Positions 1 to 64,000 of a stretch of DNA of 64,000 nucleotides are shown piece after piece. The stretch spans positions 15,002,001 to 15,066,000 of the forward strand of contig OX485804.1 in the NCBI GenBank assembly GCA_950295325.1, read 5' to 3'. Below the pieces are notes generated by a model that was given only the letters and a program-made list of their open reading frames with translations, was not told the DNA's origin and ran no database searches. How positions within the stretch are numbered: position 1 is the first letter of the stretch; every line of letters begins with the position of its first letter. Both the position numbers and the translations under genes were made by a program. This stretch comes from Polytrichum commune. Taxonomy: Eukaryota; Streptophyta; Polytrichopsida; Polytrichales; Polytrichaceae.

Positions 1-235
1 TTAGACGGACATTACATCTTACAAAAATTGTGACTCCAGCACATGCCAATGCTGAAATATGACTCAAATGAGTCATATGGGTGAAAATTAGTATGACTGG
101 GAGGAGTCATAATCATGAAATTGTTCACAACATGTAATGAAGATGGTTGAAAATAAAAATTGAAATTGAATGTCTATTACTAGAACTCAGTTCAGCATTC
201 CATTGTAATTGTTAGAACCTATTGCAGAGTTGACA

Positions 236-316
236 ACACATACACATTGTCAACACATACACCTACACATACACAACACATACACGTACACATACACATA
301 CACATTGTCAACACAT
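236..316. repeat. CA/CACATA-rich simple repeat
   Basis: An imperfect run of ACACAT, ACACA and CATACAC units. The phrase CATTGTCAACACAT occurs at both edges, suggesting local slippage or duplication. No coding potential is seen. Confidence 0.7.
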
Positions 317-970
317 AAAATTGAGTTTGAACCTTTGTGAATTCATCTTACGAAAGGAATATGTAACAAACACATACACGTGCTCTAGCTAGTATTAATT
401 GAGTTCCAATAATTCAAACTTTCATTATCATCACGGGCACCAACCAATCATGCATGTGAGCAGCTTAGTTAGCCCCCACTACATTGTTCCTCAATATGAC
501 ACCCGAAATATTTAGCCTATGCATTATGGTTTCAATTCCCTTTCAAATTTGGTAACTCTGGACTGTTGGGTAGTATGGAATTATTCATTCATTATGTGAT
601 GTCAAAAAAAAACATTGTTCATACACATGATCATAAATACACGATCATAGAAAACCAATAGAAGCCACATATGATGCACAACAACAAAGTTGTGGGAAGA
701 AGTTACAATATTTTTAGGACTGGGAGGAGTCATAATCACAAAAATGTGACTGGACTGTGTCATAATGACCTTAAAGTATGACTACAGTGAGTCATAATAT
801 TTTGAACTATGACTACAGGGAGTCATAATACTATGAACTATGACTGCAAACAGTCATGTCTTCAGCAAGTTGTATGCAATTTATGACTACAAGGACTCTT
901 AAAAGTTTCAAAATTCATAAGCAACCCTAGCTGTAGCGGGTCCGTTGTATTAGGGTTTGGTCATACATAC

Positions 971-1102
971 CCGGGGTCCTCAGGTCTCTTGAAATGAGAA
1001 GTCCCAATCGGTGACAGACCCAGTTCCCGCAGCTTCGGGTTGTTGGCCTCGATGTTTTTCTTCCGCATCCTCTCATACTCCGGGATTTCCTCCTCCGTGA
1101 TT
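971..1102 (-). CDS. Possible coding exon of a second, antisense transposon gene
   Basis: On the minus strand a 132-nt open segment is bounded by an acceptor-like GTAG (before 1102) and a donor GTATGT (after 971). It reads as a charged helix containing EEEIPEYERMRKKNIEAN followed by LRELGLSPIG. Segments of the type 'YExxRxxNIxxNxxxLxxLGL' are common in second proteins of plant CACTA elements, which is from family knowledge recalled without a search. The exon would belong to a gene running leftwards, with the rest outside the window. Upstream exons were not found. This could still be a chance open frame. Confidence 0.35.
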
Positions 1103-1619
1103 CTACAATACCCAAATGCACATTAGTGTTCATTGAGGACAATAAGGCTGTCCCCATTGCTGCCGTTCCAGCTACACCGTGAGCGGAGGAGGTGGAGAAC
1201 AACCAGCACCTCCACAACTGAGCGACACGGAAGTTGCGAATTCAAGTGAGCTCACCTTTCTCCTCTTCGTATTACTTTGTGTGTGTGGGGTATTAGTATG
1301 AGCCATCTAGAGGAATCCACTCCGAAACCAGATTTAGTGTCCGAATTAGGATTGATCATTACACAATTTACATGTCGTCTTTCAAAGTACAAGTTTTGAG
1401 ATTTTTGAGGTATTAATATTTAACCTAAAATCTTAGCCTTGGAGATGAGAGAGTGCACAACCTTTGAGAGTGAGAGAAAAGGGTAGTCAGAGGGAGAGCC
1501 CTCCCTCTCAATCTTGAAGAGAGAGAGACGCCGAAAAGAGAGCGATTTAGTGTCCGAATTAGGGGTACCCTCAACCCAAAAAGTTGAGAGGCACCGAAGT
1601 ATCCACACACCGATCAGAG

Positions 1620-2140
1620 CACAGGATGGAAGTAGCTGTGGCCGAACTTAGCTGTGGCCGAAACTAGAGACACTTCATGCAGTCTCACAGGGGCACCCAC
1701 ACACCGATACAGCACCGAGTAGCCACTGTCCGAATAGAGCACCGAACCCAGCACTGCACCGAATCTCCTTGTGAGCACTGCATAATCAAATTTGAACTAG
1801 ACCCAACACTTGTCTGATGCTCCTTGTGAGCACTGCACCAAATCCTTCAACTTAGACAGGGACCCAACACTTATCTGATGCTCCGAACTTGGCTGTGGGG
1901 CCGAATCCTTCAAGCAGCACCGAACCCAGCACTATTCTGATGCTCCGAACCATTCATTGTAGGCAATCCTTCAAGCACCGAGCCCAAAAAGTTAACCGAA
2001 TCCTTCAAGCACCGAACCAAAAACTTCTTCGAATCCTTCAAGCAGCACCGAACCCTACATGGCTCTGATGCTCCGAACCCTACACTTACCTGATGCTCCG
2101 AACCCAGCACTGCACCGGAACCCTTCAAGCAGCACTGCCG
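1620..2140. repeat. Degenerate interspersed short repeats (CCGAA-rich)
   Basis: Two phrases alternate many times in this half kilobase: one like GCACCGAACCCAGCACT and one like TGATGCTCCGAAC, often joined by AATCCTTCAAGCA. The spacing is irregular, roughly 25 to 60 bp. The open frames across this region are by-products of the repetition. A purine-rich GGGAGGGAGAG tract follows at 2205-2360. Confidence 0.7.
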
Positions 2141-2204
2141 AATTCGAATCTGGTAGAAGGTTGTGGCTTTAGGTGTTCGGCGATACAGGTTAAATGGCCG
2201 ATCC

Positions 2205-2360
2205 GGAAGGGAGAGAGCGCGGGGAGGGAGGGGAGGCGGGGGGGGGGGAGGGAGGGAGGGAGGGAGAGAGACAGAGTCAGGGATACCTTGGACAGATGTC
2301 CGAGGAAGGGAGAGAGCGCGGGGAGGAAGGGGAGGGAGGGGAGGGAGAGGGAGAGGGAGA
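2205..2360 (+). repeat. Purine-rich GGGA/GA tract
   Basis: Almost pure G and A with runs of up to nine G. The phrase GGAAGGGAGAGAGCGCGGGGA occurs twice in part (around 2205 and 2306), so the tract is itself partly duplicated. Open frames here give low-complexity Arg/Gly/Glu peptides and are not genes. Confidence 0.75.
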
Positions 2361-3499
2361 GTTGTTTTTTTCAAAGCTTTTTTCAAAGCTTGATCTTCCT
2401 CTTTTCAGAGGCCCTTTCCTTTCTATTCTTCATCAAAATAAAGCAAGGGTGGGTGGGTGGGATTTTCCTCAACACAAATCTATTTCCTTTCAAGTCATAG
2501 TGTCTATCATTATGCTTGTAGTACTAGGCTTTGTACAATATGGAATGGCTTGATTTTTCAGGAATTAACTAAAAACTCTGTCTGTGTGGTATGAGTAGTC
2601 AGAATGTAGAGATTTGGTGTGCTCATTACATGACTTGTATACATAAGCTTAGTCCATAACCTAAGTTCAAAACCTTAGTTCAGAACAAAGTCTAACTATG
2701 CAATGTATTGTGTTTGGAAGCCATTGTAACTAATGTTACCAATGTCACCAATATCATCATCAAGTACTAGGTTGAGTATATCATATGTAAACTTGTACAT
2801 ATTTATCAATACTGTCTCAACTACTTTGTAGTGGTTGTGTGCTAATCAAAATACTATTTCAAAGCAATAACACTACTTTCATGCTTATCATATAATAAGA
2901 TGAAAGAGTATTCAAACTTGAACAATGTACTATTGTTGGTGTAGAAAATGTGAAGAGCTAGCCTCACCTGCACCCGTGCCAACCCAAACAAACAAAATGT
3001 GTGTTAGAAAGGCGTGTGTCAGGTGTCTTCAGCTAAGCTCAGTTGCTATCCATGTCACACATTAACCTCACCTGTCAAGTCCATTGATGCTTTGCAAAGA
3101 CAATACTCATTACAAATCAATGAGTATACAAACCTGCTCTTTTGCCATGTTGTGTAACTTGATAGTGACAATCTCTAATTCTCCCAATGTCAGTTTTTTC
3201 ACCTTCCCTCCAACCTTGCTCTCACATTCACGTCCTTCACACATGTAAAAGAGTTTTCACATGGGAGAAAAGAGGCTTAAGTATTGGTGTGGTCAAGCAA
3301 AGAGGTTGTTTTAGGTCACGGAAACCCTAAAACGTGGAGTATGGTAACTATTTTTTACCATGGTAACTTAACCCATGGTTAGTTTCAACCATCTGACTAT
3401 GGTGTTGATTCCCTTAGGTGTCTCAGCCCTATTGGAATGTTCATATTAGATTGTCAGTAATATTACTTTTTAATTCAAAGGCAAATTCTAGAGCAAAGC

Positions 3500-3501
<2 letters not shown>

Positions 3502-3531
<30 letters not shown>
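3502..3531. repeat. (GA)n microsatellite
   Basis: About 15 uninterrupted GA units within the AT-rich interior of the CACTA element. The flanking stretch 2560-4120 has no gene I can support. Confidence 0.9.
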
Positions 3532-3535
<4 letters not shown>

Positions 3536-4127
3536 CATGAGTTATAAAAATGTAATTTCAGTAATTACAATACTCAATTTTTATATCCACTAAGCCTAAT
3601 TAACCCTAAATTTTAATTAATGGAATTAACTCCAATTAAACCCGGTAATTAAAATAATTGATTAATTAGTTCCATTAAGTATATTTTATACTTAAGTGCG
3701 TATGAATATTCTTGAAAGTAGCCAGAATTATCTAAAATATTATAAAATATACCAACCACATCAGCACACTAAATTTAAGTGACATTTAAGAATGACGAAG
3801 ACAATTTCAAATGGTAAGTCATAAAAATTATATCCTCAATGTTGATGAGGATTTTCTAATTTTTTGACTTCCAAGTTAATTACATTCTTGGTTGATGGTT
3901 TTACTTCCGGAATGAAATCCCATTTAATGCCTTAATTACTAGGTGGAAGTACACATATATATTGGATTTGAGACATTGAAGGTGAAGTGCACTCAATATG
4001 GGATTTGTAGTCAAGCGGCCTTCAAGAATGGAAGAGCAATGTTTTTTTCGATTTCGGGCGGGGCGGGCAGCTATTTTCGGGCGGGGCCAGAATTTAATGT
4101 AATGTGATTTAATGTGTGATTTAATGC

Positions 4128-4393
4128 AATCAGGCCGAATCGATCACGATATATTTAGGGGCCGCTTAAAATTAGGCAAACAAGGTGAAAAGTCAGCTCG
4201 ATTTCAAGAACAGGGTAAAAAGGGGTCCAATTGTGGATTTACTTAGGGCCCCGTTGAAATTACTTTTAGAAAGAAAAAAAGTATGGGCTTCACCACACTT
4301 ACGTATAACTGGGGTATATGAATCAGGCCGAATCGATTACGATATATTTAGGGGCCGCTTAAAATTAGGCAAACAGGGTGAAAAGTCAGCTCG
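4128..4393 (+). repeat. 73-bp direct repeat pair
   Basis: The block at 4128-4200 recurs at 4321-4393 with only two or three differences, an offset of 193 bp. It contains the phrase GGCCGAATCGAT and ends in AAAAGTCAGCTCG. The near identity means the duplication is recent compared with the degenerate repeats around it. A 92-codon open frame (4185-4463) crosses the second copy but resembles nothing I know. Confidence 0.85.
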
Positions 4394-4609
4394 GGTTGAA
4401 TCGGAATATTTATTAACCTCAAATTTAGAAAATCTAAATGAGATCATGAAAACTTATCCCTAAATTTAATGCTCAAAAGAAAAGAGGGTAAATCTGGTTA
4501 TGGGTGTAAGTTTCATAACCCAATATAGTGTGGGCTTCAACTTTTTGAATTTCCTAGAATTCCGTGTAAACTTAGGGACATCATAAATAATTATTCAATT
4601 ACCATCAAT

Positions 4610-4753
4610 ATATGACTCCCGTGTGTTATATGACTGCCATGTGCTATATGACTCCCGTGTGTTATATGACTTCCATGTGTTATATGACTCCTGTGTGTTA
4701 TATGACTGCCATGTCTTATATGACTCCCGTGTGTTATATGACTGCCTTGGGTT
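4610..4753 (+). repeat. 18-bp tandem repeat, 8 units
   Basis: Eight consecutive 18-bp units of the form ATATGACTCCCGTGTGTT, alternating with a variant ATATGACTGCCATGTGTT. The array lies just upstream of the first transposase exon. Each unit carries the ATGACT motif that recurs through the element. In one frame it would encode a YMTPVC/YMTAMC hexapeptide repeat, but the DNA periodicity is the likelier selected property: a cluster of element-encoded protein binding sites or a promoter enhancer. Confidence 0.85.
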
Positions 4754-4876
4754 ATTTGACCACCCTTTCGTATGTATCCAAATATTCAAGTGACTGCGCG
4801 CATGTGAGCACTCACTCCTTGTAAGGTATCCCCATATCACAAATTGACCCGCCCCGTATGCCGTGCACATCACAGG

Positions 4877-5775
4877 ATGGCAGGAGGGGAGGTGGAAAGC
4901 TTGAAGCATCTACAGTTATGGCAAGAAGAAGAGGTCCAAGCAGACGCAATGCGGCTATCCAAGTACCCATGCCCATGCATGGAGTGTGCAGGAGGGAAAG
5001 TCCTCGATCGAGCCACAATCCGAAAGCATCTTCGCAGCAAAAAAAGGGACCCTGTGTTTACAGCGTCTATCTTGGTGAGTCATTCCATGAAACGACTTTT
5101 GAATTAGCGTAAGCGGGTGGTCATGCTATGAGCGAATTTTCATCTTTGTGTACATGAATTTTGTAGGCCCGATGGAGACCCATTGTAAAAGCTGCTTGCA
5201 AGACATCCCTGAGAAAGTTTCTAGGAGGATACGAAACGCCTTCACAGTCAATGCCAAACACAACGTCTGCAAGAGTACGAGCCTTGCAGACATGGGGGTC
5301 AAACGTGTATGATGGACAGTGGTGTGACGGGCCCATCCCAAAACTTATAAAGTTTTCATACTGGAATAGAGAATGGGAAGTAAGGGTGTCCAACTTCCCA
5401 TTCATGGGTTGGGGTCTCTTTGCACTTCAACCTGCCAAAGAGGGAGAGGAACTGCTTCCATTCGTAGGACCACAATACACCTTGGGAGAATATAGAGCTT
5501 TGAAGAAGGCACAACCTCGAGTGAAGTCATATGCGATGCAAGTTGAGCCGGACTTGTACATCGATGAAGATGTAATGAAGGGGAATGTCGTTGGCTTCAT
5601 AAATAGTTCCATAGGACGCAAAGAAATAGGAAATGTGGTGTGGGAATTTCGCATGTTGCCAAAACCCTGGAACAAACATGAATGGGGGTATGTAATCACC
5701 TTAGCCACAAAGGACATTTTGGTCGGAGAAGAGTTGTATGCACACTACTCTTTGAACCCGCACACCGCATTGTAG
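4877..5775 (+). CDS. TAD-SET fusion protein encoded by the CACTA element
   Basis: Two exons, 4877-5074 (open from an alternative ATG at 4844) and 5167-5775, joined at GTGAGT...TTTGTAG in phase 0, give about 268 residues. Exon 1 encodes a cysteine motif CPCMEC and a following HL, as in the transposase-associated domain that normally heads TNP2 proteins. Exon 2 encodes a SET-type lysine methyltransferase fold: GWGLFALQPAKEGEELLPF (SET-N, GxG motif near residue 147), FINSS in place of the usual NHxC, and GEELYAHY near the C-terminus in place of ELxxDY. The asparagine and the final tyrosine are kept; the histidine of NHxC and the aspartate of DY are not. Methyltransferase activity is therefore uncertain; a histone-binding or structural role is possible. 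The frame is fully open, unlike the transposase. Confidence 0.7.
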
Positions 5776-6302
5776 GCTGGCACCCATTAGTCCATATTAG
5801 GAATGAGTAAAGTGTGTCATGTGTTCACTAACATGACTACACCAAGTCATGTTTTGATTTGACAAAATTTTGTATACATGTCCACACCACGGTATAGATG
5901 TGTACGTGGAACATGACCAATTTTTCACATCCATTATTTTTCCGTTATATGTTGCATGAAATTACTTTTACCTGACACACTCTTGTCTTCATAATCGATG
6001 AACACCCCCCCCACGCATGTTACATGTTCATGTTATATTCAGCGTTTCATGATTGCCCCTCGTTAGATACAGCGCGCATTTTATGACAGAACCATGTAAC
6101 ACAGAAGTCACAAATTTATGACTCGTCCATGTGATACAAGACTACTTGGGATTGCTCCTTGTCGTTTTCATACATTTGTATATAATATGTCCATGTTATA
6201 TACAATCCGTGGTCTATGTTTGTCATTGTTATGAGTCCTTATCATATGTTTCTGCCAAAGCGAAAATATATAACGTGCGCACAAATTTATCACTCTCTGC
6301 AG

Positions 6303-7857
6303 GACGAGTACAGCCCAATTGACTTGTTCTACCATGCACCGCGGCCTGGGCAAAGAAGCCAGACATACCCTAACACAAACGATGGACATGATGGAGAAGT
6401 TGAGGTCCTACGTATGGTGGCAGAGTGCTTCGGCAAGTACGATGGCCTCAATTATGACGGACACGAAACCGAAGCCACCATACATGAGGGACTCGGGGAT
6501 GCATTGGTTGAAGACGATGAAGGGGAGGATGGTTTCACAACGAGGGACAGTGATGGTAGCGAGGGGGAAAGGGAAGAAATGAATGACCCCATGGAAACAA
6601 GAGGGAGTACCATGAACAGTGAGGACCCCAGTGGGGTAGACCACCAAATTCTCTTAAACGAAGCTGGAACTCCACTGTATGAGGGAAGCCCCTCGAACCG
6701 TCTCACATCGACACTCTTGATACTATTGTGTTGCACCACCTTCGCCGTACCAAACAACTTTGTGGATGAGTTGTTGAAGTTGTTGAAGGAGACAATTTTA
6801 CCCAAGGACAACACACTACCGAAATCATTTAACGAGGCGAAAGGCTTATTGATGAAGTTGGGGTTGTCCTACAACTCAATACATGCGTGTAGAGATGGAT
6901 GTTGTTTGTTTCGGAAAGAGTTGGAGAATGCAATGGAGTGCCCAACATGCCACAAATCGCGCTTTGTAGAGAACTCCAGTACAATTCCAGTCAAAGTTTT
7001 GAGACATTTTCCTTTGATTCCTCGTTTGCGAAGGATGTACAGCTGCACACGGATCGCGGAGCTAATGAAGTGGCATGTAGGAGGGAAAAGTAAGGACAAG
7101 GTGATGAGGTCCGTGGTGGACTCGAAGGCTTGGGACCACGTAAATAATAGGTGGCCGTGGTTTGCGGAAGATGAACGGAACGTTAGGCTTGGCCTTGCAC
7201 TGGATGGCGTAAATCCATTTAGGAACCAAAGTCTCAGCCACTCTACTTGGCCCGTGGTCATGCTGAACTACAATCTCCCCCCTTGGTTAGTGACCAAAAG
7301 CTTTTTCATGATGTTTGCGCTAATCATACCAGGAAAAGAGAGTGTGAAGGACAGGAATGTGGATGTGTACATGGCACCTTTGATTGAGGAGCTCCAAGAG
7401 CTTTGGAAAAGGATCGACTGCTTGGACGGATCGCAAGGAAACTCCAAAGATAAAACATTTAAGCTACATGGCTTGCTTTTGTGGACGGTGAACGACTTCC
7501 CGGCGTACGGTTTGATTTCCGGGCAAGTAACAAAAGGACATAGGGCTTGCCCCGTGTGTGGCCCCAACGTGGCAACACGGCGTTCCAAAGCGTTGAAAAA
7601 GAATGTTTACCTTGGATATAGACGACAACTGCCAATGACCCACCAATGGAGACGACAGAGGTCCAATTTTGATGGGCAGCCGGAGATGAGACCACTGCCA
7701 AGAAGAATGAGTGGTCGAGAGCAATTGCGATATGCGAACGAGCGAGAAGAGTGGACGAAAAAACACTACAGAAACCAAACTGGGCAGACGACAGACCCCG
7801 TACACAATCATGGAGTGAAGAGGAGGACATGTCTATATGACCTTCCATACTGGAAAA
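6303..7857 (+). CDS. TNP2 transposase, first large exon
   Basis: Open from 6216, but an acceptor CTCTGCAG ends at 6302 and a 5' exon can join there in phase 0 from 5074. The protein shows an acidic linker, then TNP2 landmarks: MECPTCHKSRF (zinc-binding), RLRRMY, LGLALDGVNPF (carrying a likely catalytic aspartate), YNLPPWL, KLHGLLLWTVNDFPAYG, CPVCG, YLGYRRQLP and DLPYWK. It cuts and moves the element in the nucleus by recognising the subterminal motifs. The exon ends at TGGAAAA before GTACGT; the next exon's frame is off by one at this join, so one nucleotide has probably been gained or lost, or the true splice site differs. Confidence 0.85.
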
Positions 7858-8033
7858 GTACGTGTATATTATTAGCCGAATTAAGTGACTGGACGTAGTC
7901 ACATGATTGCATATAGTAATATTGTTTATTAGTATTATGTGAGTGGACGTAGTCATGTACAGTCACATGATTGCACGCAGTGATATTGTAATTCGCTCCG
8001 GCAAATTTCTCACTGGCTGGAGTCACTGTGTAG

Positions 8034-8960
8034 GATTTTCTAATTCGACACACACTGGATGTTATGCACTGTGAGAAAAACATCGCTGAGAATGTGATGA
8101 AAACCATATTTGGAGAGAAGGATACAATTGGAGTTCGTCTAGACATGAAGGAGGCGGGTATACGCCCGCATCTTTGGCCCGTAGCAGGAACAAAACCCGG
8201 TAGCGTGATTCTACCTCGGTCCTCTTACGTTATGACGAAAGAAGAGCGTGAAGTCTTTGTGGAGCAAGTGCGTGCACTGCGAACCCCCACTCACTATGTG
8301 GGACAGTTGAAGAAGCGCGTAAACGTGGATGGGACAATGAAAGGCCTGAAATTCCATGACTACCATGTCCTCATGCAGCAAGTGTTGGCACTATGTGTGC
8401 GCTGCACAATGGAAAAGGAAGTGCGGACATCAATAATAATGTTGAGCCGTGTATTCAGGAGGGTGTGTGCTAAGTCCATTGATCCCGCAACAATACATGA
8501 GATGAGGTGTGAAGCGGCCATAGCACTATGCATGTTGGAAAAAGAATTCCCGCCATCATTTTTTGACATCATGAGCCATTTGGTCATGCATCTCGTGGAG
8601 GAAGTGGAAATTTGTGGACCCGTACATACACGTTGGTATACCCTATAGAGAGGTACCTGAAGACTCTCAAAGGGTATGTCCGAAACAGTACTCGACCAGA
8701 GGGTTGCATGGCTGAAGACTACGCCATAGTAGAGGCATTGGGATACTGTACGGAGTATATACAAGAATATACAGTCACCACTCGAAGAGTGTGGGATGAC
8801 AAAGAAGACCCATCAATGTATGATGAGATCCTCGAAGGTGGCGGGCGGGTGTGTCATCTCCCATCCGACCTTCGACAATGGATACATGAATTCGTGGTGA
8901 ACAATGCGGCACCACTGGAAGAGTGGAGGAGGCGAGTTCACATTTTAGTGGAAGGACCTT
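8034..8960 (+). pseudogene. TNP2 C-terminal part and DUF4218, frameshifted
   Basis: After an acceptor GTGTAG the frame reads LIRHTLDVMHCEKN, the landmark that follows DLPYWK in TNP2 proteins, then a linker and a DUF4218 region containing HDYHVLMQQ, EKEFPPSFFD and HLVMHLVEEVEICGPVHTRW. At 8637 the frame breaks: the expected continuation YPIERYLKTLKGYVRN is found one frame over, because two nucleotides stand where three are needed. The second part runs through RPEGCMAEDYAIVEALGYCTEY to a stop at 8960. A one-nucleotide deletion is the simplest reading. Confidence 0.85.
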
Positions 8961-9197
8961 AAATGCACCACCTCTTTTAGAACAACAGTCCAGTCCATAC
9001 GAACTACAACAAAACTCATCTTACATGACCAAAATTCATGACTGCACTCAGTCATATTTTGGGATATATGACTGAGTACAATCACAAAATGTAGTCGTAA
9101 AATATGCATTTCGTTGTAGTTATCGCGACACAGTACGACTACTGCTGTATGCATAATATGACTGCCCTTAGTGATTTCAGCATGTCACGGGTAATGA

Positions 9198-10103
9198 TGT
9201 GTTGGGCTGTATCCAAAATACAGGAAACATGAGGATGACATGTTACGGCGGGAATGTGAGCGGCACGAATACAGGCGCAAGAAGCGGAAGGCGCGGGTAA
9301 TGTACCAAGGGGAGTTGCGTGACGAGGATTTCCACATTTGGTTTCCAAAAGCAGTGGTGCGTGCCATAGAAGAAGGGACTGAGGAGGTACAAGAACACGT
9401 TAGGGCCTTGATGTTACCTCCATCGGATGCAGCGAAGTCGTATCGATCCATGTATGCGTTTGGAAACGACATCCGTGTCCGAAGCGCACAGGCGCAATTG
9501 ACAACGATGGACTCTGGGGTGGCCGCAACATTTCGACAATTATGTCGCTCGGGCCTGAAGGACACAAATCCAAAGGCAGCGGAGTTGGAGTATGTGGATT
9601 GGGTTGAGGAAATACTCTCTGTGGACTATGGATTCTTCGAGGTGGTGGTCCTCTATTGCAATTGGGTCGTTGCAAACATAAAGGGAGATGGGGCGACGAT
9701 GAAGCGCGACGACTATGGTTTCACCATTTTAAACTTTGACAGATTGATTCCTTACTCAGCACAATCATTTGCCTTTCCTCTCCATATCGAATAAGTTTTT
9801 TTTACACCTGACGTCGCGAAGAGTGGATGGGAAGTTGTTTTGCGTAAGGAACCGATAGGGGTTCGGGTATTCTCCAAACAACAAAGAACGGATGAAGTAC
9901 AATACATAGCACTAGGTAGGACTTCTGATTTTCCCGGATTACAAGTGACGGTTTTACATGACGATATCGTACCGAAGACACCCATATTGGGCAATGCAGT
10001 GGAAGTGGGGCCAGGAGTGGTTGCTAAGGCATTAGAATGTCTAGAGGGACCGGATGACGCATCGGTAGATGACTCCGAGCTTGGCGACTCGGACGGTGAT
10101 TGA
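9198..10103 (+). pseudogene. DUF4216 part of the transposase, interrupted by TAA
   Basis: The frame reads YPKYRKHEDDMLRRE, then FGNDIRV, TMDSGVAATF, YVDWVEEILSVDYG, VVVLYCNWV, DYGFTILNFDRL, which are DUF4216 landmarks of CACTA transposases. A TAA at 9792-9794 interrupts it. The same frame continues at once with VFFTPDVAKSGWEVVLRKEP, the expected family continuation, to an acidic tail ending at 10103. A CAA to TAA change is likely, since glutamine is usual before VFF. The segment before 9198 has stops in this frame, so an exon boundary or more damage lies there. Confidence 0.85.
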
Positions 10104-10750
10104 CTTCCCGTCCGAGCAAGAAGTTGTATAATTGAAACTTAGGTGGGTATATATTTAAGTTCAATTATATACATGTTCAATTAGTCTTTTGGCAATAGTA
10201 AGAATCAAATTTCCTCCCCAATTTCCCCCCTATACTCCCTAAAACATCAATCAATTAATTATTCAATAAATAAACATAGGCCATTCCCAATTTTCATTGC
10301 CGTTCATACTATAACACACAAAGTACTTAATTTTGACCAAAATCTTTCATTATTAAATAAATAATCCAAACCATAATACTAGATAATGAGTCATGGGGCA
10401 AAAACACAAGAGGCCCGTCTAGGGCAGCCTGAATTATCAAGGGCTGCCCAAAAAAAGGAAAAAAATGGTCTTAGTCAGAATGTGACTGAAGAATATGACT
10501 CGCAGAAAAATATGACTGCCACATATGACTGGGCGTCCACCATACACGTTCCCCGTCGTTCCCTATAAAGGCAGTCGTCGTTCCCATACGCCGTATACAG
10601 TACATTTGCCGAATACGACAGTAAAATATGACTGCGAGTCATATTTTTGAATTTCGTACACCCCAAAGGTCGAGGCTTGGAAAAATGTGACTGCATGTAG
10701 TCACCAGTCATCCCCAGTCATATTTCCCTAGTCACAAAATACCCAATCTG

Positions 10751-10758
10751 TTGTAGTG
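10751..10758 (-). other. Right terminus of the CACTA element
   Basis: TTGTAGTG, read on the minus strand as CACTACAA. Immediately inward (10620-10735) lie eight or more ATGACT/GTGACT/AGTCAT motifs in both orientations, as expected for a subterminal transposase-binding zone. The outer flank starts GAGGTGTGTTGGGA, which is continuous with another repeat family. Confidence 0.75.
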
Positions 10759-10846
10759 GAGGTGTGTTGGGACGGCCTTTGGACACTTTCTTTTGGGCTC
10801 TCACAATTTCATGGTCACGGCTCCTGGCTTGTGTGTGAAGTGACCC
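10759..10846 (-). mobile_element. Fragment of the GGGCCACTTCACACAC TIR element
   Basis: The fragment matches the terminal part of the elements at 29807-30659 and 60195-60706 (phrases GGCCTTTGGACACTTTCTTT and GTGTGTGAAGTGACCCT). In those copies the sequence before GAGGTGTGTT is a CACTACATGATTTTG-like phrase, absent here because the CACTA element ends at this point. The other half of this copy is not in the window. Confidence 0.75.
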
Positions 10847-10865
10847 TGAAGCTTTGCATGCTGGT

Positions 10866-11770
10866 ACAGTGTCTGGGGAGAATTTTGGGCATAATTGGTT
10901 GAAATCCTACTATTTCCACGTCCAACTGGTTACAGGTAATGATCCTTTGATTTTTCTTTATATAATTCAGAGGTATATTCTATACATCTCTCTTAAATGA
11001 CCGGTTATTTTCCTGAAATCTTTAACCATGAGGGATTATTTAATCCTTCCATGGAGATGTTGTGATCTTTTGGTTGTGGTTTATTCCATACATTCCTCTA
11101 AAAGTGATGGGTGATTTTCTTGAAGTCTTGAACTTCAACCAGTTATTTCTCAAACTCAACCAGCTCATTTGTAACTAGCGGTCGGTCACAAAAACTAGAA
11201 CCCCAATCCATGACACTGGAATTCAAATCCCAATCTAAAATTTGAAATGTTTGTCACTCGCAATTGTCTCATCTAAACTGGTATCATCTATTAGTACGGT
11301 TCACCAGTTGGAATTACGCGCTGCTATAAAATTCTACCAAAAGCATCATTGTCTACAATAACTATCCTAATCGGTGCATGTTATTATTTGGAGTTACGCA
11401 ATGCTATAACTTTCCAATGAGAATGTAATATTATATCAAGAAAAGTCACTTACGTTCTATAATGTCCGAACAACCTATTGACTTTGGTTAGTAAAAGTTG
11501 AACTCTTGAGTAGGACGTTATTGTACTATGTAACTCTGGATACTAACACACACTAATTGGATAATCACTATAGAATTTTTCCAAGTAAGTTATAATTATC
11601 AGCATGTCAGGCAATAATCGGGGAGAATCGACCACTAGTTACAAATGAACCAATTGAGTTTGAGAAATAACCAGTTGAAGTTAAAGACTTCAGGAACATT
11701 ACCCCTCACTTTAGAGGAATGTACAGATGGAATAAACCTCAAATCAGTAAAGGACTAAATAATCCCTCTT
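10866..11770. mobile_element. Non-autonomous inverted-repeat element ('AACCGGTT' family), truncated
   Basis: It begins CAGTGTCTGGGGAGAATTTT, a variant of the terminus at 61352. Arms at about 11031-11190 and 11635-11770 are inverted copies, sharing ACTTCAACCAGTTATTTCTC and the phrase GAGGGATTATTTA. A further partial arm lies at 10925-11025. The right terminus is missing. No coding capacity is visible in the roughly 440-bp centre. Confidence 0.7.
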
Positions 11771-11807
11771 GGCGTCGTCCCGCGGTGTTCCGCTAACCCA
11801 TGTTTCC

Positions 11808-12142
11808 TACTACTCTAAATAGGATATTTAGTGTTTGATTATATTTCATGTTGTTACCACCCTACTGTGTTCAACATTAATTTTCAATTTTCTAACAATT
11901 GGTGTTAGAAGATATGCTAGAAGATACGTTGGAATTCTCCTTTTCTCATTGTTATTTTATTTATTTCATATCCTTACTAACACTAAATTCAAACATGTAA
12001 CTTCCACATATTACCAAAGTTGATATTTAGTGTTTGAGTTAAAATTTAATGTTACTTACTTTCATAGGATTATTAATGTTTAATGTATGCGTTCATATTT
12101 AGTGTATCAAACACTAAATATCCTATTTAGTGTAGTGTAGTG
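11808..12142. mobile_element. MITE with 30-bp TIRs
   Basis: The left end CTAAATAGGATATTTAGTGT and its inverted copy at 12105-12131 enclose about 270 bp of AT-rich DNA. The right edge carries a GTAGT microsatellite of three to four units. The superfamily is unclear; the termini resemble CACTAAATAGG. Confidence 0.7.
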
Positions 12143-12164
12143 TAGTGATAGGTGCCGAGTGAGG

Positions 12165-12443
12165 GGTGGGTCTAAATACCCCCATCGAGCGTGGCTCGGA
12201 GGCCAGGTTTCGGTGGGGTTCATTTTTCTGGCCCTCCCCGTTTTAGCCCCTTGGGTACTTTTTTTGGTTTTTTTTTGCTAAATTTGGGACCTGTGGCCCC
12301 AAATTACTCTAGGAAGCCCCCTATGAGATCAAGTAAGGCCCCACCCAATTAAAAAAATAGGGGGCATGTTTTATCCCAACCCTGCCACCCCCTCCCGAAC
12401 CTGGCCTCCAAGCCACGCTCGATGGGGGTTTTTAGGCAGATCC
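12165..12443. mobile_element. MULE-like MITE with 9-bp target duplication
   Basis: Inverted arms at 12165-12225 and 12390-12443 share CCCCCATCGAGCGTGGCT and GGAGGCCAGGTT. The sequence CGAGTGAGG stands directly outside both ends (12156-12164 and 12445-12453), a clean duplication of nine bases, possibly ten. Nine-base duplications are characteristic of Mutator-like elements. Its centre has no open frame. Confidence 0.8.
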
Positions 12444-12567
12444 CCGAGTGAGGAGAGGGACCACATACATGAAAGCCCATGTGCTTTATCACGTGACTTG
12501 GAAGAAAAGGGATTGGCCATAGACACTTTTCCGATTTGGGTTTGAGTGCAGGATAATTTGATAGTCG

Positions 12568-12669
12568 CATAGAACAAGAGACAACCAAGTACTTTCGAAC
12601 AGTATTGCCCGGAAGTCACATAGAACAAGAGACAACCAAGTACTTTCGAATAGTAGTGCCCGGAAGTTC
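12568..12669 (+). repeat. 51-bp tandem duplication
   Basis: CATAGAACAAGAGACAACCA and the following bases to GCCCGGAAGT occur twice, at 12568 and 12619, with about two to three differences. Nothing coding is seen. Confidence 0.85.
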
Positions 12670-12812
12670 TTGGTTTCGGTGGCCAAGAAACAACCCTACG
12701 TTATTAGAGATTCTTGTTGATATTCTAATGCCACAAAGAGTGCCATATTGTGGAAATGCTGCCCATAAGTTTCGGTCACCTTACAATACGTGAACAATGA
12801 AAAAACCCTTAA

Positions 12813-12960
12813 CTTAACATTATTCAAATCCATAACAGTGTTCAGTGGGATTGACAGTAGTTTATGGAATATTCTTCACATTCAGCCTGAATGTGAAGAA
12901 TATTTTGTAGAATATTGTCAATCCCAATGAACATTGTTATGGATTTGAATAATGTTATGA
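12813..12960. mobile_element. Fold-back MITE, hairpin copy 1
   Basis: A nearly complete palindrome about a centre at 12886: left arm from AACATTATTCAAATCC to CACATTCAG, right arm from CTGAATGTGAAG to GGATTTGAATAATGTT. A third partial arm follows directly at 12964-13034. A diverged copy lies at 14221-14383. Confidence 0.8.
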
Positions 12961-13408
12961 AATAATCATGAATATTTTGTAGAATACTGTCAATCCCACA
13001 TAACACTGTTATGGATCTGAATAATGTTATGAAATAGTAGTGGTATATGAGTTGTGCATTAACAATTTTTGTTTACACCTATTTGTTAGTATTAGACGTT
13101 TGTGCGGGGCAAATCATTTTATTGATGCACTTGAATGTGTGTTTCAAAGTGTGTTTTCCACAAGTTGATGAGGTAAACGCTTGTTGTATTTCATTCATGA
13201 CATAGTGAACTTCCTAGTTGTGTTGTACCTTAACCCTCGGCCTCAATAAGTTTTTGGCATTAGCGAGTGCCATGCCAAAGTGGATTTACTAGTAGCTTGT
13301 ACCCTAAAGGCCCTAGCCTCTAAAGTGGATTCATGATACGGGTGAACTACCGGTTGCTTGTACATAACCCTTTACCTTAATGAGTTCCATAGCATGTTGA
13401 ACGAATGA

Positions 13409-13617
13409 ACGGGAAGAACCAACCAATAGTTACAGATGAACCGGTTGAGGTTGAGAAATAACCGATTGAAGTTCAAGACTTCAAGGAAATTACCGATCAT
13501 TTTAGAGCAATTTACAAAATATACCTCTAATTAACGAAGAAAATTTGAAATATGTCAACATGTAACCAGTTAGATTTGGAAACATTAGGATCTCAATTGA
13601 TTATACCCAAAAAAATT
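13409..13617 (-). mobile_element. Solo arm of the 'AACCGGTT' fold-back family
   Basis: Reads in reverse orientation relative to 61352-61586: GGGAAGAACC, GTTACAGATGAACCGGTTGA, GTTCAAGACTTCA, ATGTCAACATGTAACCAGTT, ending near CCCAAAAAAATTCC. Only one arm is present. Confidence 0.7.
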
Positions 13618-13642
13618 CCTATCCATTGTGGTGAACTTACTG

Positions 13643-13888
13643 CACTAGAAGAAAACTTGTTTCTTACAACCATCCATTGCGACTTGGCCATTGCGACTCA
13701 TGGCAAGAATATGCAGAAATCATCCATTTGGGTTATTAGCCAAAGGTTTTTGGCTACGGTTTTGGACAATGGATAACCAAAGTCCTCCAATTAACAACCA
13801 AATTGATTTAATTGTGCATTTTTCTTGTCATGAGTCGCAATGGCCAAGTCACAACAAACAATTGCAATGAACAAATCTTCCTGTAGTG
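13643..13888. mobile_element. CACTA-like MITE with long TIRs
   Basis: The left end CACTAGAAGAAAACTTG and right end (read on the minus strand) CACTACAGGAAGATTTG head inverted arms of about 75 bp that share GACTTGGCCATTGCGACTCA. The centre is about 100 bp. Flanks carry TTA on both sides at slightly different offsets, so a PIF/Harbinger origin is an alternative to CACTA. Confidence 0.7.
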
Positions 13889-14220
13889 TTAATTGATCAT
13901 ACCTTAGGAGGCCATAGCCCTTGGTCACAATGACTTCCCTTGCATAGTAATAAAATCGTACACCTACCCATGCCCGCTGGTTTTAAGACTGGAAAAAAAT
14001 TGTAGATCAGAACGGTCTATTCATTTATCTAGACCCTGGATACTCGAGTAAATTTTCCAATGTAACAATACTTAGGCACTCTAAATACAATCCAAATTGG
14101 AGAGATGTTTACTCATAATGATGATTAGTTTAAATATTTACTTGGTGACCCCCGTTTACCAAGGTCAGGATATGTATATCATGCAGAGGTTAATTAGGCC
14201 ATCAAGAAATACCCCCAGAT

Positions 14221-14383
14221 CATAACATTATTCAAATCCATAACAGTGTTATGTGGGACTAACAGTATTCCAGGTTTGACAATATTTCACAGAATATTCC
14301 TCGTATCCAATCTGACGTGGGAATATTCCATGAAATACTGTCGGTCCCGCAGAATACTATTATGGATCTGAATAATTTTGTGA
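14221..14383. mobile_element. Fold-back MITE, hairpin copy 2
   Basis: Starts CATAACATTATTCAAATCCA and ends TATGGATCTGAATAATTTTG. The arms are more diverged than in the copy at 12813-12960. It lies about 780 bp beyond the stop codon of the USP-like gene. The space 14384-15158 holds no further feature I can support. Confidence 0.75.
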
Positions 14384-15158
14384 GGTGAACACTCAAACCT
14401 TAAAGATAGGAAACAGATATGCACAGCTAAAGAAACTAAAATCTTGTCAAAACAGGCACAAAACTACAGTACTTGTTTGTTTGTGACATCGATATATTAT
14501 CAAATACAGTTGATCGTGTTGGGAGGTTAGGAGTTGAAAGCTTTTGAACACTTTCGTGTATCCAAACTGATAACAACTCCAAACAGCCAGTGTGGAATGG
14601 AGCAGGCCATAAGAGTCTCATCAAGATCCAGCTTGGGATGCCAATTTGTTACAAATCCACAGGAAAGAACTAAAACTTTTGAAACACATAGAAGGCCTGT
14701 AAGCAAGGAGAACCTTGTTCTTTCAGTAACAATACAGCATCTCCCAAATAAAAGGAGACCCAAGAGTTGAGAAGGTTTGAATACCTCAAACAAACCTTGT
14801 GTACTGCCCCTTATGAGATGGGGTGGACAAGAGTGATAACTCATCTATCTATAATTCTCTGCAAGGGAAAATTTTGGCATATATAGGCAAACAGTCTAGA
14901 CTCTGATTTCCGAAGTAGGGATAAATAGGACATGGTACCCAAGATCTACACAGAGGATGCCCCTCTTACCAGATCCTATCTAACCTTATGGCCTCATAGT
15001 AACAACATAACCCCTGTGGCCTCTTTCTGACACTACACAAATGGGACAGTGATCAACTATGTGCCAATTGTACAACCGCAGCAATAATCCAATTTGATCT
15101 GGCTACATGAATAATATAAAGTCTCAGCCCATATCAAACATTATTTGCAGTGAGTAGG

Positions 15159-18100
15159 TCAAAATGCCAGCACAGCCTCAGCCTCATAGAAGAGAACTTG
15201 AGGCTGCAAGTGCCCTCTTCGGCATGTGCTTGCCACCTCTGACCACTCCCCAATCACCTGTTTAGCAAAATAAGCTCTCATCAGTACAGATAATGTCCCA
15301 CCAAACCAACAGGGCTTTAGTAAATCTGGAAGCCTAATCAAGAACAAAGCAACAAATAAGAAACAATATACCAAAATATTTAAAAAGTACACCTTAGTGA
15401 AGGCAAGTCCACCACTTTCATATGGTATGCTTTTTTGCAAGTCCATTTTCATGTTTGTACACATGGAGCCCATGTTTTTTAAATCCAATGGGTGAACAAG
15501 TCCAATCTTTACCTCTGCATTGTCATTTCTTTTACACATATTATACTCATGTGTAAACTGAAGTAATCTTGTTGTATTGCATGTCTTTATTAACTCATTG
15601 GTCAGAGGTTTCAATATTTCAAATCAAAAAGAACAAACATTTCAACAGGAATTCTGAGTAGAGGGGGGGCCCAAGTACCTTCACTGTGCTGTCATCAAAC
15701 AACACCCATTTTCTAAGCTCCTGATTGTAAGCAAAGCAATGATAGTGCTGACCATAATAGCAAACCTGTCATGATACCAGGTTTTCAATGTAAGGGTTTA
15801 TTAAGGAAAAAAACATACAGGCATGAGCTGTACGAGCTACTAAAAGAACCATACATAGTGAAAATTTTGATGTTGACAAACCAGTGACGAGTAATATCCT
15901 TGGCAGTATTGTGTAAACTATACTTACAGATAACAGTTACCAAGAAGGCTGTATTTCAGAGAACACAGACTGAATAATTCAGTTACATCTCAAGTTATAA
16001 AGCAGGGGGGAAGATTTTAAAAGCAGACGAATCTGGCATAGGGTAAAATTGTAGCATTGGGCCATCAAAGACCTATAATCAAATAAAATAATTTTAAAAA
16101 AAAAATCTTAAAGTGGTAGCAAATCATTTGATCAGAGACCATCCACAACAATCTGCATGGAAGAATCCAACTCCCATAAACAAATCACTGCATTCATGCT
16201 TAAATGATCAAATTATAAATGGACAAAACCTTGGTAGCATCAGTTCACACAAGGTCTTTAGGGAGTCGGTTGGATTCAGACATAGTAAGTTTCATTCGAA
16301 ATACTTACAACAGAGACAAGACGGTGCCGGGACCCTTCATCAAGGCCACGATAGACAACACCAATGTCCATATCCACATCAATAGCATCCACAGTTACTG
16401 AAATATCCTCAAAACTCTCTCGCCCATTCTGCCAACCCAACACTGTTGATAGAAGCCAATGTCAGTTTACCATTCACCTTCAAGTACTGACTCAACAGCT
16501 TTACTAGTATCTTCATAAACATAAGTTGCTAACACCATGTGGAAAAATTTGATCACCTGTTGTGAACACGTTTGGGGCAGCATGAAGAAGGTGATGAATA
16601 TAATTTTGCTGTCCACAACCTTTTGTCTCAACATCACAAGCTAACTGGTGATTCCTGTTGACAAGCTTCAAAAGCTCATGCATTTTTCTCTCTTGGTAGA
16701 TCAGCTGCCATTATCATCAACTCTCAGAAATTTAGTGAGTTGCCAAAGCAGAATTCACAAGGTCGGTCATGACATATAAGGTGCAAGGTTGTCAAACATT
16801 ATAAATATTTCTCATGTCAAAGAAACTATGCTGTGAACTACACTGTACTGCTATACCTGGGAGATGCCATGGTTGAAAAACCAATAGCCTGCTTTAAGGT
16901 TGCGGATGAGCTGACAAGGTCATATTCTCAATAGCACCCTTGATATCTAAGGGACGTAACTACACCAATTAAATTCACTGTAAAGATGGCAATATCGACT
17001 TATCTCAAGACTGCTTCACAGATTGGATACAAAAGGAATTTTGCAATGACGGTAGCAGCACCTTTAACAGCAAACTGAAACAAAACTAAAACAATACCCA
17101 AAACATCCACTAACCTTAGCATTGCGTAGTGCACTAGCATTGATATTGTGAAAGAAGGTTGTGTATTTGAGGTGGCGAGACTCCAGGCCACAGCCTTGGC
17201 AATTCATCTGCTCAGAAACATCAAGTCCAAATAATGCGTGAGCCATACACGGGTGCTCTCCTTGGCAATCCCATGACCCTGCAGTTGCGCTACTCTCTGA
17301 ATCACCATCAGATGAGGAATGTGGGACAAAAGCCTTATGTAAACAGTCGAAGATGACTGCCAACACTTCAGACGCATCATTCATTTGTGCCTGCCATACA
17401 ACCATGCACAAATCAAGAACACTCTCAGAATTCTACCCAATAGAATGTTGAGAAAAAAGATAAAAGTAAAGGACACAACTGGTGGTAAAATACATCTTCT
17501 TCACCGTAGGTTGTCACAGTGATATGTAAACCACTACAAATTGCATACAGGTTCAATGTAAGCCTCCTTTGACCTGAATTGAAGCACCATTGCTGTTGTG
17601 CATTATTAGTACAGTAACAACTTAAACTATTAAGTAGCCAACAAAACAAATAAGTACGTCATGCCTTGAGATTGCCCAAAGCTTAATACCTCTTGGAAAA
17701 AGTCACTATCTGAATAAAGGGCACTGAGAGCCACTCGTAAAGCAGTTGGAGCAACTGCATCTTTGCTTGAATGATCATGCACAGCAGTCTTCAGACCCAC
17801 AAAGATGTCACGTAGAGCACATACCACACATGGGTTTCCAATGTGCATATGCTGCATGCTTGTGTCAGCTAGTAGTTCCTCCCGAAACCGCCTCAGATGC
17901 CACAGTGACTGCAGAGACAATGAAAGAAAATTAATACACTATTACTGTGTGTCTCCACTTTAAGGCCAGCAACCACAAAGGAACACATAATATCACTAAA
18001 AGCTTGAGCTGAACTCTGTATATGCAAGAAAATAAGCCAAAAACTTACAAACGCTGGCAGGGAAGGTAGTGTATCCAGAAACCCCATCAAGTCCCTACAC

Positions 18101-21100
18101 TTTACCTGTAATCTAAACTCATATTGACCATTCCTGAGATTTCCATTTCAATGTTGAGCGGACTATTACATTTTAAATCCCCTAATAATTTGAGGAAACG
18201 GTTTGGGTTAAATAAATCAACCTGTATCACCACATTCAAGAAACAGTTGTACTGTCCAATTTCATTTCGTAACCCCTTCCCAAGCTCTTCAACATCTTGA
18301 TTTTCAACCAATGGTGTGATAACTTCGCTGGGTCCAACTTTAGCCAACTGCTGGACTCTCGGACCTACATGCATCCCATGTGTACTTGCAACAGGAAGAA
18401 GAGATGGAACTACAGGGATAATGTCTGTTGAAGACATTGACTTTGTTGTCAGCATGTCTGTTTGAACAAAACACAAATGTTTGAGAAATATGCGTTGTTG
18501 ATCAGTAATGGCAAATAAAGCATGTCATGTACCAAATGTACAGCTACATACATATACACATTATTACCACAAGATATTGGCACCTCACAGGAACTCCATG
18601 CCCAAAAAAGAGAAAGATGTTGCAAGATGGCTTTTATATCAATGACTGAAGACAAAAACATCTGCTGCATAAGAGAAATCTCCCACCCCTCATTACATAT
18701 GGAATACCATCGCTTTCATTACCTAGACTCTGGCGCATAGCCTGCTCCAGATCTGCCTGGAAACGATCCTCATCATCTTGCTCAGCCTGGAGCTGCCTCA
18801 AAGTCTTCTTAATCTCATGATCTCCCGTCCCTTCAATATCAATCAGAATAATCAGGACACCTACGCTTCAACTGTTTCAGGTTGGCTCTTGAAGCAATAC
18901 CATCAACTCCGGTAGTAATTGAGCATATCACCTAGACATATGTAACTTCTCAATATCTAGGCACCTAAGTCCACTTAAAACAAATACTGTGAATGAAAAT
19001 GACAAGCCTAAGACAATAAGTAATGGTTACTGAACCCCCTACTATCCAAGCATTTCCAATATTGACTGTAAAAGTGAAGATTGTACGAACTATGGAAGTA
19101 TAAGCATTAAATCATTATGAACTCTAGCCCCTACTTGATTTGACCACATATTAAACCATTCCCAACAACTTTTCTTCACCACATGAGCACCATTTGAAAT
19201 TATGAGCCCTTATTTCATCTAGTCATTATGGTGGATAAAAGCATCTCACCAATTAGGAGGTCCATTTAAACTTGAGGTGTCTCTTGTAATTAGCATTCTT
19301 GCTTCTAAGTAAACCCAAAGCACCTAAGCAAGACAAGGAGCCCCTCCACAAGAAGGTAACTTTCACAATGTTGAAAAAGAACAAGTGTTAAATCCATTCC
19401 CTAAATGATGTGGGAACCATAATGAGGTTACCATAGTATTCAGGGGTTCAGATTATGGACTCAAGCTGCCAGTTGCCTTCCTTTGTCTACAAACATCACT
19501 ACAGGAGCTGAGGTTAAAAAATCACTTCCATGGGATTAAGAAACTTGGAAAGTAGAACCACCAATTCTTGAGATGCTCACAGTTGAACAAACCGCCTTGC
19601 ACATGGTCAATTCAACAATGTTCCTTGTTTGGTGTTCTAAATGTTTAATGCATACCTTGCAGTTGTACAAGACAGTGACCAGGCTATAAAGGCAACAAAG
19701 GACAACAAAAACAATGAGGGAGAGGCTTCAAGTGGACCCTGATTAAGCACATCATAGGACCAATGTACATGGTAGACAAAGCAACCAGTTCAGAAGAAAG
19801 TCTGAGCAGTCTGCAGATATCAATTGCCTATCTTGAAAAACTGGGTAGCCAATTCCAATCTTGAATGCACCTAACAAGAGACTCAATCTGAAAACACATT
19901 GCTGCAAATGCAGAAAGACAACTCCTAAGATGTTAAGATATTACTGATAGCAAGTCAGGCCTAAAAGATAAATACACTTCTTGATGGGTGAGAGCAACTG
20001 TATTCTAAATTAGAGGGCTTACCTTCTGCTAAAGGAGGTGCGGGTAACAATAGAAGTGGGAACATCTCATGAGAAGCACTTGCTGAATTGTTCCTTTTCC
20101 AATCTCCTGAAGAGTTTTGGCATGGGAGACACTTTGACCCCTCTGAAGAACCAGAAGTCTTGGCTTCCTGATCCACTACCATACCTTCTTCTGCATGAAT
20201 GCGAGAGCCCCGCCTACGCCGACTTCGATTCCCACTCCCTCTAGGTTTCTTTTGGACAACAGCAAGGTGATCACTGACACCAGAAGGTAGGACTCCATTG
20301 CTTGATTGTGAGGACTTTGGTGAGAGTGTTTCCACTCGCCTTACTCTCTCCATACTATCTTCACAGGTTTGCTTCCCTTGCTTCTGCTCAGGCTCTCTCA
20401 AAGTTGGTCCCTCTGAACCAAACCCGCGAACATTCACTTGAGGTGGCTTTTGTTCTGATGTTGACGTGAACTGAGAGCCTGAGACTTTCGTTGGAAGATG
20501 TGATACTTCTCCTAGCATCTCTTTTTGAATGCATGTAGTTTCTACCTTTGAGGCATTAGACCCGGACAACTTCAGTGACACACCAGAAGCATTTTCCTCT
20601 GCACCTACTTCCACTTTCTTGGGTCTGACTTTGTCAATAATGATGGGAGTAAAGGAAGTGCGAATGACCTCGCACCCATTTTCTGGGTTTTGCAGAGCAA
20701 GTTGTTGTGCAAGCTTCTTTTGTTCTTGCAAAGCAAGATGCTTTGCCTTGGCTTCCTCTTCTGCATGGCATTGCAACTCAAGTTGCTCTGCAATTTTCTT
20801 TTGTTCTTGCTCAGCAAGATTCTTTGCCTCGGTTTCCTCGTCTGCATGGTGTTGCAACTCAATTTCTGCAAGTTTCTTCCGCTCTTGCTCAGCAAGATGC
20901 TTTGCCTTGGTTTCCTCCTCTGCACAGCGTTGCAACTCAAGTTGTTCTGCAAGCTTGCGTTCCTCTTTCCAGATTTCCTCTTGGTGCCGGATCTCAGCTT
21001 CCTGTTGAAGCCTTACATCCTCACCTTCCCAATCCCAGCTATCAACCTCGTCAACTTCCTCCTGCGTCATACTGCAAAAAGAAACATCTTGATATAAACA

Positions 21101-24100
21101 ACAAACATTCATATCCTTGCTGAGGTGAGCATACAAAATGGAAAAGTGGAAGGACCTGGTGGAACACTGGTAATATGAAACATGTTGCTACTATGTAACT
21201 ATGATGATGTCTTCACCTGGAGAAACAAACGCCACCATCTCCACCAGGCATTAGTAACAAGCTCCTACCCATTGAGAAATGACTTAATTTAAGCAGAGAC
21301 ATCTATGAGAACATGATTCCCACCCATTCCATCATGCCGAGACCTGACCTGGCTCGAACTTGGCTTTGAGTATGACATGTCCTCACCTGACACCATCACT
21401 TCGTTGCTCTCTTTCCGATCCTGCATTATTAGATCCACGCTGCAACAAACAAGAAACAGGTATTTAAAGAACAATCTCAACTGACCTCTGAAAACTAAAG
21501 GTTATAATGTCCGCACACTCTTTTCAAAATAATCAAGTAATAATTCTAATTCTAATGTGAAATGAATCATTTGACAAATTGCACAAAAACTCAACTAACA
21601 AGGACTGCTAAGTCATCCTGGTTTCTGCCGAAACTGAACAGTTGTCATCTATAATCATAGGTTGCAAATTCTAAAGTAGCAATTTAAGAAACCTCTGAAA
21701 CACTCTGAAACACTTGAAACAACAGCAACCATCCCCGTAGACCAAAAGATAGTGCAAAACATGCCAAAATAAATCTACAACATAATTTACAGACCTTTAA
21801 ATCCTTCAATTTCTTATGATCCTTCACTTTCTTCTTCTCCTTGGTTTTATCACGGGTCTGCTTCGAAGACTCGATGTCTTTGGATCCTGGGCTTTTTCTA
21901 TCCTTTGCAAGCTCTGCTAAAAATGCTTCCTGAGCAGCATCTGACTTCTGCATGGCATCCTTGTCTGCTTCTTCTTCCACCCGACTCTGTAGAATTCAGG
22001 ATTCAAAATCAAGAGGACAGCAAGATAGTTGATTGGAATGACAACACTTCAATATCAGAGGAGACACAATTAGATAGAAAGAACAAGATTGTACTGTAGA
22101 CAACTATTACCGCGTAGGGCAACCTTTCAAGAGTATCATTTTAGATTCTACCATTTAGTATCCCAGCCTCTCCATGGATCCAATTTGAAAGTCCATTTAA
22201 TCCCTAGATGGAGTTGGGCAGAAATTGTACTCAATATACGAAGATCAAACATCATAATCAAGTGCTTTTGTACCCTCTCATGTTCCTCTCACCTAAATCA
22301 CCAATGTGTAGATTTTATGGCTTAAGACCTGTACACAAGTCTTGTATAAAGTCCTCTAAAAGGTTGAAAATAGCTGCAGTAGTAATTTTGAAATTAGATG
22401 CACAAAATGTCTATTCAAGTTGGAGAGCAATACGGCTTTCACTTTGGTCAAATACATAGATCATAGAAGAGGACCATCCCCTCTACTTAGCGGTTACCAA
22501 GCTGTAAAAACGTGTATACAGCTGTACCTTAAGAAAACTTTTCACAAGGGGAAGAACAACAGCTCTGTAGTCCAGCACTGCTGCTTGTCCAAGTTTCATC
22601 TCCAATTTTTGCAAGTTGTCCGTTGTCTTCATTATCTTTGCATCCACATGATTTATCTGCAAAGATGCCAACCAGTAAAGCACCTTTAGAAACAAAATAG
22701 GGGATTCACCAAAGAATATCTCCAGATGTCCTTGAGATGGACAAATTTCAGAAAACCCTACTAAAGGAAAATGATAGCTCTGTAGAAATAGAGCTAAATC
22801 CAGAGTCTAAGACTCACAATCTCACCATACTCAAATGAATGTGGCCAAATTTCCTTCTTCAAGATCCATAAACAAAAAACACTCGTAGAATATTACATAC
22901 ACTTCTAAGCAGTCGAGAATGTGGTAGCATGCCTAAGACCCAGGACTTGATCTCCTCAATTCTAAGAAATACAATTCAATCAACTGACCTCATTAGAAAG
23001 TTGTTCCCTTTGTCGCAAGATCACACTGTCCACACGGGAGTCAGCACGATGGGGGGACTCCTGCATTCTCCAAGCCTCGTCCTCATCTTCATCAGAGTCA
23101 CTGACTCGGACACCCAAGTTTCCATCATAAGGATGCCTCCGCACCATACCAGTCTGTGCATCTCTTAAAACATTGGTTATTGCATCTAGCTCCAGCTTGC
23201 GATCAGGAGAGAGGCCATTTGTCCGTGCATCAGCGAGCTCCTGCTGCCTCTGTTTCAAGACAGTCTCATAGCTCTTCCGAGTACCATCACCCTTATATTC
23301 TCTTCTCTTATTTTCTTCTGCACATAACCCTTCAGCTAAGCCAAGAGCCTCCTCATAACTTACAAGTTCAAACTTCTTGTCACATAATCCATGCAATTGC
23401 TTGAACTCTTTTTCAAGTGCACGAAATATATCTCGTCCCTTTTGTCCCTGCTCTTCTCTGAACTGTTTCCAGCCAGAAGGTTGGTACTCGTATTCCATGC
23501 TACCATAAATCCATGAAAGCTGCAGGTCCATGTGGTCACAAACTGCTCCTCCTTCCTTTTTCTTCATAAGAGGCAAAGGAGGTTTGTGAGACGCCTCACC
23601 TTTCTCATCCACAGGCTCCTTTGCTTCTACATCCTCAAATTTCTTACTGGGTGGGAATATCTCTTCAGAAAATTCCTTCAGAACCCGCTCGTCTATCAAG
23701 AGCTGGGTAAAGTCCTCATTTAATACAAGCCTATCTGGAATAATCTCTTCCTCACCAATCTCTCTGGGATTTGGGGTAATTATGGAATCAGAAATGCGGC
23801 TCAGGCCACAAGCTTGAGCTAGTTCTATGAGATATTTATGAATATGTTGAAGGGGCAGTGCTTCCAGGAATCGAATGTAGAGAGGAGATTGATTGAACTC
23901 ATAGTGTACTGTTGGATCTGGAACCAGCGACTGCACTTCCTCTGTAGCATATTGTATAATTTTCATTACATGATCGCGTGCCAGGCACTTATTTCTAATG
24001 AGAACCCTGAAGAGAACATATATCTTCTCCAATAATTTCTTCCTTTCTTCATTCTCCACTAGCGGTAGATCCTGAGAAGGCATCTCCTTACCTGCCTGAG

Positions 24101-25895
24101 CTACATTCTTAACTTTTTGGCAATCTCCATTGCAAGTATGAAGGTGCTTCTGATCTACCTCGTCATGCACTACACCACCACCTGCTTCTATGTCCTCAAA
24201 AGCTTCAAGGGTTTTGAAGCGTTGCAGAAATACATCATCCGTACCCTTCACTGTACCTACATTTGTCTTCTCCAGCACTTTCAGATTCTCAAGCTCTGCC
24301 GTAGCAGTCTCGGATGTCTGCGGTTCCATATCTGGCAGCGGAATATGGGCAAATTCTATGAGCAATTTAACTGCAGCTGCTCCATCGATGGGCCTACAAT
24401 CCTTATCAAGTAGATGTTCCACCCATTCCTGATCAATCTCTCGCGGTATCACTTGCTGCAATTTCTGAGGAAGGCTACCTATATGCTCCATTGACATTGA
24501 ATGGAGAATCAAATCCTGGTACTCAATAAACCTCTCGCCGCATTTACAACAAGCCCAGAACCTCCAGGTTTTATTCTCTTGTGCAAACTCCAGAGCCTCA
24601 GAGAGAGCATCTGATGCAGCATGGCTCTTCACAAGACCTCCTGCCTCTTTCCAAGATGCCAGATGATCTTTCAGCTCCACAATGGAGACCTCAAGCAGGG
24701 ATTCCCTCTTCTCTGGTGAAAGAACACGCCACAATTGTCTTACACGGTCTATTTTTTCCTCTGTTGAGAGAGTCTTTGCAACTCTTCTTGAGTTAGGCCC
24801 GGTAGATTTCCTTCTATCTAGACGTTTCTGGAGTGACTTCTCAGGTTCCTCCGTAGATTCTCCACCTGTGTTACCAGAGAGGGTCTGACTTTGTTGTAGG
24901 AGCCGTGCAGCAGCCACCCGCACCTCTATCTCTTTCCGTCTCTCCTCGGGAGTTTTCACAACTTTTTTCACCTCATGAGGTCGCTTTGGTTGTGAGATCC
25001 TTTGCTCCATAGGGTCCTGGTCAGCAAACTTCCTCATCTGTATAAACCGAAGCTTTTCCTCTCCGGCCCCGCTTCCTAGGGTCTTCATCCAAGTGGAAAT
25101 TGAAGTTATATTGGCCTTCTGAACTAAACCTCTCAGTTCCTGCTTCACATGGGCAATACGGTCTTCAGAAGTAGGCAGTTCCTGCTGCTGCTGCTCGTTG
25201 TGTAGGCTTTCCTTAGCTGGATCAACTGGGTCCTCAATACGAAGAGCCCTCTCACATTCCCCAACCACCTCCTCATAGCCCTTACTATCTTTGGCCACTT
25301 CATACAACAGTTGAGCATAGAAGTGCGCATATTCAACTGAGTTAGGTGAAAGAGATGCCGCCTTTTTAGCACTTTCAAGAGCTGAGCTGAAGTACCTTTG
25401 TTTGGTATTTGCATCCTCAATAACAGATGCCAACCGCATGAAAATGTGACCCTGCACACGGTATGCCAGGCCTGAATTCTCATTCCTGTTGCATGCGTCC
25501 CTTATCAGACGCAAAGCTTTTTTACTGTTCCCTCTTCGCAAGGCCACAAGCGCTCGTTCACATTCTCCTCTTACACCAGCGGAATTTAGAGCCTCGTCCT
25601 TCCCATTACTTGAGAAGGATACACCACCTACACCATTGTTTGTTGGAGCCTTCCCATTCGAATTAGGGATTCCTGATGCTTTTCCTCCATGCCCTTTACC
25701 TGAAATACACGATTCTCCCCCTGCACCATCAAAAGAAGATGACATCTCTAGTCCGGTTCCCTGTTGAGGCTCAGAACCCGCCAAAACCCCTCCTGTATGT
25801 CCCTCATTGCTCCCAGGCGATGTATACCAGTCATGTGTAGTGGCATTGACGGTGGTAGTAGTGCGCGTAGCGGATGCTCTTTTCTTTTGCCCCAT
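15159..25895 (-). CDS. DUF627/DUF629 ubiquitin carboxyl-terminal hydrolase-like protein (USP54-like)
   Basis: Thirteen coding exons, all with GT-AG borders and consistent phases: 25895-22989, 22656-22528, 21986-21795, 21439-21387, 21071-20023, 18830-18723, 18457-18222, 17908-17690, 17390-17115, 16704-16557, 16442-16309, 15765-15679, 15257-15159. They total 5,637 nt, or 1,878 residues. Order: a basic Thr-rich N-terminus, a TPR-like DUF627 (about 110-250), DUF629 with a C2H2 finger (CCKCGERF...HSMSMEH), a charged coiled-coil with four repeats of about 26 residues (about 1130-1225), and a C-terminal USP fold. USP marks are QYNCFLNVVIQ (Cys about 1551), NCQGCG, YYGQHYHCFAY (His about 1824) and WVLFDDS (Asp about 1841). 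The family is often labelled inactive in plants, yet the triad positions look filled here. Arabidopsis relatives, recalled from memory, are near 1,600 residues. Role: probably deubiquitination or ubiquitin binding; the substrate is unknown. Confidence 0.93.
18831..20022 (-). other. Long intron of the USP-like gene
   Basis: This 1.2-kb interval between exons 5 and 6 has no conserved open frame and no transposon termini that I can see. It is moderately AT-rich. Confidence 0.7.
20695..20956 (-). repeat. Coding tandem repeat, about 78 bp x 3-4, in the USP-like gene
   Basis: Within exon 5 the phrase KLAEQLELQ...AEEE.KAKHLAEQE.K is repeated with small changes (LELQRCAEEE, IELQHHADEE, LELQCHAEEE, LALQ). 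It forms a continuous charged heptad-like coil. DNA copies are similar enough to give long false open frames on the other strand. Confidence 0.85.
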
Positions 25896-26387
25896 ACGCA
25901 GAGGTCTTACTTACATACTTGACCTTCGTTGCTGCATCATATCATATCAATAGGATGAGAAATAATTATACATTCGCCATCTCACAAAACTGCCTCCTGG
26001 ACATACATAAATGCCATGTATATCAGACCGGCATCATCATCTCTGAGTTTCCTTCAACTTTTAGGGCCTCACTCATCCATAGCTTTAAAATGACCTACCC
26101 TCAGCTGCTAGTTCTGTACACCATCCGAAATCTTTTTCTTTCGATGGGAACAGATCGTAACAATGCCTGCAGGCTGTTGATAAAATTATTGTGCCGATGA
26201 TGTAGATAAGAGGTGGAATCCGTTATCCAAGTCCAGAATTCTCTGATAGAATCTGATAGACGAAGCAAAATATACAATCCCCGATCCCTCCATTGACAGG
26301 ATCCGCAGCTACTAAAACAAATCCTAGCTGGAAACGGAAACGCCTCTGCAAGATAAACATTCCACGCTTCAGAGGAAGGAAGCTCAA

Positions 26388-26414
26388 CACACGCACACGC
26401 ACACGCACACGCAC
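26388..26414 (+). repeat. (CACACG)n microsatellite in the USP-like gene 5' flank
   Basis: Four hexamer units of CACACG type about 500 bp upstream of the ATG. The region 25896-27060 is the probable leader and promoter; it is C- and T-rich from 26620 to 27000. I cannot place the transcription start. Confidence 0.75.
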
Positions 26415-27060
26415 CAAGCTATTGAGTCCAAAAGGCAGGGATCAACGCACAGATCCCTGTCCACCACGTGTATGCGTAAGCCCTAAGAGACACAATGCCA
26501 CAGGACGAACGAAAGGGTTTGATATATTGAAAAAGCGTACTTGCGAAGAAGGCGATTCTGCAGTAGTGCCCGCGAGGGCCCTTCCAGAAGGATCATCGGG
26601 CCCTTCTTATTCCTCGAATTATTGAATGACTCCACCCCGTCCTTCCTTCCGCCCGTCTGTCCCGCTTTCCTCCTCCCCTCCCTTCTCCCTCCCTCCCTCC
26701 CCGACTCCTTTCAATCCGCGTGTACTCTATACTGCATCCTTTCCCTCCCCGTTTGTTTCCTTCGACAGCGCCCGAAGAACAGCAACAACGTCGGCATGCG
26801 TCTCGCAAAGAGTGCGCACGGGAGCTATGTAATGATGGCGTTGCGAACTTGCGAATGCTGCTCAAGCTCAAGCTCCAGCCCTCTCCCCCCCTCCCTCCTC
26901 TGAAGTTCGACCACCTTCTCCCTCTCATCACTCCGCCTCCGCCCGTTCTCCCCCGTCCAGGACCCCGCGCAAGACCCCTCCCAAGACCGGCTTCAATCCA
27001 AGACCCGCACTTCCGTTAGACCTAAACTATCCCATTCCTCGTCTCGAAGGTTGTAATAAT

Positions 27061-28307
27061 TAGGCGAACACACACACGGGCAGGCAGGCTACCTTATGTG
27101 TCTGTTCCCACTGCCAACAACTTCGTAGACTCTTTCTCCACCTTTTTATCCATCACCCCTCCCTTGAGGAGTCAGTCCCTACCTTCATTCTTCTAATAAG
27201 TACACCTCCTATGCTCACATGGTGGGGTCACATTCGCCATTGTTTGTGTTTCCCATGTATGTCAATCTTCCGGAACCCACCATGATGGATGACGACAAGT
27301 TAGGGTGGGTTTTCCAATAAAGCCCAAGACCCAAAGAAGCTCCAAACTCGCGCGGTCCTATTGGTCGAGCGCAATTTCTTTTGGGGACTCGATCGAGGAG
27401 TACCTTCGTCCATAAGACTAAGCATCACTATGCTTATTCTTGGGTTTTTGTTGCCATCGTTGATATGAATATCTTGTTGAATGTTTTCGTTTGAGGTCTT
27501 CTTATTCAATAATGAAGCGATCTCCGTGAAATGTGGAGAATTGAAAGGGATTGTATGGCACAAACAGTTGTTTGTGTATAGTGGTTGTGTTGGGTCTTAC
27601 TAGGAAAGGAAGAGGGTTAGTAAAGACCCTCCTTGAGAATGTTATGGTGGTCGGGATCCAAGGAAAGGGAACTAATGTGGCATCACATTTTTGCCAACTC
27701 TCAACATCCTAACTCAAGAAAATGACTCTCCTAGTTTGAGAAACTGACCTTCAACTTGGGTCCAATCTTGAGCTCGAAAACGAAGGTCCGGTAAGGGGTG
27801 TCTTGGACCTTGACTCTCATGTAAACCCATGCTTAGGTTTGGAATACCTATGCAAAAGTTTGGGCAAATATACATGATACTAGTTTCTCTTTAGCTTTCA
27901 AGTTTCACGTACTATTGGAAGATGTCAAAAATCTTGGACATGATGAACGTTTGTAGTGGTAGTGTGTAAAATGTTTGAAGAGAAGTTGGTCTTTACAACT
28001 AGCATCCTATACTTAGATTTTGTTATGATTCGATACATACATTTTACATGATTTATCAATACTTGATCCTTCATTTCATTTTCATTTTTATTTTTATTGG
28101 GGGGGGACTTGTTTTAGGCATGCATGTTTTACAATTTCCTTTTGAATTTGAAAATATAAATTTCACAAGAAATTTAACAATCAATTGAAAAGAAATTACA
28201 TCTATTTGACTCGCATGTAGGGTATTCACATTTCTTGACTGATTGATGCATCTTGTGAGAAGGGGTTACAATGTGATAGGAGTTTCTTTTTCAAGGGGGG
28301 GGGGGCA

Positions 28308-28350
<43 letters not shown>

Positions 28351-29806
28351 ATTCATTGATTCATTTCATTATGTGAACCCTAGGGATGAAACACTATTTG
28401 CATCCGAACTTGAATCGCCATGTGGATAGTTGCATGTTGCCAAATAAGGAAAATGTGATCCCGAATGCTAGTCCTTGTGGCACGTATATGCTTGAGGATG
28501 GCATGCAACCATCAAGTAGGTTAGTCGCCGCAACATATAGATGCTTATAAAATGAAAGGCAGTTGTGTACACACATGAAAAAGAGCAACCTCCATCAAGG
28601 GGAATTCTCTTTTGCACTTGTACAATCACAAGTTTGCATTAGAACTATATGGTTGGGAAAAAAAACATCACTTCCATCATGACATGGCATACCATGAGTC
28701 AATAATCCACTTGTTAATAGCATCAAGCAAAGTAAATTTATTATCAAGCCCATGATGGGCTTGATAATAAAGAAGTGTAAAACCCCTTATTATAAACATA
28801 CAACATTAGTAAACGATGAGGAGTAGAGCTTATGCAAATTGGTAATGATAACATTTCTCTTGCAACCAATGAGGATACGTTGCAATCATATGTCATTTGT
28901 GCTCCATATCTAGAACATGAACATCTTTCGAGTCATTTTCTCTCATGTCGGGCGTCACTAATGGTGTCTACCAATGGATTTTTGGGGATGATGGGTACAA
29001 CCTAGCCAAGTGCACAATCATGTGATATGCTACTCTTCTCCTAGTTGCTATCATCAATCATTCACCATCTTTCCAATCGCAATAATACAAGCTTGATAGG
29101 GAATGTTAAACTCTAACTTCATGATCCATGTTACCCGTCCACTTCAAAGCAACTCTCGAGTCACCATGAGTCTAACACTAAACATTGTACTTGGTGCCCT
29201 ATTGTATTTTATGTCACTGTAGTAGTAAGATTTTTTCCATGACACTTCCTATGAACGAGTTCACAAATGTTGTCATCCCAACGTACTTTCATAGTTCATC
29301 CACATGCCAATTATTGAAACCAAAGTTTGGTACATTTTGCACCCTAACGTTACATGTAATAAAACGTTATCATGGATGATTAGATTTTGGATGAAAAAGT
29401 ATTTAGTAAGTGACAATAGTTGCAAAGTTATAAATCTATAATGCCCAAAGTTGGTTTTTTTTATCATGAATGGAAAATTGATGTTAGGTTTATATTTAGT
29501 GTTGATGACAGAACACGGGTAGTTTGCAATTAGTATTGAGCAAGACATGGAATTGGTGACACTAAATACAATATTGAGTGCAGTTATCTTCTAGTAAATT
29601 AGATGCATGCTTTTTAATTTTTCAAACACTATACGAACGATGACCGAGTTGTAGTATCGGTGCATGAAACATTTGTCCTACTTTTCTCATCTCTTTGCGC
29701 ATTGTCATGAGCCCAATTTTCAACTATTTCTTGTATCTAAAAACTATTTTATGCAAGAGCTCGATGTTTGGTGTTGACAGTCTCTCCATGTCAACTTAAG
29801 TGAATA
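27061..29806. other. Gene-free stretch with low-complexity tracts
   Basis: No coding region is supported. Contents are a run of 11 G at about 28296-28306, an (AT)n microsatellite of about 38 bp at 28310-28347, and a perfect 35-bp palindrome at 28737-28771. Confidence 0.6.
28737..28771. repeat. Perfect 35-bp palindrome
   Basis: Arms of 17 bp (TTTATTATCAAGCCCAT and its complement) are separated by a single G. Such a perfect short inverted repeat can extrude as a cruciform or fold in RNA. Confidence 0.9.
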
Positions 29807-30659
29807 AGGGCCACTTCACACACAAGCCAAGAGCCGTGACCATGAAATTGTGAGAGCCCAAAAGAAAGTGTCCAAAGGCCATCCCAACACACCTCCAAAA
29901 TCATGTAGTGTGGTCATGGATCCTCAAGTGTAGTGTGAAGCCATATGTGACTGGGCCCTCGACCAAATGCCATTTCAATGAATTTCTATTCATGCATATC
30001 CTCACACATGATAAACTAGAATAAATCAATGGTTGTGAGCATTCGGAGGGCCATGGTCTCCCGGTTTTGTGTTAAATCTACATCCAAAAGGTGCTTTTTG
30101 AAAATAGTCCAAGTGACCATGAAACATGATCCATTTGATGCCATGTAGGAATTCACGTGGACTTTACATCCATCTTGCATTCACACACTTTGTTGATCCC
30201 TTGAGTATAGTGTGAAGGGAACTCTCGGGGGGTGTAGTCATTGGTTGGAGTAGCAATATACGTGTGAACAAATGATGGGGTATTTTAAAAACATGGGGGC
30301 GAAAAATTATAATTGGACTTAAGAGTAATATAGGGTATCAAAAATGGCACTGGACATCTTTAAAGTACTATAGGGTATGGAATAATAGGTAATTTGGAAT
30401 TATAAGGAATGCAAGTCATTTTTATATTAACCCAAAGTAGAAATTTACATAATGATAGCATGTGAAAAAAAAAAGAGAATTGAAAGTAATACCCCCCCCT
30501 ATAAAATAGTGGTTGTTCGCACCTATATCCTTAACTTTTTAACACATTGCCCCCCCCCCCCCCCGAGAGGGAACTTGGACCGGCTCCGCCTTTTCCACCA
30601 AGGAGAGTGCTTGAAGTGTAATGGTCACGAGCTCTCAGTCTTGTGTGTGAAGTGGCCCT
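29807..30659. mobile_element. TIR element, AGGGCCACTTCACACACAAG family, 853 bp
   Basis: The two ends AGGGCCACTTCACACACAAG and CTTGTGTGTGAAGTGGCCCT are inverted copies. The subterminal GTGACC and GGGCTCTC-like phrases are shared with 60195-60706 and 10759-10846. No transposase frame is visible, so the copy is non-autonomous. A run of 15 C lies at 30550-30564. Termini would suit a hAT-like element, but no clear 8-bp duplication is seen. Confidence 0.75.
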
Positions 30660-33600
30660 AAGTAACATGTTATCTACCATGCTTTCCGTAGAAAGATTTT
30701 CAAGTAATAAAGAGTTGTATAATGAAATGGATGGGTTGTAACAACTTCGAAAAATGGGAGGCCAAAGGTGTGGAGCAAACCAATTAGGGTGCGGAAGTTG
30801 CCTCTACTTGTGACCTACTTGTGAGTTGAATTGGATGTATCATCCTCCTCATTCTCCTTATTCTAAAAGAGCAATGTCGCTTTCAAACGAATATAATCTT
30901 ATCCAAATTGCACATGTCATGAGTTTGTGTGTTGATATCCATGTTGACTTGATGTTTATAGTTGTTTGATTGTGGGTGAATCAGTTAGGTGGGTTTAACA
31001 CAGCGAAGAAAATTATTCAGTACCTAGAAAATGGGTTGCTTGGGAAGGAAGGGGTTAAGTTTCGGATTTCTTTGAACAACTTATGGTTGCTTTGAGGCCT
31101 TAGACACTCTAGATTTGCATGACCACCTTTTGTTATAACCTCTAGTTGTCATTTGATCTTGACCTCTTTTTTCTTGTTTCCAACATGATGGAACATGGGA
31201 TGTGATACTTGCAATCAAGGTTATGTGCACAAACAATACATGCATCACATCAACCATCGTAAAAATGATGAAGATTGCATAACAAAAATGGATTGGATGA
31301 GGATTTACTTGCAACACAATTGCATGACCTCCTGACCATCTACCAAATTACAATACATGTCAAATGCTTGCACACCATGAAAATGTCCAAGCGAGGAGCA
31401 TAGCTTGTGTGACAACGGTGTTCCCATTGCGTTCCCACCTAGCTATTAGGCAAATAATGTTGGTAACCTAGTTGAGACTGACAATGCATTTAATTATAAT
31501 GTATGGTTCCGCATAAAACAATGGATGAAACTAAAATATTTCATTGAATGCACCCCAAAAGGTATCTATAAAATTACAATTTTAGGTGGTGCACCATATA
31601 GACTCCGAGTACTCTCCAACCCATGTATTTATGTATCCCAAGAGAATGTCATAATATTGGGAAATTAAAAAAGTGAATGCATTGATGAATGCATTGAAAA
31701 GTGTTGAGAATCAAAACAATCTAAATAAATGTTTTTGATAACCCATAGGTCAAATCTAGGTTGTAGTACAGGTGTTGCATTCTACCAAACCTTTTGTTGA
31801 GAAGAATAATAGAAGATGGGATGAGCAAGGAGAAGAAGAAAGGGTAGAGGGTTTAGGAAAACATGTAGGATTCATAGGAACTTACTTGTTAGTATACTCC
31901 TTATCTTCACTTGGTGAAGTTCACAAGGTTTGAGAAGTTTTGTGGAACCTTGAATCAAAATGCTTACAAAAACTAGACAACCCCTTGGGAACCAATGGGA
32001 AGTGAAAAACATGACAATCTCATGAATGAAGCTCAAAACACAATGTTAGATTTTATTTGGACCTCGTAGATGTTCTTGCAACATGGCATGATGATGCTTG
32101 CATGGAGTGTGCCACATTGTAATCCAACGATGAGAAATTCCCACACTTTGAATTTAGATGATAAGAGGCTGGCCGACATACACAATGTAACTCCCCAAAG
32201 TGCCAACCGGTTTTTAAATGCGTTGTTGAATTTAAAGAACTTCAAAACCAATTTATGCAAGTGGGTAGGGATAGATTCAACATTCTTTTATGTATTCACC
32301 ATGCTGTAGATACTTCAATATTATTGCTAACCCACTGAGGGTCCAATCGCACATTATGGTTAAGGCTCTAGTTAGGGTAAGTAATCACTCATAATAGTTA
32401 TATTGTGTTCGCACTACCCACTTAGGAGAATTAGCTAACATGTGAGATAGCTAACCTATATGAGAGCTAATCTATCTCGTGACTACACCATCTAATTAAA
32501 ATAAAGGTTTAAATAAAGTTATTAAAGTAGAAGTCAGTTAACTTTTGGGACCTTGCTTTTGTGAAGAAATCTTAACTCATCCATACCCCTAATGCTAACT
32601 AAGTTTTTTTTTATAAAATGAGTACCCCAAGTTTTTTTCTTGAATGTCTGACTTTCATTTTTCTCATCTCTCCATTCCAATACGAGGTGGACCATGCCAT
32701 TTCTTACTTCGTCCTAAATTAACATATATGTATATACTATAAACAATAATAAAAATATTTAATGACAAAGTGATATGAAAATGTCATTCTCAATGCATCT
32801 AGTATACAATACTAATAGTTTAGTTGATTTTAATCAAAATGAAACACAAATGGTGTGGCCCACAAAATTAAAATCTATAATAATTAGTGTCATGTTCAAA
32901 ACTTGGGCATGTTGAGCAAAACCTTGGTTGGTCAACCTTGACTCCTCTCTTGATTGACTGTTCATAAATGTGGAGTGAAGGTTGTGCCACTACAACATTG
33001 GGCGTAGGATTGGCATGAGGTGGGGATCAAATGCAAAGAAAAAAACACCATACTATAACCCCTAATTATGGCTGAAAGAAACCACAAAGAATTGGCTTAT
33101 CGTGGCCCAAAGAGAGGCAATGAGACGATGCCAACCTACAGTAGGGGTGGGCGTGAATCATGGACACTTCACCCTGATCATAGCCGAGAGCTCATACGTG
33201 AGCTTGGAGTGGATTGATTGAGCAGGGCTATGGGGCAAGTTCTACTATGGCCCACATATACTACAAATCAAAGAGAAGTTGTTTGAAAAAAAAATCACAA
33301 GCACTATTTGTAGAGATTAAATAATCAAGTCATATTGATTATAATACATTGTATTTAATGTTCGTGTTCCTCCTTTGCAATTGTTAATATCTTCATGTAC
33401 ATTACATTGATATACACAATTAACATGTCCCACATTAATTTATCGACAATCCACACTATTTGGAATATTCATCATCAATATAACATAATGCCATTAGCAG
33501 CTTTTAACTATACTATGGTTGCTATAATAATGAATCTTCAAAACTATAGTTTTTTGTAATATGGTTTTGACCAAGATAATGTGCACGAGTAAAGAGGCAA

Positions 33601-35700
33601 CTTTGTTGTGAAGGTTATCTACTTGCACACATAAGTGTAGTTTGTTTTCATAACCCTACACATGCCAAAACATGTGGGAAGTGGTTGCGTACATTTGTGC
33701 ACATTGGGTCAAGGTTAAGATGATTGGGCCCCATTCACGTCAATGCAAACCGGTGTCATATTTATTTTATTTTTATTCCACTACCTATGACAATGTTGAA
33801 ACTTGACACTTGTCATGCTAACCTTGCCGATATGAGAAAGTGGCCAAATCCTTGGAGGAAGGTGACATGGTTACTTGAGTTTAAGGTCCAACATAGCGGA
33901 GTGATCTCTCTCTCTCTTTTAGTTGTTGGGAAGCCATAGTAACAAAGCTTAATTCATCTCCATTGACAAAAATGCTAGAGTAAAAACATTGTGAGGGTAA
34001 GGTCGAGGGTAGCTTATTTTAGGGTGGGTCTTTAAAAGCAAATTCCACAAGACCTTTACCATATACCTCTTTTCACCTTGAGTTTGTTTCACTTCTTTTC
34101 ACATGCTTTTTGTTTTGTTTTGTTTTTGCCTTTAGTTTGTTAGGTTGCCAACCTCTAAAGCACTCAAAAGTTGTGATAAAGATGAAGCATGAGCGAGATC
34201 ATCATCACGACCTAACTAGATAAACTTATACACTATGCCACCTAGAATTCCAACCTACAATTCATTGAATCTACCTTTTGTGAAAGATGTGGTCCCATTA
34301 TCTCAACCCAATGGAATGAACTCAAATATCAAACATTGGACACAAGCACTCTAGAAGATGTCGGATGGTATGTCACACTCACTATCCTCACAACAAACAT
34401 TTGAGAAGGCATTCACACGGATAATATATCACCGATCTATTAATTCTCCTTAATGCCCATCAGCATGCAACAATTTCAATTAATAGCCATTAAACACATC
34501 AATAATTAGTATAACTAATCAATTGAAGTTGAATCCGCCCATCGTGGGATGTTAGTAAAAGATAAGGGCGATTAGATTATGTTTGGTTATATTTGTTAGC
34601 TAAGGGTGGGTTCACAAATTAGGGTATGGGTCCAGGGAACTTGGGGTCCAAAACACTCCGCAATAGACCTTCTTTTCATACTCAAGCTTGAAGATTGGTT
34701 TCTTAGACTACGAGGAGCAGTTTTCTTGAACAAAACTAATAAGATTTGATGGGATAGTGATGCCACTTTATTGGCTCTGTCTGTAGGACAGAGACTATGC
34801 ATCAACTTCGTTTCAAGAGCAAATTTCCTAACCACTTTGCGTTCACACTTGGACGTTACTTGTTCTTGTTATTTTTGGTCCACTTTATTTATTGTGGACT
34901 CTCTCTCTCTCTCTCTCTCTCTCTCTAATTGCTCCCTAAAATGCATTGAAAGAAGTCTAGTTAATTATAGTTATTTCGGCAGTTCTTGATTATTCATTTA
35001 CAAAAAATTGAGTGATAAATGAGTAGCTTCAATCCTTGACCTGCATTTGAGAAGAAGGTGCTCAAAATCCAAGAAAGGTTTGATATAGTGAATAACCATG
35101 GATTGGCATGAGCAAAGTGGACAACTACAATTGTAGTCTTTCATAATAAAGGACAGAGCCTCACGGTTCTACCGTTTTCTTGTTTTTTCATACCTTGGAC
35201 CCATACCTTAGTGTAGAATATTTAACCAATAACATTGCTTGATTTTGGAGTTTCTTTAGTCTTGGACCCTATTGTAAATCCACCCTGAGTCTAGTACGAC
35301 CCTCACATTTATCATAACTACGTACTAAGCCCGGGTTGGAGCTTAGTAAAGACAACATTTAAAGAGGCCCCTAACACCGTTCCTCTAGAACCTGGTCTTG
35401 GGAAAGACCAGGGGTCTTGAATTGAAGGGGCTGGAAGGTCTTGGAAGGGACTTGGCTGTGCACGGAGCAGGAGCAGAAGAGGCGCAGTGAAGGAGAAGAA
35501 GCTCAGGCACGGAGCTTGAATCACAGCTTGAACTCGTAGGGTTAAGTTATCATCATCAACATCAGCATTTTCTTGGTGTCCACATTGGAGATGCGGCTGT
35601 GCGTGCTGCTCCACACGTACTAACTTATTACAGGACGCGAACTGCGAAGAAGAAAGAAAAAAAGAAACTGAAGGGATTGAGTGAGTAGGGAAAGAGAACA
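30660..35700. other. Gene-free stretch
   Basis: About 5 kb without a supported gene. The only clear structure is a (CT)n microsatellite at 34899-34926 and a shorter CT run near 33905. Old, decayed repeats are likely but I could not assign them. Confidence 0.55.
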
Positions 35701-36300
35701 AACAAGGACGAGGTCGGGCAGGGAGGAGGAGGAGGAGGAGGAGGAGAGATAGTGAAAGAGAAGCTCCGATGATTCTGTTAGAAGGCCCCTCGCGGGTGCT
35801 GCAGCAAATATTTCAAAATCGCTTACGCAAGTATGCGTCGATTTTACAAACCCTTCCTCTCTCCCCTGTTCCTTCGCTTTCTTAGGGCTTGCCAAAACAG
35901 GAAACGAGATGGATCTGTACATTAATTCCTGGATTCTGGAGTCGTGTTTCGCGTTTGTATTGGAACCCGTGCTCGGCAGTAGGAATGGCCATATTTTGGA
36001 AGTATTTTCAGCTAGGATTGTTTCAAGTAGCTTCTGGTCCGGATCCTCTCATTGAGGGATAGCATTTTATTTTCTTAACAATTTTCAGCAACCTAAGGGC
36101 CTAAATTGTGGATTCGGCTATTCGATTCTACTTTTCTCTCTAGATCGTCAAACACATCGATCGCTTAAGAGCTTGAGAGGGAGGATTGCGTTATTCTCCT
36201 ATGTATCGAGCGTACAGATGCGTCTGTCTCAGTGCCATAGGCTGACCTCTCCAGCTGCTGCATTCAGATCGGGTTTAGCGGAATTCAAATAGTAGTTAGT
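35701..36300 (+). promoter_or_regulatory. Probable promoter and leader of ARPC2
   Basis: The region holds a (GGA)n tract at about 35726-35747 and a 48-codon upstream open frame (35909-36055). No TATA box or start site can be fixed by eye. The assignment rests only on its position before the gene. Confidence 0.35.
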
Positions 36301-39300
36301 ATGCAGCTCAACTACTGCAGTCCTGTATTTGATCTTCAGCTACGAATCCAATTTGAGAGACTTATTAATAGATGACCGAGGCCTTGTTTTCAATGCTGTG
36401 ACTTGAACGCTATCAGCTAAGGTTGACTCGTATAAATTCGATTCGAAGGGTGTAAAATTGAGCTATTTTTGCAACGTGACTTACTGCCGTTTGGAGGGCT
36501 GAAATCGTAGCAGACGTCCCTCTAGAACTCATGTGTAGTTAGCCTCCAGAAGCACAATCGGAATAGGTGGAAATCATTGGTTTTTGCTACTTTGGACGAT
36601 GTTGGGCGTGCAATTCTGTCAAAGCTGCTTACGCAAATTTCATGTATTGTTTGTAGTATGGAGAAGCCGGCAGAGGTTGATTTTCATCTCACAGAATTTG
36701 ATGACATTCGGTTTCACATTCAGGTAATTTGTTTCTAATTTTCTCACTAATTGTACATTCTACAGGTGCATTTTCTTGATATATGACAGGAGCTTTGTAG
36801 TTTTGAGGTAGACTTTCGTTCCAATTTAATGTCAGATACTAGGGCTCTGGCGTGCCCTGTTCATTATTAGTACTTATCTTACTTCCTCTGGAGTCTAATG
36901 ATGCAGCAATACTTGTATATGCAATGGTTGTTTGCATATAATAATATGATCCACCTTTTGTTGATCTGGAGCAAGAAATTGTTCTCTTGAACTGCTCAAG
37001 CCATTTTTTTAAAGGTTAAGTAAAACATTTCAATCATTTGTATGTAGGCATCAGCAAAAGATCCTCAGCACATGATTCTTTCTATTGCATTGCCTCCCCC
37101 ACCACCTGAGACTGTATTCTCCGGTGGATTACCTTTTGGAGCATTGGAAGCTGTGAAAGGGGCATATGGAGCTCTTGTTCAAGTCATAGAGCCCCCTGAA
37201 ACTGGGTTTCATCTCACACTTCAATTGGATCTTACCAAGCTTTCTGCAATTGAAGGTACACTCTGTAGCGCCAGATTAATTTCTGTTCTGGACCACATAG
37301 CGTGCAATTATGTCAAATCATGCAGTTATGTAAGAATTCCATGTTTAGTTTACAAGCTCACAGCAAATTCTGCTCAGGTGATGAATTGCAATGTCGAGGT
37401 CTGAGAATTGGGTTCTTGCCCTGAAACACTCCTACACACTGGAAGAGTGTTTTAAGTATTCTCACTATTCTTACCATTCTGGGTTGGCAGTGGAGCGAGT
37501 GCAGCAGATGACCAAGATAGCTTCTCTACGAACTGTAGTGTTAGGAGCACCACTTCGTGACATCCTCAAGCATTTAGGCAATAGGACAGTTGCTCCAGAT
37601 GCTGATAATCTTGTTGCTTTGATGCATCGACCAAGACAGTCTTACTTTTTGATTCCACAGGTATATATACCTGCATCTTGTTCTTGTAATGTAGAAGTTT
37701 GAGTTACTCAATTACCAAAGTATCTGGTGGTATTTCTGGCGCATATTGTTGTAGTAATCTGACCAATAGATCATTTTATATACACTGTGTCTGATTATAA
37801 GTCTCTTATTAGCTGAGTCTGAACACTTGGTATGGATTTTGGCAGCCAGAGAAGGTTACTGTTGTATTTCCTATGCGTTATAAAGACAGCAACGATGTAG
37901 TCCTTGCCACATCATTTTTACAGGTGAGTGTCATATTCTTGATTAGACAGAACTGGACGAGTTCAAGTTTTCAAAATCCTTGGAAAAAAATTCTAGTGCA
38001 ATTCATGTTTCTCTAGTTTTTCTTGGTTTCATCAATTCTGTAGTCACCAGTTGCCAGAGGAGGTATAAATTCCAGACTTGAAATTCACCAATAAATGGGT
38101 CACTTGTCTGTAATCCTTGCAATGATTGTATATGGAGGTTTCTAGTTTGTATTGATTTTGGTTTTTGAGAGTTTGCTTGTGCTTAATTTATATGGGGGAA
38201 GGTGAAATGTGCTTGATATGTGAGAAATATTCTGAGTGAGATAAGACATTAACATCTGCACAGGAGGGTGGGGGCAGGAATTTATGGAGGCAAGACGATC
38301 AGCAGGATTGAGCACTGCCCCACCTTGCTTGTGGGCACCCACTCCACCTCTTGAGCTTAAGGGAGCTCCCGCGCATGCGTTGGATGCCAATTCTGGATTT
38401 GTCTCTTTTGGTACTCTGTCAGCTCCCTTTTCTGAGCATTACAGGTCCTTTGGTATAGTAATTTATTGCAAAAATGTCTATGGAGGACTCCCCTGCTCTA
38501 GATGGAATAGCACTTCTCTCATAGCCTGCAAGTGACCTCAATATATGTGATAGCTATTAAACCCTACTTATAAACCCTGAGAAATCAGCAATGACTAATT
38601 CTTAGAACTTGTGGCTGCAGAAATATTAGACTTAGAAATTGTGTGTCCTTCTACATAACCTTTAAAGTACCTCCCTCCCTGGCGATTTTAGGTAATGTTG
38701 ATAGATTTCTCTTCTCTAGTCAGGAATAACTTCTAAGGTTTTTGTTATTGTTTGCAGTGATCTTCCCCCGCCATGTCGAGGGTGAGAAGTTGGATCGAAT
38801 CGTTTGGAACCTATCAACCTTCTATGCTTATGTCAGTTATCATATCAAGGTATGTGTTTTCCATTCAAAATGAAATGGAATTTTACATACTATTTTGTTT
38901 CATTTGCAAGACCTCTTCACTTTTTGTAACTCTCTTCTTCTAAGTTAGGTGACAGATGTTCTGGTACTGATCTGTCTTAAATGGATCTTCCATGTTCTTT
39001 TGCTGCCCATAACTCCACCAATGCAATATCAGTCATATTTTCTCTTGTATCTGCAGTGCTCTAAAGCTTTCATGCATACGCGGATGCGGAGACGGGTTGA
39101 CACACTAATACAGGTACACTATTCTCATTTCCTCGCCTAGCTATATTTTTCTCTCTTTCCATCTAGAAGTCTAACTTGTCCATTTTGTCAATGTCATTAA
39201 CAAAGTATAGGTGTGGCCTTTGCAGTTGATGTCTTCTTTATTGATGGAGGGCATTGTACTCATTGTTGAAGAGTAATAACAGGTGTTGGTTGTTCTCTGC

Positions 39301-39380
39301 AGGCATTGAATAAAGCAAAATTGGAAGTTGAAAAGAAGAAGAAAACTGCCCAGGGCAGGAGTTTCAAGCGTCAAGTTTAG
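36301..39380 (+). CDS. ARPC2: ARP2/3 complex subunit 2 (p34-Arc)
   Basis: Exons: 36301-36371 (see below), 36657-36723, 37048-37255, 37491-37660, 37846-37923, 38278-38410, 38758-38849, 39057-39113, 39303-39380. From 36657 on, every junction is GT-AG and in phase. The product, about 317 residues, matches the plant ARPC2 length recalled as near 318. Family landmarks: EFDDIRFHIQ, VVLGAPLRDILKHLGNRTVAP, MHRPRQSYFL, KVTVVFPMRYKD, EFMEARRSA, GFVSF, VIFPRHVEGEKLDRIVWNL, YAYVSYHIKCSKAFMHTRMR and a basic C-terminal helix. ARPC2 with ARPC4 forms the core of the complex that nucleates branched actin at the cell cortex. The N-terminal exon (MQLNYCSPVF...) fits the family, but its donor reads AT instead of GT. 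A start at the ATG 36658 would drop about 24 conserved residues. Confidence 0.95.
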
Positions 39381-42300
39381 CAGTCTCTTTTTGTAATATT
39401 ATGTTGGTTATTCTCTTTGTCAGCAATAGACATGTCCCTTGATGCATCAAATAGCATGGGATTATCAGTTGGAAATTTGTTCAGGGTGCTGTAGAAATCT
39501 TGGGAGCATGGGATGTAAAAACCAATAGCTGGGCATATGCCATACACCCATTCCATGTAACAAAATTTTGCTCAATAAGGTGTCCTTAGAGTGAGGATCT
39601 CTTTACCCTAAACACATTTACATAAGAGAGACTGTTGGATAGTAATATTCGCTTTAAATATCAGCCATTTGGACAGGCCTTTGGGCTGTCATTCCTATAT
39701 AAGCTGTGTCTGCAAAATGGGCTGGGTCCTTCTATGTATCTGAATCAACCTTTTGAATGGCAGTTGGGACACAAATGTTCAAGCATCCTGCCTGGTATGG
39801 GACTCATGGGTGTGCTCCAACCCTGCAATGTCTAGCCAAAGGCATTAAATATAAGGTTGTCGGAAAGGGAGCATTCACAAGATCATCCCTAATTGGACAT
39901 ACATAAAGTGGTGACCTATGTAGGTAGACCTTTGTCATTTATCAACCAGCAACTTCACAAACATAGATCACATTAAAAACCACACTATACATATGATTTC
40001 GTATGGCTCGCACTAATCATACATATTACCAAATTTTATCTTGTATTTCATGAATTTGGCCTGCGCATGTCATCAGAAGAATTACTTGAACTGCTAGTAT
40101 ATCTTGATGTTATGATTGATAAAGGTCTTGAGGAGCTCATTTTTATCATAACTAATCGGAAGTGGCAATTGTGCGAAGCAGTGAAAACTTTTTGGCCGGA
40201 GTTTTGCAAAAAACTTACCTCAAAGCTCAAGAACGGAATATTTTGTCAAAACAGAGGTTTTTCTGGGCCTTCTTTTTTTTCCCTTCAAAAAATAAGATGA
40301 AATTGCCCTTAAATTACTGTTCTTAGTAACTTCAGGATGATTGTTACATTATATCCAAGCGATTTCCTATAAAAGGAATATTCCTGTGATTGTGATCATC
40401 ACTCTGGCTCCTACAACAAATGAAAAAAAAAATGCATTGGTGTGAAGGGGTGTGGCATTCAACAATAGCAACACTTGCTGCTCCTGCACATTAGGAGTGG
40501 CACCGGTTTCAAATGCAAAAGGGGACCCTAACTTGTGGCTTCCACTTTCTTCAATTGGTCGATTTGCAATTTTAGACATGTTGTAGTCCAACTTTTGTGA
40601 ATTTGGAAATCCAAAATGGAATGCTAGACCCCAAAGAAATCAACCGAGTTGCAAATACATTTCTTGCTGAAGAATACTATGTCTTATGCAAGTCTTGATA
40701 TTCTAAGTTTATCACAACCAAAAGGAAGTGACAATTATGTGAAGGTGAGGGTGGCTTAAACCCAAGGCCTTAACTTGCATCCCATGGGAGAATGACTTTT
40801 CTTGGGACTTGATTTTTAGTTCGTCCTACCACCTATGGTCCACCCAATCCTAATCGGGATACTTGGATGAACTGCATGTTTTCAACCAGCCATGTGGGAG
40901 CCCCTAGGGGGGAGATATGTATTAACTGGCTTGTTCATGCTAGTTTAAGGTGTTCATCTATGTAAGGGCGCAATGAACTTTGAAAGCCCTCTAATTCTTG
41001 TAACGTCCATTTTGGGATTACATATAGATGTAGACCAACTCGAAAATGAAGAAACACCATAATCCACACCGGTGGCAACATCGGAGTCATCTTTCTCTTT
41101 GTGAAAGGTTGCTTAGCATACAATAATCACAACCCTTGTTGTACATTGGAATCGAGCCCGGGTTTAAATGCACAAGGGGACCCTAGCTCATGTCTTCAAT
41201 CTGTTACAATCTAAATTCAACAATTTTAAGTCCAAAATCAAACCCTAAGGTAGACATACCTAATTCAGTTACTTACCTTGATCGGACACCTATATTTGAG
41301 TGGTATATGGTTTGGTGTGGCTCTAAGATTTTTACCAAAAAGGACATGTGCTTGAAAGAGATTGGACAGCATGCTTAAAATATGATAACCATTCTAGATT
41401 GCACAATCAATTTATTTCTAAATGACATATACGACCGTTTAATGAGCACGAGAATCTCCACTTTTATTTTAAGCGAAGAAGATGTTCATGAGAGAGCTTC
41501 AAGAATTACGGCCTCAATTTAGATTCGATAACCATCTCGTACTTAATGAGTGCTTCGTAATACTCTCATATGAGAATTGGGCTAGTTGTACAAACTAACC
41601 ATTTAACGCCCACCTGCCCTGGACCCCAAACTATGGGAAAGATTTTACAAGCAATTCACTTTATTGGTGGTGCCCACCGAATTTCCCTTGTGTGCGGTGG
41701 GGGCCTGCCGCTTGGTGCATTGGTGGAGTGCGAGATGGCATCATCTCGGTCGCCATCACGTCTGCATGTCGATGGAGCCCGTGCGAAAAGACACTTGCCT
41801 GCTTCCCTCTGTGCGACCCTCACAATTCTCGACGCATTTGAGGCTGGCCTCATCCACAGTAGCCAGGTCTGGTGAACAAATAAGTTACGTAATGCAAGTG
41901 AGGGACGAGTTTGCAGTAAGTTAGGAGGCAAAGCCATGTTTGTGTAAATTGCTCCCGGGCCGAGTGAGGAGGAGCACAGAGAACACAAAATTTGAGGCAA
42001 AGAGTTGGATACAAGTAAGTATTTGAACGATGTGGACAAATTTAAGATGCAATAATATAGTGTCGTGTTTCTGTAACTCCGAGGTGAAATGTATAAATAT
42101 GTAGTTGACATGGTGGTGCCTATCCAATGAGGAATTTCAACACAGCTGGGAGAGGTTCAGTGACTGAGTAATATGCATGGCTTCCTCTCCTCTTATTCGT
42201 TGCGGGTTTTTGCAATTTGACCAGTCTATTTCTGGTTAGGTTTGCTTTGCTGTCGCGCGGTGCGAATCTGTTGTGTTTGCATGGTGGACACGCTTCGAAA

Positions 42301-42530
42301 TAGGTTTAAGCGGCAGAGTATTTGTTCGGTAGTTGCCCGTACGAGATCAGGTGTGCGAGTGAGACTACATACTTGGAGTTGGAGTTGGAATTAGCCTTCT
42401 CGTTGTTTAAGCTCATGGTTCTGTGAGATAGTGACGATCTCAAGAGACGTTGAAGAGAGTCGGCAAGGTCTGTTTGAGAAGATTGGCCTTCCGATTGCTG
42501 CCCGCGCAGATTTCAGTAGCATTTGTGGGA
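39381..42530. other. 3' flank of ARPC2 and repeats, no gene supported
   Basis: After the ARPC2 stop the sequence contains old repeats. A segment at about 41290-41560 belongs to a family also seen at 53460-54125 and 58935-59260. Two related phrases with AAGGGGACCCTA occur near 40520 and 41175. Open frames here are short and resemble nothing I recognise. Confidence 0.5.
41290..41560 (+). repeat. Dispersed repeat family A, copy 1
   Basis: Shares GAGTGGTATATGGTTTGGTG, AGAGATTGGACAG, TTTAATGAGCACGAGAATC and a 'CAAGAATT...GCCTCAATTTAGATT' run with copies near 53470-54125 and 58935-59220. No terminal repeats or coding capacity seen. Confidence 0.6.
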
Positions 42531-42537
42531 ATTGTGC

Positions 42538-43050
42538 ACGAATTTGATCCAAGCTAGGTGAGGAGAAAATTAGCGTGAAATTTTCAACGTCACTGGATTT
42601 TTTCATCTCACTACGATTTTGTCCTTCCATCTCTTGTTAGTTTCTCGAGTCCTTTCTTGTTGCTCGGCTGCTGTCATTTCCCTCGTTGGTTGAGGTTATG
42701 TAGTTTCCTTCGATCGAAGTTTAAAGCTCTTCACCACGTTCTCATCCTTAATGACCAAGCGGAGTTGACGACCGCTTACACTCAACTTATGTAACCTAAC
42801 GCATTGAGCTCCTCCGCGCGCGGTCGATGTGTTTATCCTGAACTATCGTATGTCTATTTGCTTCGGCATCACGAATTGTTGATTGAATTTGATCCAAGCT
42901 AGGTAGTAGAATTTGTGTAACACTTCCACGTTCATTGGCTTTCTTCTTCTCGCTAAGATTTTGTCCCTCACTTCTTGCGAGTTTCTCAAGTCTTTTCTTG
43001 TTGCTCAGCTGATGTCATTTCCCTCGATACTTGAGGTTGTACAGTGGCCT
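42538..43050 (+). repeat. 170-bp direct duplication in the leader of the gene at 43302
   Basis: The block from about 42538 to 42705 and that from about 42885 to 43050 share GAATTTGATCCAAGCTAGGT, GATTTTGTCC, CTTTTCTTGTTGCTC and GATGTCATTTCCCTCG-like phrases in the same order. Identity is around three quarters by eye. The duplication lies 250 to 760 bp before the start codon of the next gene. Confidence 0.75.
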
Positions 43051-43301
43051 CGGCAGCATGAGTTGTTGATTGGGAAAATTCTATCGGTCTTATTATTACA
43101 ACTGTACTAATTCGTGTAGGTTCCGATAAATTTAGTTGGATTGTAACAGCGCAAAAGCAGATATGGTTCGGCAATCCTTTGTTTCCTGTATTAATTATGT
43201 TTTTTCATTTCGTGTTCAGCAGGAACTAATCTAGATCCCGTCGATTTATCAGGAGAAGATTTGTGTTGCTTCTTGAGTGAGTAGCAACGATATCAGACTC
43301 G

Positions 43302-43820
43302 ATGGACGACAATAATGGCCACGACAGCAGCAGCAACACGGAGCACACCTCGCACCGGCCAGGCCCCGTGCGGCGCACCATAGCTAAAATCAAGAACTCG
43401 ACCGGTCATGGCCACGACCCGAAAGAATCCTATGTGAATTACCAAGATGACAGGCCTCATCCACATCCACAAGTGGAGGACATGGTGAACACGGTTGGAT
43501 ATTCCCTCATCCAGCAGATTATGCAATACCTTCAAGGTGAAGACGGCGAAGCCGCCATGGAGGCCATTTTCGCTACACAGAGTAAAGTGGCGGCTAGCCT
43601 CGCCGTAAGCGATGAGGCCCGCAAAGCATCTCGAATTGCGGCGCAGGAGGTAGTGGTTGGCTCCTATGATGCTGTGGAGAGAAAGTATCAGGAATGGTTC
43701 AAAGGCCTGCCCTCATATCTCACTATTGTCGTATTTCCTGTAGCTGCATGCTATGTCTTCTTATTAGCTATGGGGATTCTTTTGAGCTTGTGGCGCTTCG
43801 CCTTTTTTGGCCTGCAATAA
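43302..43820 (+). CDS. Small single-pass membrane protein, unrecognised
   Basis: An uninterrupted 172-codon frame without introns. The N-terminus is hydrophilic and rich in Asp, Asn, His and Ser (MDDNNGHDSSSNTEH), with a basic RRTIAKIKNS segment. A middle alpha-helical part (about 60-130) includes TVGYSLIQQIMQYLQGEDGE and an Ala-rich helix. The end is a hydrophobic segment of about 25 residues, LTIVVFPVAACYVFLLAMG, then LLSLWRFAFFGLQ. No signal peptide is visible, so a tail-anchored or C-terminal membrane protein is likely. The composition, in-frame length and codon usage look genuine. I do not recognise a family; it may be lineage-specific. No operon-like context applies. Confidence 0.65.
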   Translation: MDDNNGHDSSSNTEHTSHRPGPVRRTIAKIKNSTGHGHDPKESYVNYQDDRPHPHPQVEDMVNTVGYSLIQQIMQYLQGEDGEAAMEAIFATQSKVAASLAVSDEARKASRIAAQEVVVGSYDAVERKYQEWFKGLPSYLTIVVFPVAACYVFLLAMGILLSLWRFAFFGLQ

Positions 43821-44784
43821 TGTACAGTCAGGAAAGCTTTCACACAGATTGCTTGTCAGAATGCTCCGCCTCCGTCTGCTATTGAGGGATAAACTTCGCA
43901 GATATCAGTTTCTGAAACACTTTTGCCTCTACGACGATGTCGTTCCACCTCTTCTCCTCTTTGAGTGGATGACCGGCAGAGATTGAACGCGGTCTTTTTG
44001 ATCTTGATGAACATGAGTAGACGCGTAGCAGGAGAGGAGACGTTGGCTACATGCATCTTTTTGGTAGAGTCTGGAGAGTCCAGGAAATTGGCAAATAGGC
44101 ATTATGTTTTCAGCAATTTATTGGCTCTATTTCATGTCTAGATGAAATTCATCATTGTATTGGGATTGTATCCATGCAAACTGTGAGCAGGGCTGTAAAA
44201 AGCGTACTGAGCTGGAGGCAGTTCTTCGGTGTTCAATATTGCTCAAACGAGTAACTACATTGTATTTCAGAAGCAGGAACGATTTTTCTATTTGTGTTTG
44301 ATGTTGTCAATCTGAGAAATGAATGGTCGGAGTTGAGAACAACATTCCACGTGGTTCACAGATGATTTGATTCATGTAACAATATTTTTTTTGGTTGGTA
44401 ATTCGCTTGATTTTAGCAGTACCCTTTTGATTATTACTGTTGAACATGAGTGTGCATGAGATGAGACATGATGAGAAGATGCGTCAATTCTTGTGCAACA
44501 TTCAAGGCCAACCCAAGAAGCTTTGTGAAGCATGAAGCGTGACAAGCAATATACTTTACTTACATGTTGCACATGTACATTTGGGATCTGTTGACACTGT
44601 TAAATAGCTACGACTAGCCCCTGTGCAGCGTTATTTCGGCCCAGAAAAAGTGGTGGCCGATTCTTGAGATTGATAATAATGCTGCTGCTAAATTCTGCTC
44701 AAATATTTGTGGAACTTGGATGGATGGAGTTTGTGGCTGATGATACATGGAAATAGCTACAAGAACCAGCGTTGCTGCAATTGA

Positions 44785-47700
44785 TCAAAATAGGAGCTGT
44801 GTTATGATTCCATTCATGCTACTACCGCAGTCCATGGTCAATCTCCTCCGACTCCTGGACACCGTTCCTGATCGGGATCCCGATGTTGAGATTGCGAGCT
44901 TGGATTCAGATCTTTCCGCTGCCAGGATTTTTGACAACTGCTCGGCAGATGACATTGATTGGTAAACTGGTGATGAAACAGTTGTGGATGGTTCGTTGAA
45001 CTTCTCCTCGTCACCAGCCCCGGCTACAGGTATCTTATATGATGATATTGATTCCACCGAGGTTAGCATACCCATTTTGACCAAGTTTGGGAGGGACATA
45101 GTGGAGTTGCTAATTTGTTTGTTGACAGCAGAACTCGCGGGCCATGGTGCTCGCTCTGCCAGTTTCCGCTTCGGTTTCATGTACTGCTCGCTGCAGAAAT
45201 ATCCCTGGCTCATTCTCATCCCAATCCTGGAGTCCGAAAGTCTTGGTGCAGAAATACGTTTGGAATGTCCCGATGTGAACGTCATGGGTGGTTGTTGGGT
45301 CTTTCCACATTGGTGCTGCTCACCAGAAGCCGAGAGCCCAAGAGACTTCTTGCCTCGACTGCTCGCTGTTGGGCTCATGAACCTGGGGACCTTCCTTGCG
45401 GGTGAAACCGTACTTGAATCTGTGTCAGGCTTCTCGCATGATGCCACGAGTGATAATGGTGTCAGGTTAGTTGTCATACATTGCTGCTGCTGCTGATCAT
45501 CACCATCATCAGCAGCAGGTCTGGACGAAGATTTTATTTGCTCCAAATTCAATTTCCGCTTCTCATCAAGCAGGGACTCGGCTGCATTGATTTTGTCACG
45601 AAGTTTCTGGCACTCGTCCTCATAGATGCTCATCTGCCTAAACAGCTCCACCATTGCAGCCGCCTTCTCTCGTGATGCCCCCTGAAATTTATGTCATCAT
45701 AATCCAGGTTATCATATCGTAAACTCAACATTATTTGTCAAGCTCCAACTACTTTGAAGCATACAGAATCAATATATAGGCCCCTTAATATGTAGCCCTC
45801 GTCTCATTCCCCTAATCCCCTCATATATTTCAAAAGGTGCAAGGAATGTTGCATTGAACTACTTTACGCTTTATGTGGAGACACTACAACTGTATATGCC
45901 TCAACTGTAACCCACATGGACACTGACTGGATGGCTTATGCTGAGATCGATTGTACAGAAGTACATAACGAAAATACCTCTGAAATAATCTCTTGTCCAA
46001 GATGTGTCCCACGCGCTCGAGTCGCAAAACTGAGGGAGCAGATGGTCTCTCCCAAGTCCACCTCCTTGGGACTCACATGCACGAGCATCAAAGTCTTCGA
46101 GTCCTCGCCTGCAGATCGATCACCACACTCACGGGGAGTCAATCATCGGTAACTAAAATCATTCACAATCCTCTTTTCGCCTCCATTGACAAAAATTAGG
46201 GTTTAGGGTTTCTAAAAGGCAAGTCGAACTCAAACTCAACAATCTTACCAAGTGAATCACGCAGAATTTGAGTAAGCTTACTGTTTCTGCAAGAAAAAGA
46301 CACACCAGTCAATCTTTCTATCTGTGGAAATATTAGAAATTGTCACGAATCTAGCAATTATCTCCTGTGGGAAACAACTCATGTTGGAATTATGCAAACT
46401 ACGCAGTGGTACCTGTAAGGCACATGCGGTCGTCGTCTTTGTAGTGCACTGATCACGTCCCCTAAGGCTGACAGCGAAACATTGATAGCTCTTCCCTCTT
46501 CCATAGTGAGACCTTGAGCATTGGTCTTCAGAAGCCGCTCACTGCCGCCGAGATCTATCAGCCAGAGCTTGCTAATACGTTTCTTGTTGTCTTGAGTAGA
46601 TGTGCATGTGATATTGATCCGGAGTAAACTGTCCACAACAGAACACCACCGACGTCTCAGATTGCTTTCCAGATTTCGTCATGATCTCCCAATTGCTAAA
46701 GCATGATAGAATGCATCTTACAAAACAACAAGCAAGTAGTCCAATCAGGAGTGGTTTTGAATGTGACTGAAAGAAACAGTTTCTTGCAATAAACAATTTT
46801 AAGCAAGGGTGTAGACACTTTGGGAATTTCCCATTTTACTGCTGAGGATTCTTGCGATGTTCTAAAGATTCGATCAATACATTTTGACAGAGAAGCGGTT
46901 GAGTTAAATGGAATATACCTTGGTCAATGACAGCAGAGTCTGGTTTCCTTCCCACCCGTCATGGGTAAATCTTTCACTCTCTATGACCTAAAAGTTATAA
47001 GGTTGTGGATTTCAGAGCAAGGGGCTTTTCACGAAGCTGCTGCACTTTAAACAATATAAATTATGCTTTCCATATCATCGTTGGGTTCAAGAGAGACATA
47101 CCAGTGGGATCTACTGGAGGCGTCATTGGAATTGGTCCAAGATGTTGAACGACGCCTCGAGCCCATCATGTACAAGCGACTTGCTTCATGGACATCAGCA
47201 ATTGGTTTCTCGGTTAAGTTCTCCACTTCTATGTATCCTTTTGAGCCCATTTGAATGCAAAGCCTGGACCCATCTTTTGAATTATGAGTTTGGTAAAATG
47301 ACAACCATATTATGCTTGCAAATTCGGCTGCCATTACTCATTAGCTCGCTCACAATTTTGAAATATATCAACAGTACGAAATTATGATCTTGCTCAACTT
47401 ATTGCTTTTGGGTTTTTATAACAGCAGAAGGTTTACCCCTTGGCAACATCATGGCGAACGCGTGTCGTGGGCCGGGCCACAAGAAGGTCTCGTAGCGATC
47501 CTTTGTACACCTCCAGCATGCTCAAGGAATAGGAGTAACTGACGCTTGTATCATACGAAGCTTCATCAAAGAGCTGTTGAAGTGTCCGTGGAACTACACC
47601 AGGAGCATCCTTAGAGCCCTCCTGTTATAATCACGACATTCAAAGACATCATAAACCGGAGCACAATTGTGGCATCCACCACTCCCTCACCACTCTCCAA

Positions 47701-49321
47701 ATAATTGGACTACTCGATGCAAGGGAATTTCTGTTGAGTGATGGCTAGTTGAAAAATTGAATATTAGAATTGTTACTTACCATTGTGAAGGTTTTGCCTG
47801 TTCCAGTTTGGCCATAGGCAAAGATGCATACATTGTGGCCGTCCAGAGCAGACCTTATAATCGGTTCAATCTCCAGAAAGACATCATCTGCATGCCCAGG
47901 ACATTTTGCAAATTCCTTAGGTAAGACTTTCACCCTCTCGACAGCCCAGTGCTTCCAAGGGCAAGCATACGGCTTTGCCTACCAACTCAAGTGATAAGAT
48001 TCAGTGAAAGCACCAAGATTTTGACATCCGTAAATTAGCTGATGTGATCAATTGGCTTAAGCGGCTGTTCATCAAGGATCCTACACGCATTTAAGTGAAG
48101 ATATTCATAATGACTCGATGCAACATTGCAGAAAATTTATCATTGTGTATGAATGTGCCAGTGAAGGGAACTTGGTATAGATGCCAAGAAATTGCAAGAA
48201 ACTACAGTACCTATGTATGTCAATGAGAGGAGGATGTAGAGATGGAGTAACAAAAAGAAGATCGACGTAAAGCTTGCCCACCTTGCACAGAGCTTGGGTG
48301 AAAGACCCTGTCAAACTGAAAGTATTTTCTTGCGGTTGGAATTCGCACTATATCAACACCAGGCGTTGTCAGTGGCCCTTCCCGTGCATGTTTCTCAGTG
48401 GATAGCATTGGCCGCACTCGACAAAACACTCTTATGTTTCCTGCAAGACGTACCAAAGGCAAGTCGGTTACTTCCAGATTGACAATGCCAAGGCTTTCTG
48501 TTTCATGTAATCTGTTTGCTTGTTGAATTTCCTGGCTCATGTATTTTCAAAAGCTTAGAAAACAGCGCCATGTTTCTGGAAGCAGTATAAAAAGCTTATA
48601 CTGCTTCCAGAAACATGACGATGTTTTCTAAGTTTCGAAGAATTATGAAAGTAAAGTTGCTGCATTTGCACATGCAGGGTATAATTGCATGTGCACAGCC
48701 TCACAGATTCATAGCTTCACATATTCTTGAGGAGGACAAGATTGGAGGTGAGGTGGTTGCACAAGTTAACCTTTCAAGTCCAACATGCGATTCAATGAGC
48801 CACGCCGGTGGGAGTTCGACACTCCCAAGGCCGTTCGCAGCATAAGCAACTCACCTGCAACATCAAGGCCCAAGTCTTGAGCATTCATTTCTTTCACTAG
48901 TAAAGACGACATGCCTTAATTTTTTCAATACCTGCTTTAATGTCTTTAAATGCACGTATAAACGATCTTTGTGGAGAGAAAGAGGGATAGTCATTCGCAG
49001 AACTGTAGGCTGAAGTTTGAAGGTCCTGGACACACTAGAGAAGAATTTGTCTGCACCTTCCAGTTCTGTGATTTCGCGGTCAAGGCAGCTGTGCCGATCA
49101 TGTTGGCCATGGTCGCCATCCGAGGAGATCATTGATGGTGAGAATGTGTTGGTGCTGCAATTAGTCCTAGGTAACACAGAATCTGCTGACCCCATGATCA
49201 TCCGCACAGAATCCGCCCATTTAGGTGTGAAAGATGATTTGGAGCCAAGAAGAGAGTCCAGATTCTCGGAGAGCGAGCGCTCAAGCACTTGCTCTCCTTC
49301 GTCTTCGTCGCTCAAAATCAT
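44785..49321 (-). CDS. Kinesin-14 motor protein (plant KIN14S/T-like)
   Basis: Well-supported exons: ending at 48282 (open from 48540), then 47887-47781, 47621-47437, 47263-47102, 46628-46413, 46286-46249, 46108-45978, 45681-44785, all GT-AG and in phase. The motor begins [12 protein letters not shown] and shows [14 protein letters not shown] (P-loop), NDASSRSHC (switch I), [11 protein letters not shown] (switch II), [15 protein letters not shown] and [15 protein letters not shown], ending [13 protein letters not shown]. After it come a coil ([16 protein letters not shown]...) and a Ser-rich tail to residue LLF. The preceding 'GN' and the DLGGSE variant suit the minus-end-directed KIN14S/T clade, by memory. 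A 130-codon acidic/Ser N-terminal exon (49321-48932) is likely, but its joining to the motor exon is unresolved; a small exon near 48896-48855 is possible. Confidence 0.9.
48554..48632. repeat. Near-perfect hairpin in a kinesin intron
   Basis: Arms of 37 nt (48554-48590 and 48596-48632) pair with about two mismatches around a 5-nt centre. The innermost 21 nt, ATGTTTCTGGAAGCAGTATAA, pair perfectly. It lies between the N-terminal and motor exons of the kinesin gene. Confidence 0.9.
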
Positions 49322-49397
49322 CGTACTTTCTTTGAGCAGCCTGGGTGTCGATCAGACCACAATTCCGGTCAGACATCTCACTTACCATGCAACGAAA

Positions 49398-49803
49398 AGT
49401 ACGAGTTCTAAATCATTCTTGACATATTGCACCACTTCAATCCTGCTTCAATTAGGCCCTTTGCCTGAATGCGGATTATTTATTTGGGTTCTGAATATAT
49501 TTACGTGAGAGCAGCCACAATCTTCCACAACAATAACGACTCTATGGTTGTGATACAGAATGGGTAGCCCATGGTTTCTGAGGCTAGTCATCGAAACAGG
49601 ACCAAATTGTTGAAACTGTCCAAGTTTCAAATGATTCTTGACATGTTGCACCACTTCAATGCTACTTTAAGAAGGCCCTTTTGTCTGAATGTGGAGTGCT
49701 TGTTCGGCTTCTGAATATGTTTGCGTTGGAAGCAGCGACAATCTTACACAACAGTGGGTTATAGTAGAAGGGTAGCAAATAATTTCTGAGACAAGTCATC
49801 GAA
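49398..49803 (+). repeat. About 200-bp direct duplication 5' of the kinesin gene
   Basis: The block 49398-49597 and the block 49618-49803 share ATTCTTGACAT.TTGCACCACTTCAAT, TCTGAATAT, CACAATCTT and AGTCATCGAAA in the same order, offset about 210 bp. It lies just upstream of the probable start of the kinesin, so it may affect its promoter. Confidence 0.75.
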
Positions 49804-52295
49804 AGAACACTCTCCTTACTAAGCATTGTAGAAAGAGAGAGAGATCTGACCTGGATTTGGAGTGCAGATATATTTTTGTTGTATAGAGAAGAGACTCTTA
49901 ACCAAGAAGACTCGCAGTGAAGGTGGAGTGAGTTTCTATTGCTGGAAAATTATAATTCTTCAGCTGGTAACGGTAAAGATGCATTGGTGTTTTGATGATG
50001 GTCCAGCCGTCAAGGTAGAATTCTTATCTGGCAAGCCTCACAACAACCAATTTCAGCTTTTCTTGCTTGTTCACCACCGGAACTAAGCAGATCATATAAC
50101 ATTGCTTTCGGTTTGGCTCCACATCATGTTAACATTCACCTCAATCTGGTACTCAAAAAGAAGTTTTCAACTGTGTGCATCTGCTTCAATTTCGTTCCCA
50201 TGTCATCTCCTATTGGAACTCATCAAGCTCTAGAGCGTTTCCCTGGACATGGAAACAAGAAATAGAAAAGGTCATTGAACATCTTCACATTCCTGGTTAA
50301 TGTCTGTCTCACACTCAGGAGTACAGAGAAGACAAGGAGCAACTTCCTTCAGTTCATCAAGAATGAGGCACCGATGGATTGACAGATACCATCTTATCAC
50401 AATTTACTGTCTACAGCTTTTCAGCTTGACCACATGTTATATCCTGCAAGGTGGTTGAGCCCCAAGTCCCAGCTAGCTTTCGGAAACCCAAGATCACTCA
50501 TAACGGGCTTATAGTAAGGTTTGCTTCGTAGTTATACTTTGCCTTTCAAGTACGTGAGATGCTACCGATGGGCTAGCTGGTCAACTACCCACTGTGGCTA
50601 CTGACATCGACTACAGTTGGAAAGATTCTCATTGACGTTCGAAGCAGCACGACATTAGAATCCCTCGCAAATCCCTTTTGGGAACATATTTCCATTACTA
50701 TTATGACGTCCTTGCAAACTAAGAGCACTGACAAGTCTTCCGTGACTGAGGGCTTTGCAACTAATACTGGGATCATAGCAGTAGTCGAAGCTCTCAGAAC
50801 TCTGTGTGGAAGAAAAATCTAGCGCAAAGGAGCTACTTCAGAAATGGTCAGCCCCCCTCACCACTGACCCAATTGCAGCTAGAAATTTACATACCAAAAT
50901 GTGGAAATAATTGCGAGTTTAAGGAGCGATGAGTTTCTAACATTCTTTCTTTACTTCTTTCCCCATTCTTTCCAGGAGAACCCAAGTGACAAACCAGCTC
51001 CGCTAAATGCAACCTACAGTTTGTCTACACTGCTCACTCAAGCCTCTTTGGGAAGCGTCTCTCAAAAATTTATGGCGATCGAACCATTGCAATCTCCTGC
51101 ACTATGTGAACAACTGTTGAAGCGTGAGCGATCCGGCCGGCCGGTTATACAAGAGAATTTTAGCTATGCATGATGCCCGTGAGGACGAACGATTTCGCCA
51201 TGGCGGCATCAAATTCTCACAGTGCACTCCGGCAGAGCCGCTAGCTGCATTGTTTTGAAACTCTGAAGAGTTTCAAGACTCACCATATACTGCAGGAAGT
51301 ATCCCATACATGACCATTCTTAAGACGGTGAGCTAGGAGGTCCGGGGTCCCCATGAGGAGTTACAGAAGCTGTCTGTTACTCTGGAATTCCTCCCAATGA
51401 TAACCTACCGCACAACCATACACCTACAGAGCCTCTACATCACGAGGAGCTCACCAGCGACCGACTCATCATCATCATCATAATCATCATTCTTGTGAAA
51501 ACATCTAACGATCCTCAGCATACCCAGGACAGCTTCTTACCCTGCAACAATATGCATCGAATCACTCGGTCCAGTTATGGAAGCACTTATTACTGGCTCC
51601 TCTTGCAGCTTCTTCACAAAACTTTAGAAATCAAGCTCTCTCTCTCTCTCTCTACGCAGCTGATCAAACTCGTAATGCAACTCCACATGGCGATCAGAGC
51701 ACCTCCAAGGTAAGCCTGGCCTAATGCCAACTCTTCTCTTCTCACCAGCTGCTGCTGCAAAGAGTAGAAGAGGAGAAATGGCGGTCCATGCAGCTGTTCC
51801 CAAAAAGTGTAGAGATTTTCATGTGTGGGTGCGACGTCACCCTCTGCTCATGTGCATTCTAACTTACTCTGGTGCAAGGACGCTACTCATGAGCGGCTAA
51901 CTTAGCTGGGGGGTGGCAAGGGAGGGATGAGTCCACCACAAGTCAAGCCGAAGACAGGGCTAGGCTGGCCTGCTGCAGCAACCGACAGGGCGGGCACTGC
52001 CACATACACACCGGTCCAGGCGGACAGACAGAGAGGCAGACACAGGAGGAGAGAAAGTTCGAAGAGCTAGCTCTTCAGTGAAGTGAGCTTCCTGCAGCTC
52101 ATTTTGACTAACTACAGTTACGTTATGAGCATGATTTTAATACTGCTTGTGAGACCTCGGAGATCAGGCGGCTGGGACATACATTGGAAGCTGCCTCATG
52201 GCTCTAACTTAGCCTGTGGTGCGATAAGTATATGCATTTGTATTTGTATGTGTCACGTGCCATCAGTAATTAAGCAGCCTGTAATCATCATCCTG
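49804..52295. other. Gene-free stretch
   Basis: No open frame here looks like a gene. Contents include short (CT)n at 51636-51653 and an imperfect (ATC)n at 51466-51492. Confidence 0.55.
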
Positions 52296-52990
52296 CAGTA
52301 CTTTCTGTGAATCTTACTGCACTGTCAATTCAGTATTTTAATGCATCAGCTTTGACTCTGGTTCCATGGTAATTTACTTATTAGCTCTTTCATTAAGTAC
52401 AGCATCAGTGCTCACTGTCTTTGCAGTCGTAATGAGGCAGGCGGGAAAGTTGGGAAGGCTTGAACTTTAGCCAATATGTCATGTGCATCGTTCTGCAGTA
52501 CTACGTTCTGCATTCTTACTGCACTGTCAAATGAGTATTTTATTGCATCTGTTTGACTTAATTTCCATTTTCTTTTTTAACTCAGCTCACTAATTAGCTC
52601 AATCATTTAGAGCATTAGTGCTCCATGTCTCTGGAGACATGGTGGCCATGGGTGGGAAATTAGAAGGCCAAGGCTTAGCCACTGTGTCATTCTGCAGTAT
52701 TTCGTATTGTTCTTACTTGACTGTCAAAGTATTTTATTGCATATGCTTGGGGATCTGCTTGCAAGTTGACTTTAGTTCCATGGTTAACTTATTAAGCCTT
52801 CGGTAGCTCTTTCATATATATAGAGCCACAGTGCTCACTGAGGCATGTGGGAAATTGGATTTGGCCGATTTTTAGCCTAACTTAAGGTGCAGTACTTTCT
52901 ACTGCTCTCACTTCACTGTCAAATCAGTAGTTTAAAGCATCTGCTACTTAAATTGATGTGTCCGTTTCCATTGGTTAACTTATGAGCTCT
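52296..52990 (+). repeat. Tandem repeat, about 200-bp unit, 3.5 copies
   Basis: The phrase CAGTACTTTCTG...CTTACTGCACTGTCAA recurs at 52296, 52496, 52695 and 52890, with periods of 200, 199 and 195 bp. Each unit continues with TATTTTATTGCATCTG, a CCATGG-TTAACTTATTAGCTC stretch and GTGCTCACTG. The copies have diverged moderately. The unit is close to nucleosomal spacing and does not encode protein. Confidence 0.88.
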
Positions 52991-53459
52991 TCAACACAAA
53001 TTCATTTTAATAAGTAGACCACTTGGCATTGAGTCAGAACGCTACTTACTTTTACTGTAAAATAACAAACTGTATAAAAGGCTTTTTCTGTGAGATTAAT
53101 AATTTTGGCTGCTTGCATACCCAGGACATCTGAAATGAATCTTTTAATCTTATGATCTGCATTCCCTTGGAAAGTTATAGGGATCAATGTATAAGATAAA
53201 GAAGATAGAGCTTGAAAGAAAGTACATTTTGGCATATCGTGAAGTTATAGACATGGGCGGTGCTTGTGTCGTTACACTTTGATAATATTGCTACAAGTGG
53301 TTCCATGGATACAGTACTTCATACACTAAAAAGACCCATGTGCGGATGTGGTATAAGAAGCAGTAGAGCATCACGGATCTCTTTTTATCAACAACAGCGC
53401 AAGCTGCTGCCAGGATTTGCAGCAAATTTTCTGGACTTTCATGGTCACTTTTTTTAATC

Positions 53460-54125
53460 GGACAGCTACATGTGAGTGGTGCATGGTTAGGTGTGGATGT
53501 AAGAATGGACACCAAATAGTTATGTGTGTTTAACTCTTAAGTGTTTTACTTTGAAGTGTCCAAAAGGCCCAAACTGGACCTCTCCATGCACAAAACGTGT
53601 ATTTGAGCGACATACTTTTTTTTAAAAAGAAAATTTTGTCAAAAGTAATCTTATCTAAGTTAATGTATCTTTCAAATTGTTTTAATATCTTAAATGTTAT
53701 TGAAGATTGAAGCTACAATATGCAGTTCGGGTGCCCTTGCATGCAAATGTATGTGTCACATTTTGATCATCAATGTCAAGTATGAGCGTGTTTTCATCTA
53801 ATCCTTGAGATAAGACTATGTAAAATAAGGTTCCAATCCCATGAAGATGTAAAATGTGAACTTTGAACTTGGTGAGGCATGTACAAATTGTGTACATAGT
53901 TGTACATTGAGACCCTACATCCTTTGAGGGCTAAAGAAGGTTGGATTACACACTCAAAAAAAATTGTTAGTCATTGTTGGTTTAATAGTGAACATTGAAC
54001 ACATTTTTTTTTAAAAACATTTGGGGGGGGGGGGGCTATATGACCATTTAATGAGCTTGAGAATAAAGTTCACTTTGATAACAAATAAGAGATTCATATC
54101 AACTCCAAGAATTGTGGGGCAAATA
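53460..54125 (+). repeat. Dispersed repeat family A, copy 2
   Basis: Shares GAGTGGTGCATGGTTAGGTG, then CTATATGACCATTTAATGAGC, GATAACAAATAAGAGATTCATA and AACTCCAAGAATTGTGG with the copies near 41290 and 58935. A G run of about 12 lies at 54026. Confidence 0.6.
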
Positions 54126-54453
54126 GACCATGGCTTCCGTCACGATCTGGAACTGGCAATCATTTCGGACTAAGTGTGTGTTTCGCATCTTGGGAGAAAC
54201 CATGGGCCCATTTAGGGCGTGCTTATCTCAGACAAATTCCCTCAAAGCACAAGGTGAAGTGAGAATGGTGATTACATCTAATTTTGACCCTTACCCAAAC
54301 CGACCCCTAGAGATTCTTGCTTAAGATGGAAATTTTGAGCATGAAAGTCCATGGTCAAATTTGGACACATTTATAATCCACACTTCAAAAAACAAAAAAA
54401 AAAACATTAGCACATTTATTACTCATATTCATATAGTTTTTAGACACCCTATG

Positions 54454-54455
<2 letters not shown>

Positions 54456-54516
<61 letters not shown>
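54456..54516. repeat. (GA)30 microsatellite
   Basis: About 30 uninterrupted GA units. The open frames reading RERERE or SLSLSL here are artefacts. The stretch 54530-56820 has no supported gene. Confidence 0.95.
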
Positions 54517-54518
<2 letters not shown>

Positions 54519-56003
54519 AATTTGTGGTGGGAACATACGGGCGACTATCTCTAGGCTATGAGCAATGTGGTTTAGGAACAATGATTTTTCCATTTCAAGT
54601 AAATGAGAATCAAGTCTCACTCCCATGTAATGGATAACCTAAGCCATTTTGTCGTTGTATCTGTTACTTCTTGATATATGTATACAAGGATGCACATTAC
54701 CATCCATGATTGTTGATCACGTCACAACCTGACCAATACGTTCGGTAATGGAACTATGTCACCCCGCCATCGGCTATAAAAGGCACCTAGCACCTGCCTT
54801 GCCACATTCGCTCCTCGCATCCGTTAATTAGTTTGTAATCAACACAATTGGGATAGGTGATAGTAAATACTCATCTCATCATCTATCATGAGAGCCCGAT
54901 TGTGTCAACAAGAACAAGAAATAGATGTATGCCTGCAACTACTTGTAGGATTGACAAATGTGTATCAAATTAGTCATAAGCAGTTTTTCTTTGCAAAGCA
55001 CTTTTATTTGTATGGGCTTTGTATCTATGTCTAAAGGAAATGTAACTCAACAAGTGATAGGATTATGATTATGTTTTTCTTTGTTTTTTGATAATGGATT
55101 GAAGGAAAAACAAACACATCGTGTGGTTCGATTAGTGTGGATAACCATTTGGAACGAGTGTAAATTTGCAATGAGTGAATCGGTGAGCCCTAGTGACCAT
55201 GTGTTGACAATGTAGGGGCTTTTGTACCAGGTGCAGGGCACTCTTGTTAATGAGACTTTTTCTTCTTGTAGGTGGACATGATATGAAAATCATGCATGCT
55301 GAGGCATTGTTGTACACGTTGGAGGGGCGGCATTTAATTCGGTTGATTGTGGTACTCACAACTTCGGGGTAGGTGGAGTCCGGATTATTGACACTACACT
55401 ATCATCCCAATTACTAGCTAGTGAGGGAGGGCTAATAGTGAGTGTGGTGAAATTAAGTTTTTTTACGCTTATGAAATTATTGTCACGAAAAGATCTGGAA
55501 AGCATTGTTCATCCCGACATTATTGAAAGTACTGGCACTTGGTGCTTGGCACTGTTTACTGGTAAGCATGTGTCGTCATATAATTTACTTTATCACTCTA
55601 CAAACACCTTAGAGCACGCACTGATTTTCTTGAAATCCAAGGTCAATGAGCATGTATTCATGAATTTAGTGTCACTCGATAAAAATTTCAACCCTTGGTA
55701 ACTTTACGATTTGGCTAGATAGTGAATGCTTTGGGAATGAGTACCACCCTCACTAATTGGATTAATCAATGTGCCATTCCAACTATGCATGCATGGAGTG
55801 TTGGGAGACATGTATAGGGAGTCACCACATAAGTTACACGTAAAATGTGATTTTTGGCAATTGCAAGTGAGACAAGAGGACATGCAATTAATAATTTTTC
55901 TGGCAAGGGCATCTAGGGGTCTTCTATGGGCCAAAGAATAAAGGATTGCTGAGCAAGCCTTTAGGTGCATGACCGGCATATGAGTTCATGCAATTGACCT
56001 ATG

Positions 56004-56110
56004 TCGTTGAAAGAGCAATGTAAATCTATGTCACATTGGTAGATTTACATATTTTTCAATGACACGGGACAAGTTTCCAGCATCGCATGGTTGTTGCCCA
56101 CGATTCATAT
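56004..56110 (+). repeat. Hairpin-bearing dispersed repeat, copy 1
   Basis: ATGTAAATCTA and TAGATTTACAT form an inverted pair within GTTGAAAGAGCA...TTTTTCAATGAC. A related block lies at about 58450-58570, where the same outer phrases flank AAATCTATCACAGTGGTAGATTT. The copies are about 110-120 bp and diverged. Confidence 0.6.
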
Positions 56111-56821
56111 GCTCGTGATGGCGTAAGGAAATCGTTGATCGTGTGGACTCTACTTGAATGGAAAGCTAACATTTTTCTCTAATAATGATCCAATTCCACA
56201 TTCTTTTGAAATTACTATATCATCCAATGATGGTTTAGTTTCCCATGCACCGGATCCTTGTTTATCTTTCTTGGGGTCGTTTCATTCCACCATAGAGCGT
56301 CCAAGAGAGTCGCCCCTCTCTAGTTTTTATACCCAATGGCTTTGTATTGTTCTTTTGTGTCTCTCTCTAGCATGAACTACATAACATTTTTCACTTGTTC
56401 ACTCATATACACACTCATTGTGCCCATGCTTCTTATACGAGTCCCACTTTTGAGTGTAGTTTGGTATTAATGTATGTTATATTATTATAAATTAATAGGT
56501 AAGTTAGCTTGTGATATAGATTGTTAGGATTTGCAGAAGGTGTTAGAGACTGTATTTTTTGTGAAAAGAAGAGAGAAAAAACTCATGAGGACGAATCCGC
56601 TATGCTGAAAATTGACAGAATATCTGACAAATCTCACCTCTTTCCCTTTGTGTCCGTGTACACATGACATTAACTCAGATACTGAAGAAAATGAGAACCG
56701 TGTTCCAACTACACTCATAAGCCATTCATAAGCAGACCGGTCACCAGCATACATATATAAATATATTCATATGCCCACAACGTTTCAGAACGAGCTTGAA
56801 GGCGAGTCGTGAATGAAGAGT

Positions 56822-56922
<101 letters not shown>

Positions 56923-57284
56923 TGGAGGTCCAAGTTTCTATCGATCAAATCAGGGACAGCTTTTTCCATCCTCAAGAGTTTAGTGGGTATAAACTTATAA
57001 ACCAGCGCTGCAGGAGTCTGTTCAACAACTTTGTACTGGTACTGTTGTGAAGCCTGGACAGTAGGATTAATTATGCGTCCTCGATCGTGACAATATTCAC
57101 ATTCCCCATTCGTCCTTTGTTTTTGTCCGTTATTTGTTCCAATGTCAATCTGTGGTGTGGTGTTTGTCACCACCAAGAGATCCCAGCAGACGAGATTCAT
57201 GCAGGAGATGTACCTCGATCGTCTGCAAAATTACATACACTAAGGCGAAGGGTTTAATTAAATGGGGCTCAACTTTTCAAGCAA

Positions 57285-57515
57285 GTGGCTCTTCACAAAT
57301 CAAAGCTCTTCAACGTAGAAAGTGGGTATACAATGAAACCTTTACATATATAGTAACGTTATGTGGTTTGATCTGTTATACAAATATATTGTGTAAACAT
57401 GGGCTTGACTTTTGAGGTGTTTCTCTTCACAGCTTGAAGCTCGTCACGCCACAAAGCGGATATAGAATGGTTACATATATAGCACGCTCTGTGGTTTGAT
57501 CCATTATGCGAATGT
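57285..57515 (+). repeat. Imperfect direct duplication, about 100 bp
   Basis: Two blocks share CTCTTCACA, CTT.AA.CTCTTC, ACATATATAG and TCTGTGGTTTGATCC/TATGTGGTTTGATCT in the same order, starting near 57285 and 57420. The following 57520-58450 region shows no gene. Confidence 0.55.
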
Positions 57516-58449
57516 TATAGTCACTTGAACACTGAAAATACGTTGTTTAAGAGAGTGTTGGACACATGTTCAAAGCTTGTGAAGTATCATACATCTAATA
57601 GAGAACATAATTCGGTCGAGTCTCAAGAGGGGAAAGAGACGTACATGATCATCTAAGAAGAAAGGGAACCCTCACTTTGATAATGTATGAGATATTCATA
57701 CAAGCTCTCTGAAAGTTATGAGGAAAATGGCTACAACCCCCGGGGTCACAACTCCTAAAATACATAGGGGTGTACAAACGAGTACCAATTAATAATCAAG
57801 GTTCGGACCTTATTATGTATCTAGGATAAGGGGTTTCACTTTATTAATGAAGGGTCAAATTGGTACATTGTACTTATGATGTGAAATTCGTCCACATCCC
57901 ATCACATGCCTCATTGATGATTTCACATGCCCCTCAACCTCTCTTACTTGTCCATTTTCACAAGAGTTTATTATTCCATGGGGGAACTATGCTTGAAATT
58001 CCTCCAAGCCCTACATGCACATACCGGTTTTATGACTATTAATACCATCCACTTGTGAACCATCATTCGGCATATTCTACTTTTCTAATTTTGACATGTA
58101 AAATATCACAAGATCAAATTTCTTGTGTGCTTTTAAAATATGTTCTTCAGAATGTTATCATAAGACTTCATGTCTGAACCTTCATGAGCACTAGAAGTTT
58201 CTAGAAGTAAGCATAATCCAACACAAGTTGTCACCCTGAACACCTACGAACTCTATTGGGATTTCTTGAGAACCTCATACCTACCACACCTATGATATTC
58301 CCAACAAAAGTGGATTACTCGAAGGGGAGGGAACCCACACATGAGGCTTAAAAGGGAGGAGAGAGAAGATCTTTTTGTGTCTGCTATGGTGGGATGATTC
58401 GAACTTACAGTCAATCACATTGTATTTCTTAAGAATGAAGTTTTATATT

Positions 58450-58570
58450 ACACTCCGTTGAAAGTTCAATGAGAAAAATATACAAATCTATCACAGTGGT
58501 AGATTTGAGATTTTCCAATGACGTTGAACAATTTCTCGGTGGTGCATGCGAATTTCCCAGGATTCAGTTA
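58450..58570 (+). repeat. Hairpin-bearing dispersed repeat, copy 2
   Basis: Contains GTTGAAAGTTCAATGAGAAA, AAATCTATCACAGTGGTAGATTT and CCAATGACGTTGAACAA, aligning with the block at 56004-56110. Confidence 0.55.
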
Positions 58571-58934
58571 TATACTCTTGGTGAAGAAGTAAGAAGTGAA
58601 TCGAAGACATGGCTGCATTTGTCTAAGTAGTGTTGAATGATGGATTTGGTGACTCGAGAAGTTGCTGATGATACTACTACAATGTACGTAAATTGGGAGC
58701 TTGGCTCAGGAGGAACTTGCACCCACACGGCATTCATCAGTCACATGTATATTGCACCTACTATTAAAGTCGGTGACTCTTCGGCGCTTCACCTTTAAGT
58801 GACTCTCATCATCAACCCCGAGCAGGTGTTGCGGTCGATTCGCAAATTCAGGGAATTATACGAGGTTGGTGAAGTGTTATGGCAACCAGAGAGGATGTCA
58901 TAAGATTAAACAGGCCCTTTTTCCGTCACTTTTC

Positions 58935-59260
58935 TTATTAAGACACCTCTATTTGAGTGGTATATATGTGGTTTGGTGTGGTTTCAAGAATGGATATCAA
59001 AAAGATATGTGTACAAAAGAGATTGGACTCTGTGTTCAAAGTACGGTTGCCATTTTAGGTTGAATAGTCAGCGCAATTTGTGGATCTATATGACCACTTA
59101 ATGAGCATGAGGGTCTTCACTTATATAATTATTTTTAATGGGTAGGATGTTTATATGAAGTTTGAATTTTATGCAGAATGTGGGTACGGCCTTGATTTGG
59201 AGTTGCTAACCATCTTATACTGGTCGTGTTTTCGAAATTCTAGGCCCGAGAAGTGGGGTA
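58935..59260 (+). repeat. Dispersed repeat family A, copy 3
   Basis: Contains TTTGAGTGGTATATATGTGG, AGAGATTGGACTC, CTATATGACCACTTAATGAGC and GCCTTGATTTGGAGTTGCTA, matching the copies near 41290 and 53460. Confidence 0.6.
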
Positions 59261-59767
59261 GTCGGAAAAAGCAACCTTTCAATGGCCATCTACCTTATGT
59301 GATGTGGCAAACACGTCTTAAGATGGGTATTGTAAGTATGGTGTCCTCTGAGCTATGTCGCCCCAACGTGGACATTTCCAACTCCACATACCATTTTGAC
59401 CGTTGGATCAGCTCAAGCTTATGTTCCATCCAATTAGTAATTATGCAACACGAATGTTGTGTTTTCAAATTACAAAATTGGTGTTGAAATGAAATAGCTT
59501 TAAGAGGTTAAAATGAAGCAAGTAGCTCAAAAGGTAAAAAGGCAATGAGCCATTCTCAAGTTTAAAATTATTCTTTGCATTGTAAGCCGATTTGAATTCA
59601 AAAATGACATCACAAAATCATTGGGACCCTCTAGTTGGAATGAATCATTCCTTAACCTATAGAGTTTTTTTTTTGGGGGGGGGGGGGAGGTTGTTGACTC
59701 CACTATATATCTGATTTGGTCACCCCACACTATTCACCATTAACCAACACCCTAAAACCATTGACTA

Positions 59768-60835
59768 CACATGGACTACACATTGATGTTGAAAATATCC
59801 AACACCTCAACAACATGCGCACCCCAATGTTTTTGGATGAATTGCACGCTCCTCCCACCACCCTTTTAAAATAGGAATTGGAAGAAATTATGGTGGCGAC
59901 AATGAAGATGTACTTCAATTGATCAATGCTTGTATCTTATTTGAAGTTCGCGAGAAATCGTTATGTCAAATTTGTTAGTTAAGTACATTTGGCAGATCTC
60001 TACTTTACATAAGGAATTAAAAAAGCATGTTGTTAATCTAACATCTTGCATAATACATATTGATGATGAAAATGTACACCACCTTAACATCATACTCTCC
60101 TAATGATTTTGGGCAATTTACATGCTCATTCACTGCCCTTTCAAAGTAGAAATTGGAGGAATATGTGGTGGCGGCAATGAAGATGTATGTACTTAGGGCC
60201 ACTTCACACACAAGACTCAGACCCCGTGACCATTGCACTTCAAACACTGTCATTGACGGAAAAGGCAGAGCCGGTCCAAGTTCACTTCACACTACGCTCA
60301 AGGGACCAACGGAGCGAGTGAATGCAAGATGGATGTAAAGTCTACACGGGTTCCTACATGACACCAACTGGAACACACACATTTCATGACCACTCGAATT
60401 CTTTTCAGAAACCATCTCCTAGAGGCAAGCCTACCACAAAACTGAGAGACCATGGCACTTGAAAATCTCACAACCGTTGATTTACTCTATTTTATCATGT
60501 GCAAAGGTCCACCCCACATGAATAGAAACTCATTGAAATGGCTATTGGTTTCAGGCCCCATCACGCATGACTTCACACTACCCTCAAGAGCCCGTGACCA
60601 CACTACATGATTTGGGAAAGATCTTGGGACGGCCTTTGGACCACTTTCTTATGGGCTCTCACAATTTTCACGGTCCCAACTCATGGCTCGTGTGTGAAGT
60701 GGCCCTTGCTTGAACTTTATCACTGCCTAAGTTATGTCTTGGTCGAGGTCAGGGAAAAAACCGTTCTGTCAGGTGTGTAAGTTAGTAAGGATATTCGGCA
60801 GATCTCCACTTCACTTGAAGTCTATGTGGAAGTTA
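59768..60835 (+). repeat. Direct duplication, second copy split by a TIR element
   Basis: The block 59768-60015 (ATTGATGTTGAAAATAT, CACCTCAACA, CCCTTTTAAAATAGGAATTGG, TGGCGACAATGAAGATGTA, GGCAGATCTCTACTT) is matched by 60048-60194 and again by 60707-60835. The two parts of the second copy are separated by the element at 60195-60706. Confidence 0.7.
60195..60706. mobile_element. TIR element, AGGGCCACTTCACACACAAG family, 512 bp
   Basis: The ends AGGGCCACTTCACACACAAG and CTCGTGTGTGAAGTGGCCCT are inverted copies. It is a shorter relative of 29807-30659. It sits within the second copy of a local duplication whose first copy lacks it, so that copy shows the empty site. Confidence 0.8.
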
Positions 60836-61030
60836 TGTTAGTCATGTACATATAATAAGTAATGCGACACTCGAGAGCTTCGAAGTCGACACCCACATGC
60901 TACAGACCTAGCTAGGACACCCTGTCTCGCAAACCCAAAAGCCCCCGTCCCTCAATTCCTTTCCACTTTCTAGGACGGCCACTCATCACAGATGCCACAA
61001 AAGTTTCATTATATATGTGGCATTAGCTAG

Positions 61031-61256
61031 TGTCCCCGGGAGGGTTTTTGGGCATATATAAAAGTTATTCCTCAGTGTTTCCAAGTCCAGCCCAGTTACA
61101 TGTTGTCGTTGCGGTCTTTCGGTTATTCTGTACTAATTCGAGGCATATTCCCATAGATTCGTCTACAATGACTGGTGATTTCCCTGGAGTCTTGAGCGTT
61201 AACCAGTTAATTCTCAAACTCGATCGGTTCCTTTGTAAGTAACGGCCGCTTCTCCC
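61031..61256 (+). mobile_element. Solo arm of the 'AACCGGTT' fold-back family
   Basis: Starts GTCCCCGGGAGGGTTTTTGGGCATATATA and runs through CCAGTTACATGTTG, AACCAGTTAATTCTCAAACT, and GTAAGTAACGGCCG. It aligns with the left arm of the complete palindrome at 61352, in the same orientation, about 320 bp away. Confidence 0.75.
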
Positions 61257-61351
61257 CATTCATTGTTCTGTGGACATTTAACTTATTATTCGCCTGCCCT
61301 GACCTCCTCATCCAATCAAATCCAATCACACTGCCCACATGGGCTCCTGCC

Positions 61352-61846
61352 CAGTGCCCGGGAAGTTTTTGGGCATATATAGTCGTCGGTCAAGATCCTA
61401 GTGATTCCAAATCCAGCCGGTTACATGTTGAGATCTTCCGGTTTTGCTGCTTTATTCATTTGAGGTATATTCCATAGATTCTTCTAAAATGAACGGTAAT
61501 TCTCGTGAAGTCTCCAACTTCCACCGGTTATTTCTCAAACTCAACCGGTTCATCTGTAACTAACCGCTGGTTCTTCCTAGACATAGCTCCTGCCTCCCTA
61601 CCTATGTCTGGGAAGAACCGGTGGTTAATTAGTTACAGATGAACCAATTGAGTTTGAAAAATAACCGGTGGAAGTTCAAGACTGCAGGAAGAATACCAAC
61701 CATTTAAGAGGAATCTGTAGAAGAATATACTTCGAATGAATAAAGCAGCAAAGCCGGAAGATGATGCCAACATGTAACCGGCTGGATTTAGAATCACAAG
61801 GATCTTGACCTACGACTATATATGCCCAAAAACTTCCTGGGCACTG
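61352..61846. mobile_element. Long palindromic fold-back element, 495 bp
   Basis: A left arm of about 235 nt (61352-61586) and a right arm of about 245 nt (61602-61846) are inverted copies, separated by 15 nt. The outer termini are CAGTGCCCGGGAAGTTTTTG and its inverse. Both arms carry a hallmark with AACCGGTT, TTATTTCTCAAACTCA and CCGGTTACATGTTG. No protein is encoded. Relatives or single arms lie at 10866-11770, 13409-13617 and 61031-61256. The ends resemble hAT termini, but no exact target duplication is visible. Confidence 0.88.
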
Positions 61847-62111
61847 CTCCCTAGCTACCGAGCAGCCCCGAGACCTTTCCTTTCCTTGCCTTTCCTTGCC
61901 CGTGTTTTGGGGTTTGTACCACTGCTGGGATGGTAAATCGGATCGAAAGGATAAGGTAGATAGGGTATTAAATGGTTACCTTTTCCCGACTGGCCCGCTT
62001 CTTCGAGGAGATTGGGACACATGATTAGTAGGAGATGGTTAGGAAATCCAAATTGTGGCCGCAGTCGCTTTTCCCATCATTTTTGAGGTTCATATGAAAA
62101 TTTCATTCGTC

Positions 62112-62484
62112 GGGGCACCACGGGCCTTGGCTTGGTGGTTAGGGCTCATGGCCCCCAATGAGGAGGTTGTGGGTTCTATTCCCCATGCCGGCGTGGTGCT
62201 CACCACCTTAGTCCACCCAACTATGGTGGGGGGTCCTTGGACCTTGTTGTATGGGTACCTCAAAGCCCTTTGGGGGGATACCATGTCCGGTATCTTCAAG
62301 GCACTAGTGGCTAGCTAGGAACTAGTATAGTGTGTCACTATAGTGTCCATCCTCGAAAGGGGAGAGTAGTATTGTCCCAATGTCCGCCTTGTCCAGTGGG
62401 CATCGGGTCATTGGCATTACGAACGGACACTTCATTCACGCCGGCCCCTTGCTAAAAAGGGACCGGAGTTTCTATCTATCTATC
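62112..62484 (+). mobile_element. tRNA-derived SINE
   Basis: A pol III A-box-like TGGCTTGGTGG (62128-62138) and a B-box-like GGTTCTATTCC (62172-62182) stand about 44 bp apart, as in tRNA-derived SINEs. The body ends in a (TCTA)n tail. TTTCATTCGTC before the body (about 62101-62111) and TTTCATTCATCGTC after it (62485-62498) look like a target-site duplication with a small indel. The tRNA parent is not clear, and the element does not fold as an intact tRNA. Confidence 0.7.
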
Positions 62485-62499
62485 TTTCATTCATCGTCA

Positions 62500-64000
62500 A
62501 CGTAAATATTCTAGTATAGGTCCCATCCAATTATATAGACTATTGACTCTAGAATGGTTAATATATTTTGAGCACGTAGTCTAGTCTCTTTGGAACATAT
62601 ATGTTTTTGGTATTCGTTCTTGGAGCCACACCTAACCACATGCCACCTAAATATGGATGTTTGATTAAGATAAACAACTGATTAGGGCACGTCTACCTGA
62701 GGGTAATGAAGGGGGCAAGGATTTGTGATCTCTTACATAAACTCATGTATATATATATATATATATATAGGAAGGTGAAAACTTAGCAAGAAATGATTAT
62801 TTTGAAATGATTTGACTTTGAAAATGGTATCATAGGTGAGTCCCGAATGAATCCGATGGTGTCTAGTTGGAATAAATGGTCCTCAACATGTAGGGAATTT
62901 TTTATTTTTTATTTTTTTTGTAGTCCTCCTTCATCCATGAAAAAGCTTAATGTAAACACTATGTAAAACTAAAGGTAGCTAGGGTGGCGAACAGGGAGGA
63001 GTTTTTACTGCTATGTGGTAATTCTTTTGGAGAAAATCTGGCAGAAAGTAAAAAAGGAAAAAGAAAGGTGCAGACACAATGTTTGGGTCAAGGGAATAAT
63101 ACGGTGACAACAACCACGTACATGTATGTAATTGCATGCTATCTGAAGCCATTGGGGATACGTATTTAGCGGACATAAATGCAAACTTTGGATAGTTGGC
63201 CAACTAGCATCACCTACCTAAATTTTTCGGGTCCTTATTTGTCACTTAACTTTAGCTAGCTAAGTTCACCGAACTTAGGATTCTTACTTAGCTTTAGCTA
63301 GCTTACTTTTCTTGAACTCTCATTTTCACTCAGCATTGACTAGCTAAAAAGTTGTGTGACATGCATATTCATTCTAATCCAGAGAGGAATCCATTCAAAT
63401 GAAACCAAACTATACATATATGGTTGTATTGCTCTCGGTTGGCTTTGTATTTTCATGTTGTTGCACAAGGAAATTGAAAGGCTTAAAATCAACACATACA
63501 GTCAACTTCCTCACTTTTGACTTGCACTAGTGATAGATTATCATCTTCATCATCATCGTCATTATCATCATCATCATCTTCTTCATTTTCATTATCATCC
63601 GAATCGTCAATGTCATCTGGCAATTCAAAACGAGATGGAATCAAGGTGTTCCAAATTGGAGATTTTGCGACAATTGTTGGATTGTTAGGAACTAGGCTCG
63701 TGTTCAGTTTCAAAAACATCATTGCTTCAATGAGTTTGGTTTTGAGAGATGACCATTTGGGTGTTCATTCCATAGAGATTACATTCAAAATCTAGCTAGC
63801 CATTAGCTAACTTTCCTTGCCTGGATTATGGCACTTAGTTTTAGCTAGTTGGGGCCATTCACGGTTAGGATACTACTTTTGGCTGTCTAACGGAAAACGG
63901 ACTTTTTTGGATAACTTCATATGCTTGGTATGCTTAGATTTGTATTGTGAAGCATATTTTGGATCATACCTACATTTCATACTCCATATCGAGTACACTG
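62500..64000. other. Gene-free stretch with simple repeats
   Basis: Contains an (AT)n of about 20 bp near 62748, TAGCTAGC-rich phrases around 63250-63350 and a CATCAT-rich tract at 63540-63610. The minus-strand open frame over the latter is acidic low-complexity and not convincing. Confidence 0.55.

Follow-up and report, generated by a model that had tools for sequence, protein, structure and literature searches.

Organization of the locus

As shown in Table 1, the left part of the window (the whole stretch of 64,000 nucleotides analysed, from Polytrichum commune) belongs to a CACTA-type element that carries a TAD exon, a SET exon and a TNP2 exon in this order. The TAD donor of the window is ATCTTG/GTGAGT at 5074/5075, and the SET and TNP2 acceptors are TTTTGTAG/GCCCGA at 5166/5167 and CTCTGCAG/GACGAG at 6302/6303, respectively.

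Table 1. Features of the CACTA-type element in the window
Feature	Position	Strand	Evidence or remark
CACTA-type element	1-10758 within the window; left end outside	+	right terminus 10758
Part of a candidate second element gene	927-1241	-	open frame; no Pfam match above cut-off
Eight ATGACT motifs, 18-base spacing	4612-4743	+	array ends 134 bases ahead of the TAD start codon
TAD (transposase-associated domain) exon, putative common head	4877-5074	+	66 aa
TAD/SET intron, 92 bases, GTGAGT...TTTTGTAG	5075-5166	+	donor GT and acceptor AG in 30 of 30 close copies
SET exon, 202 codons and stop, predicted alternative terminal exon	5167-5775	+	Pfam PF00856, SET fold, selection
Rest of the TAD-TNP2 intron, 3' end CTCTGCAG	5776-6302	+	counterparts present in 8 diverged loci
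TNP2 (Transposase_21) exon	6303 to about 7857 (end approximate)	+	Pfam PF02992
DUF4218 part of the transposase	8034-8962	+	PF13960 1-59 in one frame, 56-105 in another; frameshift near 8640
C-terminal part, weak DUF4216	9226-10103 (start approximate)	+	PF13952 under cut-off
Right terminal repeat, CACTACAACAGATT reading inward from the end	10745-10758	-	terminal sequence

The donor at 5074 can be joined in phase 0 to SET and to TNP2, and both joins are open. TAD joined to SET gives 268 aa, with the terminal stop as the sole stop, and TAD joined to TNP2 (4877-5074 + 6303-7858) is without a stop. An earlier, sequence-only reading had described this donor, the two acceptors at 5167 and 6303, and the phase-0 frames of an intact TAD-SET and an open TAD-TNP2, and the sequence confirmed all of them. 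Among the AG sites from 5101 on with phase-0 readings of at least 60 aa, the AG at 5166 gave the longest reading into SET (202 aa). The stop codon preceding the SET frame is the TAG of the SET acceptor itself. TNP2 coding starts in phase 0 after CAG, with DEYSP in the window and seven protein relatives and with EVNND and GPDPEL in eight loci. A QDEYSP start was found in 7 of 120 listed relatives, where the preceding 0 to 15 residues were unlike those of the window; the residues ahead of the Q of QDEYSP were alike in the two relatives P0054 and P0055.

The right end of the element is TTGTAGTG/GAGGTGTG, also given as CACTACAACAG at 10758, and its right flank is GAG. The element was inserted into a repeat (10759-10848) with further copies at 29807-29897, which continues unbroken across the element junction, and at 60624-60706, which is more diverged and shows similarity up to near the junction. 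The last 159 bases of the element had at least 40 matches in the genome, 39 of them to the last base of the query; as the query itself ended at 10758, these matches do not establish the terminus on their own. The left terminus was not found in the window or the preceding 2 kb, and the element extends past the left edge of the window, with ATGACT motifs and minus-strand frames going on upstream (L051). Within 1-10758, ATGACT/AGTCAT occurred at 6.06 per kb outside the coding parts, as these are delimited here, and at 0.72 per kb inside them. There were 43 ATGACT sites in 1-10758 (40 outside the delimited coding parts) against 28 in the other 53.2 kb, and eight lay in the right-hand 370 bases of the element. 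ATGACT is proposed as a putative protein-binding motif of the element.

The minus-strand frames of L051, at 525-1412 and 1527-1997, encode 295 and 156 aa, respectively, and have no Pfam match above cut-off. These frames and the one at 927-1241 of the window have ATGACT clusters between them, and together the frames are perhaps a candidate second element gene for a TNPA-like binding protein. The C-terminal transposase part has a probable in-frame stop near 9792, and the transposase of the window copy looks broken. An imperfect palindrome with 56-base arms lies in a transposase intron (9002-9121). It starts with AACTACAACAAAA, which resembles the end of the element itself, and looks to be a very small non-autonomous insertion of CACTA type. 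Elsewhere in the window, a minus-strand frame of 976 aa with DUF627 and DUF629 at 22980-25910 is likely a host gene, and a single isolated tblastn match from 172 collected proteins was seen at about 41500-42000.

Identity of the encoded domains

The transposase is of the TNP2 type (Pfam profile PF02992, E 4.9e-70). The head exon scored 21.3 bits with the TAD profile PF13963, under its cut-off of 27.7, and 23.1 bits with the U-box profile PF04564 against its own cut-off of 21.4 (TAD-exon residues 32-60, profile positions 16-44 of 73). We read this exon as TAD because the relative P0092 has PF13963 and PF02992 in a single ORF and matches the window by tblastn at 4913-5059 and 6258-7856. The U-box match was taken as spurious, since relatives have this exon at the head of TNP2. 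TAD had no relative with a solved structure.

The SET exon scored 36.4 bits with PF00856 against a cut-off of 22.4. Its fold was supported by a predicted structure of the trimmed 155 aa, made with 45 sequences (pLDDT 81); the model of all 202 aa was of low quality (pLDDT 57). Matches in a viral structure library were SET proteins from many viruses with no special link to one of them, and searches of viral contigs, GTDB genome contigs and plasmids confirmed no relative of SET. Across 21 aligned SET sequences, chosen among the relatives, the GWGL residues W, G and L were invariant, as were the IN-motif Asn and the last Tyr (21 of 21 in each case). Positions 145-147 were I, N and S in 21 of 21 and position 148 was S in 20 of 21, giving NSS in place of NHS. 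The exon ends eight residues past the conserved Tyr 194, without post-SET cysteines. The NHS motif and post-SET cysteines are usual, if not universal, features of SET methyltransferases, and their replacement and absence here make methyltransferase activity uncertain.

Recurrence of the TAD-SET-TNP2 order in the host genome

The genome searched comprised 408 Mb in 64 contigs, seven of which are of 42 to 78 Mb. For SET, at least 150 matches were obtained (the best 150 of 203 candidates, some being pieces of one copy), and the second SET query, P0015, was represented by the best 150 of 206 candidates. For TNP2, 83 of 731 candidates were scored and gave 84 matches, and for TAD and the right end the best 150 of 405 and the best 40 of 82 candidates were used, respectively; all these totals are lower bounds, and some of the matches counted are fragments of a single copy. 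The sequence-only reading had named uniqueness of the SET exon to this locus as one of the points that would count against it, and we found instead these at least 150 SET matches, diverged loci and TNP2 neighbours. Capture of SET at a single locus was rejected on the genome-wide matches.

SET was also seen to recur beside TNP2, a check that the sequence-only reading had called for. A SET match lay at most 6 kb upstream on the same strand for 62 of the 84 TNP2 matches, where random placement expects 0.4. In 20 hand-picked diverged loci with SET identities of 44-77%, TAD was upstream of SET in all 20 and TNP2 was downstream in 19, with only a weak partial match in L041. The donor was exact in 18 of these 20 loci and the SET acceptor AG was present in 19; among the deviants, L048 was shifted by two bases, L041 was without the donor and L042 was without the acceptor. 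The TAD-SET intron measured 88-117 bases in the diverged loci with both ends clean.

The 30 best SET copies, including the window, all kept the donor GT and the SET acceptor AG. A TNP2 exon could be aligned downstream in 29 of them (the exception being L028), and the TNP2 acceptor AG was present in 28. TAD identity to the window was at least 92% in 29 copies and 57% in L022. Open frames were found for TAD, SET and the 5' part of TNP2 in 24, 18 and 27 of the 30 copies, respectively, and for all three in 15; for the open-frame, first-Met and right-end pairing counts, 42 of the 150 SET matches were taken in. With 96 of the 150 SET matches entered, a TAD match was found 91-259 bases upstream in 67 of 73 near-full-length SET matches and none within 500 bases in the other six. 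Two further near-full-length matches, C1:58198800 and C4:36678320, were added by eye and had no listed TAD match, which gives 67 of 75. As for the right end, 32 of the 40 matches had a SET match (of the 42 entered) at most 20 kb upstream, 24 of them at 4.9-5.1 kb, and the eight without SET upstream are as expected of deleted copies. Because the same three-exon order recurs genome-wide, the TAD-SET-TNP2 arrangement exceeds chance, and the window copy is a member of an old SET-bearing plant CACTA (EnSpm) lineage.

Some individual loci deviated. In L047, the SET frame downstream of TAD is cut short by a stop after 70 residues, and the stretch examined gave no TNP2 match. Three TNP2 matches of the window clade (C6:13495731, C3:41462072 and C4:46030595) had no listed SET match upstream, possibly through loss or truncation.

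Altogether, 22 of the 84 TNP2 matches had no SET match upstream, which indicates that the wider transposase lineage can do without SET. Nineteen TNP2 matches of 56-60% identity (e.g. C6:28175074-28176276; L052) had no detected SET, with TAD upstream in 19 of 19, and a check by eye found none of the P0015 SET matches (best 150 of 206) within 6 kb of them; they form a related SET-less lineage of this genome. In the one SET-less copy that was read, the shared SIL residues are again succeeded by GT, and TNP2 is readable in phase 0 from CAG; its donor, GTATTT, is weak. These features of the SET-less copies suggest that the TAD donor's service to TNP2 is independent of SET, so that this donor probably served TNP2 with or without it.

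Selection and probable shared descent

The SET exon shows purifying selection. In the window subfamily, where 26 of the 30 copies were used (L022, L028, L029 and L030 omitted) and broken-frame copies were kept in, dN/dS was 0.116, 0.417 and 0.420 for TAD, SET and the 5' part of TNP2, respectively. When SET was read in shifted frames, the values were 0.706 and 1.113, against 0.417 in frame. SET divergence in this subfamily was 0.058 at synonymous and 0.025 at other sites, and the two introns gave 0.052 and 0.076. Pairwise SET values were obtained for 14 chosen pairs, of which the six between main lineages were saturated or nearly so; in pairs against the window the synonymous sites of SET were saturated. 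The dN/dS was 0.145 for L032-L035, 0.197 for L037-L035 and 0.199 for L037-L042 (near saturation), and 0.226, 0.240, 0.270 and 0.371 for L043-L046, L042-L043, L033-L036 and L033-L035, respectively.

These values bear on whether SET is a passive passenger, that is, a captured host fragment hitch-hiking in the intron. Plant transposons commonly capture pieces of host genes, the SET frame is broken in 12 of the 30 close copies, and dN/dS reached 0.54-0.59 in the near pairs L032-L037 and L032-L039, all of which a passenger would explain. Yet SET sits at the same place and in the same phase in subfamilies down to 44% identity, dN/dS falls to 0.145-0.240 in more diverged pairs, and the shifted frames evolve less constrained than the true one. 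A passenger is already largely refuted and hardly credible.

In a comparison of 19 hand-chosen loci out of 50, using 230 aa of TNP2, the TAD, SET and TNP2 distances correlated with r of 0.96-0.98 (each P 0.001). Descent of SET along with the element would account for this correlation better than its repeated capture. SET has long belonged to the element, in three or more diverged subfamilies, and was not freshly acquired at a single locus. The earlier claim of a CACTA element with a SET exon in its TAD-TNP2 intron is partly supported: SET lies in this intron, shares the TAD donor in phase, recurs beside TNP2 across the genome and is under selection.

Two probable products from one head exon

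The TAD exon probably heads two products, TAD-SET and TAD-TNP2, both splices being predicted from the genomic sequence. One phase-0 donor would serve two phase-0 acceptors. Use of the near acceptor would give TAD-SET, a protein whose stop codon lies within the SET exon, and use of the far acceptor would skip SET and give the TAD-TNP2 transposase. SET coding similarity begins with the first codons past the acceptor in three lineages (ARWRPIV, AQRRPFV and DKHRPQV), and RP-x-V stands at the start of the exon in 14 of 19 translated loci. The first Met of the SET exon is residue 29 in the window, and there is none before residue 42 in L033, L035 and L036. Copies with such a late Met need an upstream start, which points to TAD as the head, its conserved phase-0 donor lying 88-117 bases upstream.

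Alternatively, the TAD-TNP2 intron could harbour SET as a small nested gene that has a promoter and start codon of its own and is not joined to TAD. An ATG at exon residue 12 in P0003-P0005 (as predicted starts), L029, L030 and L048 and an earliest Met between residues 7 and 15 in other subfamilies would suit such a gene. The late first Met of the window, L033, L035 and L036 would not, as coding similarity runs from residue 1; a nested gene would not need a conserved donor and acceptor flanking a short intron either, and the 88-117 bases leave little space for a promoter. We consider a nested gene quite improbable. A further candidate, SET as a cassette exon within TAD-TNP2, was set aside, since no scanned donor pattern recurred past the SET stop in the window and eight loci; the scan gave one GTGAGT in L032 and one GTACGT in the window.

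A search of 5.8 billion predicted proteins, mostly gene calls on DNA contigs, gave none that spans both TAD and SET; the best query coverage was 74%. Two metagenome relatives with a visible upstream intron, P0046 and P0048, have length changes that, as read, break the phase-0 join, and both are otherwise degenerate. When SET and TNP2 metagenome proteins were paired by the lengths of their contigs, three coincidences were found for any source (0.56 expected, P 0.017) and one within the same source (0.2 expected, P 0.19).

Proposed function of TAD-SET

We tentatively propose that in a two-product gene TAD would carry SET to the DNA of the element, perhaps through the ATGACT repeats, and that SET would methylate a histone or another lysine and so tune the element's own expression. 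Non-histone targets of the putative enzyme may also be considered. Plants silence transposons via chromatin marks. Few plant elements are known to counter silencing, the VANDAL families of MuDR being one case (cited in the available text of PMC12730594). Because selection on the element maintains the SET exon, we lean towards counter-silencing as the effect of a TAD-SET enzyme, with self-limiting repression nearly as likely.

TAD-SET might also work without methylation, either as a competitor of the transposase at TAD sites that lowers transposition or through a SET fold that serves only to bind partners. This reading is a rival of the proposed function and not of the two-product gene. The NSS motif and the lack of post-SET cysteines are in keeping with it, and truncated transposase products are known to act as repressors in other DNA transposons. 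For competition, however, a bare TAD would be enough, yet the GWGL residues, the IN Asn and the final Tyr are kept in every aligned sequence and the SET exon evolves under constraint, and we regard a non-methylating TAD-SET as unlikely.

Still more tentatively than the methylation step itself, we suggest that a plant CACTA lineage may long have encoded a self-directed lysine methyltransferase with the targeting head of its transposase, in which the choice of acceptor would switch between jumping (TAD-TNP2) and chromatin control (TAD-SET). A transposon-kept SET in a multi-copy family, with SET-less relatives in the same genome that serve as natural controls, allows a direct test of self-directed histone methylation.

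Comparison with known systems

In En/Spm (tnpA/tnpD), it is the region of intron 1 that supplies the large transposase ORF (available text of PMC2613891). The predicted gene resembles En/Spm of maize and Tgmt* of soybean, CACTA elements that produce two proteins through alternative splicing. The second product of En/Spm, as described there, binds subterminal repeats, whereas here it would be TAD joined to SET.

According to the available text of PMC12730594, SET genes were taken up by several different transposon lineages; HarbingerS and SET-bearing MuDR transposons of Phytophthora have a SET histone methyltransferase gene aboard (Kojima and Jurka 2014, cited in PMC12730594). Unlike our element, these belong to other superfamilies with oomycete hosts, and the available parts of the source mention no head exon shared with the transposase. 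The transposase here is of the TNP2 type and not Harbinger-type, which sets the element apart from HarbingerS. Among the titles and abstract openings listed in searches of the open PMC library, none named a CACTA element with a SET exon; the library covers neither Repbase Reports nor most of the subscription literature. Given the several SET-acquiring lineages in the available text of PMC12730594, a SET-bearing CACTA may have been described earlier.

Proto-Helentron-Pi of Phytophthora infestans carries SET as an accessory ORF, about 153 aa long (available text of PMC4067079). In contrast to the present exon, that is a free intronless ORF, compared there with Clr4, in a rolling-circle element. 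Fungal EnSpm and other transposons that bear TET/JBP also have a chromatin or DNA modification enzyme aboard (available text of PMC12730594); they differ in their fungal hosts and in their enzyme, a dioxygenase whose substrate is DNA. SETMAR (Metnase) of primates combines SET with transposase-derived DNA binding and targets transposon ends (available text of PMC6326780). SETMAR, as described there, is a host gene that arose by domestication and has a transposase of the mariner type (Hsmar1), whereas here a mobile element keeps the SET exon in many copies.
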